DNA of 64,000 nt from Chitinophagaceae bacterium (lineage in GTDB: Bacteria > Bacteroidota > Bacteroidia > Chitinophagales > Chitinophagaceae), in assembly GCA_947374225.1 (NCBI GenBank), contig CANCAY010000002.1:1-64000 (forward strand), written 5' to 3'. Shown piece after piece: positions 1-64,000 of the stretch; position 1 is the stretch's first letter; the number at the start of each line of letters is the position of its first letter. Position numbers and translations under genes: made by a program. Under the pieces are notes generated by a model that saw only the letters and a program-made list of their open reading frames with translations, was not told where the DNA came from and made no database searches.

Positions 1-1482
1 TGCGTCCTTGGGAATTTCAATGGTCGTTTGTAAGCTGCTGCTATTTGTAATATTCATTGTCGCGTTGCTTTTATTTTTTAAAAACTGCCACCACTTAATT
101 GTATAAGCATCTCCGTCTGGTTCTTTTACGAATGCGTTTAATTTTAGGATATCACCTGGTTTTGCGTTTATTGCTTTTGCACCTTTAATATTTACAATAG
201 GAGCATGATTGGCGTTATTGTAATTGCTATTCAAAGACCAGTCCATTCTTGCAGCAAATTCATTTTGTGCTGCAGGGAAAAAATTAGGGAATGCAATATT
301 ACTTGCCTCTGCTGCTGCCATCTTTTTTAAATAAGCTTCTGAAATTACTAGCGCTTTTACTTTAGTGGTGTCATTGCTAAATGGATCAATATAGGTTGCA
401 GGGTCCGGAAGGAAGGGTCTGCCGCCCCAACCGCCTGGACTTTCTTTTTCGTAGGCGTTTAATCCGTTTGAAAGTATATTCATAAAAGTGCCGGTATCAC
501 CCTCTCCCAACCAAGACCCTTTTTGTTGCTTGGGCATCCAAACGATATAGCCCATTTTCTTTAATTCTTCATTGCTGTAACCATCTATTCCAAAATAATC
601 AAAAGGATCATTTTTTACCATTTGCTTTCCGTCTCCCCACACTCTATATATGTTTCCAAAAGCGCCTTTTGACGTAATATTTTGTTGCATCCATTCTGTG
701 GTAAGCAAGGGCGCGTTTTCTGCATTAGCCACTAATTGTGCACCATATCCATAATTAGGACCGTTTTTATATTGTCTATAATCAATGCCGGGCCAATTTG
801 GTTTTATATACGTTGCATAAGTGTTGTCTTGTTCCCCGGAAGGCAATAACACTAATTTTTGAGTCACTTTTTTCTTAATAGCTAACCAATTTTTTTTGTT
901 TTTGTATTCATCTTCAATGGATTTTAATGCTCTTGCAATGGTGCTTTGTCCTCCCCAAGCAGTTACGTATACTGGCCCTGCAATACTATCTAATAAGACT
1001 GTTTTAATTAAATTGGAACCTTCTGTGTCTTTTGAATAATCTCCTTCAAATTCAATATTGCCGTATTTAATTTTTGATTTTAAATAAGCTGGTGTTGGAT
1101 AACCTGCATCATGGACTTTTAAATTAGCATAAGACTTTTCATACGCTTCAACCGCTTCATGTATAAAACGCTCGTCTTGTCTCCAACGATAAGATTCACA
1201 AGGACAAAGGTTTAACCCGTATTTAGTGTACTCTCTTCCTGGTACCATAAACTTTGTTCCTTTTCCGTCTCCCTTCCAATGAAACTGACTGCTTGTATAT
1301 ACCAAGCCTTCCACTTTGAATTCTGAACTATATAATAAGAATCGAATAAGTGAATTATTGTCGTCCAATTCAGGGTCGGCAGTAATAATGATTCTTGGCT
1401 TTGTATTATTCTGAGTAGCGTATGTAAATTTTGGATAAGCCAACACAAGTAGCATCAAAGCAAGTAGTATTCGGTTTTTCAT
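1..1482 (-). CDS. DUF1593 domain-containing secreted protein (3' part cut by window edge)
   Basis: This open frame runs from an ATG at 1482 on the minus strand to base 1, so 494 codons are present and the C-terminus lies outside the window. The ORF track missed it because it has no stop here. It starts with a signal peptide (MKNRILLALMLLVLAYPKF) followed by RIIITADPELDDNNSLIR, the opening of the nucleoside-hydrolase-like DUF1593 fold. Further on are YVTAWGGQSTIARAL and a C-terminal Ig-like segment (NAKPGDILKLNAFVKEPDGD), the usual DUF1593 arrangement. Family members are secreted proteins often linked to glycan breakdown; the substrate is unknown. It begins 14 bp after the hxlR-type gene on the same strand, so the two may be cotranscribed. 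Confidence 0.85.
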   Translation of the reverse strand, partial: MKNRILLALMLLVLAYPKFTYATQNNTKPRIIITADPELDDNNSLIRFLLYSSEFKVEGLVYTSSQFHWKGDGKGTKFMVPGREYTKYGLNLCPCESYRWRQDERFIHEAVEAYEKSYANLKVHDAGYPTPAYLKSKIKYGNIEFEGDYSKDTEGSNLIKTVLLDSIAGPVYVTAWGGQSTIARALKSIEDEYKNKKNWLAIKKKVTQKLVLLPSGEQDNTYATYIKPNWPGIDYRQYKNGPNYGYGAQLVANAENAPLLTTEWMQQNITSKGAFGNIYRVWGDGKQMVKNDPFDYFGIDGYSNEELKKMGYIVWMPKQQKGSWLGEGDTGTFMNILSNGLNAYEKESPGGWGGRPFLPDPATYIDPFSNDTTKVKALVISEAYLKKMAAAEASNIAFPNFFPAAQNEFAARMDWSLNSNYNNANHAPIVNIKGAKAINAKPGDILKLNAFVKEPDGDAYTIKWWQFLKNKSNATMNITNSSSLQTTIEIPKDA

Positions 1483-1496
1483 GTAAGTCATTTATT

Positions 1497-1859
1497 TTAT
1501 GAAAGCTCTTTAATAATTTTCTTCGCCACATTTTTATTTCCCCAATTAGCTAATTCATGGAGTATAGGCATTAAGCTTTTGCCACTAGTGGTAAGCTCAT
1601 ATTCAACACGAGGTGGTAATTCTAAAAATTCAGTTCTCTTCACTAAGCCAAAATTCTCCAATTCTTTTAATTCATTTGCTAATACCTTATTCGATATAGC
1701 AGGTATAATTTGATTTAGTTTTCCAAAACGAATAGCTCTTTCTCCAATGCAGTTTAGAATTATCGGCTTCCATTTGCCACCAATAATACTCATGGTTCTT
1801 GTTACTGGACAATTCAACGGATTATCTATAAAGCGGGAATTGAAATTAGTGGTTACCAT
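1497..1859 (-). CDS. HxlR-family winged-helix transcriptional regulator
   Basis: 120 aa, the usual HxlR length. The family signature is clear: NCPVTRTMSIIGGKWKPIIL near residues 16-35, with the N-terminal Cys that is redox-active in some relatives, then IPAISNKVLANELKELENFG as the recognition region and PPRVEYELTTSGKSL as the wing. It is a cytoplasmic DNA-binding repressor or activator, often of oxidoreductase or detoxification genes. It lies upstream of the DUF1593 gene on the same strand and is divergent from the beta-helix gene at 1939. An inverted repeat directly before its start suggests autoregulation. Inducer unknown. Confidence 0.9.
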   Translation of the reverse strand: MVTTNFNSRFIDNPLNCPVTRTMSIIGGKWKPIILNCIGERAIRFGKLNQIIPAISNKVLANELKELENFGLVKRTEFLELPPRVEYELTTSGKSLMPILHELANWGNKNVAKKIIKELS

Positions 1860-1862
1860 TAG

Positions 1863-1889
1863 GTTACTTGTATTTACTATTTAAGTAAC
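1863..1889. promoter_or_regulatory. Candidate HxlR operator (GTTACTT-N13-AAGTAAC)
   Basis: The arms GTTACTT (1863-1869) and AAGTAAC (1883-1889) form a perfect 7-bp inverted repeat starting 4 bp before the hxlR-type start codon. HxlR-family operators are commonly TACT/AGTA-type dyads. On the minus strand TATATTTG (1889-1896) fits the Bacteroidota -7 consensus TAnnTTTG, so a bound regulator would cover the transcription start. On the plus strand TAATTTTG (1909-1916) could serve the divergent gene. Binding is inferred from position and symmetry. Confidence 0.5.
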
Positions 1890-1938
1890 AAATATACACT
1901 GTACAACATAATTTTGTGAAAATTATTTTAATAGTTAT

Positions 1939-3060
1939 ATGAAAATCAATAAAAGTATTTTAATCTTAGTTGCTGTATTTGCATCTTTAAATGTTTTTGC
2001 TCAATCTAGTATTAAGAATCAAACAAGTATTAGCAATGGCGAGTCTGCCACTGTAAAATTATATGTAAACCCAAATATTGGTAACGATATTTTTGAGGGC
2101 AGTAAGGAAAGTCCAATTAAATCCTTGCCAGAAGCGGCCAAGCGTGTTAGTAAAATGACAGGAGAAGGTGCTATAAGTGTATTTCTTTCTTCAGGAACTT
2201 ACGGCTTATATGAAACTGCTTCTTTTAATCCAATCCATTGGAAATTTAACAAAGAAGACAGATTAGTTATTCGTGCTGAGGTTTTACCTGACAGCTTATC
2301 GTGGGCCCCTGGTAAAATGCCTATTATAGTTTCTACCATGCCATTTAAACTTTCACTAAACGAGCAGAAAGAAGTTACGGATGGTTCTAATTATGGTATT
2401 GAAATTAACACAAGTCATGTAACTATTCAAGGTTTGAGAATTTTAGGCGAGCCAATACATGAGAAACCTAGAGAAGGCCTACTAATCAGAAACTATCCAA
2501 TAGTTTGGGAAGGAAAAAATTTAGTCGATTTAAGAGTTACGCAATGTTTATTCTTGGGAAATAAATTCGCACTACCGAACCATTTGGGGATATTAGCGAA
2601 TGGAAGTGAGCTTACAGTTGACCACTGCGTTTTTTATGGAGTTAAGGATGCTGTTGTTATGTGGAATAATAAATCAGACAAATCCAGCATGCATCATAAT
2701 TTAATTCTGAACATTTATGGGGCAGCTGTTTGGACTTGGTCAACAACAGAAGACTTTAAATTTTACAACAATGTGGTGAACAATGCGAATGTGTTTTGGG
2801 TTTTAGAAAAAGACGCGCATAATACTTTCAAAATAGAAAAATCCATGTTAATTGGTTACAATCAATTTGTCAATAAAGGAGGCGGTCCGCAAGAATTTGG
2901 TATTCCTGCAGATAAGTCAAAATTGAAATATAGTACTGACTTTAAAATCAAGAAAACAGGGACACTGAATATTGAGGAAGATCAAACTAGTCGTTATTAT
3001 TTACAATTGAAGCCAGGCACTTTAGGTACTGAATACGGTGCTGGATTATTCTATAAATAA
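1939..3060 (+). CDS. Secreted right-handed parallel beta-helix protein
   Basis: 373 aa with an N-terminal Sec signal peptide ending near ASLNVFAQ. The mature part opens with KLYVNPNIGNDIFEGSKESP, the 'xxYVxPxGxDxxxGTxxxPF' type start of DUF1565 and pectate-lyase-fold proteins, followed by repeated short beta-strand turns (SHVTIQGLRILG, LRVTQCLFLGNKFA, LTVDHCVFYGVKDAVV, FKFYNNVVNNANVFW) typical of a parallel beta-helix. Such proteins bind or cleave polysaccharides at the cell surface or periplasm. I see no clear catalytic signature, so enzymatic activity is uncertain. It is divergent from the HxlR regulator, which may control it. Confidence 0.7.
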   Translation: MKINKSILILVAVFASLNVFAQSSIKNQTSISNGESATVKLYVNPNIGNDIFEGSKESPIKSLPEAAKRVSKMTGEGAISVFLSSGTYGLYETASFNPIHWKFNKEDRLVIRAEVLPDSLSWAPGKMPIIVSTMPFKLSLNEQKEVTDGSNYGIEINTSHVTIQGLRILGEPIHEKPREGLLIRNYPIVWEGKNLVDLRVTQCLFLGNKFALPNHLGILANGSELTVDHCVFYGVKDAVVMWNNKSDKSSMHHNLILNIYGAAVWTWSTTEDFKFYNNVVNNANVFWVLEKDAHNTFKIEKSMLIGYNQFVNKGGGPQEFGIPADKSKLKYSTDFKIKKTGTLNIEEDQTSRYYLQLKPGTLGTEYGAGLFYK

Positions 3061-3098
3061 ATTTACACTTCCTTATTAGCAATTCTGACAATAGCATT

Positions 3099-3983
3099 AT
3101 GAAAAATTACTTACATAAATTACTAGCAACGCTTGTTTTAAATATCATTTTTAGCAGTCTTCTTTTCGCGCAATTGCCAATGCGTCATTTTATGCAGAAT
3201 GCAGATATTCCTTCAAATAAAGTATCCTATGGAAATAATACCAGTGCTGGTCATTTTGTAAAATCAGGAGACGCGAAGATTTATTACGAAGTGTATGGGA
3301 AAGGCAATACGGTTGTTCTGTTACATGGTGGCTTATTTGGTTCTACTATTGAAATGGCAGATTTTATTGATAGCCTATCTAAAACATTTCAAGTTATTGC
3401 CATTTCAACCAGAGGTCATGGAAAATCAGAAATTGGAAGCGATTCTTTAACGCTAGAACAAAGAGCCGGTGATGTATTAAACGTAATTAATGAAGTTACA
3501 AAGGAGAAAGTAAGTATCATAGGTTTTAGTGATGGCGGCTACACTGCCTACAAATTTGCTTCTTTGTATCCGGATAGAGTAAATAAAATGGTAGTTATTG
3601 GTGCAGGTATATTGTACCCAGGACTAAGAGATTTTTCTTTTAATATTAATCAAGCAATGGAATTAGACAAGGCTTTTTGGAAACAGCAACTAGCTATAAT
3701 GCCTGAGCCCAATAGATTAGAACACGTATTTAAACAAGTGGCTAATTGCTATAGTAAACTAACTGTTGGAAAGGATTTATTGGGCTCCATACAATGTCCT
3801 GTTTTAGTAATGGCAGGGGATAGCGACGGCGGCAATTCAGTTCAAAATGTATTAAATGCTGCTTTGTTAATTCCGAATCACCAAATCGCAATCATTCCAA
3901 ATGCCGGACACCCAGCTTTTAACGACAATTTTGCTGCAGCCTGGGCTTGTGTTGCGCCGTTTATGATTTTTGTCAGTAGATAA
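3099..3983 (+). CDS. Secreted alpha/beta-fold hydrolase
   Basis: 294 aa with a signal peptide (LNIIFSSLLFAQ). It has the full alpha/beta-hydrolase pattern: oxyanion-hole segment VVLLHGGLFGS, nucleophile elbow GFSDGGYTAY (Ser), an acid in VMAGDSDGG and the catalytic His in IPNAGHPAFN. The GHGKSE segment after the second strand fits the same family. Substrate cannot be read from sequence; esterase or lactonase are options. The gene starts 38 bp after the beta-helix gene, and its 3' end overlaps the maximal reading frame of the next gene. Confidence 0.85.
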   Translation: MKNYLHKLLATLVLNIIFSSLLFAQLPMRHFMQNADIPSNKVSYGNNTSAGHFVKSGDAKIYYEVYGKGNTVVLLHGGLFGSTIEMADFIDSLSKTFQVIAISTRGHGKSEIGSDSLTLEQRAGDVLNVINEVTKEKVSIIGFSDGGYTAYKFASLYPDRVNKMVVIGAGILYPGLRDFSFNINQAMELDKAFWKQQLAIMPEPNRLEHVFKQVANCYSKLTVGKDLLGSIQCPVLVMAGDSDGGNSVQNVLNAALLIPNHQIAIIPNAGHPAFNDNFAAAWACVAPFMIFVSR

Positions 3984-4005
3984 TATTTATGTAAATGTTT
4001 TGGGA

Positions 4006-4013
4006 TATCTTCG
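4006..4013 (+). promoter_or_regulatory. Candidate -7 promoter element for the metal module
   Basis: TATCTTCG followed by CGCC resembles the Bacteroidota -7 box TAnnTTTG, which in this window is often followed by GCGCC. It sits just before the likely TTG start at 4021. No good TTTG -33 box lies at the usual distance, so this is a weak call. If real, it makes the module from 4021 to 7634 its own transcription unit. Confidence 0.3.
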
Positions 4014-4020
4014 CGCCATA

Positions 4021-4386
4021 TTGAGATATTCTATTGTCATATTACTATTTACAGCACTTATTGCACAGAGCTTCTCTAGGTCCTTGGTATTGGCCGATTA
4101 TATGGTCAATGTAGAAACCTATAAGAAGAGTTGTGAAAATAAGGCTAAGCCTATGTTGCATTGTAATGGTAAATGTCAAATGCTTAAAAAAATGAAGAAG
4201 CAGGAAGGAGATTCGGGTTCAAATGCTACTGCTCCTAAGTTCAATGAAGTTGAACTAGTTTTATCCTCAAAATCTTTTTTTCCTAGTATCGAGTTTGTTG
4301 TTTCTGACAAACTTAAATCCTTTTATTCCTATAATAGTGCTTTCTCTTCTAACTATATAGGTACTGTATTTCATCCACCCGCTTAG
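4021..4386 (+). CDS. Small membrane protein with CNGKC motif, head of MbnP/peroxidase module
   Basis: About 121 aa from a TTG start at 4021; the maximal frame begins at TTG 3970, inside the previous gene. I prefer 4021 because it gives a normal N-terminal membrane anchor (RYSIVILLFTALIAQ) and because a -7-like box lies at 4006. No ATG occurs before the membrane segment. After the anchor comes ENKAKPMLHCNGKCQMLKKMKKQE. The CxGKCxLxK pattern recurs in small Bacteroidota proteins beside copper and redox genes. Function is unknown; the two Cys could bind metal. The MbnP-like gene follows at 4523. Confidence 0.6.
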   Translation: MRYSIVILLFTALIAQSFSRSLVLADYMVNVETYKKSCENKAKPMLHCNGKCQMLKKMKKQEGDSGSNATAPKFNEVELVLSSKSFFPSIEFVVSDKLKSFYSYNSAFSSNYIGTVFHPPA

Positions 4387-4522
4387 TTTTTCTTTCTACA
4401 TCTATTGAGTGGTCCTTCATTTAGTTGGACTTGCTAACAGCATGATATCATCACCGCTGGCACAACTATTATTTTATCAATCATATTGGATACTATATCC
4501 AGTAATTTATATATTCCTACGA

Positions 4523-5317
4523 ATGAAAAAACTATTATTGCTTTTTATACCCTTAGTTACAATGTCCTTTTCTTGTAAAAAAGACACTGTTCCACAATAC
4601 AATGCTACTATTAAAACGCCTTTATCTATTGAATTTGACAATATTATTGGCGGGTCAGACCTTCAATTAGGGACAGCATCTTATTCCAATGCTAATAACG
4701 AACAGTTTAAAGTTACCATGCTGAAATATTTTGTAAGTAATATAGTGCTTACAAAAACGGACGGTACAAAATATACAGTACCACAAGACAGTTGTTATTT
4801 TTTAATTGACGAATCAAAAGCTGCAACTTTATCTTCTATAATTAATATACCAGAAGGAGAATATGCGAAACTTGATTTTGTATTGGGAGTTGATAGTTTA
4901 AGAAATACAAAAGACTTATCGCAAAGAACTGGAAAATTAGATCCAACAGGTGATGCAGCAGGTATGTATTGGAGTTGGAATAGTGGTTATATATTTTTCA
5001 AAATGGAAGGCACCGCAGTTGTTTCACCACAAGTAAATAATGTTTTTCAATACCATATCGGGCTTTTTGGTGGGTATACTGCCCCAACTTTAAATAATCT
5101 AAAAAATATCTCCATCGACTTGACTGCAAGAGGTATTGCAAAAGTAAAAACTGGGAAAACACCTAATATTCATTTACTCGTTGATGCTATGAAAATGTTT
5201 AATGGCTCAACCAATATTAGTATTGCAACCAATTCAGTTGTGATGGCATCCGCGCTAAGTGCTAAAGTAGCAGATAATTATGCAAACATGTTTCAACACG
5301 ATCATACCGAGAACTAA
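4523..5317 (+). CDS. MbnP-family (copper-binding-like) lipoprotein
   Basis: 264 aa from the ATG at 4523. The ORF-track start at 4409 adds 38 residues before the signal peptide and is unlikely. The N-terminus MKKLLLLFIPLVTMSFSCKK is a lipoprotein signal with lipobox SFSC. The body matches the MbnP family: LSIEFDNIIGG at the start, FKVTMLKYFVSNI, a GEYAKLDFVLGVDS segment and the aromatic motif GMYWSWNSGYIFFKMEG. MbnP proteins are periplasmic or outer-membrane copper-binding partners of a di-heme MauG-like enzyme (MbnH), which in methanotrophs converts an MbnP Trp to kynurenine. Its stop codon overlaps the start of exactly such a peroxidase gene (TAATG). Confidence 0.85.
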   Translation: MKKLLLLFIPLVTMSFSCKKDTVPQYNATIKTPLSIEFDNIIGGSDLQLGTASYSNANNEQFKVTMLKYFVSNIVLTKTDGTKYTVPQDSCYFLIDESKAATLSSIINIPEGEYAKLDFVLGVDSLRNTKDLSQRTGKLDPTGDAAGMYWSWNSGYIFFKMEGTAVVSPQVNNVFQYHIGLFGGYTAPTLNNLKNISIDLTARGIAKVKTGKTPNIHLLVDAMKMFNGSTNISIATNSVVMASALSAKVADNYANMFQHDHTEN

Positions 5318-6342
5318 TGAAACCAAAAAATATTGTATACATCTTAGTACTAATATTTTTTATACTAGCATGTAAAAAAGAAGTAACCCAATTATTCGAA
5401 GGCTTTCAAAAGCCTTCGAATTTCCCTGAGCCAGTTTATAAATTTCAAAATAACAATATTACAAAGGCGGGTTTTGACCTTGGACGTAAATTGTTTTTTG
5501 ATCCAATGCTATCTGTAGATAATACAATAAGTTGCGGGTCCTGCCATATACCAACAAGCGCATTTACACAACATGGCCACAGTGTTAGTCATGGTATTAA
5601 TGACTTATTGGGTACTAGGAATAGCCCACCAATTATGAATTTAGCTTGGAGTTCCAGTTTTATGTGGGATGGTGGCATTGCCGACTTGGACTTGCAACCT
5701 ATTGCCCCTATTACAAATCATGTAGAGATGGGGGAGACCATGTCGAATGTTCTTCTAAAACTTAAAAACAAAACTGAGTATGCTCAGCTATTTAAAGCGG
5801 CTTTTGGATCCGAAGAAGTGACTAATATAAAAATGCTTAAAGCCTTGTCTCAGTTTATGCTGATGTGTGTAAGCGCTGAATCTAAATATGACAGTGTTAT
5901 GCGAAAGCAGCAAACATTTACAACTGACGAAAAAGCAGGTTATCTACTATTTCAAAATAAGTGTAATTCATGTCATAAAGAGCCCTTGTTTACAGATAAC
6001 AATTTTAGAAATAATGGCTTGTAGCCAAGTAATTTGAATGATATTGGCAGAGAGCTGATTACACTTTTACCTACAGATACATATAAGTTCAAAGTACCTA
6101 GTTTACGTAATCTTGCCTACACAGCTCCTTATATGCATGACGGCAGATTTTTAAATGTTGATGCAGTTTTAGAACATTATAATAGCCAGGTAGTTCAAAC
6201 TAGTAACTTGGATCCTTTATTATATAGTAATGGAAAAAATGGAATTAGTTTAACCGCCGAGGAAAAAGGAAAGCTTTTAATTTTTCTAAATACGTTGAAC
6301 GATCGAAAATTTATTACCAATCCAATAATTGCTGAACAATGA
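5317..6342 (+). pseudogene. Di-heme cytochrome c peroxidase (MauG/MbnH-like), interrupted by in-frame TAG
   Basis: The reading frame from 5317 to 6342 encodes one continuous di-heme peroxidase of about 340 codons, split by a TAG at 6022-6024 with no frame change. The first part (235 aa) has a lipoprotein signal (FILACKK) and both haem motifs, CGSCH near residue 73 and CNSCH near residue 216. The second part, listed in the track as 6034-6342, holds the conserved DIGRELITLL, FKVPSLRNL and APYMHDGRF segments. A terminated product would lack this C-terminal part and probably be inactive. The cause could be a recent nonsense mutation, a sequencing error or readthrough; CAG to TAG is the simplest change. 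A complete paralogue lies at 48529-49767. Confidence 0.85.
5394..5421. repeat. Perfect 13-bp inverted repeat inside the peroxidase gene
   Basis: ATTCGAAGGCTTT (5394-5406) and AAAGCCTTCGAAT (5409-5421) are perfectly complementary with a CA spacer. The repeat lies in coding sequence about 26 codons after the peroxidase start, encoding LFEGFQKPSN. In RNA it would make a very stable hairpin early in the message. It is not followed by a U tract, so it is not a standard terminator. Confidence 0.9.
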
Positions 6343-7256
6343 GAAAAGTGAAATTAATATTGTTTTTTTCTATTCTATTAATACAATATCAGGTTTCAGC
6401 TTGTGATATTTGTGGCTGTGGAAATAATGGAAGCTATGTAGGCATAATGCCAGAATTTCAAAAAAACATTTTTGGAATTAGATACAGGCAAAATAGTTTA
6501 AGAACGCATGTTGGCAATAATGGGATGAACACTTATTTGACTAACAAGGAATCTTATACTTCTTATGAATTCTGGGGAAGTGTCAAAATTTCTAAACGTT
6601 TTAACTTATTGTTTACTTTGCCATATAATTCAAATGAAAGAACTAGTTCAATCGAACAACAGCATATCAATGGGCTGGGCGATATAAATTTGATGGGATA
6701 TTATACATTAGTACAGTCCAATAAATTAACCAAGGCTAATAAAGTATTTTTACAAAGTTTGAGGATTTCCGCTGGAATCAAATTGCCAACAGGGAGGTAC
6801 CAACAAACAGAAAACAGCTCCACTAGTCAACTGTTTACTTTAGGCACAGGAACCTTAGATTTTAATATTGGCGGAGTATATGAGGCAAGAATTCAAAATA
6901 CCGGGTTGAATTTAACGACTAATTATAAGATGAACACTTCAAATGAATTTGAATATCAATACGGTAACAAGCTTCAATTCAATACGCAGCTTTATCATAA
7001 ATATTTTATAAATGATAAGATAGCTGTATCACCTAATTTGGGATTGCAATTAGAAATAAATGACAAGGACTATAATAAGCAGACCATTGTACAAGTATCT
7101 GGCGGCTCCTTATTAAATGGAAGTATAGGAGCAGAGTTTAAAATAAATAATACCTTATTTGGCTTTAATTCTCAAACCCCTCTATTTCAAAATATCGGAA
7201 ACAAAATGATAGTGACTAATTCTAGGAATATGGTTCATCTTTCATTTGCATTTTAG
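6339..7256 (+). CDS. Outer-membrane beta-barrel-like protein with CDICGCG motif
   Basis: 305 aa, starting with an ATGA overlap with the peroxidase stop, so translationally coupled. After a signal peptide ending near YQVSA comes CDICGCGNNGSYVGIMPEF, then alternating hydrophobic and polar beta-strand stretches ending in MVHLSFAF, a C-terminal aromatic typical of outer-membrane barrels. Proteins of this kind are often annotated only as 'transporter' and accompany MbnP/peroxidase pairs. The three Cys right after the signal peptide could bind metal or haem iron. The transported species is unknown; copper is a reasonable guess from context. Confidence 0.65.
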   Translation: MRKVKLILFFSILLIQYQVSACDICGCGNNGSYVGIMPEFQKNIFGIRYRQNSLRTHVGNNGMNTYLTNKESYTSYEFWGSVKISKRFNLLFTLPYNSNERTSSIEQQHINGLGDINLMGYYTLVQSNKLTKANKVFLQSLRISAGIKLPTGRYQQTENSSTSQLFTLGTGTLDFNIGGVYEARIQNTGLNLTTNYKMNTSNEFEYQYGNKLQFNTQLYHKYFINDKIAVSPNLGLQLEINDKDYNKQTIVQVSGGSLLNGSIGAEFKINNTLFGFNSQTPLFQNIGNKMIVTNSRNMVHLSFAF

Positions 7257-7277
7257 AAAATTATTAAAACACAATAA

Positions 7278-7634
7278 ATGAAACATTTAATTATACTACT
7301 TTTCTTTTTTAATTCATTTGCCTCATTTGCGCAAAGTGTAAACACCTCAATAGCTACTACTAAAATTAGTACTAACACGATCAACCCAAAAAAGAAATTG
7401 CTAACAGTAGAAGCTTCTTGTGGTCAATGTCAATTTAAAATGAAAGGGAAGGGTTGTACGTTAGCTATTAGAATACTCGGCAAACCTTATTTTGTGGACA
7501 AAGCAAATATTGATTCTTTTGGTGACGCACATGCTAAAATGGGATTTTGTAATGCTATCAGCATGGCAAAAGTGCAAGGGAAAATAGTGAATAATAAATT
7601 CGTAGCAACTTATTTTAAACTGATCGAGCACTGA
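7278..7634 (+). CDS. DUF6370-like secreted Cys-rich protein
   Basis: 118 aa with signal peptide (FNSFASFAQ). The mature part carries EASCGQCQFKMKGKGCTLAI, KPYFVDKANIDSFGDAHA and GFCNAISMAKVQGKI, which I recognise as the DUF6370 pattern. The four conserved Cys and an Asp/His-containing loop suggest a metal-binding or disulfide-bonded periplasmic protein; the function is not established. It is the last gene of the MbnP/peroxidase/outer-membrane module, 21 bp after the previous gene. Its 3' end overlaps the convergent methyltransferase gene by 20 bp. Confidence 0.75.
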   Translation: MKHLIILLFFFNSFASFAQSVNTSIATTKISTNTINPKKKLLTVEASCGQCQFKMKGKGCTLAIRILGKPYFVDKANIDSFGDAHAKMGFCNAISMAKVQGKIVNNKFVATYFKLIEH

Positions 7635-8271
7635 GTATTAAAATACTGATATCGGTTTCTTGATTTAAATTTTCATTTTGATTTATATCTTCAGCCATTT
7701 GCAGAACAGTTCGTTTTACAAATGGCTGAATTGCTTTTGCGAATGGCGTAGCGGTAATTCTTTGCGGTGTAGCAATAATTATATTGGCGCCTTCTGCTAG
7801 GAATTTTTTTATCAATTGTATGAGTGCCTCAAATTGTGCCGGTGCATAATTAATATCACTTAATAGTATTGTATCTCCATATATATTATCTGGAAAATCA
7901 TTCCAGTCCAAGCACATGGCTTTTGTATTTTGCAATGCTAAGTGTTGAATATTTTTTTCAATTAATGTAACCGCTTCTGGAGCGTGGTCACTAATAATTA
8001 TTTCCAGTGCTTGATTCGCTATCATAAAAGAGGGGAGGCCAATCCCAGCTCCAATTTCTACCACTCGTTTCCCTTCTACCCAATGCGGTTCTGATTTTAA
8101 AAAGTTTGACATGGCAATAGCGGCCGGCCATATTTTCGCCCAAAATGGGAATGGAGTTGAATGGTCCTTTGCTAATTGCTCCTCGTATATTGTTTTTAAT
8201 TGTGCTGCTTCTGGAACAAAGATCATTAAGCCATCCTGCACTTCTATTAACTTATTTGGGTAAATGGCCAT
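7615..8271 (-). CDS. Class I SAM-dependent methyltransferase (METTL/Nnt1-like)
   Basis: 218 aa, cytoplasmic. Motif I is GKRVVEIGAGIGLPSFM, the post-I acidic residue is in EIIISDHAPEAV, and DTILLSDINYAP replaces the usual DLILasDvlY motif of the family-16 (lysine methyltransferase/Nnt1-like) group. The TPFPFWAKIWPAAIAMSNFL segment before motif I is also typical of this group. Likely substrates in the family are protein side chains or small molecules; which applies here cannot be told. It is convergent with the metal module and divergent from katG. Confidence 0.8.
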   Translation of the reverse strand: MAIYPNKLIEVQDGLMIFVPEAAQLKTIYEEQLAKDHSTPFPFWAKIWPAAIAMSNFLKSEPHWVEGKRVVEIGAGIGLPSFMIANQALEIIISDHAPEAVTLIEKNIQHLALQNTKAMCLDWNDFPDNIYGDTILLSDINYAPAQFEALIQLIKKFLAEGANIIIATPQRITATPFAKAIQPFVKRTVLQMAEDINQNENLNQETDISILILSARSV

Positions 8272-8391
8272 AAAATTTTAAACAATATTTTGATTTCTAT
8301 TCAATGTCTATAAAATTATAATGTATTTGGCAAATTACGCTCCTTAGTATTACCAGAATTTTAGTAATTTTATCCCTTAACCAGTTTATAA

Positions 8392-10629
<2,238 letters not shown>

Positions 10630-10662
10630 TTTTAGTATACTGAAACTAAATAGTTTTCCCTC

Positions 10663-10697
10663 ATGGGGTAGTCTAGCAATAGGCTACCCCATTTTTA
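10663..10697 (+). terminator. Rho-independent terminator after katG
   Basis: ATGGGGTAGTC and GGCTACCCCAT pair as an 11-bp stem (one G-T pair) around the loop TAGCAATA, followed by TTTTTA. It lies 34 bp after the katG stop. Confidence 0.85.
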
Positions 10698-10757
10698 TGT
10701 AAGGCTGTAACATTTTGCTATATCTTGCGTTATAGCTTTTACAATTAAATCAATTAT

Positions 10758-11672
10758 ATGTTTTTAAGAAAGGTCTCCATTTTTACAATATTACTCGCAT
10801 TATTGACTTTTAATTTGTTTGCACAATCCAAACCAATCCAATTTCAGTTGGAAAAATTATCGGGAACAATGGGGACCTGGAATGGAACATTAACTTATCT
10901 AGATTATACTACTGGCAAGCCTTATAGCATGCCTGCCAATATTAAAATTAGTTATTCAGCGGGTAAACTGGGCTATATCACTGCTTTCGAGTATCCTGAT
11001 GAGCCGAAGGCTAATGCTATTGACACAACCTATTTAAAAAATAAAGGAACCTATTTTGGCGATGAAAAAGTAGTAAGTTTTGTATTCAAACAAAATGGAG
11101 ATTTTACTTTAATTACCGAAATAGAAGGAGTAGATGGAAATGATAAAAAGAAGGCAGTTTTAAGACATTCTTATTCATTAATAGGCAACGCTTATTCAAT
11201 AAGTAAAGAGGTAAAATTCAAAGGTGCTACTAACTGGATAAAAAGGAATGAATATAAGTTTACAAAAGAAAAAAAAGTTACAGTAATCGAAAAAAGCTTA
11301 TTTGATAAAATTGCATTACTGGATAGTCTAATGTTTGCAAAGTATAACAATCAAAATATTGCCGAAATGAAAAGTTATTTCACAAATGACTTAGAATGGT
11401 ATCAAGATAATGGGGGCTTATTAAATTTCGAAACAGTTTTCAAAAATTTCCAATCGATATTTGATAATAAGAATAAATTATCAAGGGCATTGGTAACTGG
11501 TTCACTTGAGGTAATTCCTATTAAGGGTTATGGCGCTATTGAAATAGGTAAACACCAATTCAAACATATGGAAAATGGTAAGCTTGAGATAGGCACATTT
11601 AGATTTTTAATGATATGGAAGAACGATAACGAGACTTGGAAAATTTCTAGAGTAGTTAGTTTCGACCATTAG
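10758..11672 (+). CDS. Secreted protein with C-terminal SnoaL/DUF4440-like (NTF2-fold) domain
   Basis: 304 aa with signal peptide (LLALLTFNLFAQ). Residues about 25-175 form a beta-rich domain (GTWNGTLTYLDYTTG, HSYSLIGNAYSISKEV) resembling lipocalin-like proteins. Residues about 185-304 look like an NTF2-fold DUF4440/SnoaL domain: LLDSLMFAKYNNQNIAEMKS, FTNDLEWYQDNGGLL and the closing MIWKNDNETWKISRVVSFDH. Function is unknown; such domains bind small hydrophobic molecules or act as non-specific hydrolases or isomerases. It stands alone. A TATCTTGC sequence at 10721-10728 may be its -7 box. Confidence 0.65.
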   Translation: MFLRKVSIFTILLALLTFNLFAQSKPIQFQLEKLSGTMGTWNGTLTYLDYTTGKPYSMPANIKISYSAGKLGYITAFEYPDEPKANAIDTTYLKNKGTYFGDEKVVSFVFKQNGDFTLITEIEGVDGNDKKKAVLRHSYSLIGNAYSISKEVKFKGATNWIKRNEYKFTKEKKVTVIEKSLFDKIALLDSLMFAKYNNQNIAEMKSYFTNDLEWYQDNGGLLNFETVFKNFQSIFDNKNKLSRALVTGSLEVIPIKGYGAIEIGKHQFKHMENGKLEIGTFRFLMIWKNDNETWKISRVVSFDH

Positions 11673-11739
11673 TCATTCATCGAGAATAAATTAAATTAAA
11701 GCAATTACAGAATTAACTCAAGTAGAAAAGATCAATTCA

Positions 11740-12582
11740 TTATAGCGTTGCTGCTTCTAAGTCTGCAATATTAAATTTTGACATACTCATAAAAGCCTTG
11801 GTAACTTTGCCGGCTGTTTCTTTATTTGTCATTAGTTTTCCAAGTGTTGAAGGAACTACCTGCCAACTCACGCCAAACTTGTCTTTCAGCCATCCGCATC
11901 TTCCAGGAGCACCGCCATCTTTGCATAAATTGTCCCAATAATTATCTATCTCTTCCTGTGTATCAACGGTAAGCATAAATGATACTCCCTCATTAAAATT
12001 AAATTGATGTGGCGCTGAACTATCCATTGCGCCAAAAGGCAAGTTGTTAAGTTCAAATTGAGCATACTTTACATTTCCTTCTATATCTGCTTCTCCTTTT
12101 TCGTATTTGCTTATTTGTATAATATGAGATGGTTGAATAAGGGCACTGTAAAACTCAATGGCTTCTTGCGCTTTTCCATTATTAGCACCATTAAACATAA
12201 GGCTTGGCATTACTTTACAGCTACTCTCATGGCCTAGCATTATTTGCCAATTCACTCCATACTTATCGGCACACCAACCATAAAATTTACTCCATGGATA
12301 GTTATTCAGCGGCATTAAAATTTGACCGCCTACTATTAGCTTATCCCATATCGCTTGTATTTCAAGTTCCGACTCCCCATTTATAAAAAATGAAATAGAG
12401 GGGTTCACTTTAAATGCTGGCCCTCCATTTAAGTGCATAAAGGGTCTGCCATACAATGTATAATTTATAACAAAAGGATTTTCGGACTTTAGTTCCACAG
12501 CACCAAACACATCCTTATAAAACATTAGGGCTTCTTTAGCTTGGCTGTCAAACCATAAACAGGTACTAATTTCTTGTAGCAT
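11740..12582 (-). CDS. PhnB-like VOC-fold protein, two tandem domains
   Basis: 280 aa containing two copies of the PhnB/3-demethylubiquinone-methyltransferase-like VOC domain. The first starts ISTCLWFDSQAKEALMFYKDVF and ends in YGVNWQIMLG. The second starts with MPSLMFNGANNGKAQEAIEFY and ends FGVSWQVVPSTLGKLM. Each has the GWCADKYGV/GWLKDKFGV type signature. Despite the Pfam name these are not ubiquinone methyltransferases; most are uncharacterised glyoxalase-fold proteins, some acting in fosfomycin-type or small-molecule detoxification. Cytoplasmic and monocistronic. Confidence 0.85.
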   Translation of the reverse strand: MLQEISTCLWFDSQAKEALMFYKDVFGAVELKSENPFVINYTLYGRPFMHLNGGPAFKVNPSISFFINGESELEIQAIWDKLIVGGQILMPLNNYPWSKFYGWCADKYGVNWQIMLGHESSCKVMPSLMFNGANNGKAQEAIEFYSALIQPSHIIQISKYEKGEADIEGNVKYAQFELNNLPFGAMDSSAPHQFNFNEGVSFMLTVDTQEEIDNYWDNLCKDGGAPGRCGWLKDKFGVSWQVVPSTLGKLMTNKETAGKVTKAFMSMSKFNIADLEAATL

Positions 12583-12662
12583 AATTTAGATTTAGAATGG
12601 CTTGTAAAGTATGAAAACATTGTGTTAATTTCAATTTTTATTTCACCGTACCGTTTATTTTT

Positions 12663-13370
12663 ATGTCAATCATTTCAGTCTTAAATAATCCAATATGGAA
12701 TGCACTTAATACAGGAGATATTGAGAAAAATAAAGGCAATGATTTCGTTAGACATTTTGATATTAAGACGGCCCCATTTATTGGCATTTCTAATTGGGAG
12801 GAGGAAAGTCAATTAAAAATTATTGAACTTGGGCAGCCTGACAGGGAATGGTTTTTATTAATTGGAGAAACTATAACTTTAATTGAGCAGTTAGAATTAC
12901 TAGTAACTATGCCCATTCATCAATTTGTTTGCGCCAACTTAAATAGGGAACTTATTAAGAATAAGGAAATTGAATTGGTCCCGCTAAATGAAACTCATAT
13001 CAGCGAAATGCTTATACTTACTGCGCTTACTAAGCCCGGCCCTTTTTCTGTAAATACAATTGAGTTTGGCAATTACCATGGAATTTTTGAAGACGGTAAG
13101 CTAGTAGCCATGGGCGGAGAAAGAATGCATGTTGCTAATTACACTGAAATTAGTGCCATATGTACGCATCCAGATGCACAAGGGAAAGGCTATGCTGCAA
13201 GAATAACTCAGTTTTTAGCGGCATCTATTATTAACAAGGGGCAGATTCCTTTTTTACATGCAAGAACAGATAATACTAAAGCCATAGAAGTCTATAAAAG
13301 ACTTGGATTTGAATTAAGAACAACTGTAAATTTCTATATGTTTAAGACTAGGCAATTAGAAATATTATAA
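12663..13370 (+). CDS. GNAT-family N-acetyltransferase (FR47-like)
   Basis: 235 aa. The C-terminal half is a GNAT domain: motif A is ISAICTHPDAQGKGYAARIT with the acetyl-CoA pyrophosphate-binding Q-G-K-G-Y-A, followed by PFLHARTDNTKAIEVYKRLG and FELRTTVNFYMF. The N-terminal half (TAPFIGISNWEEESQ, WFLLIGE) matches the accessory part of FR47-like members. The acceptor amine is unknown. A second GNAT gene follows 27 bp later and is likely cotranscribed. Confidence 0.9.
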   Translation: MSIISVLNNPIWNALNTGDIEKNKGNDFVRHFDIKTAPFIGISNWEEESQLKIIELGQPDREWFLLIGETITLIEQLELLVTMPIHQFVCANLNRELIKNKEIELVPLNETHISEMLILTALTKPGPFSVNTIEFGNYHGIFEDGKLVAMGGERMHVANYTEISAICTHPDAQGKGYAARITQFLAASIINKGQIPFLHARTDNTKAIEVYKRLGFELRTTVNFYMFKTRQLEIL

Positions 13371-13397
13371 TTTTATTCATCAATTCATTTAAAATTT

Positions 13398-13907
13398 ATG
13401 ATAATCAGAGCTATTACAGAAAAAGATTTGACTTCCTTACAATCCATTAGCCGTCAAACATTTTTGGAAACTTTTGCAGACAGGAATAGCGAGGAGAACA
13501 TGACTAAATATTTGGACACTGCTTATGCACTGGAAAAGCTTGCTTTAGAATTGGCAATCCCTAGTTCTGAATTTTACTTTGCAGAATTAGACACTAAAAT
13601 TGTCGGATACCTTAAAGTTAATTTTGGGGACGCTCAAACAGAATTAAAAGACAATACTGCATTGGAGATTGAAAGGATCTATGTTTTAAAAGAATTTCAT
13701 GGTGCAAAAGTTGGACAAGCTTTATATCAAAAAGCAGTTGAAATTGCAAAAGCACATAAAGTAAACTACTTGTGGTTGGGTGTTTGGGAGGAAAACCATA
13801 GAGCTCTTAGCTTCTATAAGAAAAACGGATTTGTAGAATTTGACAAACACTTATTTACGCTTGGAGAAGATACACAGACCGACCTTATGATGAAGTTGGT
13901 ATTGTAA
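13398..13907 (+). CDS. GNAT-family N-acetyltransferase (PaiA-like)
   Basis: 169 aa with a single GNAT domain. Motif A is EIERIYVLKEFHGAKVGQAL (R/Q-x-x-G-x-G/A variant: HGAKVGQ), followed by LGVWEENHRALSFYKKNGFV, a motif B typical of PaiA/YitI-type polyamine or small-molecule acetyltransferases. Start ATG with MIIRAITEKDLTSLQ, the usual GNAT opening. It probably forms a two-gene unit with the preceding GNAT gene. Substrate unknown; polyamines are a possibility from the resemblance only. Confidence 0.9.
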   Translation: MIIRAITEKDLTSLQSISRQTFLETFADRNSEENMTKYLDTAYALEKLALELAIPSSEFYFAELDTKIVGYLKVNFGDAQTELKDNTALEIERIYVLKEFHGAKVGQALYQKAVEIAKAHKVNYLWLGVWEENHRALSFYKKNGFVEFDKHLFTLGEDTQTDLMMKLVL

Positions 13908-13943
13908 TGATATCAATGTAAACTTATTTTAGTAGTATAATTA

Positions 13944-16349
13944 TTAATACTCTGAGCTAAATTTATTCTCTAACATTTTTTCTTTCAATGCTGCCTTAAA
14001 GGAATAGGCAAGCGTAATCATAAATGCTCTTGTGTCAGACTTCTGAGCTCTGTAAATAGAGAATAGATTGGTGTAGCTATTGTATCCGCTTTTTAAAGTG
14101 TTGAAAGCGTCTACAATTATAAAGTTCATCTTAAAATTACTCTTCCCTAATTTTTGTTGGAAAGCTAGGTCCATATTATACAATGCAAACATTTCACCTT
14201 GTGGAGTGGTTTTAGGTGAAATATAATTTCCAATAATTTGAATTTTACTTCCCTTGTTTAAATTAAAATTATTTATCAGTTTTCCATTCCAGTTCATGGA
14301 GCTTTGAACAGCGTCGTCTATAATATTACTTGCGTTTATCTTTTGTTGAAATAAAGTTGCACTCAAATTAAAATCATAAAACTTAAAGGGCTTGCCAATT
14401 AACATGCTTTCAATTCCATAATTATCTGTATTACCAATATTCATCGGCATATTTAAAATAGCACCACTTGCTTGTTGGGTATAAAAAGATCGAATTGAAT
14501 TGGTGGAATGTCTATAAAACAAACTGGTGGTTGTGGTATACTTATTGATTCCTTTATTATAGGACAATTCGTAAGCATCTATAATTTCTGGCTTTAAATT
14601 AGGGTTGCCACTATGTGGACTTAAGATATCTGTAATGTCAACGAATGGGTTCAATTGGCCCAAGTTGGGTCTGTTTATTCTTTTACCATAACTAATTCTC
14701 AAACTTTCATTTTGACCAATTAAGTAAGCAAAATTTGCAGTAGGGAATAATTTTAAATAACTATTGGTAAAACGCGTGCTTTGTGTAATAGTCTCTCCGT
14801 TATTATTTACTTGCTCAGCTCTTAATCCCAATGCATAGTTCCAATTAGGCTCATTAACAGTTCCTCCAAAAGCATCATGATACTGAGCATATAAAGCCTG
14901 TACTTGCTCATTAAATTTGAAAACATTACTTGCTATTGTATTGGTGACAAATGCATTATTTACTTTGTCTGCTGTTAAATAGTCGGTGTTAATGGATCGA
15001 AACACTCCCTTATAGCCAGTTTCAAATACCCCATTCTGAGAAGTTGGAATATAATAATCTACAATGGCGTTTGAAATTATCCCAGTCTCGTAATTATGTG
15101 TTCTTTGTGCTTGCAAAGTTCCCAAATTACTTAAATCTTCATTTAAATTTTGTGTTAGGATATCTGTATTTTGACGCCCATTGTCAATAGAATTTGTCAA
15201 ACTTGCGTTTAAGGTTTTTTTAGAATCCTTGTAAGTCCTTGCATAGTTTAATGCAAATTCACCTACTTGTACGCGTTCGTATTCAAAAGAATGTCGGTCA
15301 TTGGCACTAGTAAAGCTTTTATTTTGATTGCTAATCTTACTCAATAAATCCTCGTCATTATCCTGTCCTTCCATATTCCCAATTGCTTCAAATGAAAAGC
15401 TATTAAACTCATTTGGAGTATAGTCCACATTGAATTTTAAATTCTGTAATTGCTCAATACGTTTGTCATTTCTATTTTGAATAATTGAATAATTGTCTGC
15501 AATATTAAAATTGGTTCTGTTACTTTCAATTTTCCTGGTACGTCCAGCAAACCTATTGTCATAGCCCAATCCAAAATTAAACTTACCTGCTTTATGATTT
15601 AAAATAAGAGAACTGTTCACTCTTCCTCTAGAACCCATACCACCACCAAGTGCAATAGCACCATTAGTGCCAGTTTGCTTGTTCTTTTTTAATTTGATAT
15701 TAATAATTCCACTCTCTGCATTCGCGTCATACTTGGAAGAACCATTATTTATAATTTCTATACTTTCAATACTACTAGCTGGAATCTGATCTGTATTGGA
15801 TAATTTAGAACTCCTTCCATTTATTAAAATCAAGGGTGTCTTACCCCTTAAGGTAATTACACCGTCATTATCCACGGAAACAGTAGGTGTCACTTTTAAT
15901 AAGTCGGTTGCAGTGCCTCCAACTTGAGTAATATTATTCGCTGCATTTACTACAAATCCTTCGCTTGTTTTTTCAATTAACTTTTTTTGCGCAGTTACTA
16001 CAACTTCATTTAAATTAGTATTGTCTGTTATAAGTTCTAAATTATTAAATAGGAGTTCGTTTTTTGATTTTGATAAAATAAATTTTTGAGCAATTGTTTT
16101 ATAGCCTACCAATCTTATTTTTAAAATATAAGCACCTTCTGCTAAATTAGTAAATGCAAAATGACCAAGAGAGTCAGTGGCTTCAAAATGCAATACTTTT
16201 AAAGAATCTACTGCGTTAGAAATTGTTACAGACGCAAATTCAATTGCATGCTGTTTGTCTTTTATAGTACCACTTACTTTACCATTATTTTGTGCGCTGA
16301 TACTATTTTGAAATATAAATAGGGATATAAATAGGAGAATTCGGTTCAT
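13944..16349 (-). CDS. TonB-dependent outer-membrane beta-barrel protein (OMP_b-brl_3 family)
   Basis: 801 aa. A signal peptide (FIFQNSISAQ) is followed by a carboxypeptidase-regulatory-like domain (GKVSGTIKDKQHAIEFASVT) at residues 25-115, a plug-like domain (VGGTATDLLKVTPTVSVDNDG, SSIESIEIINNGSSKYDA) and a large barrel with ISYGKRINRPNLGQLNPFVD. This is the 'outer membrane beta-barrel family' group of TonB-dependent proteins. Substrate unknown. The promoter region shared with the divergent desaturase holds a tandem 11-bp repeat that fits an OmpR-family response-regulator site. Confidence 0.9.
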   Translation of the reverse strand: MNRILLFISLFIFQNSISAQNNGKVSGTIKDKQHAIEFASVTISNAVDSLKVLHFEATDSLGHFAFTNLAEGAYILKIRLVGYKTIAQKFILSKSKNELLFNNLELITDNTNLNEVVVTAQKKLIEKTSEGFVVNAANNITQVGGTATDLLKVTPTVSVDNDGVITLRGKTPLILINGRSSKLSNTDQIPASSIESIEIINNGSSKYDANAESGIINIKLKKNKQTGTNGAIALGGGMGSRGRVNSSLILNHKAGKFNFGLGYDNRFAGRTRKIESNRTNFNIADNYSIIQNRNDKRIEQLQNLKFNVDYTPNEFNSFSFEAIGNMEGQDNDEDLLSKISNQNKSFTSANDRHSFEYERVQVGEFALNYARTYKDSKKTLNASLTNSIDNGRQNTDILTQNLNEDLSNLGTLQAQRTHNYETGIISNAIVDYYIPTSQNGVFETGYKGVFRSINTDYLTADKVNNAFVTNTIASNVFKFNEQVQALYAQYHDAFGGTVNEPNWNYALGLRAEQVNNNGETITQSTRFTNSYLKLFPTANFAYLIGQNESLRISYGKRINRPNLGQLNPFVDITDILSPHSGNPNLKPEIIDAYELSYNKGINKYTTTTSLFYRHSTNSIRSFYTQQASGAILNMPMNIGNTDNYGIESMLIGKPFKFYDFNLSATLFQQKINASNIIDDAVQSSMNWNGKLINNFNLNKGSKIQIIGNYISPKTTPQGEMFALYNMDLAFQQKLGKSNFKMNFIIVDAFNTLKSGYNSYTNLFSIYRAQKSDTRAFMITLAYSFKAALKEKMLENKFSSEY

Positions 16350-16437
16350 GTTTCTTTCTTGTAATTTGGGTACAAATATCGTTATATATTGGACAGCTTA
16401 GGTTATTAAAAGTTTAAATGGTAGTGTTATATATTCA

Positions 16438-16459
16438 TTAAGGTCATTTTAAGGTCATA
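16438..16459. repeat. Tandem 11-bp direct repeat (TTAAGGTCATT TTAAGGTCATA)
   Basis: Two 11-bp units, TTAAGGTCATT (16438-16448) and TTAAGGTCATA (16449-16459), lie head to tail between the divergent TonB-family gene (start 16349) and desaturase gene (start 16523). Direct repeats with 11-bp phase are the binding-site layout of OmpR/PhoB-family response regulators. A related pair lies upstream of the peroxidase gene at 48529. Confidence 0.6.
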
Positions 16460-16522
16460 TTTTAAACAGAATGTTTCATTTTGAATAAGCTGACTTAAAT
16501 TGCAACCTATTATAAAAAACAT

Positions 16523-17260
16523 ATGGTAATTTTCTTCTTCCTAGTCTTACATTGGTATCTGTCTTTATTCGGTCAAACCTTTTACCTACATCGTTATTCT
16601 GCGCATAAAATGTTTACAATGTCTCCGTTTTGGGAGAAATACTGGTATATTTTTACTTGGGTTACTCAGGGTACATCTTATCTAAATGCCCGTGCTTATG
16701 CTATTTTGCATAGAATGCACCATGCATATAGCGACACAGAGAAGGACCCGCATACACCTCATTTTTTTAAGGAGGTATTTACAATGATGATGCACACGAG
16801 AAGAATTTACAATGGAGTGCTAACAGGTACGGTAGAAGTTGAGCCTAAATTTGATAAAAACTTCCCAGTGTATCCAACTATTGATAAAATAGCTGACCAT
16901 ATTGTTACAAGATTATTTTTTGCTGGTCTATATATTACATTCTATATTGTTTTTGCAACGCATTGGTGGATGTTCTTGTTATTACCAATTCACTTTCTGA
17001 TTGGTCCAATACAAGGTGCGGTTGTTAACTGGGCTGGACATAAATATGGATATCGCAATTTCCCGGACGAAAAAGATCAATCCAAGAATACTTTAATATT
17101 TGACTTTTTAATGTTGGGTGAATTATTCCAAAACAATCATCATCATGCAGGTGCTAGACCTAATTTTGCTGCAAAGTGGTGGGAAATTGACCCAGTGTAT
17201 CCAATTATTAAATTATTTGACAAAATTAAGATCATCAAATTGGTGAATATCAAATACTAG
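16523..17260 (+). CDS. Membrane fatty-acid (acyl-CoA-type) desaturase
   Basis: 245 aa with four hydrophobic segments and the three histidine boxes of membrane di-iron desaturases: HRYSAH (HxxxxH), HRMHH (HxxHH) and NNHHH near residue 205. The short form without extra domains matches bacterial delta-9-type acyl-CoA desaturases that insert a double bond in membrane fatty acids using oxygen. The N-terminal FLVLHWYLSLFGQTFYLHRYSAHKM layout is typical. It is divergent from the TonB-family gene; the 11-bp repeat between them could control either. Confidence 0.9.
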   Translation: MVIFFFLVLHWYLSLFGQTFYLHRYSAHKMFTMSPFWEKYWYIFTWVTQGTSYLNARAYAILHRMHHAYSDTEKDPHTPHFFKEVFTMMMHTRRIYNGVLTGTVEVEPKFDKNFPVYPTIDKIADHIVTRLFFAGLYITFYIVFATHWWMFLLLPIHFLIGPIQGAVVNWAGHKYGYRNFPDEKDQSKNTLIFDFLMLGELFQNNHHHAGARPNFAAKWWEIDPVYPIIKLFDKIKIIKLVNIKY

Positions 17261-17286
17261 TAATTTAGAATTGGAGCATGTAGGTT

Positions 17287-17778
17287 TTAAATGGCAACGA
17301 ATTCTCCTTTGTCAGTGTTCTTCTTAACAGTACCTGCTTCAAAATATTTGCCATTCATAGCTATATAAACCCCTGCTGGCAATACTTGTACAAAAGCAAG
17401 GGCACTGCCTAAATTAAATAATCCGTCGGAACTTCCAAATTTATAAGGGACCATAGCTCCTGTAAGTACGATGGTTTTGTCTTGACAATTTTTCTGTAAA
17501 TACAAAGCAGTTTCCGTCATGGTATCGGTGCCATGAGTAATTACAATTTTGTTCGATTTTGATGCTGCACATGATTTTGCTATTAGCTCCCTGTCGCCTT
17601 CATTAAATTCCAAACTATCCTTCATCATTAAGGTTTCTGTGGTAAGTGCTAGTCGGCTTCTACCAAGCTGCAGCATTTCGTTTAAATGAGTTTCTTTAAA
17701 ATAGAGACTACCATTTAACTCGTTATATTCTTTATCAAAAGTGCCACCTGTTATAAAAACCTTTATTTCGTTTTGCAT
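17287..17778 (-). CDS. Asparaginase N-terminal-domain protein (single domain)
   Basis: 163 aa, about half the length of L-asparaginases (about 330 aa). It has the two catalytic Thr motifs of the N-terminal domain, FITGGTFDKEY near residue 10 and IVITHGTDTMTETA near residue 80, then VLTGAMVPYKFGSSDG. The C-terminal domain is absent and the gene ends cleanly, so this is the short 'asparaginase domain' family rather than a broken gene. Activity on asparagine is uncertain because the C-terminal domain normally helps build the active site between subunits. It lies divergent to the ars operon. Confidence 0.8.
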   Translation of the reverse strand: MQNEIKVFITGGTFDKEYNELNGSLYFKETHLNEMLQLGRSRLALTTETLMMKDSLEFNEGDRELIAKSCAASKSNKIVITHGTDTMTETALYLQKNCQDKTIVLTGAMVPYKFGSSDGLFNLGSALAFVQVLPAGVYIAMNGKYFEAGTVKKNTDKGEFVAI

Positions 17779-17865
17779 AAAATTATATTTTGCTTTATCT
17801 AGTGCTATTTGGACCTATAAACTAGCGCTGTTTACGAGTCAAAGTTAGCCTAAATAAAAATTATT

Positions 17866-17895
17866 TTTGTTATTTAAGTATTAATCGTAATTTTA
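17866..17895 (+). promoter_or_regulatory. Candidate ars operon promoter
   Basis: TTTG at 17866-17869 and TAATTTTA at 17888-17895 are separated by 18 bp and match the Bacteroidota -33/-7 pattern apart from the last base. The -7 element sits in the middle of the arsR palindrome, so bound ArsR would block polymerase. The predicted transcription start is only a few bases before the arsR ATG, implying a leaderless or near-leaderless message. Confidence 0.45.
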
Positions 17896-17904
17896 CGATT
17901 AATA
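17879..17904. promoter_or_regulatory. ArsR operator palindrome
   Basis: TATTAATCGTAA and TTACGATTAATA are perfect 12-bp complementary arms around a TT spacer, ending on the first base of the arsR start codon. ArsR/SmtB repressors bind such 12-2-12-type dyads over their own promoters and release on As(III) binding. Position and symmetry make this the likely operator for the whole operon. Confidence 0.8.
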
Positions 17905-18236
17905 TGGGAACAAGTAAAACATCAGATTATTCTATACAAGAGGTTTCAGTAGCAAAATATGCCAAAGCCTTGTCACACCCTGCAAGGGTTGCCATTCTTA
18001 ACTTGCTTTTAAAGAAACAGGCTTGCATTTGTGGCGACATTGTGGACGAGCTTCCCCTGTCTCAAAGTACTGTTTCGCAGCATTTAAAAGAGTTAAAGGA
18101 AGTGGGATTAATTAAGGGAGATATTGAAGGGGCTTCAGTTTGCTATTGCGTGGATGAAAAAGAATGGAATAAAGCGAAAGTACAATTGAATCAATTATTT
18201 GAGAAGTTGAATGTGATGAATACCAAGTGTTGTTAA
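17904..18236 (+). CDS. arsR: ArsR-family arsenic-responsive repressor
   Basis: 110 aa winged-helix repressor. The helix-turn-helix is [20 protein letters not shown], preceded by [17 protein letters not shown]. Candidate metal-binding Cys are the CIC pair in [12 protein letters not shown] just before the recognition helix, plus CYC in [11 protein letters not shown] and the C-terminal KCC. CxC next to the DNA-binding helix resembles the ArsR of the canonical type. It heads the operon arsR-arsM-acr3-arsC-nhaD with a palindrome directly at its start. Sensing of As(III) is inferred from the operon. Confidence 0.92.
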
Positions 18237-18260
18237 TTTTTAATTATTAAAATTTAAGTT

Positions 18261-19109
18261 ATGCAAACCGAAGAACAATTAAAAGAGATCGTAAGAAAAA
18301 AGTATAGTGAAATCGCCTTACAAGACAAGGAAACCAATATGAGTTCTTGTTGTGGTGCAGGCGGATGTTCAACCGAAGTATATAATATTATGTCAGAAGA
18401 TTATACCACATTGGAAGGGTATAATGCAGAAGCTGATTTAGGACTAGGTTGTGGTATGCCAACTCAGTTTGCTAAAATTAAGAAAGGGGATGTGGTAGTT
18501 GACTTAGGAAGTGGAGCAGGTAATGATTGCTTTATAGCTAGACATGAAACTGGAGAAACTGGGAAAGTAATTGGAATTGATTTTACACCAGCAATGATTG
18601 ACAAAGCAAGACATAATGCAGAAATTAGAGGGTTTAATAATGTAGAATTTAGACAGGGAGATATTGAGCATATGCCTATCACGGCTAATGTGGCAGACGT
18701 TATAGTTAGCAACTGCGTGTTGAACCTAGTGCCTAATAAGAATGCAGTTTTAAAAGATATTTATAGAGTACTAAAGCCAGGAGGTCATTTTAGTATTAGC
18801 GATGTTGTATTGGTTGGCGCATTACCAGAAGGACTGAGAAAGGATGCGGAAATGTATGCTGGCTGTGTTGCTGGGGCTATTCAAAGAGAAGTTTATTTGG
18901 AATTGATTCAAGCGAATGGCTTTGAAAATATGGTTATTCAAAAAGAAAAGCCAATTGTTATCCCGGACGATATTTTAAAAAATTATTTAAGTCAAGCAGA
19001 AATAGATGCTTTTACAACAGGTGCAACTGGAATATTTAGTATTACAGTATTTGCTCAAAAGCCAGCTACAGAAAAAGCTGCATGTGCACCAGGTTCAGGC
19101 TGCTGTTAA
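18261..19109 (+). CDS. arsM: Arsenite methyltransferase
   Basis: 282 aa SAM-dependent enzyme that methylates As(III). Motif I is VVDLGSGAGNDCFIA. The three conserved arsenic-binding Cys of the ArsM family are present: Cys64 in GLGCGMPTQF, Cys152 in SNCVLNLVPN and Cys202 in YAGCVAGA. Two additional Cys pairs occur, SSCCGAGGC near the N-terminus and GSGCC at the C-terminus, features seen in many bacterial ArsM proteins. It lies 24 bp after arsR. Products would be volatile or exportable methylarsenicals. Confidence 0.95.
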   Translation: MQTEEQLKEIVRKKYSEIALQDKETNMSSCCGAGGCSTEVYNIMSEDYTTLEGYNAEADLGLGCGMPTQFAKIKKGDVVVDLGSGAGNDCFIARHETGETGKVIGIDFTPAMIDKARHNAEIRGFNNVEFRQGDIEHMPITANVADVIVSNCVLNLVPNKNAVLKDIYRVLKPGGHFSISDVVLVGALPEGLRKDAEMYAGCVAGAIQREVYLELIQANGFENMVIQKEKPIVIPDDILKNYLSQAEIDAFTTGATGIFSITVFAQKPATEKAACAPGSGCC

Positions 19110-19171
19110 TGCTAGTTTAGTAGCAACTAAAATATAATTAACAATAGTCATTTTAATTTAAACTCATATAC

Positions 19172-20248
19172 ATGTCCGTGAATAACTGCGCTCCTGCAAA
19201 TGAAAGAAAAAAATTAAACTTCTTAGATAGGTATTTAACCCTTTGGATATTTTTAGCCATGGCCATTGGCGTCTCCATTGGATATTTTTTTCCTTCATCG
19301 AGTAGTTTTATTAATTCCTTTTCTCAAGGGACTACTAATATCCCATTGGCATTAGGTTTGATTTTAATGATGTATCCACCTTTTACTAAAGTGAGATATG
19401 ATCAATTAGGGCAAGTATTTAAAAACATGAAGGTATTGGGTGCGTCCTTATTTATCAATTGGATAGTGGGCCCTATATTAATGTTTGCATTGGCTATTTT
19501 ATTTTTACATAATTCTCCTGAATACATGGTAGGTGTTATTTTAATTGGACTAGCTAGATGTATTGCAATGGTCATTGTTTGGAATGAATTGGCAGAAGGC
19601 AGCAGAGAATACGCAGCGGGACTGGTCGCATTGAATAGTATTTTTCAAGTTTTACTTTATAGTGTATATGCCTATGTATTTGTGACAGTACTTCCTCCAT
19701 TGTTTGGTATCACAGGTGCTGTGGTGAATATCTCTATTGGACAAATAGCAGAATCGGTGGCCATTTATTTAGGTATTCCTTTTGTTGCAGGATTTTTATC
19801 AAGATATATTTTAATAAAGTACAAAGGTGAAGCATGGTTCAATACCAAGTTTATCCCGGTAGTATCTCCAATCACTTTAATCGCATTGTTGTTTACCATT
19901 ATTGTCATGTTTAGCTTAAAAGGACAATTGATAGTAAAAATCCCTTTTGATGTAATTCGTATTGCAATACCATTAGTTATCTATTTTGCTATTATGTTTT
20001 TTGTGAGTTTTTTAATTGGCAAAAGAATGGGAGCAGACTATGCAACGAATACTTCTATCGCATTTACTGCAGCGGGTAATAATTTCGAATTAGCTATTGC
20101 AGTTGCTATTGGTGTATTTGGAATTAATAGCGGTCAGGCTTTTGCTGGTGTGATTGGTCCATTAGTAGAAGTGCCTGCGCTTATTATACTAGTTAATGTT
20201 GCTTTTTGGTTAAGAGATAAATATTATCCTAGTCCAGTTATTAAGTAA
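19172..20248 (+). CDS. acr3: ACR3-family arsenite efflux transporter
   Basis: 358 aa with about ten membrane segments. The ACR3 signature [19 protein letters not shown] contains the conserved Cys of TM4 essential for As(III) transport, and [19 protein letters not shown] is the conserved TM9 region. It exports arsenite across the inner membrane using the proton gradient. The gap to arsM is 62 bp and it lies directly upstream of arsC, completing reduction followed by export. Confidence 0.95.
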
Positions 20249-20329
20249 GTCCAAATTGTTTTTTAAATAATTAAATAAGCTTAAATTATATTTTAAAAAT
20301 ATCTTTTACCAATTTCAACATCTTATCTT

Positions 20330-20746
20330 ATGAAAAAAGTTTTAGTACTGTGTACGGGCAATAGTTGCCGTAGTCAAATAGCAGAAGGCTATTTGAAACA
20401 TTTTGCTGGAGCTAAGGCTGAGATTTATAGTGCTGGTGTGGAAACACATGGAGTAAATCCACGCGCTATTGAAACTATGCAGGCAGACGGAATTGATATT
20501 AGTGGCCATACTTCAAACAATATATTAGCGTATACTGGTATTGATTTTGATTATGTGATTACTGTTTGCGATAATGCCAAAGAGCGTTGTCCTTATTTTC
20601 CAAGTAAGGCTATTAAGTTTCATTACAATTTTCCGGACCCGGCGAAAGCTATTGGGTCCGACGCAGCTATTAAAGCTGAGTTTGCGATGGTAAGAGATCA
20701 AATCAAGGCATATTGTTCCAATTTTATTTCGGAGAATATTAAGTAA
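20330..20746 (+). CDS. arsC: Arsenate reductase, thioredoxin-coupled (LMW-PTP fold)
   Basis: 138 aa. The P-loop VLCTGNSCRSQIAEGYL carries the nucleophilic Cys and second Cys, and TVCDNAKERCPYFP has the Cys pair spaced like Cys82/Cys89 of the S. aureus pI258 enzyme. This is the thioredoxin-dependent arsenate reductase family, with a triple-Cys redox relay, rather than the glutaredoxin type. It reduces As(V) to As(III) for methylation by ArsM or export by Acr3. The gap after acr3 is 81 bp; nhaD follows 22 bp later. Confidence 0.95.
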   Translation: MKKVLVLCTGNSCRSQIAEGYLKHFAGAKAEIYSAGVETHGVNPRAIETMQADGIDISGHTSNNILAYTGIDFDYVITVCDNAKERCPYFPSKAIKFHYNFPDPAKAIGSDAAIKAEFAMVRDQIKAYCSNFISENIK

Positions 20747-20768
20747 ATTTGAACATATCAGTTACTGT

Positions 20769-22046
20769 ATGACAATACTTATCATCTCTATATTTGTTAT
20801 AGGGTACCTTCTTATTACACTAGAGCAAAGTTTAAAAATAAACAAAGCAGCAACAGCCTTGATTACTGCAGTGTTGTGTTGGACTGTTATTGCAATGACG
20901 AGCCAGGATACGCTTCATGTGATAAGCAATTTGTCAAAACACTTAAGTTCCATTAGCGAAATCGTATTCTTTTTATTAGGAGCCATGACTATTGTGGAAC
21001 TAATTGACGCTCATGACGGATTTCAAAGTATTACAGACAAAATAAAGACAACCAATAAAACTAAATTAATCTGGACCCTTTCTTTAATCACGTTCTTCTT
21101 ATCCGCTGTTTTAGATAATTTAACTACGACCATTGTTATGATATCTATTTTAAACAAATTGATTCAAGACAAAAAAACAAAATGGTTATTACTTGGCTTA
21201 GTTATAATAGCAGCTAATGCAGGTGGAGCTTGGTCGCCTATTGGTGATGTTACTACAACTATGCTATGGATTGGTGGGCAAATAACGCCATTGAATATTA
21301 TTAAGGAAACCTTTATTGCTAGTTTGGTTTGTATGATAATCCCCACATTTATCATTAACTATCAAATTAAAGGTGAAATTGAATTTAAGCCAATGGATAC
21401 TTTTAACTCAAGTCTGAGTTTGACAGAAAGAAACTTAATTTTATATATTGGTATTGCTGCTTTATTATTTGTTCCAATATTTAAGACCTTAACACATTTG
21501 CCACCTTATATGGGAATGTTGTTAAGCTTGGGAATTTTATGGGTTGTTACTGAGTTAATACACAAAGGGAAGGAACTGGAAGCCAAAAAGAATTTGTCCG
21601 TTAGTGATGCCTTAAGAAAAATCGATACACCAAGTATTTTATTTTTTCTTGGTATTCTAATGAGTATTGCTGCCTTAGAACATATTGAAGTATTACCTCA
21701 ATTGGCCAATAAATTAGATAAGGTAGCAGGTAATGTGAATGTGGTTGCTATTGGTATTGGATTCCTCTCTTCTATATTTGACAATGTGCCCTTAGTTGCA
21801 GCTTTGCAAAGTATGTACGGGCTAGATAAGTACCCTACTGACCATTATTTCTGGGAACTTTTAGCTTATAGTGCTGGCACGGGCGGTTCTTGTTTAATTA
21901 TTGGCTCAGCCGCAGGTGTTGCAGTTATGGGAGTAGAAAAAATTGATTTTTTCTGGTACCTTAAAAAAATAAGTTGGATTGCTGTTATTGGATTTTTAAG
22001 TGGTGCTGCTTTTTTTATAATTGAAAATGAAATTATTCTAAAATAA
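20769..22046 (+). CDS. nhaD: NhaD-type Na+/H+ antiporter
   Basis: 425 aa with about 11-12 membrane segments, of the ion-transporter superfamily that also contains ArsB. Diagnostic segments are FLSAVLDNLTTTIVMISIL, GGAWSPIGDVTTTMLWIGG and IFDNVPLVAALQ plus GTGGSCLIIGSAAGV. It sits 22 bp after arsC on the same strand, so it is probably transcribed with the arsenic genes. Its role there is unclear: ion homeostasis, or transport of an arsenic species as in its relative ArsB. Its 3' end overlaps the convergent serine hydrolase by 14 bp. Confidence 0.88.
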   Translation: MTILIISIFVIGYLLITLEQSLKINKAATALITAVLCWTVIAMTSQDTLHVISNLSKHLSSISEIVFFLLGAMTIVELIDAHDGFQSITDKIKTTNKTKLIWTLSLITFFLSAVLDNLTTTIVMISILNKLIQDKKTKWLLLGLVIIAANAGGAWSPIGDVTTTMLWIGGQITPLNIIKETFIASLVCMIIPTFIINYQIKGEIEFKPMDTFNSSLSLTERNLILYIGIAALLFVPIFKTLTHLPPYMGMLLSLGILWVVTELIHKGKELEAKKNLSVSDALRKIDTPSILFFLGILMSIAALEHIEVLPQLANKLDKVAGNVNVVAIGIGFLSSIFDNVPLVAALQSMYGLDKYPTDHYFWELLAYSAGTGGSCLIIGSAAGVAVMGVEKIDFFWYLKKISWIAVIGFLSGAAFFIIENEIILK

Positions 22047-23172
22047 TATTTTCATATAAACTATTTACTGCTTTTCTGATAACAGTATTATAACCATTAC
22101 TATATTCTGGATCACAACCATTACTAATTACTACAATTCCGAATTTTTCTTTAGGATGAAAAAACATGGCACTGAATAATCCATATGCAGAACCTGTATG
22201 TCCTTTCATTATTTTACCAGGAATCATATGATCTGTTGTTTCAATAGCTAAACCATATCCCTCTTCACTAGAAAGCGCTGTCTGCATCTCCTTAGCACTT
22301 TGCTTTGATATAATTCTTCCACCGCTATATTTACCTTGTCTGCTATGCATGATCATATACTTTGCTAGATCAGTTGCAGATATCTTCATGCCACCTGTTG
22401 GTGAAAAAATGGGAGTAGATTTTCCCATTTCATAATTTTTAATTTCTACACTTCTTGGTGCATATGCAGCCGGTGTTGGATAAAAACGAATAGAGTCTGT
22501 ATTGAATTCATAAATAGTTGCAAAACGACTCTTGTCCAAAGAGTCTACACAGTAACCGCCGTATAGTCCAAGAGGATCTAATACATGGTGCTTTACATAT
22601 TGATCAAAACGTTCTCCTGAAACTTTCTCAATTATTGTTCCTGTCATATTGTAATTTAAATTACAATACATATACCCTTTACCTGGCTCATAATCGTTAA
22701 AACACTTAGCCCAGTCTGGATTCTTTTCTGCGTTAATAGCGTCTAATGTAAAATAACCTTGACTATCATTAATAGAAGACAAATGCGACATGATCATTCT
22801 TAAAGTAATAACGGTTTCTGGGTATTTAGGATTTCTAATCTTGAAGCCTAATAATTTACTAATGTCGTCGTCTAATGAAATTTTATTGGCTTCCACTAAT
22901 TGCATGATGGAAGTGGCAGAAAAAGATTTGGAAATGGATGCTATTCTAAATAAACAGTCGTCCGTTAATGGTGTATTTTTTTCAACATCCTTCTGACCAA
23001 ATGAATGGGTGTACACTATTTTATTATTTTTCACTACTGCAACCGACAGTCCTACTACTTTAGACTCCTGCATTATAGCTTGTATTCCAGCTGTTGCTTT
23101 TTCAAATTGCCCAAAACTTTTAAATGAACAAATTAGGAACAACGCCATTGCTAATAGTGTATACTTCTTCAT
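22033..23172 (-). CDS. Secreted serine hydrolase, beta-lactamase class C/penicillin-binding family
   Basis: 379 aa with signal peptide (LICSFKSFGQ). The serine nucleophile motif SxxK is in RIASISKSFSATS, the Tyr motif YxN in MYCNLNYNMTG, and a KTG-like HTGSAYG lies near the C-terminus. The VVGLSVAVVKNNKIVYTHSFG start is typical of the family. Activities include D-aminopeptidase, esterase and beta-lactamase; none can be chosen from sequence. It is divergent from the amidohydrolase at 23236, so the two may share a promoter region and act on related periplasmic peptides. Confidence 0.88.
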   Translation of the reverse strand: MKKYTLLAMALFLICSFKSFGQFEKATAGIQAIMQESKVVGLSVAVVKNNKIVYTHSFGQKDVEKNTPLTDDCLFRIASISKSFSATSIMQLVEANKISLDDDISKLLGFKIRNPKYPETVITLRMIMSHLSSINDSQGYFTLDAINAEKNPDWAKCFNDYEPGKGYMYCNLNYNMTGTIIEKVSGERFDQYVKHHVLDPLGLYGGYCVDSLDKSRFATIYEFNTDSIRFYPTPAAYAPRSVEIKNYEMGKSTPIFSPTGGMKISATDLAKYMIMHSRQGKYSGGRIISKQSAKEMQTALSSEEGYGLAIETTDHMIPGKIMKGHTGSAYGLFSAMFFHPKEKFGIVVISNGCDPEYSNGYNTVIRKAVNSLYENIILE

Positions 23173-23235
23173 GTGAATATGTTTATGTAAATCTAATCTA
23201 TTTAAAATATATTTGAGTAACCATATATGACTCCT

Positions 23236-24543
23236 ATGAAATATTCGTTTTTAATTTTACTGGCTTTGTCCTTGAATGCTTTGGCACAGCCTAAGCCAAT
23301 TTCAACTCTACAACCTGATTATACAGCGTCAGTAAAGACAAGTTATTTTTTGACTGCGGACAAAATTTTTGACGGAGTCGAAATGCATACTTCATGGGGT
23401 GTGTTAGTAGAAGGTAGTAAAATTACTGCAGTGGGTCCTATCGCAGAGTTGAGTATCCCGGCAGGAGTAACAAAAATCAACTATCCTAATTCCACAATTG
23501 CGCCGGGATTTATTGAAGGCCATTCTCATATGTTCTTATACCCTTATAATATTACCGACTGGGATACTCAGGTTTTAAAAGAATCCGACTCTTATCGTAC
23601 TATTAGAGCAACTGTTCATGCTAGAAATACTTTATTGGCTGGTTTTACTACTGCTCGAGATTTAGGAACAGAGGGTGCTGGCTATTCCGACGTAGCATTA
23701 AAAAAAGCAATTAATGAAAATATTATTATTGGGCCAAGATTGTTGGTTGCCGGCAGAGCCATTGTTGCCACAGGTTCTTATGGTCCTAAAGGGTACGACG
23801 ATGATCAAAAAATTATGTTAGGGGCAGAATCGGCCGATGGGAATGATTTAATAAGAGTGGTTAGAGATCAAATTGGGAAAGGGGCGGACTTGATTAAAGT
23901 ATATGCAGACTATAGATGGGGATTAAAGGGAGACGATCAACCTTCTTTTACTTTAGATGAGTTGAAAATGGTGAACGAAGTGGCTAGAAGTAGCGGCAGA
24001 GGTTTTGTAGTACATTCTAAATCAAAGGAAGGTATGAGAAGAGCCATTCTAGCAGGTACGGAAACCATTGAACATGGTGATTACTTAGATAAGGAAATTG
24101 CAGATTTAATGAAATCACATGGGGTTACTTTTATCCCAACACTTGCAGCAGTAGAGAAAATTACGGAATACAGAGGTTGGAAGAAAGGGGAGGCAGCAGC
24201 ACCGTTGAATATTATTAATAAACACAATTCTTTCAAAGTAGCCATGGACGCAGGGGTAACTATTGGGATGGGTGGCGATGTTGGGGTGTTCACGCACGGA
24301 CAAAATGCTTTAGAAATGGAATTGATGGTTGAATATGGCATGAAGCCCTTGGATGTTTTAAGGGCAGCTACTAGTGTCAACGCCAAGGCTTTCCATATTG
24401 ACAATGAACTAGGCTATTTAAAGCCTGGGTATTTAGGAGACATTATTATAATGAATGGTGATCCCGTTAAGGATATTAAAATCACGAGTGCTATTTTATT
24501 TGTAATGAAAGGGGGTGTCGTATACCGTCAAGAAAAATTCTAA
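23236..24543 (+). CDS. Secreted amidohydrolase (imidazolonepropionase/prolidase-like)
   Basis: About 435 aa. I prefer the ATG at 23236 (MKYSFLILLALSLNALAQ), which starts the signal peptide directly; the track start is 9 bp earlier. The metal-binding HxH of amidohydrolases is in FIEGHSHMFLY, followed by LIKVYADYRW (probable carboxylated Lys), the His of FVVHSKSKEG and IEHGDYLD, and the catalytic Asp in GMGGDVGVF. The C-terminal GYLKPGYLGDIIIMNGDPVKD is the usual closing beta-sandwich. Secreted members often cleave Xaa-Pro or N-acyl dipeptides. GH3 follows 68 bp downstream. Confidence 0.88.
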   Translation: MKYSFLILLALSLNALAQPKPISTLQPDYTASVKTSYFLTADKIFDGVEMHTSWGVLVEGSKITAVGPIAELSIPAGVTKINYPNSTIAPGFIEGHSHMFLYPYNITDWDTQVLKESDSYRTIRATVHARNTLLAGFTTARDLGTEGAGYSDVALKKAINENIIIGPRLLVAGRAIVATGSYGPKGYDDDQKIMLGAESADGNDLIRVVRDQIGKGADLIKVYADYRWGLKGDDQPSFTLDELKMVNEVARSSGRGFVVHSKSKEGMRRAILAGTETIEHGDYLDKEIADLMKSHGVTFIPTLAAVEKITEYRGWKKGEAAAPLNIINKHNSFKVAMDAGVTIGMGGDVGVFTHGQNALEMELMVEYGMKPLDVLRAATSVNAKAFHIDNELGYLKPGYLGDIIIMNGDPVKDIKITSAILFVMKGGVVYRQEKF

Positions 24544-24611
24544 TTGTGTTATAATGACGCAATAAATGCATAAATTTATGACGCTTATTTTAAAGCCATA
24601 AACGAATGCAT

Positions 24612-26939
24612 ATGAAAAAAATACTTTACCTAGTAATTGCCATGCCCTTATTTGCCAATGCGCAAACTAAGTTCGCTGAAACTAATATTGCCGAAAACAT
24701 TAAAGGCATCAAAGTAAACAATCAAATTACTTTAGCTTATTCTACCGAATCTGGAGTGAAAATTATCATGAAAGACGGTCTTCCGTTTAAGGATTTAAAT
24801 AAAAATGGAGTAGTCGATATTTACGAAGACTGGAGAGTCAACGTGAATGAGCGCGCTAAGGACTTGGCTGCTAGCATGTCAATTGATCAAATTGCTGGAT
24901 TGATGTTATACAGTGGACATCAGGCCATTCCAATGCCTCCTGTTGGTATGTTTAAAGCAACTTATGGCGGAAAAGCTTTTGCTGAAAGTGGTGCAAAGCC
25001 TTCTGATTTATCAGATCAACAAATTGCTTTTTTAACGAACGATAATTTAAGACATGTACTAGTTACTTCTGTTGCCAATCCAATTGTAGCTGCTACTTGG
25101 AATAATAATGTTCAAAGATTAGTAGAAGCTATTGGCATGGGGATTCCTGCTAATAATAGTTCTGATCCAAGAAACGGAGCTAACAAAGAAGCGGAATATA
25201 ATGCAGGAAGTGGTGGGGCTATTTCACAGTGGCCAGAAGAGTTAGGACTAGCCGCAACATTTGATCCAAGTATCACGAGAAAATTTGGTTCTATTGCTTC
25301 AAAAGAATATCGTGCATTGGGTATTGCTACTGCTTTATCACCTCAAATCGATTTAGCTACCGAGCCTAGATGGAATCGTTTTATTGGCACATTTGGAGAG
25401 GATCCTTATTTGGCTACAGACATGGCGAGAGCTTATGTAGACGGTTTTCAGACATCACCTCAAGCAGTGACTACTTATAACGGATGGGGTAATTTTAGTG
25501 TGAATGCCATGGTTAAACATTGGCCAAGTGGTGGTCCTGAAGAAGCTGGACGTGATGCGCATTTTGCTTATGGTAAGTTTGCAGTATATCCTGGTAATAA
25601 TTTTCAAATGCATTTAAGAACATTTATTGATGGTGCGTTTAAATTAAATGGAAGCACTAAAAAAGCGGCAGCAGTAATGCCATATTATACTATCTCTTAT
25701 AATCAAGATAAAAAGAACGGAGAGAATGTAGGGAATGGATATAGTAAATATTTAGTAACCGACCTGTTGAGAAATAAATACGGATATGATGGCGTGGTTT
25801 GTACTGACTGGTTAGTTACTGCAAATGAAGGTCCTAAGCCAGATGTATTTATGGGTAAGTCTTGGGGTGTTGAAAAATTATCAATAGCAGAGCGACACTA
25901 TAAAGTATTAATGGCAGGCGTTGACCAATTTGGAGGCAATAATGACGCTAAGCCAGTTTTAGAAGCGTATCAAATGGGTGTTAAAGAACATGGGGAAGCT
26001 TTTATGCGTAAACGTTTTGAGCAATCTGCTGTTCGTTTATTATTAAATATTTTCAGAGTTGGATTATTTGAGAATCCATATTTAGATCCAGCAGCATCTA
26101 AAGCAATTGTTGGAAAAGCGGAGTTTATGAAAGCTGGGTATGATGCGCAATTAAAATCTATTGTTTTAATTAAGAATCAAAATAAGACATTGCCAATTGC
26201 AAAAGGAAAAACAGTTTATATACCTAAACGTGTTACTCCTGCAAGTATTAATTTCTTTGGACAACCAGCTCCAGAAAAAATTGAATACCCTGTTAACTTA
26301 GAATTAATTAAGAGATATTATACTGTCACAGACGATCCAAGTAAAGCAGATTTTGCAATTGTTTTTATTAAAAGTCCAATGAGTGGCGGGTATAGCAGAG
26401 CAGACAGAGAAGCGGGTGGAAACGGATATGTACCAATTAGTTTGCAATTAAAAGACTATACTGCTGTTGATGCACGTGAACACAGTATGGCTGCCGGTGA
26501 CCCAGTGATTGATTCCACAATTAAAGACAGAAGCTATAAAGGCAAAACGTCTAAGTCTAATTCTTATCCTGACTTAAATACTATTTTAGAAACTAAAAAG
26601 GCAATGAACGGCAAGCCTGTTATAGTTTCCATTGCAATTTCTAATCCAATGGTATTTGGAGAATTTGAAAAAGAAGTGGATGCTATTGTTGGAGAATTTG
26701 GAGTTCAAATAGACGCACAAATGGATATTATTTCTGGAAAGACAGAACCTTCTGGTTTATTGCCTTTGCAAATGCCATTAAATATGTCTGTGGTGGAAAA
26801 GCAAATGGAAGACGTTCCGCATGACATGGTTCCTTATAAAGATGCCAATGGAAATGTGTACGACTTTGGATTTGGTTTAAATTGGAAAGGCGTAATCAAA
26901 GACGCTAGAACTATTAAGTATAGCGTTAAGAAAAAATAA
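24612..26939 (+). CDS. Glycoside hydrolase family 3 (beta-glucosidase-like), secreted
   Basis: About 775 aa from ATG 24612 (MKKILYLVIAMPLFANAQ, a signal peptide); the track start 6 bp upstream is less likely. The GH3 N-terminal barrel is shown by ALSPQIDLATEPRWNRFIGTFGEDP, MVKHWPSGGPEEAGRDAH and the nucleophile motif GVVCTDWLV near residue 400. The C-terminal alpha/beta sandwich (SIVLIKNQNKTLPIAK) and the closing FGFGLNWKG fit beta-glucosidases and related exo-enzymes. It probably hydrolyses beta-linked oligosaccharides in the periplasm. Likely cotranscribed with the amidohydrolase. Confidence 0.9.
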   Translation: MKKILYLVIAMPLFANAQTKFAETNIAENIKGIKVNNQITLAYSTESGVKIIMKDGLPFKDLNKNGVVDIYEDWRVNVNERAKDLAASMSIDQIAGLMLYSGHQAIPMPPVGMFKATYGGKAFAESGAKPSDLSDQQIAFLTNDNLRHVLVTSVANPIVAATWNNNVQRLVEAIGMGIPANNSSDPRNGANKEAEYNAGSGGAISQWPEELGLAATFDPSITRKFGSIASKEYRALGIATALSPQIDLATEPRWNRFIGTFGEDPYLATDMARAYVDGFQTSPQAVTTYNGWGNFSVNAMVKHWPSGGPEEAGRDAHFAYGKFAVYPGNNFQMHLRTFIDGAFKLNGSTKKAAAVMPYYTISYNQDKKNGENVGNGYSKYLVTDLLRNKYGYDGVVCTDWLVTANEGPKPDVFMGKSWGVEKLSIAERHYKVLMAGVDQFGGNNDAKPVLEAYQMGVKEHGEAFMRKRFEQSAVRLLLNIFRVGLFENPYLDPAASKAIVGKAEFMKAGYDAQLKSIVLIKNQNKTLPIAKGKTVYIPKRVTPASINFFGQPAPEKIEYPVNLELIKRYYTVTDDPSKADFAIVFIKSPMSGGYSRADREAGGNGYVPISLQLKDYTAVDAREHSMAAGDPVIDSTIKDRSYKGKTSKSNSYPDLNTILETKKAMNGKPVIVSIAISNPMVFGEFEKEVDAIVGEFGVQIDAQMDIISGKTEPSGLLPLQMPLNMSVVEKQMEDVPHDMVPYKDANGNVYDFGFGLNWKGVIKDARTIKYSVKKK

Positions 26940-26941
26940 TT

Positions 26942-27316
26942 TTATTTTTTTAAGAAAGCTTTAAAATAATTAATAGCTAACACGCCAAGAATAATTACAA
27001 GTCCGAAAAACTCCCTTGACTCTTCTACCCATGGCTGCTCCGCTTTCATAGTGGATGCAATGCTAGAAGCGTCATGGTATTTAATCCAGTCTAATATTCC
27101 ATTGGCATCAACTAATTTATATATAGCGTATGCGCCAAATAAAACAAAACCTATATAATATAAAGACTTACTAATTGGCATCTGTCTAGCTGCCATAAAA
27201 CATAAAACAGCAGGGTATAAGTAAATAGGTATCCATAAATAAGGATCTGGGTCATTATATTGCAAAGCTGCAAACAATATAAATACCAGGGTAAAAATAT
27301 AGTTAAAGTACTTCAT
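26942..27316 (-). CDS. TMEM220-like small membrane protein
   Basis: 124 aa with four hydrophobic segments. The N-terminal FAALQYNDPDPYLWIPIYLYPA is the signature of the transmembrane-220 family, shared by bacteria and animals. After it come CFMAARQMPI, a second and third helix, and ESREFFGLVIILGVLAINYF. Function is unknown. It is convergent with GH3, ending 2 bp after the GH3 stop, and divergent from the DUF4405-type gene. Confidence 0.8.
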   Translation of the reverse strand: MKYFNYIFTLVFILFAALQYNDPDPYLWIPIYLYPAVLCFMAARQMPISKSLYYIGFVLFGAYAIYKLVDANGILDWIKYHDASSIASTMKAEQPWVEESREFFGLVIILGVLAINYFKAFLKK

Positions 27317-27380
27317 GGAATTGTTTTATGAAATGAAAAGGTACTAAAATTTCATTGAGATTGGCTAAAAATCATTCATC

Positions 27381-27409
27381 ACAATTAAACCTCATATAAA
27401 TTTAATTGT
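27381..27409. promoter_or_regulatory. Inverted repeat ACAATTAAA-N11-TTTAATTGT upstream of DUF4405 gene
   Basis: Perfect 9-bp arms at 27381-27389 and 27401-27409, located 40 bp before the ATG at 27449 in the divergent region between two membrane-protein genes. A second, shorter dyad (TTGTC/GACAA) overlaps its right side at 27406-27422. Operator function is only inferred, and AT-rich sequence raises the chance of coincidence. Confidence 0.35.
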
Positions 27410-27448
27410 CTAATATTGACAAATATAAATTTCACTAAACGACAATTC

Positions 27449-28186
27449 ATGAAAAGCAAAAACCTTATAAGCTTAACTTTAGCTTTTGCCTTTTTTATCT
27501 TAGGCACTTCTGGTATTCTATTGTATATAAAGCAAAAAGCACATTTCATTGAAATGACACATACGGTGTTTGGCTTGTTATTCATAAGCTTTGCAATTTT
27601 TCACTTTTCTAATAACTGGAACTCTGTTAAAACTTATTCAAAGGATAAAAACTCTGGGGGTATAAAAAAAGAGTTAATTGTTGCTAGTTTAATAGCTGGT
27701 ATTATTTTAATTCTGTCTGTAACAGAAGTATTAGAGCCAGTAGCTGAATTTGGTAAAATATTCGCACCTAAGCGTGGGCCAAGACCTAGTCAGGGCATTA
27801 GTTTTCAAGAAAAAACCACCAATGACTCCACTTCTGGAAAGTCTGTAACACTTATCTTGCAAAAATCAGATTCTGCAATGTCTGCTTCATTATCTGTTGA
27901 AGTAACAGATACAACAGGGAAAAGCCTTGAAACTTTATTGGCAGCAGAACAAAAGCAAGGGCCTAAACAAGAACAAAAGCAAGAGGGCCCTCCTCAAAAT
28001 CCTTCTAATTTGATTTTAATGTCTAAAATTAATCAAGCAGTACCATTTGATATTATAGTAACTGCCGACGTTAAAGGAGTTAAGCAACAAGTTAAATGTA
28101 GAGTGACTAGCCTAGAAGCCGGAGCAAAAACATTTGAGCTTACTGAAACTTCACCTCTTAAAAGAGCGGTTGTAACCTTTAAATAA
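27449..28186 (+). CDS. DUF4405-like membrane protein with long periplasmic-type tail
   Basis: About 245 aa from the ATG at 27449 (MKSKNLISLTLAFAFFILG); the track start at a TTG 33 bp upstream lies in the promoter region. The first 70 residues have two membrane helices with the DUF4405 pattern MTHTVFGLLFISFAIFHFSNNW, whose His residues resemble those of cytochrome b-type haem-binding membrane proteins. A third helix follows (ELIVASLIAGIILILSV), then an extramembrane domain with a Q/K/P-rich linker (EQKQGPKQEQKQEGPPQNPS). Function unknown. Ends with a strong terminator. Confidence 0.65.
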   Translation: MKSKNLISLTLAFAFFILGTSGILLYIKQKAHFIEMTHTVFGLLFISFAIFHFSNNWNSVKTYSKDKNSGGIKKELIVASLIAGIILILSVTEVLEPVAEFGKIFAPKRGPRPSQGISFQEKTTNDSTSGKSVTLILQKSDSAMSASLSVEVTDTTGKSLETLLAAEQKQGPKQEQKQEGPPQNPSNLILMSKINQAVPFDIIVTADVKGVKQQVKCRVTSLEAGAKTFELTETSPLKRAVVTFK

Positions 28187-28222
28187 GCTTCTTCAAATAA
28201 ATGCTATTCTTTAAATAGCTTG

Positions 28223-28260
28223 AAACTAACGACCATGAAGAATGGTCGTTAGTTTTTTTA
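28223..28260 (+). terminator. Rho-independent terminator
   Basis: AAACTAACGACCAT and ATGGTCGTTAGTTT form a perfect 14-bp stem with a 5-nt loop, running into a T tract (TTTTTTTA). It ends the DUF4405 unit and isolates the PQQ dehydrogenase gene downstream. Confidence 0.92.
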
Positions 28261-28338
28261 TGCCATTTATCCTAAATATGTTTATTACAAACGTTTGAAT
28301 TTCTATTTAATTTATATTGTGATACAAAATAAATTACA

Positions 28339-31221
28339 TTGAAAAAACGATTGCCTGCTATTAAGCCCAGCTTATTATTACTAACACTATGCGTGTTAGC
28401 TAGTATTGTCACATTTGTGGCTTGTAACCAAAATGGTTCAGATACCAAAAAACCTGATGAGAATAGATTTACTCCAGTAGTTTTAACAGCCGAAGGAGAT
28501 TTTGATGAGCCAATGAGCTTTGAAGTTTTAAAAGACGGAAAAGTTTTCATTAGTGAGCGTAAAGGTGCTTTAAAACTATTCGACCCAATTACTAAAATGG
28601 TTTCATTGGTAGGAACTATTCCAGTGAATACTAAATACACAAATGCAGAAGGCGTTGTAAGTGAAGCGGAAGAAGGATTTATGGGCTTTACCATTGACCC
28701 TAATTTTGATGCAAACCATTGGGTTTATTTATACTATTCACATCCAACAATTGCGAAGCATGTACTTACACGTTGGGAAATCAAGAACGATAAATTAGTA
28801 CAAGGTTCTGAAAAAGTATTATTAGACGTTGCTACACAACGTGAATCTTGTTGTCATACAGGTGGTGGAATGACATGGGATGCTAAAGGAGACTTATTCT
28901 TGTCTGTAGGAAACAATACAGGTAATGTTGCCGACAAATCTCAAACAGACGAGCGTCCAAACCGCAGTAGCTGGGATGATCAACGTGGTTCTGGTAATAC
29001 AAATGACTTACGTGGTAAAATTTTACGCATACATCCAGAAGCGGACGGTACTTATTCAATTCCTGAAGGAAATTTATTTGCAAAAGGAACTCCTAAAACT
29101 CGAGCAGAAATTTACACCATGGGTCATAGAAATCCTTGGAGACCTTCTGTAGACAGTAAAACAGGATGGTTGTATTGGGGTGAAGTAGGTCCAGATGCAA
29201 ATGCAGATTCTAAAACTACTAAAGCGGGAATGGATGAATTTAACCAGGCTCGCAAGCCAGGTAATTTTGGATGGCCGTATTTTATTGGAGAAAATAGAGG
29301 ATATCCTTACTATGACTATATCACAAATACAGTTCACGAGGAAAATAATCCTACTAAGCCAATTAACAACTCTGTTAATAACACTGGTTTAAATGAATTA
29401 CCTGCAGCGCAACCTGCATTTATTTCTTATCCTTATGGTGTGTCTGAGAAATTTCCTGAAGTGGGAACTGGTTCTCGTTGTGCAGTTGGGGGCCCAATTT
29501 ATAGACAAGCAGATTTCAAAGACGCTAAGCGTCCTTTCCCTGCTTATTTTGAAGGTAAGTGGTTGGCTACAGATTTATCTCGTGGCTGGATCATGAGTAT
29601 TAGTATGGACGATAATGGTAATTATAAATCCATGGAACGTTTCTTACCTAACTATCAACCTATCGAACCAATCGATATTAAATTTGGTCATGACGGTGAT
29701 TTATATGTTTTGGAATATGGTAGCAACTGGTTTAGAAAAAGTGATAATGCTAAATTGGTAAGAATTGAATACAATGCAGGAAACAGAACTCCAGTAGTAA
29801 AAGCAACAGCTAGTGCTAATGGTGGTGCGGTTCCTTTTAAAGTGAAATTGTCTTCTGCAGGTACTAAAGATTATGATGGAGATGTGTTGAAATATGAGTG
29901 GAAAATTAGTCCAGTAGCAGGTGGAAAAACACAAGTGTTTTCAGAAGAAAATCCTACACTAACACTTACACAAGCTGGCGAGTACAAAGCTACTTTGACA
30001 GTAACAGATCCTAAGGGTGAAAAAAATAGCCAAACATTACAATTAATTGCTGGTAACGAACCTCCTGCTATTACATTGGACATTGCTGGAAACAAAAGCT
30101 TCTTTTTCCCAGGTAAGCAAATTGGATATGCGATTACCGTAAATGATAAAGAAGACGGAAAAGCAGACCCAGCTCAAGTTGCAGTGAGTATTGACTACGC
30201 AACTGAAGGTTTAGATTTTGCAGAAGTAACACAACAACAAAGAAGTGTTGACGCTTCCACAAGATTTGCAGTGGCTCAATATATTATTGGAAAGAGTGAT
30301 TGTAATAACTGTCATCATTTAGACTCGAAGTCGGTAGGGCCTATGTTTGTTGATATTGCTGAAAAGTATAAGTCTAAACAAGCTTGGGCTTTAGATAGCT
30401 TACCTAAAAAAATCAGAGTTGGTGGCGGTGGCGTATGGGGCGAAGTGAATATGCCTGCACATCCTGGTGTTTCTTTAAATGACGCAAAGACTATTGTAAA
30501 TTATATTTTACATAGCAAAGAAAAAACAATCAGCACACTTGCTTTAGCTGGTAACTATACACAAGCTATTCCAACAGGTGACAATGGTAAAGGATCATTA
30601 ATTTTAAGAGCTGCTTACACAGACAAAGGTGCTAATGGAATTAATAAGATCACTACTGAAAAAATGATCATTTTAAAAAGCCCACATTTAAGTCCTAGTA
30701 ATGCAGACGTTATTTCTAATGCTACTATTAAGAAAGAATTAATGTTCTCTGTTGCAGTAAATGTGATTCCTAAAAATAATGCACATATTGCCTTTAAAAA
30801 TATTGACTTAACTGGAGTGAAGCAAATGGAATTCGCCGCTTCTGCAAATCCAGGTCAAGGATTTATAGGAGGAACTATAGAAATTAGATTGGGTAGCGCA
30901 ACTGGCACTTTGATTGGACAAACTGAAATAGTAGCTGTAGATCCATTTGCAGCTATGATGAGTGCAGCTGACGCAGTTCAAAACAATGGCGGGAAGAACA
31001 AGACGGCTGCTAAACCTAAAGTAGCTGCTAAAAAGCCTAAATTTGATTTAGCATCTATGTTTAACAAGCCAGGAATTAAAGTTGATATTACCGAGACCGC
31101 AGGAGCCAAAGATGTTTATTTTGTATTTAAAAATACAAAAGCAAAAACATTGGAACCTTTAATTGCAGTTTCTGATATCAAATTAAATGATACTAAAATT
31201 TTGGATGCGCCAAAGCCATAA
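28339..31221 (+). CDS. PQQ-type sugar dehydrogenase / PKD / cytochrome c multidomain lipoprotein
   Basis: 960 aa from a TTG start. Lipoprotein signal MKKRLPAIKPSLLLLTLCVL with lipobox ending in VAC. Residues about 45-475 form a soluble glucose/sorbosone-dehydrogenase six-blade propeller (GFMGFTIDPNFDANHWVYL, CCHTGGGMTWDAKGDLFLS, LRGKILRIHPEADG, YTMGHRNPWRP). Residues about 485-575 are a PKD domain (KLSSAGTKDYDGDVLKYEWK). A class I cytochrome c follows, with CNNCH near residue 654 and a Met ligand in VNMPAHPGVS. The C-terminus is a carbohydrate-binding-like module interrupted by an Ala/Lys linker (KNKTAAKPKVAAKKPK). It likely oxidises sugars at the cell surface, passing electrons to its own haem. 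Confidence 0.88.
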   Translation: MKKRLPAIKPSLLLLTLCVLASIVTFVACNQNGSDTKKPDENRFTPVVLTAEGDFDEPMSFEVLKDGKVFISERKGALKLFDPITKMVSLVGTIPVNTKYTNAEGVVSEAEEGFMGFTIDPNFDANHWVYLYYSHPTIAKHVLTRWEIKNDKLVQGSEKVLLDVATQRESCCHTGGGMTWDAKGDLFLSVGNNTGNVADKSQTDERPNRSSWDDQRGSGNTNDLRGKILRIHPEADGTYSIPEGNLFAKGTPKTRAEIYTMGHRNPWRPSVDSKTGWLYWGEVGPDANADSKTTKAGMDEFNQARKPGNFGWPYFIGENRGYPYYDYITNTVHEENNPTKPINNSVNNTGLNELPAAQPAFISYPYGVSEKFPEVGTGSRCAVGGPIYRQADFKDAKRPFPAYFEGKWLATDLSRGWIMSISMDDNGNYKSMERFLPNYQPIEPIDIKFGHDGDLYVLEYGSNWFRKSDNAKLVRIEYNAGNRTPVVKATASANGGAVPFKVKLSSAGTKDYDGDVLKYEWKISPVAGGKTQVFSEENPTLTLTQAGEYKATLTVTDPKGEKNSQTLQLIAGNEPPAITLDIAGNKSFFFPGKQIGYAITVNDKEDGKADPAQVAVSIDYATEGLDFAEVTQQQRSVDASTRFAVAQYIIGKSDCNNCHHLDSKSVGPMFVDIAEKYKSKQAWALDSLPKKIRVGGGGVWGEVNMPAHPGVSLNDAKTIVNYILHSKEKTISTLALAGNYTQAIPTGDNGKGSLILRAAYTDKGANGINKITTEKMIILKSPHLSPSNADVISNATIKKELMFSVAVNVIPKNNAHIAFKNIDLTGVKQMEFAASANPGQGFIGGTIEIRLGSATGTLIGQTEIVAVDPFAAMMSAADAVQNNGGKNKTAAKPKVAAKKPKFDLASMFNKPGIKVDITETAGAKDVYFVFKNTKAKTLEPLIAVSDIKLNDTKILDAPKP

Positions 31222-31232
31222 TTAAAAAATAA

Positions 31233-33770
31233 ATGTCTGAGACAAACACATCACAATTTTGGAAATTAGATATTAATTATTGGATCAATAATTTATCTAG
31301 TTCTAGTGATGGTTTGTCTCATTTTATTGCTACTAATAGGCTTAACGCTCAAGTTAAATCTAAAAGAAAACTATCCGGTTTTCAAAAAGACCTGCTCTTA
31401 TTTGCAAGCCAGTACAAGAGCCCATTAATGATTCTTCTTATTGGGGCTGTTATTTTATCTGCGTTCCTAGGAGACCATTCCGATGTTTATATCATACTTA
31501 CAATAGTAGTATCTACTGGAACATTAAGTTTTATACAAGAAAGAAATGCTAGTAAGGTAGTTGAGCAATTACAATCCATGATCACTATTAAAAGTGAGGT
31601 TCTGAGGGATGGAATTGTATTTCAAATAGCTTCCAATTTAATCGTCGCTGGAGATGTCATTTTATTTAAAGCAGGTGATATTGTTCCAGCGGACTGTATG
31701 TTAATAGAAGTGAATGACTTGAATGTAAATGAATCAAGTTTAACAGGGGAGTCCTTCCCCGTAAGAAAAGAATTGAACGCCATTGGTGACGTTTCAGAAT
31801 TGTCTAACAGAATTAATTGCATTTGGGAGGGCACGCATATTGTAAGTGGTAATGCGAAAGCGTTGGTTATTAATACTGGAGACAATACAATTTTTGGATC
31901 TATTTCTAGTCAGGCTGCTGTTACTTATGAAACCTCTTTCGAAAAAGGCATTAAGAAATTTGGATACTTCTTAATGACCATTACATTATTACTCTCTGTT
32001 TTTATTTTAATTGTTAATCTAAATGCGCATAAAAGCATTGTTGAGTCGGCTTTATTTGCATTGGCCTTAGCTGTCGGCATGGCCCCTGAATTGCTTCCCG
32101 CCATTACTACTATTGCAATGAGTGCGGGTGCTAAGAAAATGCTTGAAAAAAAAGTGATCGTTAAAAAGCTAACGTCTATTCAAAATTTAGGAGAGGTTAA
32201 TTTATTGTGTACCGATAAGACGGGTACTATTACAGCTGGTTTAATTACTGTAAAGGGAATCCTAGACTTTAACGGTAATGAATCTGATCAGGTTAAACAA
32301 TTGGCATTTTGGAATGCCTGCTTACAGTCGGGGTATGGAAATCCTATTGACGATGCTTTGAAACAATTAAACCTAGACCCAAAATTAATTCCAGTTAAAA
32401 TAGACGAAGTGCCTTATGACTTTACTAGAAAAAGATTGTCTGTATTAGTCGATACGCCTAAGGGTAAGTTGATGATTACTAAGGGTGCATTTAATGAAAT
32501 TTTGGGAATATGTACAAAAGTTAAAATAGACGATACAACAATTCAAATAGACGAATCAAAAGAAGAGAATATTATTAATCATAGTGCCAACTTGCGCAAT
32601 ATTTATGACTCATTCGGATTAGCTGGCTATAGGACTATTGGTATTTGCTATAAGTATATTAACCAATTAACCGTTCAAAGTATTGACGAGCACGATATGG
32701 TTTTTGCAGGGTTTATTCAATTAGAGGATCCGATTAAATCTGATATTATTGATACCATTGCGGCCTTGAATCAACTTTCAGTGGAGCTTAAAATAATTAC
32801 TGGAGACAATCAAAATATTGCAAAGTCTATTGCTTTAAAACTGGGTATTCAAAACCCAATCCTACTAACTGGTAAGGAAGTGCAGGAGTCTAATAACATT
32901 GACTTATTAGCAAAAATAAATCAGACACATATTTTTGCCGAAGTGGAGCCGCAGCAAAAAGAACGCATTATTCAGTTGCTAAAAAACACCTACACAGTTG
33001 CTTATATTGGTGACGGCATTAATGATGTTTCGGCTATTAACATTGCAGATGTTGGCATTTCGGTGGACAATGCGGTTGATATTGCTAAAGAAGCGGCAGA
33101 CTTTGTTTTAATGGAAAAGAATTTAATGGTCATTGTAGACGGCATTCAAGAAGGAAGAAAAACATTTACAAATACTTTAAAATATATCTTCATTAATACT
33201 GGTTCAACTTTTGGAAATATGTTTAGTGTTGTTATAGCATCGCTTTATCTTCCTTTTTTGCCCATGCTGCCTAAACAAATATTACTTACTAATTTTATTA
33301 CAGACCTTCCTTATTTATCCATCTCTTCGGATAATGTAGATAAAGAACAAGTACAAAAGCCCGGCAAATGGGACTTGAAATTAATAAGAAGGTATATGGT
33401 TCTTTTTGGAATTCATAGTACTGTATTTGACTTATGCACTTTCTATATTTTATTGAATGTATTGAAAGTTAAAGAAGGGGCATTCCAAACTGGCTGGTTT
33501 GTAGAGTCGGTACTTACTGAGTTACTTATCTTATTCATTATTCGTACTCCTAATAAATTTTTCAAAAGTAAGCCCGGCAAATATTTGATCATTTTGAGTA
33601 TTTTGGCACTCATTGTAACCATTGTGTTGCCTTATACTGAAGTTGGCACACAGGTTGGTCTTGTAGCGATGCCGTTTAAATTTTTATTAGCCATGATTTC
33701 CATTGTACTTGCCTATATAGTAACAGCAGATATGCTTAAGGTTTGGTTCTTCAGGAAATATCAGCAGTAG
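31233..33770 (+). CDS. mgtA: P-type Mg2+-importing ATPase (MgtA-like)
   Basis: 845 aa P-type ATPase. The actuator motif is LTGESFPVRKE, the phosphorylation motif DKTGTITAG near residue 327 (Ile instead of the usual Leu) and the hinge is YIGDGINDVSAI. The GMAPELLPAITTIAMS segment in TM4 matches the PEMLP-type ion site of the MgtA/MgtB group. The C-terminal helices also fit. It starts only 11 bp after the PQQ dehydrogenase gene and may be cotranscribed, an unusual pairing. No mgtA-type leader riboswitch is possible in that gap. Confidence 0.85.
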   Translation: MSETNTSQFWKLDINYWINNLSSSSDGLSHFIATNRLNAQVKSKRKLSGFQKDLLLFASQYKSPLMILLIGAVILSAFLGDHSDVYIILTIVVSTGTLSFIQERNASKVVEQLQSMITIKSEVLRDGIVFQIASNLIVAGDVILFKAGDIVPADCMLIEVNDLNVNESSLTGESFPVRKELNAIGDVSELSNRINCIWEGTHIVSGNAKALVINTGDNTIFGSISSQAAVTYETSFEKGIKKFGYFLMTITLLLSVFILIVNLNAHKSIVESALFALALAVGMAPELLPAITTIAMSAGAKKMLEKKVIVKKLTSIQNLGEVNLLCTDKTGTITAGLITVKGILDFNGNESDQVKQLAFWNACLQSGYGNPIDDALKQLNLDPKLIPVKIDEVPYDFTRKRLSVLVDTPKGKLMITKGAFNEILGICTKVKIDDTTIQIDESKEENIINHSANLRNIYDSFGLAGYRTIGICYKYINQLTVQSIDEHDMVFAGFIQLEDPIKSDIIDTIAALNQLSVELKIITGDNQNIAKSIALKLGIQNPILLTGKEVQESNNIDLLAKINQTHIFAEVEPQQKERIIQLLKNTYTVAYIGDGINDVSAINIADVGISVDNAVDIAKEAADFVLMEKNLMVIVDGIQEGRKTFTNTLKYIFINTGSTFGNMFSVVIASLYLPFLPMLPKQILLTNFITDLPYLSISSDNVDKEQVQKPGKWDLKLIRRYMVLFGIHSTVFDLCTFYILLNVLKVKEGAFQTGWFVESVLTELLILFIIRTPNKFFKSKPGKYLIILSILALIVTIVLPYTEVGTQVGLVAMPFKFLLAMISIVLAYIVTADMLKVWFFRKYQQ

Positions 33771-33790
33771 TATTTATCTTTTATTTGATC

Positions 33791-34627
33791 TTAATCTTTT
33801 GGGAAATCTGCGCCTTCAGAAACTGTTGCCCAATTATCAAAATCATTTTTTAATTCTTCTAATTTTATTCTAGCACCTTTTAAAGCAGCAGCGCCTAATA
33901 ATAATCGTAATGGCGGATTGGCTGTTTCTGTAACTTGAATCATTGCTTTTGCTGCTCTTACAGGATCCCCTGGTTGTGCCCCACTGTAACCTCTAATGTC
34001 GCCCATATTCTTCCATGCGGTACTTTGATAGTCTTCAATATTTTTAGGTCCGTCTTTTGCAGAACGACCAGCCCAGTCCGTTCTAAATCCACTAGGCGCT
34101 ATGATAGTTACATGAATGCCTAATGGAGCTACTTCTTTGTACAATGACTCGCTTAAACCGTCAACTGCATATTTGGTTGCATTATAAAATCCAACGCCAG
34201 GGAAGGACCTTAAACCCCCTATAGATGCAATATTCAAAATATGACCTGTTTTGCGTGAACGCATATGGGGTAATACTTCCTGAGTCATATTGGCTAATCC
34301 AAAAACATTAATTTCAAACATCTTTCTAATCTCGGCTTCCTCACTTTCTTCCACTGATGCAAAATATCCAATACCTGCATTATTTACTAATACGTCTATT
34401 TGTCCAAATTTTTCAATCGTTGCATTTACTGCTTCCTTGATTTCAGAAGCTTTGGTAACGTCCAATTGTACAGCAATAGCAGTCTCGGGATATTGTTCAA
34501 CAATGTCTTTAATATCTGCCGTACTTCTTGAAGCTACTGCTACTTTATAGCCTTGAGCCAGTGTTTCAAGTGCTAATGCACGTCCAAATCCTGTTGAACA
34601 TCCTGTTATTAACCAAACTTTAGTCAT
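33791..34627 (-). CDS. Short-chain dehydrogenase/reductase
   Basis: 278 aa classical SDR. The cofactor motif is VWLITGCSTGFGRALA (TGxxxGxG), the NAG motif VLVNNAGIGYFASVEE, the catalytic Ser in ILNIASIGGLRS and YxxxK in FYNATKYAVDGLSE. This subgroup (STGFGRALA, ending LLLGAAALKGARIKLEEL) comprises NADP(H)-dependent reductases of unknown substrate, frequently controlled by HxlR or TetR-type repressors. The upstream region holds three AAGTAA half-sites like those at the HxlR gene at 1859. Confidence 0.92.
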   Translation of the reverse strand: MTKVWLITGCSTGFGRALALETLAQGYKVAVASRSTADIKDIVEQYPETAIAVQLDVTKASEIKEAVNATIEKFGQIDVLVNNAGIGYFASVEESEEAEIRKMFEINVFGLANMTQEVLPHMRSRKTGHILNIASIGGLRSFPGVGFYNATKYAVDGLSESLYKEVAPLGIHVTIIAPSGFRTDWAGRSAKDGPKNIEDYQSTAWKNMGDIRGYSGAQPGDPVRAAKAMIQVTETANPPLRLLLGAAALKGARIKLEELKNDFDNWATVSEGADFPKD

Positions 34628-34660
34628 TTATTTTTTTTGCAATCTAGTCAAAAGCGCATG

Positions 34661-34697
34661 AAGTAATTTACTTTTTAAGTAACTTTTGTTCAAGTAA
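34661..34697. promoter_or_regulatory. Cluster of AAGTAA half-sites upstream of SDR gene
   Basis: AAGTAA occurs at 34661, 34677 and 34692, and TTACTT-TTT-AAGTAA (34668-34682) forms an inverted repeat. The half-site equals that in the dyad GTTACTT/AAGTAAC at the HxlR gene (1863-1889). The cluster lies between the divergent SDR and sterol-desaturase-like genes. This suggests a shared HxlR-type regulator but is inference from short motifs. Confidence 0.35.
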
Positions 34698-34716
34698 TAA
34701 AAATTAAATAAATATT

Positions 34717-35694
34717 ATGGAAATTATTAAAATTATAACTGAAAATATTAAGGGCTTTTTTGGGATGGAAGGATTGTTGCAAATTATTAAAACTGGTAAT
34801 TATTCAACGCTTCTAACTTATGAAGGAATCACTACCGCCATTGGTCCTATATTGCCAATTGTTTTAGTGTTAGAGTTAGTGAGGGGATTATTATATAAGA
34901 AGTTTAAAGTGGTTGCTTATAAAATTCCCTTCTTCACTTATGTATTTAATTCAATTATTGGAAGATACCTTTCAATAGGAATGACCATGTTTTGTATTGG
35001 GTTATTTGAACAGCATGCTTTAGTTAAAATTCCTTTTAGTTGGTACGGCTTTATAATTGGTTATATTATTTGGGAGTTTGCACATTTTATTTATCATTAT
35101 CTAGCACATAAAGTAAGATTGTTTTGGTGCTTACATGCTTCACATCATGCACCAACGAACATGAATTTATCTGTGTCGTATGCTCACTTTTTTTTAGAAG
35201 GACCTTATGCCGATATTATTAGAACTTCAATTTGTATGTTAGCAGGTGTGCCACCTCCAATGTTATTTGCAATTATGTTTATAGACGGCACTTGGGGTTC
35301 GTTTATTCATATTGGGGAATCTCTTTTGAAAGATGCACGACTTGGTTTTATTGGTAAGCTAATTCTAACCCCTTCGCATCATAGAGTACATCATGCAAAG
35401 AATGTGGAATATATGGACACTAACTTCTGTAATTTATTAAATATCTGGGACCGACTTTTTAAAACCTATCAACCAGAAAAATCAACTGTTCAGATTGAAT
35501 ACGGTACAACAAGAACAATCAAACCGGATAGTTTTTTAGACGCTTATTTTGGCGAAATTATTTCCTTATCCAAAGACGTATATAATGCTCCTGGGATAGC
35601 CAATAAGATACTTTATATTTTTATGCCACCAGGCTGGAGTCATACTGGAGACCATAAAACTGCAGCAGTTATGAAATTGAATTCAAAAGCCTAA
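34717..35694 (+). CDS. Sterol desaturase/fatty-acid hydroxylase family membrane protein
   Basis: 325 aa with about five membrane helices. The di-iron histidine boxes are WEFAHFIYHYLAHKVRLFW (HxxxH type), LHASHHAPTNMNLS and SHHRVHHAKNVEYMD. Family members are oxygen-dependent hydroxylases or desaturases of lipids, carotenoids or sterol-like molecules; in Bacteroidota the substrate is often unknown. It is divergent from the SDR, so a lipid-modification pair is possible. Confidence 0.88.
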   Translation: MEIIKIITENIKGFFGMEGLLQIIKTGNYSTLLTYEGITTAIGPILPIVLVLELVRGLLYKKFKVVAYKIPFFTYVFNSIIGRYLSIGMTMFCIGLFEQHALVKIPFSWYGFIIGYIIWEFAHFIYHYLAHKVRLFWCLHASHHAPTNMNLSVSYAHFFLEGPYADIIRTSICMLAGVPPPMLFAIMFIDGTWGSFIHIGESLLKDARLGFIGKLILTPSHHRVHHAKNVEYMDTNFCNLLNIWDRLFKTYQPEKSTVQIEYGTTRTIKPDSFLDAYFGEIISLSKDVYNAPGIANKILYIFMPPGWSHTGDHKTAAVMKLNSKA

Positions 35695-35704
35695 TTATTT
35701 ATCG

Positions 35705-35712
35705 TAAATTTG
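35705..35712 (+). promoter_or_regulatory. -7 promoter element for phnA
   Basis: TAAATTTG followed by CGCC matches the Bacteroidota -7 consensus TAnnTTTG exactly, 37 bp before the ATG at 35750. A TTG 25 bp upstream (35677-35679) is a poor -33 candidate. Confidence 0.5.
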
Positions 35713-35749
35713 CGCCGATTCTAATTTATCAATCAATTCAATTTGAACT

Positions 35750-36316
35750 ATGAAATCTACCCTTGGCAATAACCTAAAAGAAAGATCAGAAGGACTATGT
35801 GAACTTTGCGCTACCAATCAAGCTACTTGTGCTTATGCGGTGAGTCCTAAAAGTAACGACGTGATTGAGAATGAAGTTGCTTTATGTGACACTTGTCTAT
35901 CTATTATAGAAGGGGCGGATGCGGGTAGTCATTGGCAGTGTTTAGCTGGTAGTATCTGGAATACAGAGCCTAGTGTACAAGCTTTAAGTTATAGAATTTT
36001 ATATGGTGTAAGAGACCAAGAATGGGCTAGTGAAATAATTAGCTCAGTTGAATTAGACGAGACAGTAGTTACTTGGGCAGAATCTGCTTATCAAGTTTCA
36101 GCATTGCATGTTGATAGTAATGGCACACCATTAGAAAGTGGAGACACCATAGTTTTAACGCAGCAGTTAAATGTAAAGGGAGCCAATTTTATGGCACCAA
36201 AGGGAACTATTGTGAGAAAGATCAGGTTGGTTCCTGACAATGCAGAACAGATTGAGGGCAAGGTAAACGGGGATACAATCGTAATTTTAACAAAATTTGT
36301 TAAGAAATCAGTATAG
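35750..36316 (+). CDS. phnA: PhnA-domain protein
   Basis: 188 aa. The N-terminus holds two Cys pairs, GLCELCATNQ and ALCDTCLS, forming a zinc-ribbon. The C-terminus is the PhnA domain: VDSNGTPLESGDTIVLTQQL, APKGTIVRKIRLVPDNAEQI and VNGDTIVILTKFVKKS. Despite the historical name, PhnA is not part of C-P lyase; a phosphonoacetate hydrolase activity was reported for some unrelated proteins of that name, and the cellular role of this family is unclear. Monocistronic, with its own promoter and terminator. Confidence 0.92.
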   Translation: MKSTLGNNLKERSEGLCELCATNQATCAYAVSPKSNDVIENEVALCDTCLSIIEGADAGSHWQCLAGSIWNTEPSVQALSYRILYGVRDQEWASEIISSVELDETVVTWAESAYQVSALHVDSNGTPLESGDTIVLTQQLNVKGANFMAPKGTIVRKIRLVPDNAEQIEGKVNGDTIVILTKFVKKSV

Positions 36317-36344
36317 ATTCATTTTACTTTTTTTTATAATATTA

Positions 36345-36374
36345 AGCCACTTACTAGACTGTAAGTGGTTTTTT
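36345..36374 (+). terminator. Rho-independent terminator after phnA
   Basis: CCACTTAC (36347-36354) and GTAAGTGG (36361-36368) form a perfect 8-bp stem, loop TAGACT, followed by TTTTTT. It lies about 30 bp after the phnA stop. Confidence 0.88.
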
Positions 36375-36406
36375 ATTGACTACAATCAATTAAAAAAACG
36401 ACGGTG

Positions 36407-36430
36407 GTCAATGAATATTTTCTCATTGAC
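36407..36430. promoter_or_regulatory. Inverted repeat GTCAATGA-N8-TCATTGAC upstream of beta-helix lipoprotein gene
   Basis: Perfect 8-bp arms (36407-36414 and 36423-36430) lie 32 bp before the start codon at 36462 and after the phnA terminator, so they can only concern the downstream gene. No T tract follows, so an operator is more likely than a terminator. No regulator gene is adjacent. Confidence 0.45.
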
Positions 36431-36461
36431 TTTTATTTTCATTCTTAATTAAATCTATCCA

Positions 36462-37862
36462 ATGAAAATAAACACCCCCCTATTGGTTTTATTTACTGCA
36501 TCCATTTTTGGATGTGCAAAAATGGAAACCGCACAAGTTATGACGCCACAAAGTCAAGTTGTATTAGATTCTAATCGAATTAAATCTAATGCACTATCCA
36601 CTTCCAAAAAGTATTATGTTGACCCTGCTTCTACTTCCACTACTTCTAATGGAACCTTAGTTTATCCCTTTAAAACCATCAGCCAAGTTAATAATACTGC
36701 ATTGTATGCTGGTGATTCGGTCTTTTTTAAAAGAGGGCAAACATTTACAGGAAGGCTCTATATTAGTAAGTCTGGTACCGTTGACAACCCAATTGTTTTT
36801 ACCAATTATGGGACCAGTAATTCGCTACCCATTTTTGATAATGCTATTTCAAATGTAGTAACAATTGCAAATGCAAAATATGTTGAACTAAATGGCATTA
36901 AAATTATTGACAATACTATGAGCGTAACAGATCATTCTATTCAAGCTAAAATTAGTTATGCAATTATTTTAAATAATTCAAGTTATTGTACCATTAGCAA
37001 TTGTGATATTTCATTAGTTGGAGTGGGGGTTGAATTAACACCTACTTCAAATTACAATACTATTAAGAAAAATTCCATCACCAATTTACGCATGGTAAAA
37101 AATACGCCAACAACTATTAATGCGAATGACGATTTTGGAGCAAATGGATTAGTAGTAGAAAGTTCTAATAATATTATAACAGGAAATAGATTTGAAGATT
37201 GTTGGGCTAATAGCTACGACTATGTGTTTGATGGCGGCGCTGTTGAATTGTATGGCACTGCTATTAGTAATAATCGTATCGTCTATAATACTATTATAAA
37301 TAGCTGTGGATTTGTAGAAGTGGGAAGTAGTACCAATGGAATTTGTGATAATACCGTGGTGGCTTACAATAAAATTATTAATTCAGCAGGTACAGGTACT
37401 TTTCAAACCTCGGGAACTTTTGCTGTAAAAATTAGTAATTTTCAATACTACAATAATAATTTTATTGAAACGGCGAAGCAATTTACAAAACCATCTGTTT
37501 TATTTTACAGTTCACTTAAAACTCCGCCAGTTGGAATGGTAGTATTAAAGAACAATGTATTTTGGTTGTCGTCTGGGGTTAATATATTCCCTTCTTATTT
37601 CAATAATGGGGCAGTTGCTCATAGTAATAATATATTTAGACTAGCAGTTGGAACAGTTGGTATTACTTTAAATACAAGCGAACTGTTAAGCAGCAATCTT
37701 AATTTGTTTACTAATTCTGCTGGCTTGCCATCTAATTGGGATTATACTTTATTGTCAGGCACGCCTCCAATTAATTTTGGGACTAATGTTGGCTTTGGTA
37801 ATGACTTTAATGGCAATCCAATTATAAGTAGTCCAGATGCAGGCATATTAGAGAAGAATTAA
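36462..37862 (+). CDS. Parallel beta-helix lipoprotein
   Basis: 466 aa with lipoprotein signal MKINTPLLVLFTASIFGCAK (lipobox IFGC). The mature part begins KKYYVDPASTSTTSNGT followed by PFKTISQVN and GDSVFFKRGQTFTGRLYI, the standard opening of pectate-lyase-fold beta-helix proteins. Repeats such as YCTISNCDISLVG, YNTIKKNSITNLRM, NNIITGNRFEDCWAN and NNRIVYNTIINSCG follow. Probably a surface-exposed polysaccharide-binding or lyase-like protein; catalytic residues are not obvious. It stands alone behind an 8-bp inverted repeat. Confidence 0.75.
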   Translation: MKINTPLLVLFTASIFGCAKMETAQVMTPQSQVVLDSNRIKSNALSTSKKYYVDPASTSTTSNGTLVYPFKTISQVNNTALYAGDSVFFKRGQTFTGRLYISKSGTVDNPIVFTNYGTSNSLPIFDNAISNVVTIANAKYVELNGIKIIDNTMSVTDHSIQAKISYAIILNNSSYCTISNCDISLVGVGVELTPTSNYNTIKKNSITNLRMVKNTPTTINANDDFGANGLVVESSNNIITGNRFEDCWANSYDYVFDGGAVELYGTAISNNRIVYNTIINSCGFVEVGSSTNGICDNTVVAYNKIINSAGTGTFQTSGTFAVKISNFQYYNNNFIETAKQFTKPSVLFYSSLKTPPVGMVVLKNNVFWLSSGVNIFPSYFNNGAVAHSNNIFRLAVGTVGITLNTSELLSSNLNLFTNSAGLPSNWDYTLLSGTPPINFGTNVGFGNDFNGNPIISSPDAGILEKN

Positions 37863-37899
37863 ACATTATTTTAATTAACAATTAAAGTGAATTATTTTT

Positions 37900-38451
37900 C
37901 TAAAGTGAATCAAATTTAAAATAGCCTAAATGCAATTCGTCTATAACTAATTCGCTTGCCGGGCTTAAACTTATTTGATATTTTGCTTTTGTAGCGTCGC
38001 TGAGAATTTCATTTACATTATAAATATCGTCTACGTCTACTCCGTATTTGTCGTCAATATGCGAGTTAGCTCCTTCAAAATGGGTGTGTTTAAAGAATGC
38101 AGATTGTTTAGCTATACTTACTGCTTTTGCCATATCCGGTGCCGCAATGACCATTTTATAATGAAATTCTTCAAATTCGTCTTTTTTATAACCTCCTAGA
38201 TTAATGAAATACAATTGTTGACCAGCAGTTATTAATGGTTCTGATTTCTCTAATATTGTTATATTTTGACCATTTACCTGGGTCACTTCTCTCCATCCGT
38301 CAACATGCATTTTGCCCTTTGCTTCTGGCCAAAACTGTATCATCTCCGATTTTAAATCTTTCAATTCGTTCGCAATACCGAAGTACATATCATGCTGTTC
38401 TGTATGTCTTCCTTTTGGCTTGCATCCAATTAATATCATAAATAGTTTCAT
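37900..38451 (-). CDS. DUF1543-domain protein
   Basis: 183 aa. The opening LFMILIGCKPKGRHTEQHDMYFG and the following QFWPEAKGKMHVDGWREV match the DUF1543 family, small cytoplasmic proteins of unknown function with a conserved R-x-x-E-x-H-D motif. A second half-repeat appears at LYFINLGGYKKDEFEEFHYK, consistent with the family's internal duplication. It is divergent from the DEAD-box helicase gene, with about 50 bp between them. Confidence 0.85.
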   Translation of the reverse strand: MKLFMILIGCKPKGRHTEQHDMYFGIANELKDLKSEMIQFWPEAKGKMHVDGWREVTQVNGQNITILEKSEPLITAGQQLYFINLGGYKKDEFEEFHYKMVIAAPDMAKAVSIAKQSAFFKHTHFEGANSHIDDKYGVDVDDIYNVNEILSDATKAKYQISLSPASELVIDELHLGYFKFDSL

Positions 38452-38501
38452 GTATCTAATTTAAATAAAAGTACCTTTATGCTTCGAAAAAACAAATTAT
38501 T

Positions 38502-39680
38502 TTGAAATTTATAGACTTAGGACTGGATCAACGAATATTAGACGGAATTGACGCAATGGGCTACGAAACGGCAACACCCGTTCAACAACAGGTAATGGTG
38601 CCAATATTGGAAGGTAAGGATATCATTGCAGCAGCTCAAACAGGTACAGGGAAAACAGCCGCGTTTTTATTACCATTATTACACAGACTTATTACATCGC
38701 CTCATCATGCAGGGGACATAAATGCACTAATCATAGTTCCAACTCGCGAATTGGCTATTCAAATTGCAGAGGGGTTAGAAGGGCTAGCTTATTTTACTGA
38801 CGTTAGTTCTATCGCAGTTTATGGAGGTGGAGATGGTAATTCCTTCGCAGCAGAGAAGAAAGCTTTAACAACAGGTGCTGATATTGTAGTATGTACTCCT
38901 GGAAGAATGATTGCACATTTAAATATGGGCTACGTAAAATTAAAAGGACTTAAGTATTTGGTTTTAGATGAAGCAGATAGAATGTTGGACATGGGATTTA
39001 ATGACGATATCGCTAAAATCATAACGTATTTGCCTGCCGAGCGTCAGAACTTATTATTCTCTGCAACCATGCCGCAAAAAATGCGTGCGTTGGCCAATAA
39101 AATTTTGAGAAATCCGGTTGAAATTAATATTGCCATTTCAAAGCCGCCTGAGCAAATTGTTCAGAAGGCATTTGTAGTATATGAAGCGCAGAAAGTAGGT
39201 ATTATAAAGGATATGCTTAGATCCAAGAAGTATACCAAAGTGATTGTCTTTTGTTCTAAAAAGCAAAATGTAAAGACCTTGACTGCCGAATTAAAAAGAG
39301 CCAATTTAGCAGCGGAAGAAATTCACTCCGACTTGGATCAAAAAAGCAGGGAACAATATTTACAAGATTTCAGAAATCAGAAAGTTAATATTTTAGTAGC
39401 TACAGATATTTTAAGCAGAGGTATAGATATTGAAGACATTGACCTAGTTATTAATTACGATGTACCTAATGACGGGGAAGACTATATTCACCGAATTGGA
39501 AGAACTGCTAGAGCTGCCACGTCGGGCACTGCGTTTACACTGGTTAGTGAAAAGGAGCAAAACAAGTTTGCTGACATTGAGGAATTACTTGGTGCACCAG
39601 TCCTTAAAGGCACGGTCCCAGAGAATTTCGGACCTACGCCTAATTACAATCCAAGACCAAGAAGGCCACAAAGAAGATAG
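38502..39680 (+). CDS. DEAD-box ATP-dependent RNA helicase
   Basis: 392 aa from a TTG start (MKFIDLGLDQRILDGIDAMG). All core motifs are visible: Q motif ATPVQQQVM, Walker A AAQTGTGKTAAF, Ia PTRELAIQIA, II VLDEADRML, III SATMP, V ATDILSRGIDIE and VI HRIGRTARA. A short basic tail (NPRPRRPQRR) follows, as in RhlE-type helicases. It unwinds structured RNA, typically for ribosome assembly or cold growth. TACCTTTA at 38472-38479 could be its -7 box. Followed by a strong bidirectional terminator. Confidence 0.95.
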   Translation: MKFIDLGLDQRILDGIDAMGYETATPVQQQVMVPILEGKDIIAAAQTGTGKTAAFLLPLLHRLITSPHHAGDINALIIVPTRELAIQIAEGLEGLAYFTDVSSIAVYGGGDGNSFAAEKKALTTGADIVVCTPGRMIAHLNMGYVKLKGLKYLVLDEADRMLDMGFNDDIAKIITYLPAERQNLLFSATMPQKMRALANKILRNPVEINIAISKPPEQIVQKAFVVYEAQKVGIIKDMLRSKKYTKVIVFCSKKQNVKTLTAELKRANLAAEEIHSDLDQKSREQYLQDFRNQKVNILVATDILSRGIDIEDIDLVINYDVPNDGEDYIHRIGRTARAATSGTAFTLVSEKEQNKFADIEELLGAPVLKGTVPENFGPTPNYNPRPRRPQRR

Positions 39681-39711
39681 TTTTTAAAAATTTATAATTA
39701 GTCCTTTAGGA

Positions 39712-39752
39712 CCACAAAAAAAGGATGAGCTTACACTCATCCTTTTTTGTGG
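39712..39752. terminator. Bidirectional rho-independent terminator
   Basis: CCACAAAAAAAGGATGAG and CTCATCCTTTTTTGTGG pair over about 17 bp (one bulged A) around a CTTACA loop. It lies between the convergent helicase and HmuY-type genes; the flanking A and T runs let it work in both directions. Confidence 0.9.
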
Positions 39753-39783
39753 GGGAATTGAACTTGACGCTAATCAAATTTAT

Positions 39784-40434
39784 TTAGAAAGTCTTAGTAC
39801 CATTAGATTGATAACTGTATCTAAATGTATAGTAACGTTGCTTGCTAGATTTTTCTGCGTCTGTTGCAGTAGTAGCTAATGTTACACCACCTTTATAATA
39901 ACAAGAAATTTCAATCTTCGCATATTTCCCAGAAGCAGTTCTAATTACTAAAACTCTTCCTGCTAATGGAGTAATTAAGTTGTTAATTGGATCATAAGTG
40001 TACCAGCCTTTACCACTACCTGTTGTAATAGCGTAGCTAGTAGGCGCATTGTCAGTTTTAAATGCAGAATCTGCAGAGATCGTTTTTAAGTCATCAAACA
40101 AACCAGTAAAAACGAATGCTCCACCTTGGCCAGTGCCACTTGTTCCGCCATTCGTTAAAATTTTCGTACCCGCTAATGCAATATCCCATTTAGTAGAAGC
40201 ACTGTCTGTATTTGGGACAATTGCGTTTTTCTCTAAACTGTAGAACGTGTATTTCCCTGCGCCATAAGGTCCTTGAGCACCGTTACCAATAATAGTATCT
40301 GCCATCAAATCCTTAACTGTATTTGTAGTTATTGTTGCTACAGGAACTACAGTAGTGGTGTCTGATTTAGAACAAGAGAAAATTGCCATGCTTAATGCTA
40401 AGACTTGTAAACTGCTCACGATTGCTTTTTTCAT
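39784..40434 (-). CDS. HmuY-family haem-binding-type lipoprotein
   Basis: 216 aa with lipoprotein signal (LALSMAIFSCSK). The body follows the HmuY pattern: AGKYTFYSLEKNAIV, then STKWDIALAGTKILTNGG, a glycine-rich GTSGTGQGGAFVF, GWYTYDPINNLITPLAGRVL and the closing KQRYYTFRYSYQSNGTKTF. HmuY proteins sit on the outer membrane, capture haem and deliver it to a TonB receptor. The gene starts 3 bp after the end of the TonB receptor gene, so both form one operon. Ligand identity is inferred from the family. Confidence 0.85.
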   Translation of the reverse strand: MKKAIVSSLQVLALSMAIFSCSKSDTTTVVPVATITTNTVKDLMADTIIGNGAQGPYGAGKYTFYSLEKNAIVPNTDSASTKWDIALAGTKILTNGGTSGTGQGGAFVFTGLFDDLKTISADSAFKTDNAPTSYAITTGSGKGWYTYDPINNLITPLAGRVLVIRTASGKYAKIEISCYYKGGVTLATTATDAEKSSKQRYYTFRYSYQSNGTKTF

Positions 40435-40437
40435 AGT

Positions 40438-42540
40438 TTATTTTTTGTTTTTTAATTTATATTTTAAAGAGGTATAATAAGTTCTTCCAGCTAAGTTGGG
40501 TAAATTGATTGCGTCTATATAATTATTCATATTGTCGCTACCCATTTGAATCGACACCCCGCTTTTATATTCCTTACCAATGGATGCATTTAGGGAAACG
40601 TACCCTTTGGCGAATTGGTCCCCATTGTCATACACTTCATTTCCATTGGTATTGGCAACAGCCCACTTACTTCTATATACACATCTTAATGTTGCAAAAA
40701 TACCAGTTGGGTGTTCGTAATTAACTCTAAATTGAAATTTATGTTTACTAGTGTTTGGCAAGCCAACATAATCACTCATTACTAATATTCTGCTTGACCC
40801 GTCGGCATTTCTAGTATATACAGTGCCCGACTTGATTGTTTTAATTTGGTCTTTGTCTCCAGTTTCTAAATATTGGTAGCCTAGTGAAACATTAATGTAT
40901 TTATTTAATTTTTGCTTTGCTTCTAACTCCACGCCAGTAGTGTAGGCGTTTTTAATATTTAGATAGCTATATATTTGTGCTCCACTTGCATAAGTGCCTA
41001 CCTGTTGAACATCAATTAAATTTTTAATGTCGTTTCTGAAAAGTTGAATAATAATTTGATTATTATAAGTAGGCTCCCATTCCCAAGACAAATGCATCCC
41101 GGTAGAATATTCTGGTTCTAATTTTTTCAATTGATAGTAATTGCTAAACAAGTATCCAATTTGTCCAAGCGAAGACAACTTTTCAATTACTTTTTGAGCT
41201 TCTACACTTCCAAATACACTATAACCGCCAGCTGCCGCATTGGTAAAATTTAAATAAAGCTGTCTAAAGTCAGGCGCCTTGAAACCCTGTCCAATACTGA
41301 ACTTGAATCTAGAATTGGTTTTTACTTTATATAAAAAGGAAGCTTTTGGACTAAAGGCAGATGCATAGTTTAAATTGTTGTCGTATCTAAATCCTGCATT
41401 GATAAATAATTTTGAACCATTATTCCATTCCCATTGGTTAAAGATATATTTAATAGAATTCGTTTTTACGCTGTCTACAAAATCATAACGGGAACTATTT
41501 ACATTTTCGCTAACTATTCCAACTCCAACAATAGTGTTGGTTCTCTTATTTATTTGAAACTCTGTTTGATTTTCGAATCGTTTAAAATTTTGTTTAAAAA
41601 GATCATTATAAGGACTTCCACTTAATGTCATTAAATCCTGCTTTGCTTTAAAATAAGTTAAGTAGGAATTGAATTTTGTTTTAATCTTATCATTAAACTG
41701 ATGGTTTAAAATGATTGATCCATTTGCGTCATTATTATTTTCGTTTCCATTAGAGTAAATGGTAGTACCATTGTTGGCAACTGCAATTACACTTTTAATA
41801 TTTTCATCGTTGTATCTAATGTTTAAGTCCAAATTGGTTTTTGGAGTAATTTGATATTTTAGAGATTGCGTTATAGTAAATCGGTCAATTGGTGTAATGA
41901 ATCTTTTATTGCTATTTGGTTTGATACTAAATCCCTCTGTACTGTAATAATTATAAAATCCTTGGTAAAAAAACTTCTTATAATTTTTAGAGGTAATTAC
42001 ATTTGCGTCAATTGTTTTATAACTTCCGTATCTAACACTAGCTTGTAAAGGATAAGTTGCAGTCTTGTCTGTTATGATATTAATAACGCCTGCCATTGCT
42101 TCGCTACCATATAAGCTAGAAGACGGCCCTTTTACAATTTCAATTTTTTTAATATTTCCTACGGTAATTCTATTTAGATCTAAAACGCCAGCGGTTCTTC
42201 CAATTAATGGCTCTCCGTCAATTAAGATAATGGTATAATCGGGGTTTAATCCTTGCAATTGTATCCCAGCCCCAAAGCCAGATGTCATGGAAATACCATT
42301 CTGCTCCTTTAAAACATCTGTCAAGCGTAAACTTCCTGTTTGGTTTATATATTTTGCATTTACTATACTAACGGGAACGGCAATGTTTTTAAATTGACGC
42401 TCTGATTTATTAGCGGTTACAAAGATGGTATCACTATATAAAGCAAGGCTGTCTTTATTGAAACTAACTTGTCCAAATGACTGTTTAGAGGTGCTAAAAA
42501 AAATCACCAATAATATAAAAACACTCCATTTTTTAATCAT
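40438..42540 (-). CDS. TonB-dependent receptor (HmuR-like) paired with HmuY protein
   Basis: 700 aa. Signal peptide (FFSTSKQSFGQ), a TonB-box-like segment (YSDTIFVTANKSERQ), a plug domain (LRLTDVLKEQNGISMTSGFG, IEIVKGPSSSLYGSEAMAGVINI) and a 22-strand barrel with FSIGQGFKAPDFRQLYLNF and the conserved C-terminal NLAGRTYYTSLKYKLK. The plug motif and the partner lipoprotein suggest haem, siderophore or cobalamin-like uptake, with haem most likely. It leads the receptor-HmuY operon and is divergent from the response regulator at 42748. Confidence 0.92.
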   Translation of the reverse strand: MIKKWSVFILLVIFFSTSKQSFGQVSFNKDSLALYSDTIFVTANKSERQFKNIAVPVSIVNAKYINQTGSLRLTDVLKEQNGISMTSGFGAGIQLQGLNPDYTIILIDGEPLIGRTAGVLDLNRITVGNIKKIEIVKGPSSSLYGSEAMAGVINIITDKTATYPLQASVRYGSYKTIDANVITSKNYKKFFYQGFYNYYSTEGFSIKPNSNKRFITPIDRFTITQSLKYQITPKTNLDLNIRYNDENIKSVIAVANNGTTIYSNGNENNNDANGSIILNHQFNDKIKTKFNSYLTYFKAKQDLMTLSGSPYNDLFKQNFKRFENQTEFQINKRTNTIVGVGIVSENVNSSRYDFVDSVKTNSIKYIFNQWEWNNGSKLFINAGFRYDNNLNYASAFSPKASFLYKVKTNSRFKFSIGQGFKAPDFRQLYLNFTNAAAGGYSVFGSVEAQKVIEKLSSLGQIGYLFSNYYQLKKLEPEYSTGMHLSWEWEPTYNNQIIIQLFRNDIKNLIDVQQVGTYASGAQIYSYLNIKNAYTTGVELEAKQKLNKYINVSLGYQYLETGDKDQIKTIKSGTVYTRNADGSSRILVMSDYVGLPNTSKHKFQFRVNYEHPTGIFATLRCVYRSKWAVANTNGNEVYDNGDQFAKGYVSLNASIGKEYKSGVSIQMGSDNMNNYIDAINLPNLAGRTYYTSLKYKLKNKK

Positions 42541-42683
42541 AGGGCAAAGTTCCTAGGATCGCTGTCAAATGGCCTTGTAGGGCGCTCTAAATTGAACTTT
42601 TTGTACTTAATTATTACATTTCTATGACAAAACAACCAGCTGTAATTGTATTAATGGTAAATAACTGACTTTGGTCATATCAA

Positions 42684-42716
42684 TTTGAATTTATAATATA
42701 GATAATGCTAACTTTG
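42684..42716 (+). promoter_or_regulatory. Consensus Bacteroidota promoter for the response regulator
   Basis: TTTG (42684-42687), 21-bp spacer, TAACTTTG (42709-42716): a full match to TTTG-N19-21-TAnnTTTG, about 31 bp before the TTG start at 42748. This is the clearest promoter in the window. Confidence 0.7.
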
Positions 42717-42747
42717 AACTCATCTTTTAAAACTGGATGCTTCAAAA

Positions 42748-43449
42748 TTGGATAAGAAATACCATATACTTTTAGTAGAAGACGAGGAGCATTTACATGA
42801 GGCCTTAAAGTTAAATTTAGTACTTGAGGGGTATGATGTAGACTCGGCATTTAATGGTCGCGTTGCATTGGAGCAAATTAAGAATGCCTATTACGATCTT
42901 ATTATATTAGACATCATGTTGCCGGAGGTTGACGGCTTTACAATTATAGAAAAGCTGAGGTTAAATAATAATCAAACTCCTATTTTAGTTTTAAGTGCTA
43001 AAAATACCAGTTTTAATAGAGTTCAGGGCTTGAAATTAGGGGCAGACGACTATCTAAGCAAACCCTTTAACTTAGAGGAACTGCTTTTGAGGGTTGCCAA
43101 ATTAATACAAAAGTCGCCTACTACCAGTGTGGCAGCTTCTGTTTCTAATACCTATAATTTCGCAGGCCATAACTTGAACTTCGATTCTCTTGAAGTTGTA
43201 TTAGCTAATGGAGAAATAATCAATCTGACAAAAACAGAAGCCTTATTGCTTAAGTTATTAGTTGAAAATAAGAACACGGTTGTCTCAAGAGAAAAAATAT
43301 TACAAACGGTATGGGGCTATCAAGTGTTTCCAAACACTAGAACCATTGATAATTTTATCCTTAATTTCAGAAAACACTTCGAGCTAGACCCTAAAAATCC
43401 CCAACATTTTATATCTATTAGGGGCGTTGGCTACAAGTTTAAAGATTAA
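42748..43449 (+). CDS. OmpR-family response regulator, no adjacent histidine kinase
   Basis: 233 aa from a TTG start; no in-frame ATG precedes it. Receiver domain: LLVEDEEHLHEALK (acidic pocket), phospho-acceptor Asp near residue 54 in LIILDIMLPEVDG, and conserved Lys in YLSKPFNLEEL. Winged-helix effector: NLTKTEALLLKLLVENKN and NTRTIDNFILNFRKHFELDP ending RGVGYKF. Such regulators bind 11-bp phased direct repeats, and two candidate sites exist in this window (16438 and 49810). No kinase gene is adjacent on either side, so its partner is elsewhere. Confidence 0.93.
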   Translation: MDKKYHILLVEDEEHLHEALKLNLVLEGYDVDSAFNGRVALEQIKNAYYDLIILDIMLPEVDGFTIIEKLRLNNNQTPILVLSAKNTSFNRVQGLKLGADDYLSKPFNLEELLLRVAKLIQKSPTTSVAASVSNTYNFAGHNLNFDSLEVVLANGEIINLTKTEALLLKLLVENKNTVVSREKILQTVWGYQVFPNTRTIDNFILNFRKHFELDPKNPQHFISIRGVGYKFKD

Positions 43450-43512
43450 CAATTCTCGACGCTTCATTTTCTTTTATTTTTCTTAACTTTCATGTAATCA
43501 AATATAATTGAC

Positions 43513-45642
43513 ATGAAAAAAATACTATTCATTCTATTTCTTTTTGCTTGTAGCAGTAACATGGTGAATGCGCAGTTTCAGAAAGAAATTGATGCTTTTG
43601 CAAAAGCAGATAGTATTAATAAACCAGAAGCGAATAGTGTTTTATTTGTTGGCAGTTCTTCTTTTAATTATTGGAAGGACATTAAGAACTATTTTCCAGG
43701 TGTTCCAATTATCAACAGAGGATTCGGTGGATCTAGTTTAACTGACGTAATCCAATATGCCAATGAAACTATTATAAAGTATAAGCCTAAGCGGATTTAT
43801 ATTTACTGCGGTGAAAATGATATTGCAGGAAGTGATACAGTGAGTCCTGAAACAGTCTTAATAAGATTCAAAAGTTTATTTCAAATAATTCGTACCAATT
43901 TAGATCCAACGATTCCTGTAGCATTTGTCTCCATTAAGCCAAGTGTTGCAAGATGGAGTATGGAAGCTCGTATGGTAAAAGCCAATGCATTAGTAAAAGC
44001 ATTTTTGGCAACTCAAAAAAACACGATGTATTTAGACGTGCATAATGCCATGTTGGATGCGCAAGGTAATGTGTTTAAAGACATATTTGTGGGAGACAAC
44101 TTGCATATGAATGCAAAAGGGTATACTATATGGCAAAAAATTATTGCACCAACAATAATCAACTCATCTGCAAAAACACATGGTCCAATTATTACAACAG
44201 CATCTGGTAAGGTAGAAGGGACTATTCATGACGGCGTTCAAATATTTAAAGGAATTCCATTTGCACAAGCGCCAATAGGAGATTTAAGATGGAAAGCACC
44301 ACAGCCTGTTATTGCTTGGGACGGTGTAAAGCAATGTTTAAATTTTAGTGCAAGCCCGGTTCAAGGAGCACCTATACCTTTTATGTGTTGGTCTAAAGAA
44401 TTTTTAATTCCAAGTGAGCCCATTAATGAAGACTGTTTATATTTAAACGTTTGGTCAAAACCTACCACAGAAAAAAAACCGGTCTTAGTGTATATCTATG
44501 GAGGTGGTTTTATGTCAGGGGGTTCTGCTTGTCCTATCTATGACGGAGAAGCAGTTGCTAATAAAGACGTTGTTTTTGTAAGTATTAATTATAGAGTGGG
44601 TGTATTTGGATTTTTAGCGCATCCCGAATTAACTAAAGAATCTCCTAATCATAGTTCAGGTAATTATGCATTATTAGATATGGTAGCTGCATTACAATGG
44701 GTTAAAAATAACATTGCTTCATTTGGTGGAGATCCCAGTAGAGTTACTATTGCAGGACAATCTGCAGGTGCTTTTGCTGTAAACTTTCTATGCGCTACTC
44801 CTTTAACTAAGGGACTAATTAGTGGCGCCATTGCTGAAAGCGGCGGCAGTGTATTGCCAAGTAGTATTAGACCTTCTATTAAATTAAAAGAAGCAGAAGC
44901 GATGGGAACTGCATTTGCTAAAAATTTAAATTGTACAACTATTGCAGACTTAAGAAACAAAACTGCTAATGAAATTTTAATGGCGAATGGGGGATTAAGT
45001 GCTCCATATGAAGATGGATATGTGTTACCCGAATCAATTTTATCTATTTATACTAAAGGGAAACAAAATGATATCCCATTAATATTAGGCTGGAATGCAG
45101 ACGATAAAATACCAGTACCTCCGTTAACTGCAGTGAACTATAAATTACAAATACAAAAGCGATTTGGTTCGAAAGCTTCGGAGGTTCTTGCGCAATATCC
45201 TGGCGAGAATGATACACAAGCTGCAATTTCACAAGGTGATATGAATAGAGATGAAACCTTTGGGGTACAAGGCTTTGCTTGGGCTAACGCACAAGTTAAG
45301 TCAGGAAAAGCACCAGTTTTTGTATATAATTTCAATAAAAAACTACCAGCATATACACCTGCTTCAGATTTTGGAGCATTTCATACAGGTGAAGTTGTCT
45401 ATGCTTATGACAATCTTAAAACAGTAGATAGACCTTGGGACAAATCAGATTTTGAATTAGCGACTTCTATGTCAAATTACTGGGTCAATTTTGTAAAAAC
45501 GGGTAATCCAAATGGAGGAATTTTGGTTAAATGGCCTACTTATGAAACCACTAAAGAACAAGTTTTAATATTAGATAAAAAAATTGAATCAACAAAGCTT
45601 CCAACAAAAGCAAAGCTTAAGCTGATCGCTACCTTATTATAA
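43513..45642 (+). CDS. GDSL/SGNH esterase - type B carboxylesterase fusion, secreted
   Basis: 709 aa with signal peptide. Residues about 25-215 are an SGNH hydrolase: SVLFVGSSSFNYW (block I Ser), INRGFGGSSLTD, YIYCGENDIAG and the His of DNLHMNAKGY. Residues about 225-705 are a type B carboxylesterase: IFKGIPFAQAPIGDLRWKAP, EDCLYLNVW, the oxyanion segment YIYGGGFMSGG, catalytic Ser near residue 414 in IAGQSAGAFA and His in FGAFHTGEVVYAYDN. Both active sites look intact. It probably removes acyl groups from polysaccharides or other esters. The yitT-type gene starts 1 bp after its stop. Confidence 0.9.
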   Translation: MKKILFILFLFACSSNMVNAQFQKEIDAFAKADSINKPEANSVLFVGSSSFNYWKDIKNYFPGVPIINRGFGGSSLTDVIQYANETIIKYKPKRIYIYCGENDIAGSDTVSPETVLIRFKSLFQIIRTNLDPTIPVAFVSIKPSVARWSMEARMVKANALVKAFLATQKNTMYLDVHNAMLDAQGNVFKDIFVGDNLHMNAKGYTIWQKIIAPTIINSSAKTHGPIITTASGKVEGTIHDGVQIFKGIPFAQAPIGDLRWKAPQPVIAWDGVKQCLNFSASPVQGAPIPFMCWSKEFLIPSEPINEDCLYLNVWSKPTTEKKPVLVYIYGGGFMSGGSACPIYDGEAVANKDVVFVSINYRVGVFGFLAHPELTKESPNHSSGNYALLDMVAALQWVKNNIASFGGDPSRVTIAGQSAGAFAVNFLCATPLTKGLISGAIAESGGSVLPSSIRPSIKLKEAEAMGTAFAKNLNCTTIADLRNKTANEILMANGGLSAPYEDGYVLPESILSIYTKGKQNDIPLILGWNADDKIPVPPLTAVNYKLQIQKRFGSKASEVLAQYPGENDTQAAISQGDMNRDETFGVQGFAWANAQVKSGKAPVFVYNFNKKLPAYTPASDFGAFHTGEVVYAYDNLKTVDRPWDKSDFELATSMSNYWVNFVKTGNPNGGILVKWPTYETTKEQVLILDKKIESTKLPTKAKLKLIATLL

Positions 45643-45643
45643 A

Positions 45644-46546
45644 ATGACATCGTCTTATCAAAAAGCAAAAGCATATAAGAAATCTGTTCTTTCCAACAAA
45701 AGGCATTTTAAAGATATTGTATTAATTGTTGCTGGAATCTTATCGGCAAGTTTTGGATTCAAAGGATTTTTACTTACTAACCATTTTATAGATGGCGGTG
45801 CTACAGGTATTTCCTTACTAATATCTGCATTGTCAAATATTCCTTTGTATATACTCATTATTGTAATCAACATTCCTTTTGTGATATTGGGTGCAATAAC
45901 AATAGGAAAACAATTCGCCATTAAAACTGCTTTTGCAATTTTGGGATTAGCAATTTGCTTAGCACTTGTTGAGTTCCCAAATGTTACAGACGATAAGTTA
46001 TTAGTAGCTGTATTTGGCGGCATTTTTTTGGGAGCTGGTATTGGCCTTGCTATGAGAGGAGGCTGTGTTATTGACGGAACGGAAGTATTAGCAATTTATT
46101 TAAGTAAAAAAATTGGTGTAACTATTGGGGATATTATAATTGTGATCAATGTTTTAATTTTCGGATCAGCTGCATTTTTACTTTCCGTAGAAGTGGCGTT
46201 GTATTCTATGATCACTTATTTTGCTGCATCAAAAATGGTAGATTTTATTGTAGAAGGTATTGATGAGTACATTGGCGTAATCATAGTTTCTTCACATTGC
46301 GAGGAAATCAGGTCTATGATAATTAATGTACTTGGCCGTGGAGTTACTGTATATAGTGGTAAAAAAGGATTTGGTAAAAGAGGAGAAGTGCAAGAGGTAG
46401 ATATTATTTATACTGTAATTACGAGGCTCGAAATAAACAAGTTAAATATTGAAATAGAAAAAATTACTCCAACTGCTTTTGTGGTAATGAATTCAGTGAA
46501 AGATACCAAAGGAGGGATGATCAAGAAAAAGCCATTTAAGTCCTAA
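45644..46546 (+). CDS. YitT-family (DUF161/DUF2179) membrane protein
   Basis: 300 aa. Five or six membrane helices with the YitT features FGFKGFLLTNHFIDGGATGISLL and GAGIGLAMRGGCVIDGTEVLAIYLS, then a soluble C-terminal DUF2179 domain (VIIVSSHCEEIRSMIINVLGRG, VIYTVITRLEINKL-type). The family is widespread but its transport role is not settled. It begins 1 bp after the esterase fusion, so it is very likely cotranscribed, and is followed 17 bp later by the DUF1801 gene. Confidence 0.9.
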   Translation: MTSSYQKAKAYKKSVLSNKRHFKDIVLIVAGILSASFGFKGFLLTNHFIDGGATGISLLISALSNIPLYILIIVINIPFVILGAITIGKQFAIKTAFAILGLAICLALVEFPNVTDDKLLVAVFGGIFLGAGIGLAMRGGCVIDGTEVLAIYLSKKIGVTIGDIIIVINVLIFGSAAFLLSVEVALYSMITYFAASKMVDFIVEGIDEYIGVIIVSSHCEEIRSMIINVLGRGVTVYSGKKGFGKRGEVQEVDIIYTVITRLEINKLNIEIEKITPTAFVVMNSVKDTKGGMIKKKPFKS

Positions 46547-46563
46547 CAGTTTAAATTGATTTT

Positions 46564-46992
46564 ATGAAACTAGCAATCAATAAGTTAAAAAATCCCACGA
46601 ATAAATCAAATAAGCTTACTAATAAGCCAATTACTCCTGCTGAGTATATAAAGGCCATACCATTGTCATGTAGAGCAGGTTTTAAAGAGCTACATCAAAT
46701 TATTATTGCAGCAGCTCCTGAAGCTATACAAGGCATGACTTATGGTATGCTAAGTTTAAAGTTAAATGGGCTATTACTTTGTTATGCTTCCCATAAAGGA
46801 CATTATGGACTCTATCCAATGCCAGCCACTATTATCACTTTCAAGGATAAATTGGTTAAATATGAAACATCCAAGGGTGCCATTAAGTTTAACCATGGAG
46901 AATCGTTGCCTAAAAAAATAATAGCAGATATAGTTAAATATAGAGTGAATCAAAAATTGGGAAAGTCAGCCAAGTTGGCTAAATCACAATAA
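46564..46992 (+). CDS. DUF1801/YdhG-like protein
   Basis: 142 aa cytoplasmic protein. PAEYIKAIPLSCRAGFKELHQ and APEAIQGMTYGMLSLKLNG, then FKDKLVKYETSKGAIKFNHG and LPKKIIADIVKYRV, fit the DUF1801 (YdhG/frataxin-like fold) family. Function is unknown; some relatives have been suggested to handle iron. The N-terminus is Lys/Asn-rich (NKLKNPTNKSNKLTNKP), probably disordered. Likely cotranscribed with yitT. Confidence 0.8.
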   Translation: MKLAINKLKNPTNKSNKLTNKPITPAEYIKAIPLSCRAGFKELHQIIIAAAPEAIQGMTYGMLSLKLNGLLLCYASHKGHYGLYPMPATIITFKDKLVKYETSKGAIKFNHGESLPKKIIADIVKYRVNQKLGKSAKLAKSQ

Positions 46993-47037
46993 GCTTTTAT
47001 ATTAAAAACTATTATATTTGTATTTCAACGAGCATTT

Positions 47038-47466
47038 ATGAAAAAGACAGCACTTATCTTATTAGTATTTCCAATTGCACTTTTTTCTTGCAGTAAAGGG
47101 GGAGACTCCACTACAACTACACCTGTAACACCACCTGTTGTAGTTACAGAAGCTACAATAGCTTATGGTATCGATATTGATCCGGGTGCTGGTAATATTT
47201 ACGCTGCATTAGGTGCAACACAAACAATTAATGTGAATTTGTCTTCTGCACTTCCTAAAGCAGGTGTTCAAATTGACGTTAGCACTAAAAAAGACAGTGA
47301 CGCAACTGTGGTTTCTTCAAGTAGTACTTCCACCACTTCTGCAACTAATACAGTAAGCATTGAAAATTTGCAACCAGGAGTTTTGTGTACTACAACTATA
47401 ACTATTACTTCTAAAACAACTGCTTCTAACAGTGTTGTAAAGTCCTTTAAAATAGCAAGAAAATAA
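47038..47466 (+). CDS. Small Thr/Ser-rich lipoprotein of unknown function
   Basis: 142 aa. Lipoprotein signal MKKTALILLVFPIALFSCSK with lipobox FSC, then a Thr/Pro-rich linker (DSTTTTPVTPPVVVTE) and one small beta-rich domain (AYGIDIDPGAGNIYAALGAT, TINVNLSSALPKAGVQIDV, IENLQPGVLCTTTITITSKT) resembling an Ig/fibronectin-type fold. I do not recognise the family. It carries a strong terminator and is probably transcribed alone. Confidence 0.75.
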   Translation: MKKTALILLVFPIALFSCSKGGDSTTTTPVTPPVVVTEATIAYGIDIDPGAGNIYAALGATQTINVNLSSALPKAGVQIDVSTKKDSDATVVSSSSTSTTSATNTVSIENLQPGVLCTTTITITSKTTASNSVVKSFKIARK

Positions 47467-47520
47467 TTTTTAATTTAAAGCAACAATACACTTAACTAGT
47501 ATTTGCTAATTACAAGATAT

Positions 47521-47552
47521 AAAAAATGCCCATCTATAAGGTGGGCATTTTT
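47521..47552 (+). terminator. Rho-independent terminator
   Basis: AAAAATGCCCATC and GGTGGGCATTTTT pair over about 13 bp (one T-G pair) around a short TATAA loop and end in TTTTTG. The A run before the stem makes it usable in both directions, serving the lipoprotein gene and the small minus-strand gene at 47583. Confidence 0.88.
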
Positions 47553-47582
47553 GTACAATAAGTTTATCGCGATTAATTCAGA

Positions 47583-47744
47583 TCAGCTTCCTCTAGAACC
47601 GCCTGTCTTAATAGGCTTCTTTGTGGTACCAGTTGATTTGGTACTTGCCTTTGCAATAAATTTAGAGCTACCACCTTGAAATGTATTCTTGGTTGCAGAC
47701 GCTGCATTTTTAGCAGCTTTTTTTTCGTTGATATGAAATCCCAT
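47583..47744 (-). CDS. Small basic protein, 53 aa (absent from ORF track)
   Basis: Reading the minus strand from the ATG at 47744 gives 53 residues and a TGA at 47583: it opens MGFHINEKKAAKNAASATKN and ends KKPIKTGGSRGS. It is rich in Lys, Ala, Ser, Thr and Gly, lacks Cys and membrane segments, and its codon use matches the neighbours. It fills most of an otherwise gene-free 354-bp gap, and a bidirectional terminator lies 31 bp beyond its stop. A nucleic-acid-binding or ribosome-associated role is plausible from composition only. Conservation would decide whether it is real. Confidence 0.6.
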   Translation of the reverse strand: MGFHINEKKAAKNAASATKNTFQGGSSKFIAKASTKSTGTTKKPIKTGGSRGS

Positions 47745-47820
47745 AATTGTTTATATTATGCTATAAATATAATTAAATAATTCGAAATAAGCTTTTACTT
47801 TTAATCCCTAAACCTATACC

Positions 47821-48483
47821 ATGTTACAAAGTTCAACTATTCAGTTTTTAAAAGCACTTAAAAAGAATAATAATAGGGAATGGTTTGAGAAAAACAGGCC
47901 CGTTTATGAAGCTGCTAAAAAAGATTACTTAACATTTGTCACAGAGGTACTAGAGGAGCTAAAACAGGTAGATAACTCATTAAATGAGCTAGAGCCAAAA
48001 CAGTGTGTTTTCAGAATTAATCGTGATGTACGATTTAGTAAGAATAAGGAACCCTACAAAACTAATTTCGGTGCTAGCTTTAGCAAGGGTGGCAAAAAAG
48101 TTCAATGTGCTGGTTATTATTTCCATTTGGAGCCTGGTGCTTGTTTTTTAGGTGGCGGTTTATGGATGCCCATGGCTCCCGATTTGAAAAAAGTAAGACA
48201 AGAAATTGATTATTGTTTTAAAGAATTTAATGGCATACTTAAACAATCAAAGTTCAAATCCAATTATGGCGATTTGGATAGTAGCGAGAAACTTATTAGA
48301 GCACCAAAGGATTATGAGTTAGACAATCCCGCAATTGAATATTTAAAATTGAAAAGCTTTGTGGTTACTAGACCCGTTTTAGACGGCACTCTATTAGACA
48401 AACAGCTAGTTAAACAAACCATTGCTGATTTCAAAATAATAGCGCCACTTGTTCATTTTCTGAACAGAGCCATTGAGTCATAA
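47821..48483 (+). CDS. DUF2461-family protein
   Basis: 220 aa cytoplasmic protein. TIQFLKALKKNNNREWFEKN at the N-terminus, FRINRDVRFSKNKEPYKTNF, and YYFHLEPGACFLGGGLWMP are the hallmarks of the DUF2461 (TIGR02453) family. The biochemical role is unknown. Typical length and complete. The gene is monocistronic, divergent from the 53-aa gene and convergent with the di-heme peroxidase. Confidence 0.92.
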   Translation: MLQSSTIQFLKALKKNNNREWFEKNRPVYEAAKKDYLTFVTEVLEELKQVDNSLNELEPKQCVFRINRDVRFSKNKEPYKTNFGASFSKGGKKVQCAGYYFHLEPGACFLGGGLWMPMAPDLKKVRQEIDYCFKEFNGILKQSKFKSNYGDLDSSEKLIRAPKDYELDNPAIEYLKLKSFVVTRPVLDGTLLDKQLVKQTIADFKIIAPLVHFLNRAIES

Positions 48484-48528
48484 TTAAGCTTTTAGTCAAG
48501 TATAATTATTTCTTTTAGACAAGTTTAG

Positions 48529-49767
48529 TTATTTAATAAACGGGTCTGACCATCGCTTGTCTGTATACACTGCCGCGCCAGTTAGGGTTTTCATAAAAGC
48601 GGTTATGGCAGTTATTTCGTCTGCGGTCATGTTTAATTTTTGTCCAATATTATTGGGTCTTAATCTAGGATCTAAATTTGTATTGCGAACAATGCTAATA
48701 TTATTATAATGGCCTAATACATCTTGTATCGTTTTTAATTGACCCGTATGCATCATTGGGCTATTGGCAAGCCCATTTGGATTTATTAAATCTCTTAATG
48801 AGGCAGATCTTGTATTGGCAATATCTAATACAGTACTTCCTATAGTTCCAATTATTCCATTATTTCTAGTGTTGGAGTCGATATCAAACTCTGGGGCTCT
48901 ATGACAACCGTTACAACCAGCTCCACCACTAATTCTTACACTATTGCCGTCAAATACTGGCGGAGTGGAGAATAATGTTTTTCCGGTATTTTCTATGGTA
49001 GAATAATTAGGAAAATCTCTATTGTTATTGTTTACCTGAGCACGTCCAATATCATATTTAGAGTCGAATGACTGAATGCTACGTATAAATTGCGCCAATG
49101 ACTCTTGCAGTCTATTTTCAGTTATTAAAGTGTCTCCGTATGAAAATTTAAATAATTCCTTATAGTATCCAATGCCAGTTAATTTATTTAAAAGTGTTGA
49201 CATGGTGCCTCTTCCGTTTAATCCGCTAAAACCCATTTCAGCGTGATCCTGGATTGGCATGGTAGTTTGTATCTCAAGTGTCGCTGCTCTTTCATTCCAG
49301 AAAAATTTACTTTCTTCCGCAAATCTACTATTCACTAATCGCATTGCATGTCTAACCGTAAGGCCAGACTGTACACCGTCACTTTGAATTGCAGTGTCTC
49401 CAAAAGCAAATTTTTGATTATGACAACTACTACATGAAATTGTATTGTCTACACTTAAGTTTTTATCATAAAACAAGACCCTTCCTAGTGTTGCTTTAGC
49501 GTCTGTAATTGGATTTGCTGTCCCATTATCCTTTAAAATATAATTAGGCTTATTTTGATTTGCATAATTGAACAAACTTGTTGGATCAATATTAGTTCCA
49601 AATGCAATTTTTATATTGGCATAGGGGTCTACTGTTTTAGCAGTTTCTGTTACCACACTTGTTGTAGGACTTGTAGTTAGTGTACTTAAACTATCTGTTT
49701 TAGAGCAGCCAATTGCTATTACAGTGATTATTGCAGTGGAGATGATTGTTTTTGTAACGCTTCGCAT
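48529..49767 (-). CDS. Di-heme cytochrome c peroxidase (MauG/CcpA-like) lipoprotein, intact
   Basis: 412 aa. The N-terminal signal (STAIITVIAIGCSK) has a lipobox IGC. Haem site 1 is ISCSSCHNQKFAFGD near residue 109 and haem site 2 GCNGCHRAPEF near residue 284, with NGRGTMSTLLNKLTG and the C-terminal NSPMMHTGQLKTIQDVLGHY also conserved. It reduces peroxide or carries out MauG-like oxidation in the periplasm using electrons from a small cytochrome. Unlike the paralogue at 5317 it is uninterrupted and has no MbnP gene beside it. A 49-nt near-palindrome ends 4 bp from its start codon. Confidence 0.92.
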   Translation of the reverse strand: MRSVTKTIISTAIITVIAIGCSKTDSLSTLTTSPTTSVVTETAKTVDPYANIKIAFGTNIDPTSLFNYANQNKPNYILKDNGTANPITDAKATLGRVLFYDKNLSVDNTISCSSCHNQKFAFGDTAIQSDGVQSGLTVRHAMRLVNSRFAEESKFFWNERAATLEIQTTMPIQDHAEMGFSGLNGRGTMSTLLNKLTGIGYYKELFKFSYGDTLITENRLQESLAQFIRSIQSFDSKYDIGRAQVNNNNRDFPNYSTIENTGKTLFSTPPVFDGNSVRISGGAGCNGCHRAPEFDIDSNTRNNGIIGTIGSTVLDIANTRSASLRDLINPNGLANSPMMHTGQLKTIQDVLGHYNNISIVRNTNLDPRLRPNNIGQKLNMTADEITAITAFMKTLTGAAVYTDKRWSDPFIK

Positions 49768-49770
49768 ATG

Positions 49771-49819
49771 ATTGTCTTAATGATAGTTATAAATTATGAA
49801 TAACGCTCATTAAGACAAT
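49771..49819. repeat. Large inverted repeat abutting the peroxidase start codon
   Basis: ATTGTCTTAATGA (49771-49783) and TCATTAAGACAAT (49807-49819) are perfect 13-bp arms. Inside them GTTAT (49786-49790) and ATAAC (49800-49804) pair again, leaving a 9-nt loop and a 2x2 internal loop. In the peroxidase mRNA the hairpin would end 3 nt before the AUG and so cover the ribosome-binding region. It could equally be an operator. Confidence 0.75.
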
Positions 49820-49831
49820 ATTAAGGCAGTT
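49810..49831. repeat. 11-bp phased direct repeat (TTAAGACAATA TTAAGGCAGTT)
   Basis: Two TTAAG-starting units at 49810 and 49821 have the same 11-bp phase and the same orientation relative to the gene as the pair at 16438 upstream of the TonB-family gene. The left unit overlaps the right arm of the inverted repeat at 49771-49819. A response-regulator site is the inferred function. Confidence 0.45.
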
Positions 49832-49886
49832 CAGTTTAATTAACCAAAACCTTTTCTGTTTTCTTTAACAATTTGCCAAGTTCTGT

Positions 49887-50108
49887 CTAGTTCTGAATTG
49901 TATCCTTCTTGAATATATTAAACAATAGATACCCCATTAAGGCCCCGTAAAGGGTGCTATTAATTGGTTTTGAGGTAATCATACAAGTGCCACTGGCACA
50001 GCCAATAAATTTATAATACAAAAATCCAGCAAGGGCGCCTATCAAAGCTCCAATAATACTTAACTTATTTTTATTTATCCAGCTTGTTATATTGTTAGTT
50101 TGGATCAT
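49887..50108 (-). CDS. DUF6132-like small membrane protein
   Basis: 73 aa with two membrane helices. The pattern IGALIGALAGFLYYKFIGCASGTCMITSKP, with a Cys pair between the helices (GCxSGTC), then STLYGALMGYLLFNIF, is that of DUF6132, found next to rhodanese and thioredoxin genes in Bacteroidota. The paired Cys facing the periplasm may be redox active or carry sulfur. It is the last gene of the Crp-rhodanese-rhodanese unit, 17 bp after the previous stop. Confidence 0.8.
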   Translation of the reverse strand: MIQTNNITSWINKNKLSIIGALIGALAGFLYYKFIGCASGTCMITSKPINSTLYGALMGYLLFNIFKKDTIQN

Positions 50109-50125
50109 ATTGTTAGTTAAGTTAA

Positions 50126-50434
50126 TTATCTAATTTTTCCAACAAGCACATTCCAAGGCCCGCCGTTATATACTTCCACACCAGCCCCTTTTAATATTGA
50201 TTTTGCCATACTACTTCTAGCGCCACTCTTGCATACTGTAATGATAGGCTTGCCTATTTTTTTAATAGCAGCAACTTCTCTTTGAATTCTGTCTAGTGGA
50301 ATATTCTTGGATCCTTGAATATGGCCACCATCAAATTCTTGTGGAGAACGAACGTCTATTATAACAGCACCATTCTCTTTCAATGCTTTGAAATCCACAC
50401 CTGGCCCGAAAAGTTTTTTTATAAAGCTGAACAT
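50126..50434 (-). CDS. Rhodanese-like sulfurtransferase (second copy)
   Basis: 102 aa single rhodanese domain. VIIDVRSPQEFDGGHIQGSKN is the conserved first motif and the active-site loop is VCKSGARSSMA with catalytic Cys. It has a membrane-proximal N-terminus (MFSFIKKLFGPGVDFK) as in YgaP/PspE-like proteins. It transfers or accepts sulfane sulfur, or serves as a persulfide carrier. It starts 1 bp after the upstream rhodanese stop, so translation is coupled. Confidence 0.92.
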   Translation of the reverse strand: MFSFIKKLFGPGVDFKALKENGAVIIDVRSPQEFDGGHIQGSKNIPLDRIQREVAAIKKIGKPIITVCKSGARSSMAKSILKGAGVEVYNGGPWNVLVGKIR

Positions 50435-50435
50435 A

Positions 50436-50723
50436 TTAGTTATTATTTAAAATATTATTTAATGTAAAAATTCCACCTCCGTTATAGATTTCGGTTATGC
50501 CATTTTGCTGTAGAACGCTTGTAGCAATGCCACTTCTGCCACCACTTAAACAATATACAACAATAGGCTTCGGAAGTTCCGCTATCGTCTTAATTTGGGA
50601 CTCAATAGTATCTAGTGGAATATTTAATGCACCTTGAATATGGTCTTCTTCAAATTCCATCTGGCTTCTTACATCCAATAGGGTACCTTTTTTCTCTTTA
50701 ATTTGTTGAATTACTTTTTGCAT
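50436..50723 (-). CDS. Rhodanese-like sulfurtransferase (first copy)
   Basis: 95 aa single rhodanese domain, TLLDVRSQMEFEEDHIQGAL at the N-terminus and active-site loop VYCLSGGRSGIA with catalytic Cys. It is first in the three-gene unit rhodanese-rhodanese-DUF6132. A perfect TGTGA-N6-TCACA palindrome lies 48 bp upstream of its start, right behind the Crp/Fnr regulator gene, so regulation by that protein is likely. Function in sulfide or persulfide handling is inferred from the family. Confidence 0.92.
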   Translation of the reverse strand: MQKVIQQIKEKKGTLLDVRSQMEFEEDHIQGALNIPLDTIESQIKTIAELPKPIVVYCLSGGRSGIATSVLQQNGITEIYNGGGIFTLNNILNNN

Positions 50724-50770
50724 ATTTTTTAATTTACGCTACAAAATTCACTATTAATGAACATATTGAC

Positions 50771-50786
50771 TGTGATATTTATCACA
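50771..50786. promoter_or_regulatory. Perfect Crp-type operator TGTGATATTTATCACA
   Basis: The 16-mer has 7-bp perfect arms TGTGATA and TATCACA with a TT centre, identical to the classical Crp half-sites TGTGA/TCACA. It lies 48 bp upstream of the first rhodanese start and 63 bp behind the Crp/Fnr regulator gene, in a 125-bp intergenic region. It is the best candidate binding site for the neighbouring regulator. Confidence 0.8.
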
Positions 50787-50848
50787 AAGTCCTTAGTTAG
50801 AAAACGTATCATATATGGAATCAATATATAATCAGCTAAAATAGATAA

Positions 50849-51484
50849 TTAGTCTTTTTTGATCCACTCGAATGAATTTCTATTCAGCACGATCCATTGG
50901 TGATTTTCCATCTTTTTTAACAACCTGCTAACCACTTCTCTTGAGGTATTCAAGTCGTTTGCAATTTCCTGATGGGTTAATTTAAGGGTATTCCCAAATT
51001 GTTTTACTTGCCTTTTGATATAAAATTCAAGGCGCTCATCCATATTTTTAAAGGCAGTTTCGTGGATGGTTTTTAGTAATTCTTCATACCTAAGTCGGTA
51101 GGTTCTTATTACAAAATAGTGCCAACTCTTATACTGGTTCAGCCATTTGTCCATAAATTCAATTGGGATAGCTAAGAAGCTTACATCAGTCACTGCTTTT
51201 GCCAATACTTGACTCTGCTCTAAATGATAATTACAAACCATGGTGACAGCACAAGCCTCCCCGGGATTTAAATGGTACATAAAGTATTCAGCCCCTTCTT
51301 CATTTTCTTGATATAATTTAACCGTGCCTTCCACCACCAACATAGTAGACTTAATATTTTGCCCCATTTTAAGCAAAGTGGCCCCTGCGGGTGCGGTTCT
51401 TAGTTCCGCATGTTCTATAATTGATTCGTATAATCCGTCTTCCCAATCGGGAAATAGTTGCTTAATTTGGTCTTTGTTTAACAT
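50849..51484 (-). CDS. Crp/Fnr-family transcriptional regulator
   Basis: About 211 aa from the ATG at 51484 (MLNKDQIKQLFPDW). The track start at 51532 adds 16 residues and would overlap the upstream Crp-like site, and a -7-like box (51502-51509, minus strand) also favours the later start. It has a cyclic-nucleotide-binding-type beta-roll (APAGATLLKMGQNIKSTMLV, YHLNPGEACAVTMVCN), a dimer helix and a helix-turn-helix with recognition segment LNTSREVVSRLLKKM. There is no Fnr-type N-terminal Cys cluster, so the signal is not obviously an Fe-S cluster. It probably controls the flanking sulfur/redox genes. Confidence 0.92.
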   Translation of the reverse strand: MLNKDQIKQLFPDWEDGLYESIIEHAELRTAPAGATLLKMGQNIKSTMLVVEGTVKLYQENEEGAEYFMYHLNPGEACAVTMVCNYHLEQSQVLAKAVTDVSFLAIPIEFMDKWLNQYKSWHYFVIRTYRLRYEELLKTIHETAFKNMDERLEFYIKRQVKQFGNTLKLTHQEIANDLNTSREVVSRLLKKMENHQWIVLNRNSFEWIKKD

Positions 51485-51517
51485 AGCGATTAAATTCATT
51501 GTGAAGATAATCTTAAA

Positions 51518-51533
51518 TGTAATAAAAGTCACA
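51518..51533. promoter_or_regulatory. Crp-like site TGTAATAAAAGTCACA in divergent promoter
   Basis: TGTAA-N6-TCACA differs from the perfect site at 50771 by one half-site base, with flanking AT matches giving ATGT...ACAT. It lies between the Crp/Fnr gene (start 51484) and the small membrane protein gene (start 51577), where it could autoregulate one and control the other. Confidence 0.55.
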
Positions 51534-51554
51534 TATTATAAAACAGCTAGGTTT

Positions 51555-51562
51555 TAACTTTG
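51555..51562 (+). promoter_or_regulatory. -7 promoter element for small membrane protein/thioredoxin unit
   Basis: TAACTTTG matches TAnnTTTG exactly, 14 bp before the ATG at 51577. The expected TTTG -33 box is missing; instead the Crp-like site ends 21 bp upstream, the layout of an activator-dependent promoter. Confidence 0.5.
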
Positions 51563-51576
51563 TAAAAAACTAAGCA

Positions 51577-51783
51577 ATGCAAAAATGGTATAATAAAATT
51601 GACTGGAGATTAGTTATGCGACTTGTAATGGCAGCTTCCATGGTTATTGTTGGATATCAAAGTAATGACTATATCCCAGCGGTATTTGGCATAGGTTTTG
51701 CTATATATGCAATCATTGGAGCTAAATATAAAATTGGATGTGGTTATAATGGATCCTGCGGCTATCCAGCACGAAAAAATTAA
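51577..51783 (+). CDS. Small membrane protein, YgaP/DUF2892-like
   Basis: 68 aa with two hydrophobic helices (LVMRLVMAASMVIVGYQ and IPAVFGIGFAIYAIIGA) and a Cys-containing tail, KIGCGYNGSCGYP. It resembles the small membrane proteins found next to rhodanese and thioredoxin genes in Bacteroidota; the two-Cys tail may be redox active. It is the first gene of a unit with thioredoxin, 24 bp downstream, and lies behind a Crp-like site. Exact family uncertain. Confidence 0.65.
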   Translation: MQKWYNKIDWRLVMRLVMAASMVIVGYQSNDYIPAVFGIGFAIYAIIGAKYKIGCGYNGSCGYPARKN

Positions 51784-51807
51784 GTTTACAGAATTAAAAT
51801 AAATTTT

Positions 51808-52116
51808 ATGTCAACAACAGAAACCTTTGGTACCATTATTAATGGCGACAAGCCAGTATTGGTTGACTTTTTTGCCACTTGGTGTGGTCCTTGTAAAATG
51901 ATGCCGCCTATTTTAGAAAAAGTACATGAAAAATTGGGGGAGCAAGTACGCATTATTAAAATTGATGTAGATAAGAATCAAAAATTAGCTGCTGAATTAA
52001 ATGTGTCTAGTGTACCTACCTTAGCCATTTTTAAAAATGGGAAAATTCAGTGGAGACAACCTGGGGTGCAGCAAGCTAATGAACTAGTGGGTCTGCTTAA
52101 AAAATATATTGTTTAG
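51808..52116 (+). CDS. trxA: Thioredoxin
   Basis: 102 aa classical thioredoxin. Active site FFATWCGPCKMMPP, cis-Pro in SSVPTLAIFKNGK, and KIDVDKNQKLAAELNV as usual; no signal peptide, so cytoplasmic. It reduces disulfides and could recharge the nearby rhodaneses or the thioredoxin-dependent ArsC at 20330. Its 3' end overlaps the convergent glpD gene by 4 bp. Whether it is the housekeeping thioredoxin or one specific for the sulfur cluster cannot be told. Confidence 0.95.
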   Translation: MSTTETFGTIINGDKPVLVDFFATWCGPCKMMPPILEKVHEKLGEQVRIIKIDVDKNQKLAAELNVSSVPTLAIFKNGKIQWRQPGVQQANELVGLLKKYIV

Positions 52117-53633
52117 AGCATATATTGTTTAGCAAGCTGGTTAAAGCTGTTTACTTGATCTGTTATCCAATCTTCGTCTTTATTAAGTTCTTCCGCCATA
52201 ATAGACGCTACCATTGGCGCTACTTGTATTGCAATACGGGCGTCTAAGAATAGTAGGCGAATCCTTCTTGCTAAAATATCTTCTAATGTAATTGCCATTT
52301 GATATTTTATGGCGTAAATAATTTCCGCTTTAATGAAAAGATATTTTGGATGTATTAAATCAGCAAGTTCAGGCCTTGTAATTTTCAATTGATTTAAAGC
52401 TTCTAAACGCGCTATTAAATTATCAATCGACAAATTCGTTGTTATACATTTTCTTCTTTCTAATTTTGCTACAAATACTGCATTGTTTACAGCGTCCTGC
52501 GCCATACTTCTATAAGTAGTCCACTTGCCTCCAGTAATAGTAATAAGTCCGCTGTCAGAAACTGTTAAAGAATGTGCCCTTGACAATTGAGCAGTTTTGG
52601 CTTTGGATTTTTTATTATTTACAAGTGGCCTCAATCCTACATATACACTTAATACATCTTTTCTGCTTATTGAACTATTGCAATACTTGTTAAAATGACT
52701 TAATATAAAATCAACTTCTTCCTTTAATGGGGTTGGTTCAATATCAATAGTATTTACAGGCGTATCGGTAGTGCCTATAATAACTTTATTATGCCAGGGC
52801 ACTGCAAATAAAACACGACCATCGCTAGTCTTAGGAATCATCATTGCGGCTGCTCCATTAAAATGTTTATTATTCACCACTAAGTGAATGCCTTGTGAAG
52901 GTGAAACGAATTCATGTTTATGCGCGTCGTCTAATTGCATCACTGCATTTGTAAATACACCTGTTGCATTTATGACTACTTTGGTTTTAACCTGGTAGGA
53001 GATCTTATTTATTTCGTCTTGCACTTCAACTCCAATAATTTTACCCTCATTATCTTTTACAAAATTTATTGCTTTGCAATAGTTCAACACTGTAGCTCCT
53101 TGTTGGACTGCTGTTTCTGCCATTTCAATACACAATAAACTATCGTCAAACTGTCCATCAAAGTATAAAATTCCTCCGTATAGCTTATCTGTATTAATAA
53201 ATGGAATTTGCTGTTCAGTTTGTTTTTTTGACAACATTTTTGTTTTACCTAAGGAAAGGGTGCCAGATAAAATATCATAAATTTTTAAGCCAATAGTATA
53301 AAATAACTGTTCCCATAAACTATAAACAGGAATAACAAAAGGTTGAACATGTGTTAAGTGTGGGGCGTTTTTAAGCAAGTGGCCTCTTTCTCTAAGTGCC
53401 TCCATTACGAGGTTAATATTCCCCTGTTCTAAATAACGTACACCCCCATGCACTAATTTTGTAGACTTGCTAGAAGTGCCTTTGGCAAAATCATATTGCT
53501 CCACTAATAATGTCTTATAACCCCTTGATGCAGCATCAATAGCACAACCAACACCCGTAGCGCCTCCCCCAATAATCACAATATCCCAAATTGCGTCCTT
53601 GGATAAGTTCTCTAGCATTATGCTTCTATTCAT
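52113..53633 (-). CDS. glpD: Glycerol-3-phosphate dehydrogenase, FAD-dependent
   Basis: 506 aa. FAD-binding motif DIVIIGGGATGVGCAIDAAS at the N-terminus, then TSSKSTKLVHGGVRYLEQGN, the family signature, and LITITGGKWTTYRSMAQDAV. It oxidises glycerol-3-phosphate to dihydroxyacetone phosphate at the inner membrane and passes electrons to quinone. The C-terminal domain is complete. Stand-alone, convergent with thioredoxin. No glpF or glpK gene is adjacent. Confidence 0.95.
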   Translation of the reverse strand: MNRSIMLENLSKDAIWDIVIIGGGATGVGCAIDAASRGYKTLLVEQYDFAKGTSSKSTKLVHGGVRYLEQGNINLVMEALRERGHLLKNAPHLTHVQPFVIPVYSLWEQLFYTIGLKIYDILSGTLSLGKTKMLSKKQTEQQIPFINTDKLYGGILYFDGQFDDSLLCIEMAETAVQQGATVLNYCKAINFVKDNEGKIIGVEVQDEINKISYQVKTKVVINATGVFTNAVMQLDDAHKHEFVSPSQGIHLVVNNKHFNGAAAMMIPKTSDGRVLFAVPWHNKVIIGTTDTPVNTIDIEPTPLKEEVDFILSHFNKYCNSSISRKDVLSVYVGLRPLVNNKKSKAKTAQLSRAHSLTVSDSGLITITGGKWTTYRSMAQDAVNNAVFVAKLERRKCITTNLSIDNLIARLEALNQLKITRPELADLIHPKYLFIKAEIIYAIKYQMAITLEDILARRIRLLFLDARIAIQVAPMVASIMAEELNKDEDWITDQVNSFNQLAKQYML

Positions 53634-53707
53634 TACATTAAAGGTCCATTAAGTTTTATATAATACCATCAAATTATTTAATATATTTAAGATAACAATT
53701 CAAAGCC

Positions 53708-54625
53708 ATGAAAAAATTCCAATTTGCATTCTTATTTTTATTATCTGCCTTTCAAGCTTTTGCTCAAATCCCAGAAGGCAAAACGGTAATTAGTTCTATT
53801 TATGTATATGACATGGCTTCGAAAAAATCTAGTTTAATCACTAGAGAATTAAGATATTTCGAAGCACCCAATTGGTCAAGAGACGGCAAATATTTTTTAA
53901 TTAATGCATACGGCAAATTAGAACGCATGTCTATGACAGGAGATCGACTAGGTGTACTACCAACTGGCGATATCGCTAATTGCAATAATGACCATGGTTT
54001 TAGTTTTGACGGCAATGATTTGTTTATTTCTACTGCAATACCTTCTATAAAAGCGGGCTCCTCCTTTATTTTTAAACTTCCTGCAAATGGGGGCGAGCCT
54101 ATTAAATTAACAGACAAGACACCTTCTTATTGGCATGGCGTTTCTCATGACGGTAAAACAATTGTGTATTGTGCGGAACGTAATGGCAATTATGATGTGT
54201 ATTCAATGAGTAGTAATGGTGGCCCTGAAACAAGATTAACTGCTACTGAAGGCTTAGACGATGGGCCTGAATATAGCCCGGACGGTAAGTACATTTATAT
54301 TAATTCATTTAGATCGGGTAAAATGCAAATTTGGAGAATAAATCCTGACGGGTCCAGTCCAGAACAAATGACATTTGATAATAAATCCAATTGGTTTGCG
54401 CATATTGCACCCAATGGAAAAGTGGCTACTATAATAAGTTATGATGAGGATCAAGTACAAGCACATCCTTTTGGGAAACAAGTTCGAATTCGATTACTTA
54501 ATCTCAAAGACAAAACTATTCAAGACTTGACTGGTCCATTCTTTGGTGGTCAAGGAACTATTAATGTTCCATCTTGGTCGCCAGACGGTACTAAGTTCGC
54601 TTATGTTAAATATGAATTGTTCTAG
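53708..54625 (+). CDS. Secreted TolB-like PD40 beta-propeller protein
   Basis: 305 aa with signal peptide (LLSAFQAFAQ). It contains repeated WD40-like PD40 blades, each with a 'W/SPDGKxI' element: NWSRDGKYFLINAYG, FSFDGNDLFIS, VSHDGKTIVYC, YSPDGKYIYINSF, WSPDGTKFAYV. This is the TolB propeller repertoire without the TolB N-terminal domain. Likely a periplasmic protein-protein or glycan interaction platform; no enzyme domain is attached. It overlaps the convergent HD-domain gene by 4 bp. Confidence 0.85.
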   Translation: MKKFQFAFLFLLSAFQAFAQIPEGKTVISSIYVYDMASKKSSLITRELRYFEAPNWSRDGKYFLINAYGKLERMSMTGDRLGVLPTGDIANCNNDHGFSFDGNDLFISTAIPSIKAGSSFIFKLPANGGEPIKLTDKTPSYWHGVSHDGKTIVYCAERNGNYDVYSMSSNGGPETRLTATEGLDDGPEYSPDGKYIYINSFRSGKMQIWRINPDGSSPEQMTFDNKSNWFAHIAPNGKVATIISYDEDQVQAHPFGKQVRIRLLNLKDKTIQDLTGPFFGGQGTINVPSWSPDGTKFAYVKYELF

Positions 54626-55221
54626 AGAACAGTAGCTTGTCTTGGTATGATAAAATTAATCAAGTCGTCTAGTGATATGTTTGCTCGCTGACAAGCGTCT
54701 TGTATATCTTCTCTAGAAACATTCGCTGCGAAAGTCTTTTCTTTAACTCTTTTTTTTGCTCCTTTTAAATCCATTCCTTCATAACCATTAGGGCGCATTA
54801 AGGAATAAGCGTGTATCAAGCCAGACAGCTCGTCAAAAGCATATAACATCTTGTCCATATTAGTTTCTGGTTCCACACCAAAATGAATTGGGCCGTGAGA
54901 AGCAATTGCTCTTATGATTTCAGGGTCTATATTATTTGACTCCAAATGTTCTATGATTTTTTTGCAGTGTAAAGTTGGCCATTGGTCCCAATCTGCATCA
55001 TGTAATAATCCTGCCATTTCCCATTTCCATTGTCCAGCGTCGTCAAGTAGTTCTTTTTCTGCAGCCCAGCATTTCATTAAATGAGCTACTTGTAACATAT
55101 GGACTTTTAATTTGGGGTTTAAAACCCATTCATTAAAAAGGCTTTCTGCCTCTGCTCTGCTAAATACATTTCCTATATTGTTTGTATTGCCAAATTGAGT
55201 CCTGCCTAGATGAAGTGACAT
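54622..55221 (-). CDS. HD-domain phosphohydrolase
   Basis: 199 aa cytoplasmic protein. The HD signature is GLLHDADWDQW near residue 75, with upstream His in LQVAHLMKCWAAEK and later IASHGPIHF and KMLYAFDELSGLIHAYSL, matching the metal-binding His/Asp set of HDIG-type hydrolases. Substrates in the family are nucleotides or phosphoesters. Convergent with the PD40 gene; VF530 follows upstream on the same strand with about 30 bp between. Confidence 0.85.
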   Translation of the reverse strand: MSLHLGRTQFGNTNNIGNVFSRAEAESLFNEWVLNPKLKVHMLQVAHLMKCWAAEKELLDDAGQWKWEMAGLLHDADWDQWPTLHCKKIIEHLESNNIDPEIIRAIASHGPIHFGVEPETNMDKMLYAFDELSGLIHAYSLMRPNGYEGMDLKGAKKRVKEKTFAANVSREDIQDACQRANISLDDLINFIIPRQATVL

Positions 55222-55251
55222 GCTATATTTATTTCCTTAAAGTTAGCGAAA

Positions 55252-55479
55252 TTAAGATTCTGAGGGAGCAATCATGCGAACGTATAAATCTTCTACTTTT
55301 TTTCTAGCCCATGGAGTTTTACGTAAAAAAGTAAGACTGGATTTGATGCTTGGATTACTATTGAAGCAATTTATGGGAACATGTTGTCCTAGCACTTCCC
55401 AGCCAAAGTACTTTTGTAATTCGGTAACAATAAATTCTAATGTTTTTCCATGTAATGGGTCCTTGGAAGCTTGTTGCAT
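55252..55479 (-). CDS. VF530/DUF2132 DNA-binding-type small protein
   Basis: 75 aa from the ATG at 55479 ([20 protein letters not shown]). Upstream ATGs at 55503 and 55536 exist, but homologues start near 'xxPLHGxTLExI', which favours 55479. The conserved segments are [39 protein letters not shown] and LYVRMI, the VF530 pattern. The fold was solved by structural genomics and suggested to bind DNA; function is unsettled. The start region faces the divergent pseudouridine synthase gene (start 55505) with 25 bp between. Confidence 0.9.
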
Positions 55480-55504
55480 ATGTAAAATTAAGTAATTTGC
55501 CATT

Positions 55505-56104
55505 ATGAATGGACATCGATATTTTATTTTGCACAAACCAATTAATATGGTGTCGCAATTTGTAAGTAGTCATAATGTTAGATTACTGAGGGATGTAGAT
55601 TTTAATTTTCCAGATGGCACACATGCTATTGGTAGACTAGACCAAAATTCTGAGGGATTATTATTACTTACAACTAATAAAAAAGTCACTAAGTTGTTAT
55701 TTCAAGGAGCAGTTCCTCATAAAAGAACTTACTGGGTACAAGTGAAAAATAAAGTGGAAGCAGCTACCATTGATAAATTAGCTGCAGGTATTGAAATTAG
55801 TGCCCCTAATGGCAGCACGTTTACAACAACTCCCTGTGAGGTTGTGTTAATGTCAGATCCTAATTTAATATTAGATCCAGCTTATGCTTTACATGAGAAT
55901 GTTATAACAACTTGGTTGAGTATTACGCTTACTGAAGGTAAATTTCATCAAGTTCGGAAAATGGTGGCCGCGGTGCATCATAAATGTTTGCGTCTCATAA
56001 GGGCTTCTATTGAATCTATCGAACTAACAGGGCTAGCAGCTGGCGAAGTTTGTGAAATAGAAGAGGAAGTATTTTTTGAAAAACTACGATTGAACACTAA
56101 GTAG
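55505..56104 (+). CDS. RsuA/RluE-family pseudouridine synthase
   Basis: 199 aa. [20 protein letters not shown] at the N-terminus and the catalytic-Asp motif [19 protein letters not shown], with [12 protein letters not shown] and [20 protein letters not shown] downstream, place it in the RsuA/RluB/E/F family. Without an S4 domain and of this length it is closest to RluE, which modifies 23S rRNA U2457 (E. coli numbering). The exact target is inferred. Divergent from VF530 with starts nearly abutting. Confidence 0.9.
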
Positions 56105-56214
56105 AAAGAATTCGACTTGCTTGTATTATTTATATACGAAAATTTATTCTTGTTTTTTTATTAAAAAGTTGTAAATTAGGTAAGACCTTTTTTTAAACTT
56201 TTAAATTGATTGCC

Positions 56215-56643
56215 ATGCCAACCGTAAAAGATATTGTTAGCACTAAAAACAGGAATGTTATTACCGTGTCTAATGTTACTCCAATTATTGATGCATTAAA
56301 AATCATGGCTGCAGCTAATATTGGCAGCTTAGTTGTTTTAAAAAATGAACAATACGCGGGTATATTTACCGAACGTGATTATGCACGTAAAGTGGTTTTA
56401 GAAGGAAGGGCCTCGAATAATACTTCTGTAGAGGAAGTGATGGACGGGAACCTACCCAAATTGCAAGCGGATGATCCTATTGAACATTGTAGTATTATAA
56501 TGTCAGAGAAAAATTTAAGATATCTTCCTGTATTTGAAAATGGAGTTTTATATAATATCATAAGTCAAAGTGATATTATTAGACATACCATTGAAGCGCA
56601 GAAAAAACTAATCGAACATCTGCAAGATTATATGAGTTTGTAA
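56215..56643 (+). CDS. CBS-pair domain protein
   Basis: About 142 aa from the ATG at 56215 (MPTVKDIVSTKNRNV); the track begins 9 bp earlier at a TTG. It consists of two CBS motifs: VTPIIDALKIMAAANIGSLVV with GIFTERDYARKVVLEG, and DDPIEHCSIIMSEKNLRYLPV with NIISQSDIIRHTIEAQK. CBS pairs bind adenosyl compounds and sense energy state. No enzyme domain is attached. Convergent with the serine hydrolase gene, 4 bp apart. Confidence 0.92.
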   Translation: MPTVKDIVSTKNRNVITVSNVTPIIDALKIMAAANIGSLVVLKNEQYAGIFTERDYARKVVLEGRASNNTSVEEVMDGNLPKLQADDPIEHCSIIMSEKNLRYLPVFENGVLYNIISQSDIIRHTIEAQKKLIEHLQDYMSL

Positions 56644-56646
56644 TTT

Positions 56647-57915
56647 TTAATTTTTCAAACTTCCATAAACAATATTTTCAATTCTTTCTTTCAATGCTCC
56701 ATGTGAGTTAGGAGTATGCTGTGTCATTATTAATACAATTATTTTATCCTTAGGGTCTGCCCAATAGTTGGTACTATAATATCCTCCCCATGAAAAGGAA
56801 CCCTTGTTTCTTAAATTAAGGTTTGCAGATTTCTCTGAAGTAAGTGAAAATCCTAATCCAAAATTATCATCACCCGCCTTAGTAAAATCTAATTGTGGGC
56901 TTACCATTATTTCATAAGTTCTAGGTGCTATAATTTGACGACCATTATACTTTCCTTTATTTAACAGCATCTGTAAAAAGATAGCGTAATCATATGCGGT
57001 AGAAGATAATCCCGCACCACCTGAGAAATAGGATTTTTTCATCATTGGATAAGCAGGATCAATTTTTCTAAAGCTAGGCGCCCACTCAATTAATTTATGG
57101 TCTTCATTTTCAGTATAAACTGTTGGCAGTCTATTTGCTTTTTCAGCAGGCACATTGAAATAAGTATCCTTCATGTCTAGTGGTGTAAATATGTTTTTAT
57201 TACAATAAGCCTCAAGTGACATGCCACTTACTATCTCCACTAAACAACCTAATAAATCTGTATTCAGTCCATAAGTGAATTTCACCCCTGGCTGGTGTGC
57301 TAAAGGTAAGCTTCCTAAAATGGTCATCTTCTCTAATAAGTTAGCATCAAAATATCCTAAGCCAGAAGGCACACCTGCTTTATTATAAATAGCGCTCATC
57401 TCTTTAGATCCAATATCAGTATAACCAATGCCGGAAGAATGCGTTAATAAATCACGAATAGTAACTTCTCTATTTGCAGGAACTGTAGTGTAAGTAGTGT
57501 CAGTAAAATTTATCTTGTCTAATACAGTCGGTTTTTTAAAACTGGATATAAAGTCTGAAACAGGCTGGTCTAAACTTAGTTTCCCTTGTTCAAACAATTG
57601 CAATACTGCCAAACTAGTAATGGCTTTGGACTGACTCATTATTCTGTAAATAGCATTTTCGGGCATTGGTGTTTTCTTTGCTTCATTCGCATAGCCTAAT
57701 GCCTTATGATATATCACTTGATTGTTTTTTACCACTAACACAGTAACCCCATTTTCCCAATGCTTAGTAATATAGCTATTCACTATCGTGTCAATTTGAG
57801 ATAATTTTTTATAGTCAACATCAGCGCTTTGTTTTACTTCATAGCTCAATACTTGTGCATTGGAGCAAATAGCTAGCAACAAGAACGATGAGAAGATTGA
57901 AATCATTTTTTTCAT
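56647..57915 (-). CDS. Secreted serine hydrolase, beta-lactamase class C family
   Basis: About 422 aa from the ATG at 57915 (MKKMISIFSSFLLLAICSNAQ, signal peptide); the track start at 57924 adds three residues. The SxxK motif is in RIMSQSKAITSLAV, the Tyr motif in TYGLNTDLLGCLV, and a third-box-like HTGS/GSFSWGGYYSTNYW region lies near the C-terminus. It follows, in transcription order, the PLP ammonia-lyase and amidohydrolase on the same strand, so all three may form one operon. Substrate unknown. Confidence 0.88.
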   Translation of the reverse strand: MKKMISIFSSFLLLAICSNAQVLSYEVKQSADVDYKKLSQIDTIVNSYITKHWENGVTVLVVKNNQVIYHKALGYANEAKKTPMPENAIYRIMSQSKAITSLAVLQLFEQGKLSLDQPVSDFISSFKKPTVLDKINFTDTTYTTVPANREVTIRDLLTHSSGIGYTDIGSKEMSAIYNKAGVPSGLGYFDANLLEKMTILGSLPLAHQPGVKFTYGLNTDLLGCLVEIVSGMSLEAYCNKNIFTPLDMKDTYFNVPAEKANRLPTVYTENEDHKLIEWAPSFRKIDPAYPMMKKSYFSGGAGLSSTAYDYAIFLQMLLNKGKYNGRQIIAPRTYEIMVSPQLDFTKAGDDNFGLGFSLTSEKSANLNLRNKGSFSWGGYYSTNYWADPKDKIIVLIMTQHTPNSHGALKERIENIVYGSLKN

Positions 57916-57961
57916 ATGGGTCATTTTATTTTATAATTTATTTAGTAGGAAATATTATTGA

Positions 57962-58918
57962 TTAGTTAGCAGGAAACCAATTTCCAAATTTTGTCAAGTC
58001 CACATTTCCACCTGAAAGTATAATGCCTACTTTTTTTCCTTTAAATAATTCCGGGTTTCTTAGAGCAGCGGCAAATGGAACCACGCAACTAGGTTCTACA
58101 ATTATTTTCATTCTTTCATAAACCAATTTCAAAGCTGCTTTAATTTCTTCGTCAGACACTAATAAAATATCAGTTACATGTGCTTTTATAATTGCCAAAG
58201 TTCTTTCACTCAATGTAGTCATTAAGCCGTCGGCAATGGTATCAATAAAAGGTGCTTTTTCAACCTTGCCAGATTTAATACTTAAGACTGCATCAGCTGC
58301 TCCTTCCGGTTCACCACCATATACTTTTAAACCTGGCTTGAAATAATGTGCACCTAAGCATGTGCCGGAAAGTAATCCGCCTCCACCTACAGGCGTAATT
58401 ACTATATCTAAATCTGGAACTTCTTCAATTAATTCCTTTACGCAGGTTGCTTGTCCAGTTATAACCCTGTCGTCGTCATAGGGATGAATAAATGCAGCGC
58501 CAGTCCTAGCTACCACTTCTTCTAATGCAGCTTCTCTTGCAGCCTGATTGGCTTCGCAAATAATAACTTCGGCTCCATAACCTCTAACTGCATCCACTTT
58601 TACTTTTGGGGAGGACTTAGGCATTACGATATATGCTTTAATGCCTAATACTTTTGCTGCATAGGCTAGCGCTTGTGCATGGTTACCAGAAGAATGCGTT
58701 GCTACACCGTTTTTTAATTGATCGGGACTTAAACTTAAAGTGGCATTCATACCACCTCTAATTTTGAAAGCGCCAATTTTTTGAAAATTCTCACATTTAA
58801 AATAAAAATGTATTCCAGATAATTCGTCAATACTCTTATTGGTCATCACGGGCGTGTGATGAATATAAGGTTTGATAGTAGCAGCAGCTTTTTCAATGGC
58901 CTCTTTTGAAATGTTCAT
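57962..58918 (-). CDS. PLP-dependent threonine/serine ammonia-lyase
   Basis: 318 aa, beta-family fold-type II PLP enzyme. The Schiff-base Lys is in FQKIGAFKIRGGMNATLSL, the substrate loop is HSSGNHAQALAYAA, and the phosphate-binding glycine loop VGGGGLLSG. Length and motifs match short catabolic threonine/serine dehydratases and serine racemases without an ACT domain. It deaminates Thr or Ser to 2-oxobutyrate or pyruvate, or racemises Ser; sequence alone cannot decide. The amidohydrolase gene lies about 70 bp upstream on the same strand. Confidence 0.9.
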   Translation of the reverse strand: MNISKEAIEKAAATIKPYIHHTPVMTNKSIDELSGIHFYFKCENFQKIGAFKIRGGMNATLSLSPDQLKNGVATHSSGNHAQALAYAAKVLGIKAYIVMPKSSPKVKVDAVRGYGAEVIICEANQAAREAALEEVVARTGAAFIHPYDDDRVITGQATCVKELIEEVPDLDIVITPVGGGGLLSGTCLGAHYFKPGLKVYGGEPEGAADAVLSIKSGKVEKAPFIDTIADGLMTTLSERTLAIIKAHVTDILLVSDEEIKAALKLVYERMKIIVEPSCVVPFAAALRNPELFKGKKVGIILSGGNVDLTKFGNWFPAN

Positions 58919-58988
58919 TTTTTAATATTTAATCTAATTTTTTTTAACCGGAATCACCTTCTTTTAATTGTTCAAATAGGATCTAATG

Positions 58989-60263
58989 CTATTTTTGATT
59001 TTTTACAACAGTTCCATTGATCATTACAAATTTTACTTTTTGCAATTCTGTGATATCTTTTAAAGGGTCTCCTTTTACTGCAATGATATCAGCTAGTTTT
59101 CCAATTTCTATGGTACCTATTTCTTTATCTTTTTGTAATAATTCTGCATTCACTTTGGTGCCTGCCTGTATTGCTTGCATAGGGGTCATGCCTAAGCTCA
59201 CATACTCGCCAAATTCTCTCGCTGAAAAATTTGGAGTCCATCCTATATAATCAGTGCCTAAGCCAATTTTTAGCCCCTTTTTAATGGCCATTCTTAAATT
59301 GGAATACAATTCTGCTCTTGAATCTTTTGCTAGTTCAATGGCTTTTGAAAGTGCTTTACTATCTGCAATTTTTTCTTTAAAGTATAAATCGATAGTTAAG
59401 GTAGGTATTAAGTAAGTTCCATGTTGTATCATTAAGTCAATGGCTTCCTCGTCCATATAAGACCCGTGTTCAATACTTCTAACTCCAGCTCTCACTGCTT
59501 GCTTAATTCCTTCTGTAGCATGTGCATGCGCCATTACAGGAACTTCCCTTCTTGCGGCTTCATCTACAGCCATTTTCAATTCTTCTGGACTAAAATGAAC
59601 ATTTTGTGGATTGTCGCCCACGGTCATGAACGCGCCTGTTACTAATATTTTAATCCAGTCACTACCAAATTTAATCTCCTCTCTAACGGCCTTTCTAACT
59701 TCCTCTGGTCCATTTACAATTAATCCGTCTGGTATTATTTTTTGTTCATGAGACATGAAATTAATATCACCACCGCCACCAGTTACAGATAAATAATGCG
59801 CTGCTCCATGAATATGCGGCCCCACAAATAAACCCTTATTGATTGCTTTTTTTATTTCCATACTACCATATTCTACATCTGCATCCCCTGCAATTCTCAC
59901 CGTTGTCCAACCTTCAGCTAATAAGTCTTGTAATTGTTTTAATGCAGTCAGTGTTTTTGCTGCAGAACTTTGTCTAATATGTGCAACTTGATAATCGTCG
60001 GAATTGTAATTCGTATGCACATGTGCATCAATTAATCCAGGTAACACAGTATAATCACCTAAATCAATTACAGTAGCTTCTTTCGGAGCTTCTGATTTTT
60101 TCACAATGCCTATTATTTTCTTTCCTTCAATAATAATGGCAGGATTGTCTATTACTTTCCCAGTTCCGTCAATTAGCTTTTTACAAAGCAATACTGTTTT
60201 TTGAGCACTTAAACCAAACGTAGTCAATAAAGCAGCTGTCAATATTATGTATACTTTTTTCAT
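58989..60263 (-). CDS. Secreted amidohydrolase
   Basis: 424 aa with signal peptide (LTTFGLSAQ). The HxH motif is in GLIDAHVHTNYN, the probable carboxylated Lys in SDWIKILVTGAF, then His in VMAHAHATEG and RSIEHGSYMD, and the catalytic Asp in LGTDYIGWTP. The end GKLADIIAVKGDPLKDITEL closes the beta-sandwich. It resembles the protein at 23236 and family members acting on Xaa-Pro or N-acyl dipeptides. Divergent from the AdiC-like permease. Likely transcribed with the PLP lyase and serine hydrolase. Confidence 0.9.
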   Translation of the reverse strand: MKKVYIILTAALLTTFGLSAQKTVLLCKKLIDGTGKVIDNPAIIIEGKKIIGIVKKSEAPKEATVIDLGDYTVLPGLIDAHVHTNYNSDDYQVAHIRQSSAAKTLTALKQLQDLLAEGWTTVRIAGDADVEYGSMEIKKAINKGLFVGPHIHGAAHYLSVTGGGGDINFMSHEQKIIPDGLIVNGPEEVRKAVREEIKFGSDWIKILVTGAFMTVGDNPQNVHFSPEELKMAVDEAARREVPVMAHAHATEGIKQAVRAGVRSIEHGSYMDEEAIDLMIQHGTYLIPTLTIDLYFKEKIADSKALSKAIELAKDSRAELYSNLRMAIKKGLKIGLGTDYIGWTPNFSAREFGEYVSLGMTPMQAIQAGTKVNAELLQKDKEIGTIEIGKLADIIAVKGDPLKDITELQKVKFVMINGTVVKNQK

Positions 60264-60308
60264 ACCATGAATTTAATAAAAATAAAGCAAGGAGGGGAAT
60301 AGTATTCG

Positions 60309-60339
60309 ATAGTTTAATTATATTTAGAATTCAAACTAT
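60309..60339. promoter_or_regulatory. Inverted repeat ATAGTTT-N17-AAACTAT before permease gene
   Basis: Perfect 7-bp arms at 60309-60315 and 60333-60339, with a TATATTTA -7-like element (60319-60326) in between and the ATG 11 bp beyond. The site lies in the short divergent region between the amidohydrolase and permease genes and could be their shared operator. Confidence 0.35.
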
Positions 60340-60349
60340 TTCCAAGCGC

Positions 60350-61666
60350 ATGCAAAAAGATCAGAGTAAGTTAGGATTATGGACAAGCACTTCGCTTGTG
60401 GTTGGGAATATGATTGGAGCAGGCGTGTTCTTAATGCCTGCAACTTTAGCAAGCTTTGGAGGTATTAGCATTATAGGCTGGGTTTGTTCCTCAATCGGCG
60501 CTTTTTTATTGGCTAAAGTATTTGCACATTTAAGTAAAATCATGCCAGCGGGTGACGGTGGCCCTTATGCTTATTCTAGAAAAGGGTTGGGTGATTTTGC
60601 AGGGTTCTTAGTGGCCTGGGGTTATTTGGTTTCAGTATGGTGTACCAATGCAGCTATCACCGTTTCTTTTATTAGTGCTTTAAGTACATTTATACCAATT
60701 TTAGCGACGAATTCTTTTCTAGCTGTATTCTGTGGCTTAGCTACTATTTGGTTTTTAACTTGGGTCAATACATTGGGTATTGTAACTTCTGGCAGGCTTC
60801 AATTAGCCACTACGATTTTAAAAATTGTTCCAATAGTACTAGTAGGTATTGGAGGTTTGTTTTTTATAAAATTTGGAAATTTTCTTCCTTTTAATTCAAG
60901 TGGAACTTCTTCTTTTGAAGCCATAACTGCTACAACCACTTTAACATTTTTTGCATTTTTAGGTATTGAATGTGCTACCATACCATCAGGTAGTGTGGCT
61001 AATCCAGAAAAAACGATTGCAAAAGCAACTATACTGGGTACTTTAATTGCAACGGCTGTATATATATTAAGTACCGTAAGTATTATGGGAATGATTCCCG
61101 CTTCGCAATTGCAAAATACAGTGACTCCATTTGCTGACGCTGCTACAATAATATTTGGAGCTGGCTCAAAATACTGGGTAAGTGCAGGTGTTGCTATTGC
61201 AGCTTTTGGAGCATTGAATGGATTTATCTTAATTCAGGGTCAAATCCCTTATGCGATCGCAAAGGATAAATTATTTCCTTCCATATTTGCAAAGAAAAAT
61301 AGCAAGGGTGTTCCTGCAATAGGCATTGCAATTTCTAGTGTATTCGTTTCAATTTTCATGAGTATGAATTACACAAAAGGTTTAGTTGCGCAGTTTAAAT
61401 TTCTAATCTTGTTGTCTACTTTAACAGTACTTATCCCTTATTTATTTTCAACAGCAGCCTATATGATTTTAAGATTACAAGAAAAGTCTAGCAGTATTAA
61501 ATTAATCACAGCAGCTGCAATCCTTTCTTTCTTTGCTTTTCTATTTTCTTTATGGATGATTTATGGATCAGGTCAAGAAACTGTTTATTGGGGATTTTTG
61601 TTGTCTATGTCTTCCGTGCCTATTTATGTATGGGCTGTTTGGAAAAGAGACCGAATTGCTAATTAA
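60350..61666 (+). CDS. APC-superfamily amino-acid permease (AdiC-like)
   Basis: 438 aa with 12 membrane helices. TM1 has the conserved VVGNMIGAGVFLMPATLASFG and TM6 the FFAFLGIECATIPSGSVANP motif, both of the arginine/agmatine-antiporter branch. PAGDGGPYAYSRKGLGD after TM2 is typical of the APC superfamily. It imports or exchanges a cationic amino acid or amine. It is followed 37 bp later by the DDAH-like gene, so the substrate may be arginine or a methylarginine. Confidence 0.9.
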   Translation: MQKDQSKLGLWTSTSLVVGNMIGAGVFLMPATLASFGGISIIGWVCSSIGAFLLAKVFAHLSKIMPAGDGGPYAYSRKGLGDFAGFLVAWGYLVSVWCTNAAITVSFISALSTFIPILATNSFLAVFCGLATIWFLTWVNTLGIVTSGRLQLATTILKIVPIVLVGIGGLFFIKFGNFLPFNSSGTSSFEAITATTTLTFFAFLGIECATIPSGSVANPEKTIAKATILGTLIATAVYILSTVSIMGMIPASQLQNTVTPFADAATIIFGAGSKYWVSAGVAIAAFGALNGFILIQGQIPYAIAKDKLFPSIFAKKNSKGVPAIGIAISSVFVSIFMSMNYTKGLVAQFKFLILLSTLTVLIPYLFSTAAYMILRLQEKSSSIKLITAAAILSFFAFLFSLWMIYGSGQETVYWGFLLSMSSVPIYVWAVWKRDRIAN

Positions 61667-61703
61667 AACGATTCAATCAATATATTAAAATCAAATTTAT
61701 CAT

Positions 61704-62573
61704 ATGAGCTCACATTCAGAATTCGGCAAGTTGAAGTCATTATTTATTAAAAAAGCAAGTGCTGCATTTATTAATGATGCACATATTGATGAGCACTGGG
61801 AGGCTTTAAACTATTTAGGAAAGCCGGAGATTAATAAAGCATTAGAAGAATACGAGGCATTTGAACAAGTGTTTAAAGACAATGGCACTGAAATATTTTA
61901 TTTGCCAGAAGACCCAACGGTTAATATGGATTCCATTTATTGCAGAGATGCTGCCATTGCAACAAGTGCTGGCATGATTATTTGTAATATGGGTAAAGAG
62001 GGGCGTAGGAAGGAACCATTGGCAGAACAAAAAGCATTTGAAGCAAAAGGCATCCCAATACTTGGAGTTATAAAAGCGCCTGGCACACTAGAAGGCGGGG
62101 ATGTAGCTTGGTTGGACGATAAAACTTTGGCAGTGGGCCATACGTATAGAACGAACCTTGAGGGGATTCAACAATTGACTGAATTACTTGCACCCATTGG
62201 CGTAACAGTGATGTCGGTTCCTATGCCGCATTACAAAGGGCCTTCCGATGTATTTCATTTAATGTCCGTATTAAGTCCTGTTGATAGAAATTTGGCCGTA
62301 GTATATTCTCCATTAATTCCTATTGTATTTAGAAACGAATTATTAAATAGAGGTTTTGAATTAGTAGAAGTGCCAGAGGAAGAATTTGACAGTATGGGAT
62401 GTAATGTATTGGCTTTGGCACCAAGAGTCTGCTTAATGGTTAAGGGAAATCCTAAGACTAAGGCAGCTTTGGAAAAAGCAGGTTGTAAAGTAATTGAATA
62501 TCAAGGGGCGGAAATAAGTGTTAAGGGTGGTGGTGGACCCACTTGTTTGACAAGACCCATTGAACGTTTATAA
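61704..62573 (+). CDS. Dimethylargininase/amidinotransferase-family hydrolase
   Basis: 289 aa pentein-fold enzyme. Conserved acids are in YLPEDPTVNMDSIYCRDAAI and LEGGDVAWLDDKTLAVG; the catalytic His is in YKGPSDVFHLMSVLSPVD and the catalytic Cys in GGGGPTCLTRP at the C-terminus. This is the DDAH/arginine-deiminase-like group. It probably hydrolyses the guanidinium of methylarginine or arginine to citrulline plus an amine. It pairs with the AdiC-like permease upstream. Substrate preference unproven. Confidence 0.88.
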   Translation: MSSHSEFGKLKSLFIKKASAAFINDAHIDEHWEALNYLGKPEINKALEEYEAFEQVFKDNGTEIFYLPEDPTVNMDSIYCRDAAIATSAGMIICNMGKEGRRKEPLAEQKAFEAKGIPILGVIKAPGTLEGGDVAWLDDKTLAVGHTYRTNLEGIQQLTELLAPIGVTVMSVPMPHYKGPSDVFHLMSVLSPVDRNLAVVYSPLIPIVFRNELLNRGFELVEVPEEEFDSMGCNVLALAPRVCLMVKGNPKTKAALEKAGCKVIEYQGAEISVKGGGGPTCLTRPIERL

Positions 62574-62578
62574 TTTTT

Positions 62579-62616
62579 ATACTTTTAAATATTTTGAGAT
62601 TTTATTTTAAAAGTAT
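62579..62616. terminator. Weak AT-rich hairpin between convergent genes
   Basis: ATACTTTTAAA (62579-62589) and TTTAAAAGTAT (62606-62616) pair as an 11-bp AT-rich stem after the DDAH-like stop. There is no clean T tract, so terminator function is doubtful, but no other candidate separates this gene from the convergent transporter gene. Confidence 0.3.
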
Positions 62617-62634
62617 TGAGGACTAGAGCAGTAA

Positions 62635-63522
62635 TTATTTCATTAAAATAATAATAATGGAGCCGCTAATCATAATAGCGGCTCCTATTAGTTTCTGGAT
62701 TAAATGCGTTTCTTTAAAAATTCGATTGCCTAATATAACAGTTAATAAAATTGATAATTGAAAGAGGGAGAGTGCGTATCCTACTGGCATATTATTCAAT
62801 GTGTAGTTGGTAGAAGCCAACATAATTCCAATACTAATTACCAATACAAAATACTTTCCAATTAAATTATTATTCAATTTTTGAAATTCTTGTTTTAATT
62901 TTATTTTTGTAAAGCTTATGAACAATAAGGAGAAAAAGCTTCCAAAAATACTCCATCCGGCAAATGCCATACTTAAATTAGAGTAATGAATTACATTCTT
63001 ATCTAATACTGCTTGAATGCCAGTTAGGACTAATGCAGCTAGTCTAAATTGAATAGCCGGTTGTTTAAGTAATGACCATGAAAATTTTTCATTTGTGGTA
63101 TCTAAAACATAATAACTTCCTATAATAATTAATAATACGCCTAGTAGGCCCCAATAATTGGGTAGCTCATGAATTAATATAAAAGCAAAAATCATTCCAA
63201 CGATAGACTTATAAGCGTTGATAGGGCCTAATACAGAAAGGTCCCCTTTTTCTAATGCTTTTATAATAAAGCCATTCCCCAATGCACCAGCAATGCCACC
63301 CAATAAAGAGTAGATCCAAAATTCACGACTTAATGTTTGAACAGGGTAATCATAAATCAGCACAATACTAAATACACCAAGTGCTAAATAAGTTAATAGG
63401 TTTACAAATAAAGGGTGTTGTCCAAGTCCTGTTATTTGCTTTTGTAAAACATTCGCAATTGGATTGGAAAATATCCTAAAGGTTACTGCTATAATGGTGA
63501 TATTGATTAGAGGAGCTAACAA
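62635..63522 (-). CDS. DMT/EamA-family transporter
   Basis: 295 aa with ten hydrophobic segments in two five-helix repeats, as in EamA-type drug/metabolite transporters. LGGIAGALGNGFIIKALEKG and LGPINAYKSIVGMIFAFIL in the first half correspond to NNMPVGYALSLFQLSILLTVILG in the second. Exported or imported substrate unknown. It is convergent with the DDAH-like gene and downstream, on the same strand, of the partial amidohydrolase gene. Confidence 0.85.
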   Translation of the reverse strand: MLAPLINITIIAVTFRIFSNPIANVLQKQITGLGQHPLFVNLLTYLALGVFSIVLIYDYPVQTLSREFWIYSLLGGIAGALGNGFIIKALEKGDLSVLGPINAYKSIVGMIFAFILIHELPNYWGLLGVLLIIIGSYYVLDTTNEKFSWSLLKQPAIQFRLAALVLTGIQAVLDKNVIHYSNLSMAFAGWSIFGSFFSLLFISFTKIKLKQEFQKLNNNLIGKYFVLVISIGIMLASTNYTLNNMPVGYALSLFQLSILLTVILGNRIFKETHLIQKLIGAAIMISGSIIIILMK

Positions 63523-63599
63523 TTATATTTCTTTAGTTTAATTATTTTTCATGCATTTTGAACATTTTTCCGCGCTTTGATTATTCTAATTCACGTAGA

Positions 63600-64000
63600 T
63601 TATTTCAATCCACTTATTACTGTCGCCAAATTTGATAATATTAAATCCAAATCTTTTTTATCATAATATTTGCCTTGGCGAATAATTCCCGCTATTTTTT
63701 CTGTATTCTGAATAGCCAATAATGGGTTTCCGTTTAATAATAATAATTCAGCTTTTTTACCTTTTGCAACCGATCCAAATTGCGCACTCAAATTAAAAAA
63801 TGCAGGACCATTGATAATAGAACTTGCTAAAGCTTGTTGAGGACTTAATCCATATTTTACCATAATAGCTAATTCGTCATGCATTCCTTTCCCAGGGTAA
63901 TTAAATGAGTTTAAATAGCCAGCATCTGTGCCCGCTAAAATGGTGATACCGGCTTTATACAGCAAAGGCAATAAACTAGCGCTGGCTTCGAAATTTTTGT
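63600..64000 (-). CDS. Amidohydrolase, C-terminal part (5' end beyond window)
   Basis: The frame is open from base 64000 down to the TAA at 63600; the track start at 63971 is only an internal TTG. The visible C-terminal 133 codons include the catalytic Asp motif ITILAGTDAGYLNSF, then HDELAIMVKYGLSPQQALAS and GSVAKGKKAELLLLNGNPLL, the end of a metal-dependent amidohydrolase of the imidazolonepropionase-like type. It is thus a third amidohydrolase in the window. N-terminal motifs, including any signal peptide, lie outside. Confidence 0.85.
   Translation of the reverse strand, partial: KNFEASASLLPLLYKAGITILAGTDAGYLNSFNYPGKGMHDELAIMVKYGLSPQQALASSIINGPAFFNLSAQFGSVAKGKKAELLLLNGNPLLAIQNTEKIAGIIRQGKYYDKKDLDLILSNLATVISGLK

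What the first reader, a model, noticed from the sequence alone, without database searches (positions are those of the whole stretch)
50771..50786. Perfect TGTGA-N6-TCACA palindrome between a Crp/Fnr gene and two rhodanese genes
TGTGATATTTATCACA is an ideal Crp-type site placed 48 bp before a rhodanese-rhodanese-DUF6132 unit and next to its probable regulator, which lacks an Fnr-type Cys cluster. This links a Crp-like protein directly with sulfane-sulfur or persulfide handling in a Bacteroidota organism; its signal is unknown.
Basis: partly seen in the sequence, partly recalled or inferred. Interest (0 to 1): 0.55.

Follow-up and report, generated by a model that had tools for sequence, protein, structure and literature searches.

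The report
Crp-type switch for a persulfide-defence regulon
The perfect palindrome is a conserved DNA switch through which a CRP-like protein, carrying an invariant cysteine where CRP would hold cAMP, most likely turns on hydrogen-sulfide and persulfide detoxification genes throughout Bacteroidota; its DNA side is well supported here, the chemical it senses is inferred.

Summary
TGTGATATTTATCACA (50771-50786) is the only perfect TGTGA-N6-TCACA in the 2.46-Mb genome. A second copy (51518-51533, one mismatch) lies on the other side of the Crp/Fnr gene, before a small membrane protein and a thioredoxin. Both sit exactly 21 nt before a TAnnTTTG-like (-7) promoter element. That spacing recurs at the orthologous sites (TTTG at +25/+26 in 100 of 133), which is the geometry of a class II activator. 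The composite site recurs in the genome before persulfide dioxygenase-rhodanese, TauE-YeeE, SQR-like, CoA-disulfide reductase-rhodanese and TolC-RND genes. In relatives it gives 62 hits in 40 genomes that carry the regulator (control pattern 1), against 3 hits in 34 genomes without this type (control 2). Regulator residue 188 (Glu or Val) goes with the operator (TGTGA or TGTAA), as CRP's Glu181 contact predicts. One cysteine is invariant in 215 of 215 regulators (a second in 182), in the former cAMP pocket, whose cAMP ligands are missing. I read it as a Crp/Fnr-fold, thiol-based reactive-sulfur sensor that activates sulfide and persulfide detoxification. The DNA side is well supported; the signal is inferred. 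No paper on it was found in the library held.

The parts
50771..50786 (-). Operator 1, perfect TGTGATAAATATCACA, serving the rhodanese unit
   Evidence: identical in sister genome L126, where the locus DNA is only 86% identical
50742..50749 (-). -7-like promoter element GAATTTTG, 21 nt after operator 1
50436..50723 (-). rhodanese 1 (95 aa)
   Evidence: PF00581 E 2.9e-15
50126..50434 (-). rhodanese 2 (102 aa)
   Evidence: PF00581 E 1.2e-15
49887..50108 (-). DUF6132 small membrane protein (73 aa)
   Evidence: PF19628 E 3.4e-8
50849..51499 (-). Crp/Fnr-family regulator (216 aa; in-frame GTG start possible at 51532)
   Evidence: PF00027 + PF13545 + PF00325; AlphaFold2 pLDDT 90.8
51251..51253 (-). 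Cys83 codon, invariant in 215 of 215 regulators
51233..51235 (-). Cys89 codon, Cys in 182 of 215 regulators
50909..50944 (-). recognition helix SREVVSRLLKKM (Arg187, Glu188, Arg192)
   Evidence: alignment
51518..51533 (+). Operator 2, TGTAATAAAAGTCACA (one mismatch), serving the divergent unit; also 19 nt upstream of the regulator ATG
   Evidence: kept in L126 and L128-L134
51555..51562 (+). -7 promoter element TAACTTTG, 21 nt after operator 2
51577..51783 (+). 68-aa small membrane protein, clusters with DUF2892-like neighbours of the orthologous regulators
   Evidence: cluster 9; no Pfam match
51808..52116 (+). thioredoxin (102 aa, WCGPC)
   Evidence: PF00085 E 3.7e-29, TIGR01068 above cut-off

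Best explanation
The palindrome is the operator of the neighbouring Crp/Fnr-family protein, which acts as a class II activator of a reactive-sulfur (sulfide, persulfide, polysulfide) defence regulon. Steps with computational support: a dimer with the CRP-type recognition helix R-E-x-x-x-R binds TGTGAY-N4-RTCACA; the site is centred near -41 (it ends 21 nt before the TAnnTTTG element, where a -33 element would lie), so the bound protein would contact RNA polymerase and rescue promoters with degenerate -7 boxes; the targets are rhodaneses, DUF6132, a DUF2892-like protein, thioredoxin, PDO-rhodanese fusion, TauE/SafE, YeeE-type sulfur transport proteins, an SQR-like protein, CoA-disulfide reductase-rhodanese and a TolC-RND pump. 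Inferred step: sulfane sulfur modifies Cys83 (in two-Cys members perhaps bridging to Cys89) in the degenerate cAMP pocket and switches the protein to its DNA-binding form; thioredoxin and persulfide reductase made by the regulon then reset it.
For: Footprint downstream of the regulator in most orthologs. TTTG at +25/+26 after 100 of 133 sites against about 1-5 at other offsets. Four perfect composite sites in the genome, all in front of sulfur genes or the RND operon beside the SQR-like gene, and five more one-mismatch sites in front of TauE, SQR-like, HMA-YgaP, CoADR-rhodanese and ccoN. Relatives: 31 of 40 regulator-bearing genomes have exact composite hits (62 hits, control 1) against 3 of 34 others (Fisher p about 1e-9); first genes there are TauE, PDO, SQR, Rhd, Trx and TolC. 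PDO promoters carry a spaced site in most regulator-bearing genomes examined and in none of 11 without a detected regulator. Residue 188 against operator base 4: Glu with GG 89, mixed 49, AA 1; Val with AA 9, others 0; CRP Glu181 contacts that base pair (PMC11253593). Cys83 215/215. The two other intact Crp-type proteins in the genome lack the R-E helix and are response-regulator fusions.
Against: No binding, expression or chemistry data. Eighteen of 215 members have Gly instead of Cys89, so an intramolecular Cys83-Cys89 bridge cannot be universal. Residue 188 changed only about 5 times on the tree (2 well-supported independent pairs), so the covariation is consistent but not statistically independent. 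Some targets (ArsP permease, RIC next to it, ccoN) would also fit nitric oxide, metal or oxygen stress. About a quarter of orthologs show no close site within the scanned range. Class II activation is read from spacing alone; transcription start sites are not mapped.
Confidence: 0.7

Rival explanations
1. Same operator and regulon, but the protein is a repressor released by sulfane sulfur (like CstR, SqrR, BigR): it blocks the promoters until Cys83 is modified.
For: The known Cys-based persulfide sensors CstR, SqrR and BigR act as repressors; operator 2 lies 19 nt before the regulator ATG and could repress the regulator's own promoter.
Against: The site takes the place of the -33 element at a fixed distance from the -7 box in 100 of 133 loci, and the -7 boxes are mostly degenerate (first base T in only 23%), typical of activator-dependent promoters.
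Confidence: 0.15
2. Same operator and activator, but the Cys pair senses something else: general disulfide or electrophile stress, nitric oxide, metal or arsenic, or heme-bound CO/NO as in CooA (which uses a Cys heme ligand).
For: ArsP permease + thioredoxin-like protein (divergent from RIC) and HMA-YgaP promoters among the sites; Cys in the effector pocket; CooA is a distant match in the PDB search.
Against: No invariant His that could complete a heme site (invariant list); core targets across genomes are PDO, TauE, YeeE, SQR and Rhd, not NO or metal genes.
Confidence: 0.15
3. A cAMP-type or FNR-type global regulator binds the site and the gene neighbourhood is incidental.
For: TGTGA-N6-TCACA is the textbook CRP site; a one-mismatch site precedes ccoN in the genome.
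Against: Only one perfect site and no genome-wide enrichment; CRP Glu72 has no counterpart and the Arg82 position is not conserved; no Fe-S Cys cluster; the other two intact Crp-type proteins have TESLIR helices; the composite site tracks presence of this regulator.
Confidence: 0.04
4. Chance palindrome without function.
For: One-mismatch matches of the bare pattern are not above the control in this genome.
Against: Footprint, fixed promoter spacing, genome-wide target coherence and regulator-operator covariation.
Confidence: 0.01

Closest known systems
E. coli CRP (CAP)
   Same: Fold, TGTGA-N6-TCACA operator, R-E-x-x-x-R recognition helix, position near -41 (class II)
   Different: No Glu72 counterpart and no conserved Arg82, so no canonical cAMP site; Cys83 stands at CRP Ile70; local sulfur regulon; about 20% identity over the fold
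Persulfide sensors CstR (CsoR family), SqrR/BigR (ArsR family), FisR (sigma-54 activator)
   Same: Control the same kind of genes (SQR, PDO/Blh, rhodanese, TauE) beside the regulator; use conserved Cys (PMC9774590, PMC5823870)
   Different: Unrelated folds; CstR, SqrR and BigR are repressors, FisR needs sigma-54. Here a Crp/Fnr fold with class II geometry on Bacteroidota TAnnTTTG promoters
EUBREC_1222, PDB 3dv8 (Crp/Fnr family, Eubacterium rectale, uncharacterised)
   Same: Nearest solved relative by profile (E 7.7e-30), with C-x5-C at the same cassette position and a REVITR helix
   Different: From a Firmicute; function and operator unknown
FNR and CooA
   Same: Superfamily; signal sensed through Cys-bound cofactors
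   Different: No Cys cluster of FNR type; no invariant His for heme

Membership tests
Crp/Fnr superfamily | N-terminal cNMP-binding-like beta-roll, long dimer helix, C-terminal winged HTH_Crp | tested here: met
   PF00027, PF13545, PF00325 above cut-offs; AF2 model pLDDT 90.8; Foldseek top hits CRP-like
Crp/Fnr superfamily | CRP-class recognition helix R-E-x-x-x-R with TGTGA operator | tested here: met
   Arg187 and Arg192 215/215, Glu188 176/215, Val members go with TGTAA; direct binding not tested
cAMP-CRP | cAMP ligands Glu72 and Arg82 | tested here: not met
   Profile alignment to CRP: Glu72 falls in a gap, Arg82 position is T/K/A/Q in most members (R in 9 of 215)
FNR | four Cys ligands for 4Fe-4S | tested here: not met
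   only two Cys in the window protein and in most orthologs
CooA-type heme sensor | heme with Cys/His ligands | tested here: inconclusive
   Cys present, no invariant His; heme binding not testable here
Thiol-based persulfide sensors (functional class) | conserved regulatory cysteine(s) | tested here: met
   Cys83 215/215, Cys89 182/215
Thiol-based persulfide sensors (functional class) | regulon of SQR, PDO, rhodanese and sulfur transport genes | tested here: met
Thiol-based persulfide sensors (functional class) | DNA binding switched by persulfide or polysulfide at those Cys | not testable with these tools
   needs protein
Class II activator | operator at fixed position near -41.5 next to the -7/-10 element | tested here: met
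   21-nt spacing to the TAnnTTTG-like element at both window sites; TTTG at +25/+26 in 100 of 133 sites; TSS not mapped

The most novel reading that the evidence does not exclude
A phylum-wide Bacteroidota persulfide regulon is run by a previously undescribed subfamily of Crp/Fnr activators that turned the cAMP pocket into a cysteine persulfide switch, with two natural operator specificities (TGTGA with Glu188, TGTAA with Val188), and that includes an RND efflux pump not so far linked to persulfide stress.
Probability: 0.5. Interest if true: 0.78.

Novelty: new variant of a known kind. Interest (0 to 1): 0.64.

Why it matters
The well-studied bacterial persulfide sensors belong to the CsoR, ArsR and sigma-54 activator classes and come from Firmicutes and Proteobacteria (PMC9774590, PMC7315123). 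No equivalent for Bacteroidota was found in the papers searched, although PDO is nearly universal in the family sampled (39 of 40 genomes). A Crp/Fnr activator would add a fold and probably a sign (activation) to persulfide sensing. It comes with a ready test system, including a natural Glu/Val specificity switch, a single invariant Cys and a defined promoter geometry in culturable Chitinophaga, Pedobacter and Flavobacterium. It would also name targets (TolC-RND pump, DUF6132, DUF2892-like proteins) whose roles in sulfur stress are unknown.

Tried and rejected
Genome-wide count of the bare 16-mer: no enrichment, so it is not evidence by itself. SQR-like gene as an independent footprint test: failed because this SQR-like protein was absent from all 49 other genomes searched. 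Hits inside genes (SusD-like C2:103892, EF-G C22:1250) were dismissed. Lower-identity homologs were meant as a negative control but turned out to sit beside the same sulfur genes, with a changed helix and operator. Literature: searches with 'Crp Fnr' returned nothing because the tool cannot search the slash; other wordings found no Crp/Fnr persulfide regulator of sulfur-oxidation genes, only persulfidation of an Acinetobacter Crp of unknown effect. A published report in a subscription journal cannot be excluded. The automatic orientation of PDO loci was wrong for minus-strand hits and was redone.

Full report
OBSERVATION. The sequence TGTGATATTTATCACA is at 50771-50786 as stated, 48 bp before the start codon (50723, minus strand) of the first of two rhodanese genes followed by a DUF6132 gene, and 62 bp beyond the stop of a Crp/Fnr-family gene. 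It is the only exact TGTGA-N6-TCACA in the 2,463,634-base genome; with one mismatch the pattern is not enriched (37 against 51 for the reversed control). The bare match is therefore notable but would not stand alone. A second site, TGTAATAAAAGTCACA at 51518-51533, lies on the other side of the regulator gene, before a divergent 68-aa membrane protein and a thioredoxin.

CONSERVATION. I collected about 220 loci with homologous regulators from family genomes and from named genomes (Chitinophaga, Niastella, Sediminibacterium, Pedobacter, Mucilaginibacter, Dyadobacter, Flavobacterium). A TGTGAY-N4-RTCACA palindrome lies shortly after the regulator stop codon in most of them. In the closest relatives both operators, upstream and downstream, are kept (L126, L128-L130, L132-L134). 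The sister genome L126 has 86% DNA identity over the locus but identical operators. Control motifs of the same composition gave 0-2 hits in the 176 Glu-type regulators and at most 4 in the 36 Val-type ones. Gene neighbours are repeatedly TauE/SafE, PDO-rhodanese fusion, rhodanese, DUF6132, DUF2892-like, thioredoxin, YeeE and DUF6691 (domain names). The regulator family is found in 123 of 396 sampled genomes of the phylum (E <= 1e-50).

PROMOTER GEOMETRY. After the palindrome, TTTG begins at offset 25 in 93 and at 26 in 7 of 133 sites, against roughly 1-5 at other offsets; an A stands at offset 22 in 90%. This is the TAnnTTTG -7 element of Bacteroidota (PMC7366714), usually with its first T missing. 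Both window sites have it at exactly 21 nt (GAATTTTG, TAACTTTG). The palindrome centre is then near -41 (inference; no mapped start site), where a class II CRP/FNR activator sits and where the -33 element would be.

REGULON IN THIS GENOME. The composite pattern (palindrome + 23 nt + AnnTTTG) has four exact matches: operators 1 and 2, the PDO-rhodanese promoter, and a TolC-RND operon directly after the SQR-like gene. One-mismatch matches include TauE-YeeE-DUF6691 (divergent from PDO, with its own operator), the SQR-like gene, HMA-YgaP, CoA-disulfide reductase-rhodanese and ccoN. An ArsP permease-thioredoxin unit has the palindrome with a slightly shifted -7 element. In one-mismatch mode the count is close to the control (12+2 against 7+6), so the weight lies on the four exact hits and on what the weaker hits precede.

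REGULON IN RELATIVES. Exact composite hits: 62 in 40 genomes with a Glu188 regulator (31 genomes with at least one; control 1), against 3 in 34 genomes with only the Val type or no detected regulator (control 2; Fisher p about 1e-9). Of 28 fetched loci from Glu188 genomes, 19 precede TauE, PDO, SQR, rhodanese or thioredoxin genes and 4 precede relatives of the TolC gene. PDO promoters carry a spaced site in most regulator-bearing genomes examined, whether or not the regulator is adjacent, and in none of 11 genomes without a detected regulator.

REGULATOR-OPERATOR COVARIATION. Lower-identity homologs also sit beside PDO, TauE and Rhd genes but have Val at residue 188. They show no TGTGA-type site; many have GTAAC-N4-GTTAC, often overlapping the regulator stop codon, with the same promoter spacing. 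Counting clean operators: Glu188 with GG 89, mixed 49, AA 1; Val188 with AA 9, none other. In CRP the equivalent Glu181 reads the C of the fourth base pair of TGTGA (PMC11253593); from memory, Glu181Val in CRP is a classical specificity change at that base pair. Only about five changes of residue 188 occur on the tree, so this is consistent mechanistic evidence rather than an independent-events statistic.

SENSOR. Cys83 is present in all 215 distinct regulators and Cys89 in 182; in most members they are the only cysteines. Aligned to CRP, Cys83 falls on Ile70 and Cys89 next to Phe76/Glu77, in the phosphate-binding cassette; Glu72 falls in a gap and the Arg82 position is not conserved. The AlphaFold2 model is confident overall (pLDDT 90.8) but weaker at this cassette (72-81), where helix 84-91 lies. 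PDB 3dv8, an uncharacterised Eubacterium rectale Crp/Fnr protein, shares the C-x5-C. The two other intact Crp-type proteins of the genome are response-regulator fusions without this Cys and without the R-E helix. With the regulon, this points to a thiol-based sulfane-sulfur switch. The chemistry is inferred, and single-Cys members mean that a Cys83-Cys89 bridge cannot be the only mode.

PLACE AMONG KNOWN SYSTEMS. It works like the persulfide-responsive regulators CstR, SqrR/BigR and FisR (PMC9774590, PMC5823870) but belongs to the Crp/Fnr superfamily and shows activator geometry. It is not a cAMP-CRP or an FNR by the tests above.

VERDICT. Confidence is about 0.9 for regulator-operator-sulfur regulon, about 0.8 for activation and about 0.6 for Cys-persulfide as the signal.

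Noticed in passing
L209:5898-10501 (G000 C25): A TolC-HlyD-RND efflux operon after the SQR-like gene carries an exact composite operator; TolC relatives in other genera do too (L359, L360, L365, L366), so an RND pump seems to belong to the sulfur regulon.
   Followed up: partly
L216-L235, L266-L305: A sister Crp/Fnr subfamily with Val188 and often only one Cys accompanies the same sulfur genes and has a TGTAAC-N4-GTTACA operator frequently overlapping its own stop codon; targets include peroxiredoxin-like genes (L378, L386).
   Followed up: partly
PDB 3dv8 (EUBREC_1222): An uncharacterised Firmicute Crp/Fnr crystal structure has the same C-x5-C in the cassette; the sensor type may reach beyond Bacteroidota.
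   Followed up: no
L211:2824-2839 (G000 C32): A one-mismatch operator with correct promoter spacing precedes ccoN (cbb3 oxidase); a response-regulator-Crp fusion lies on the same contig, so sulfide control of respiration or plain oxygen control are both possible.
   Followed up: no
L396 (G000 C72): The contig carries a G+C-rich-looking SDR gene unlike the rest of this A+T-rich genome and may be contamination of the MAG.
   Followed up: no
window 48529-49767 (-): A CCP/MauG di-haem peroxidase gene follows the DUF6132 gene after 119 bp; whether it is read through from operator 1 is unknown.
   Followed up: no
L210:2297-3466: The operator between RIC (iron-sulfur repair) and a thioredoxin-like + ArsP permease unit hints at overlap with NO or metal stress.
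   Followed up: partly
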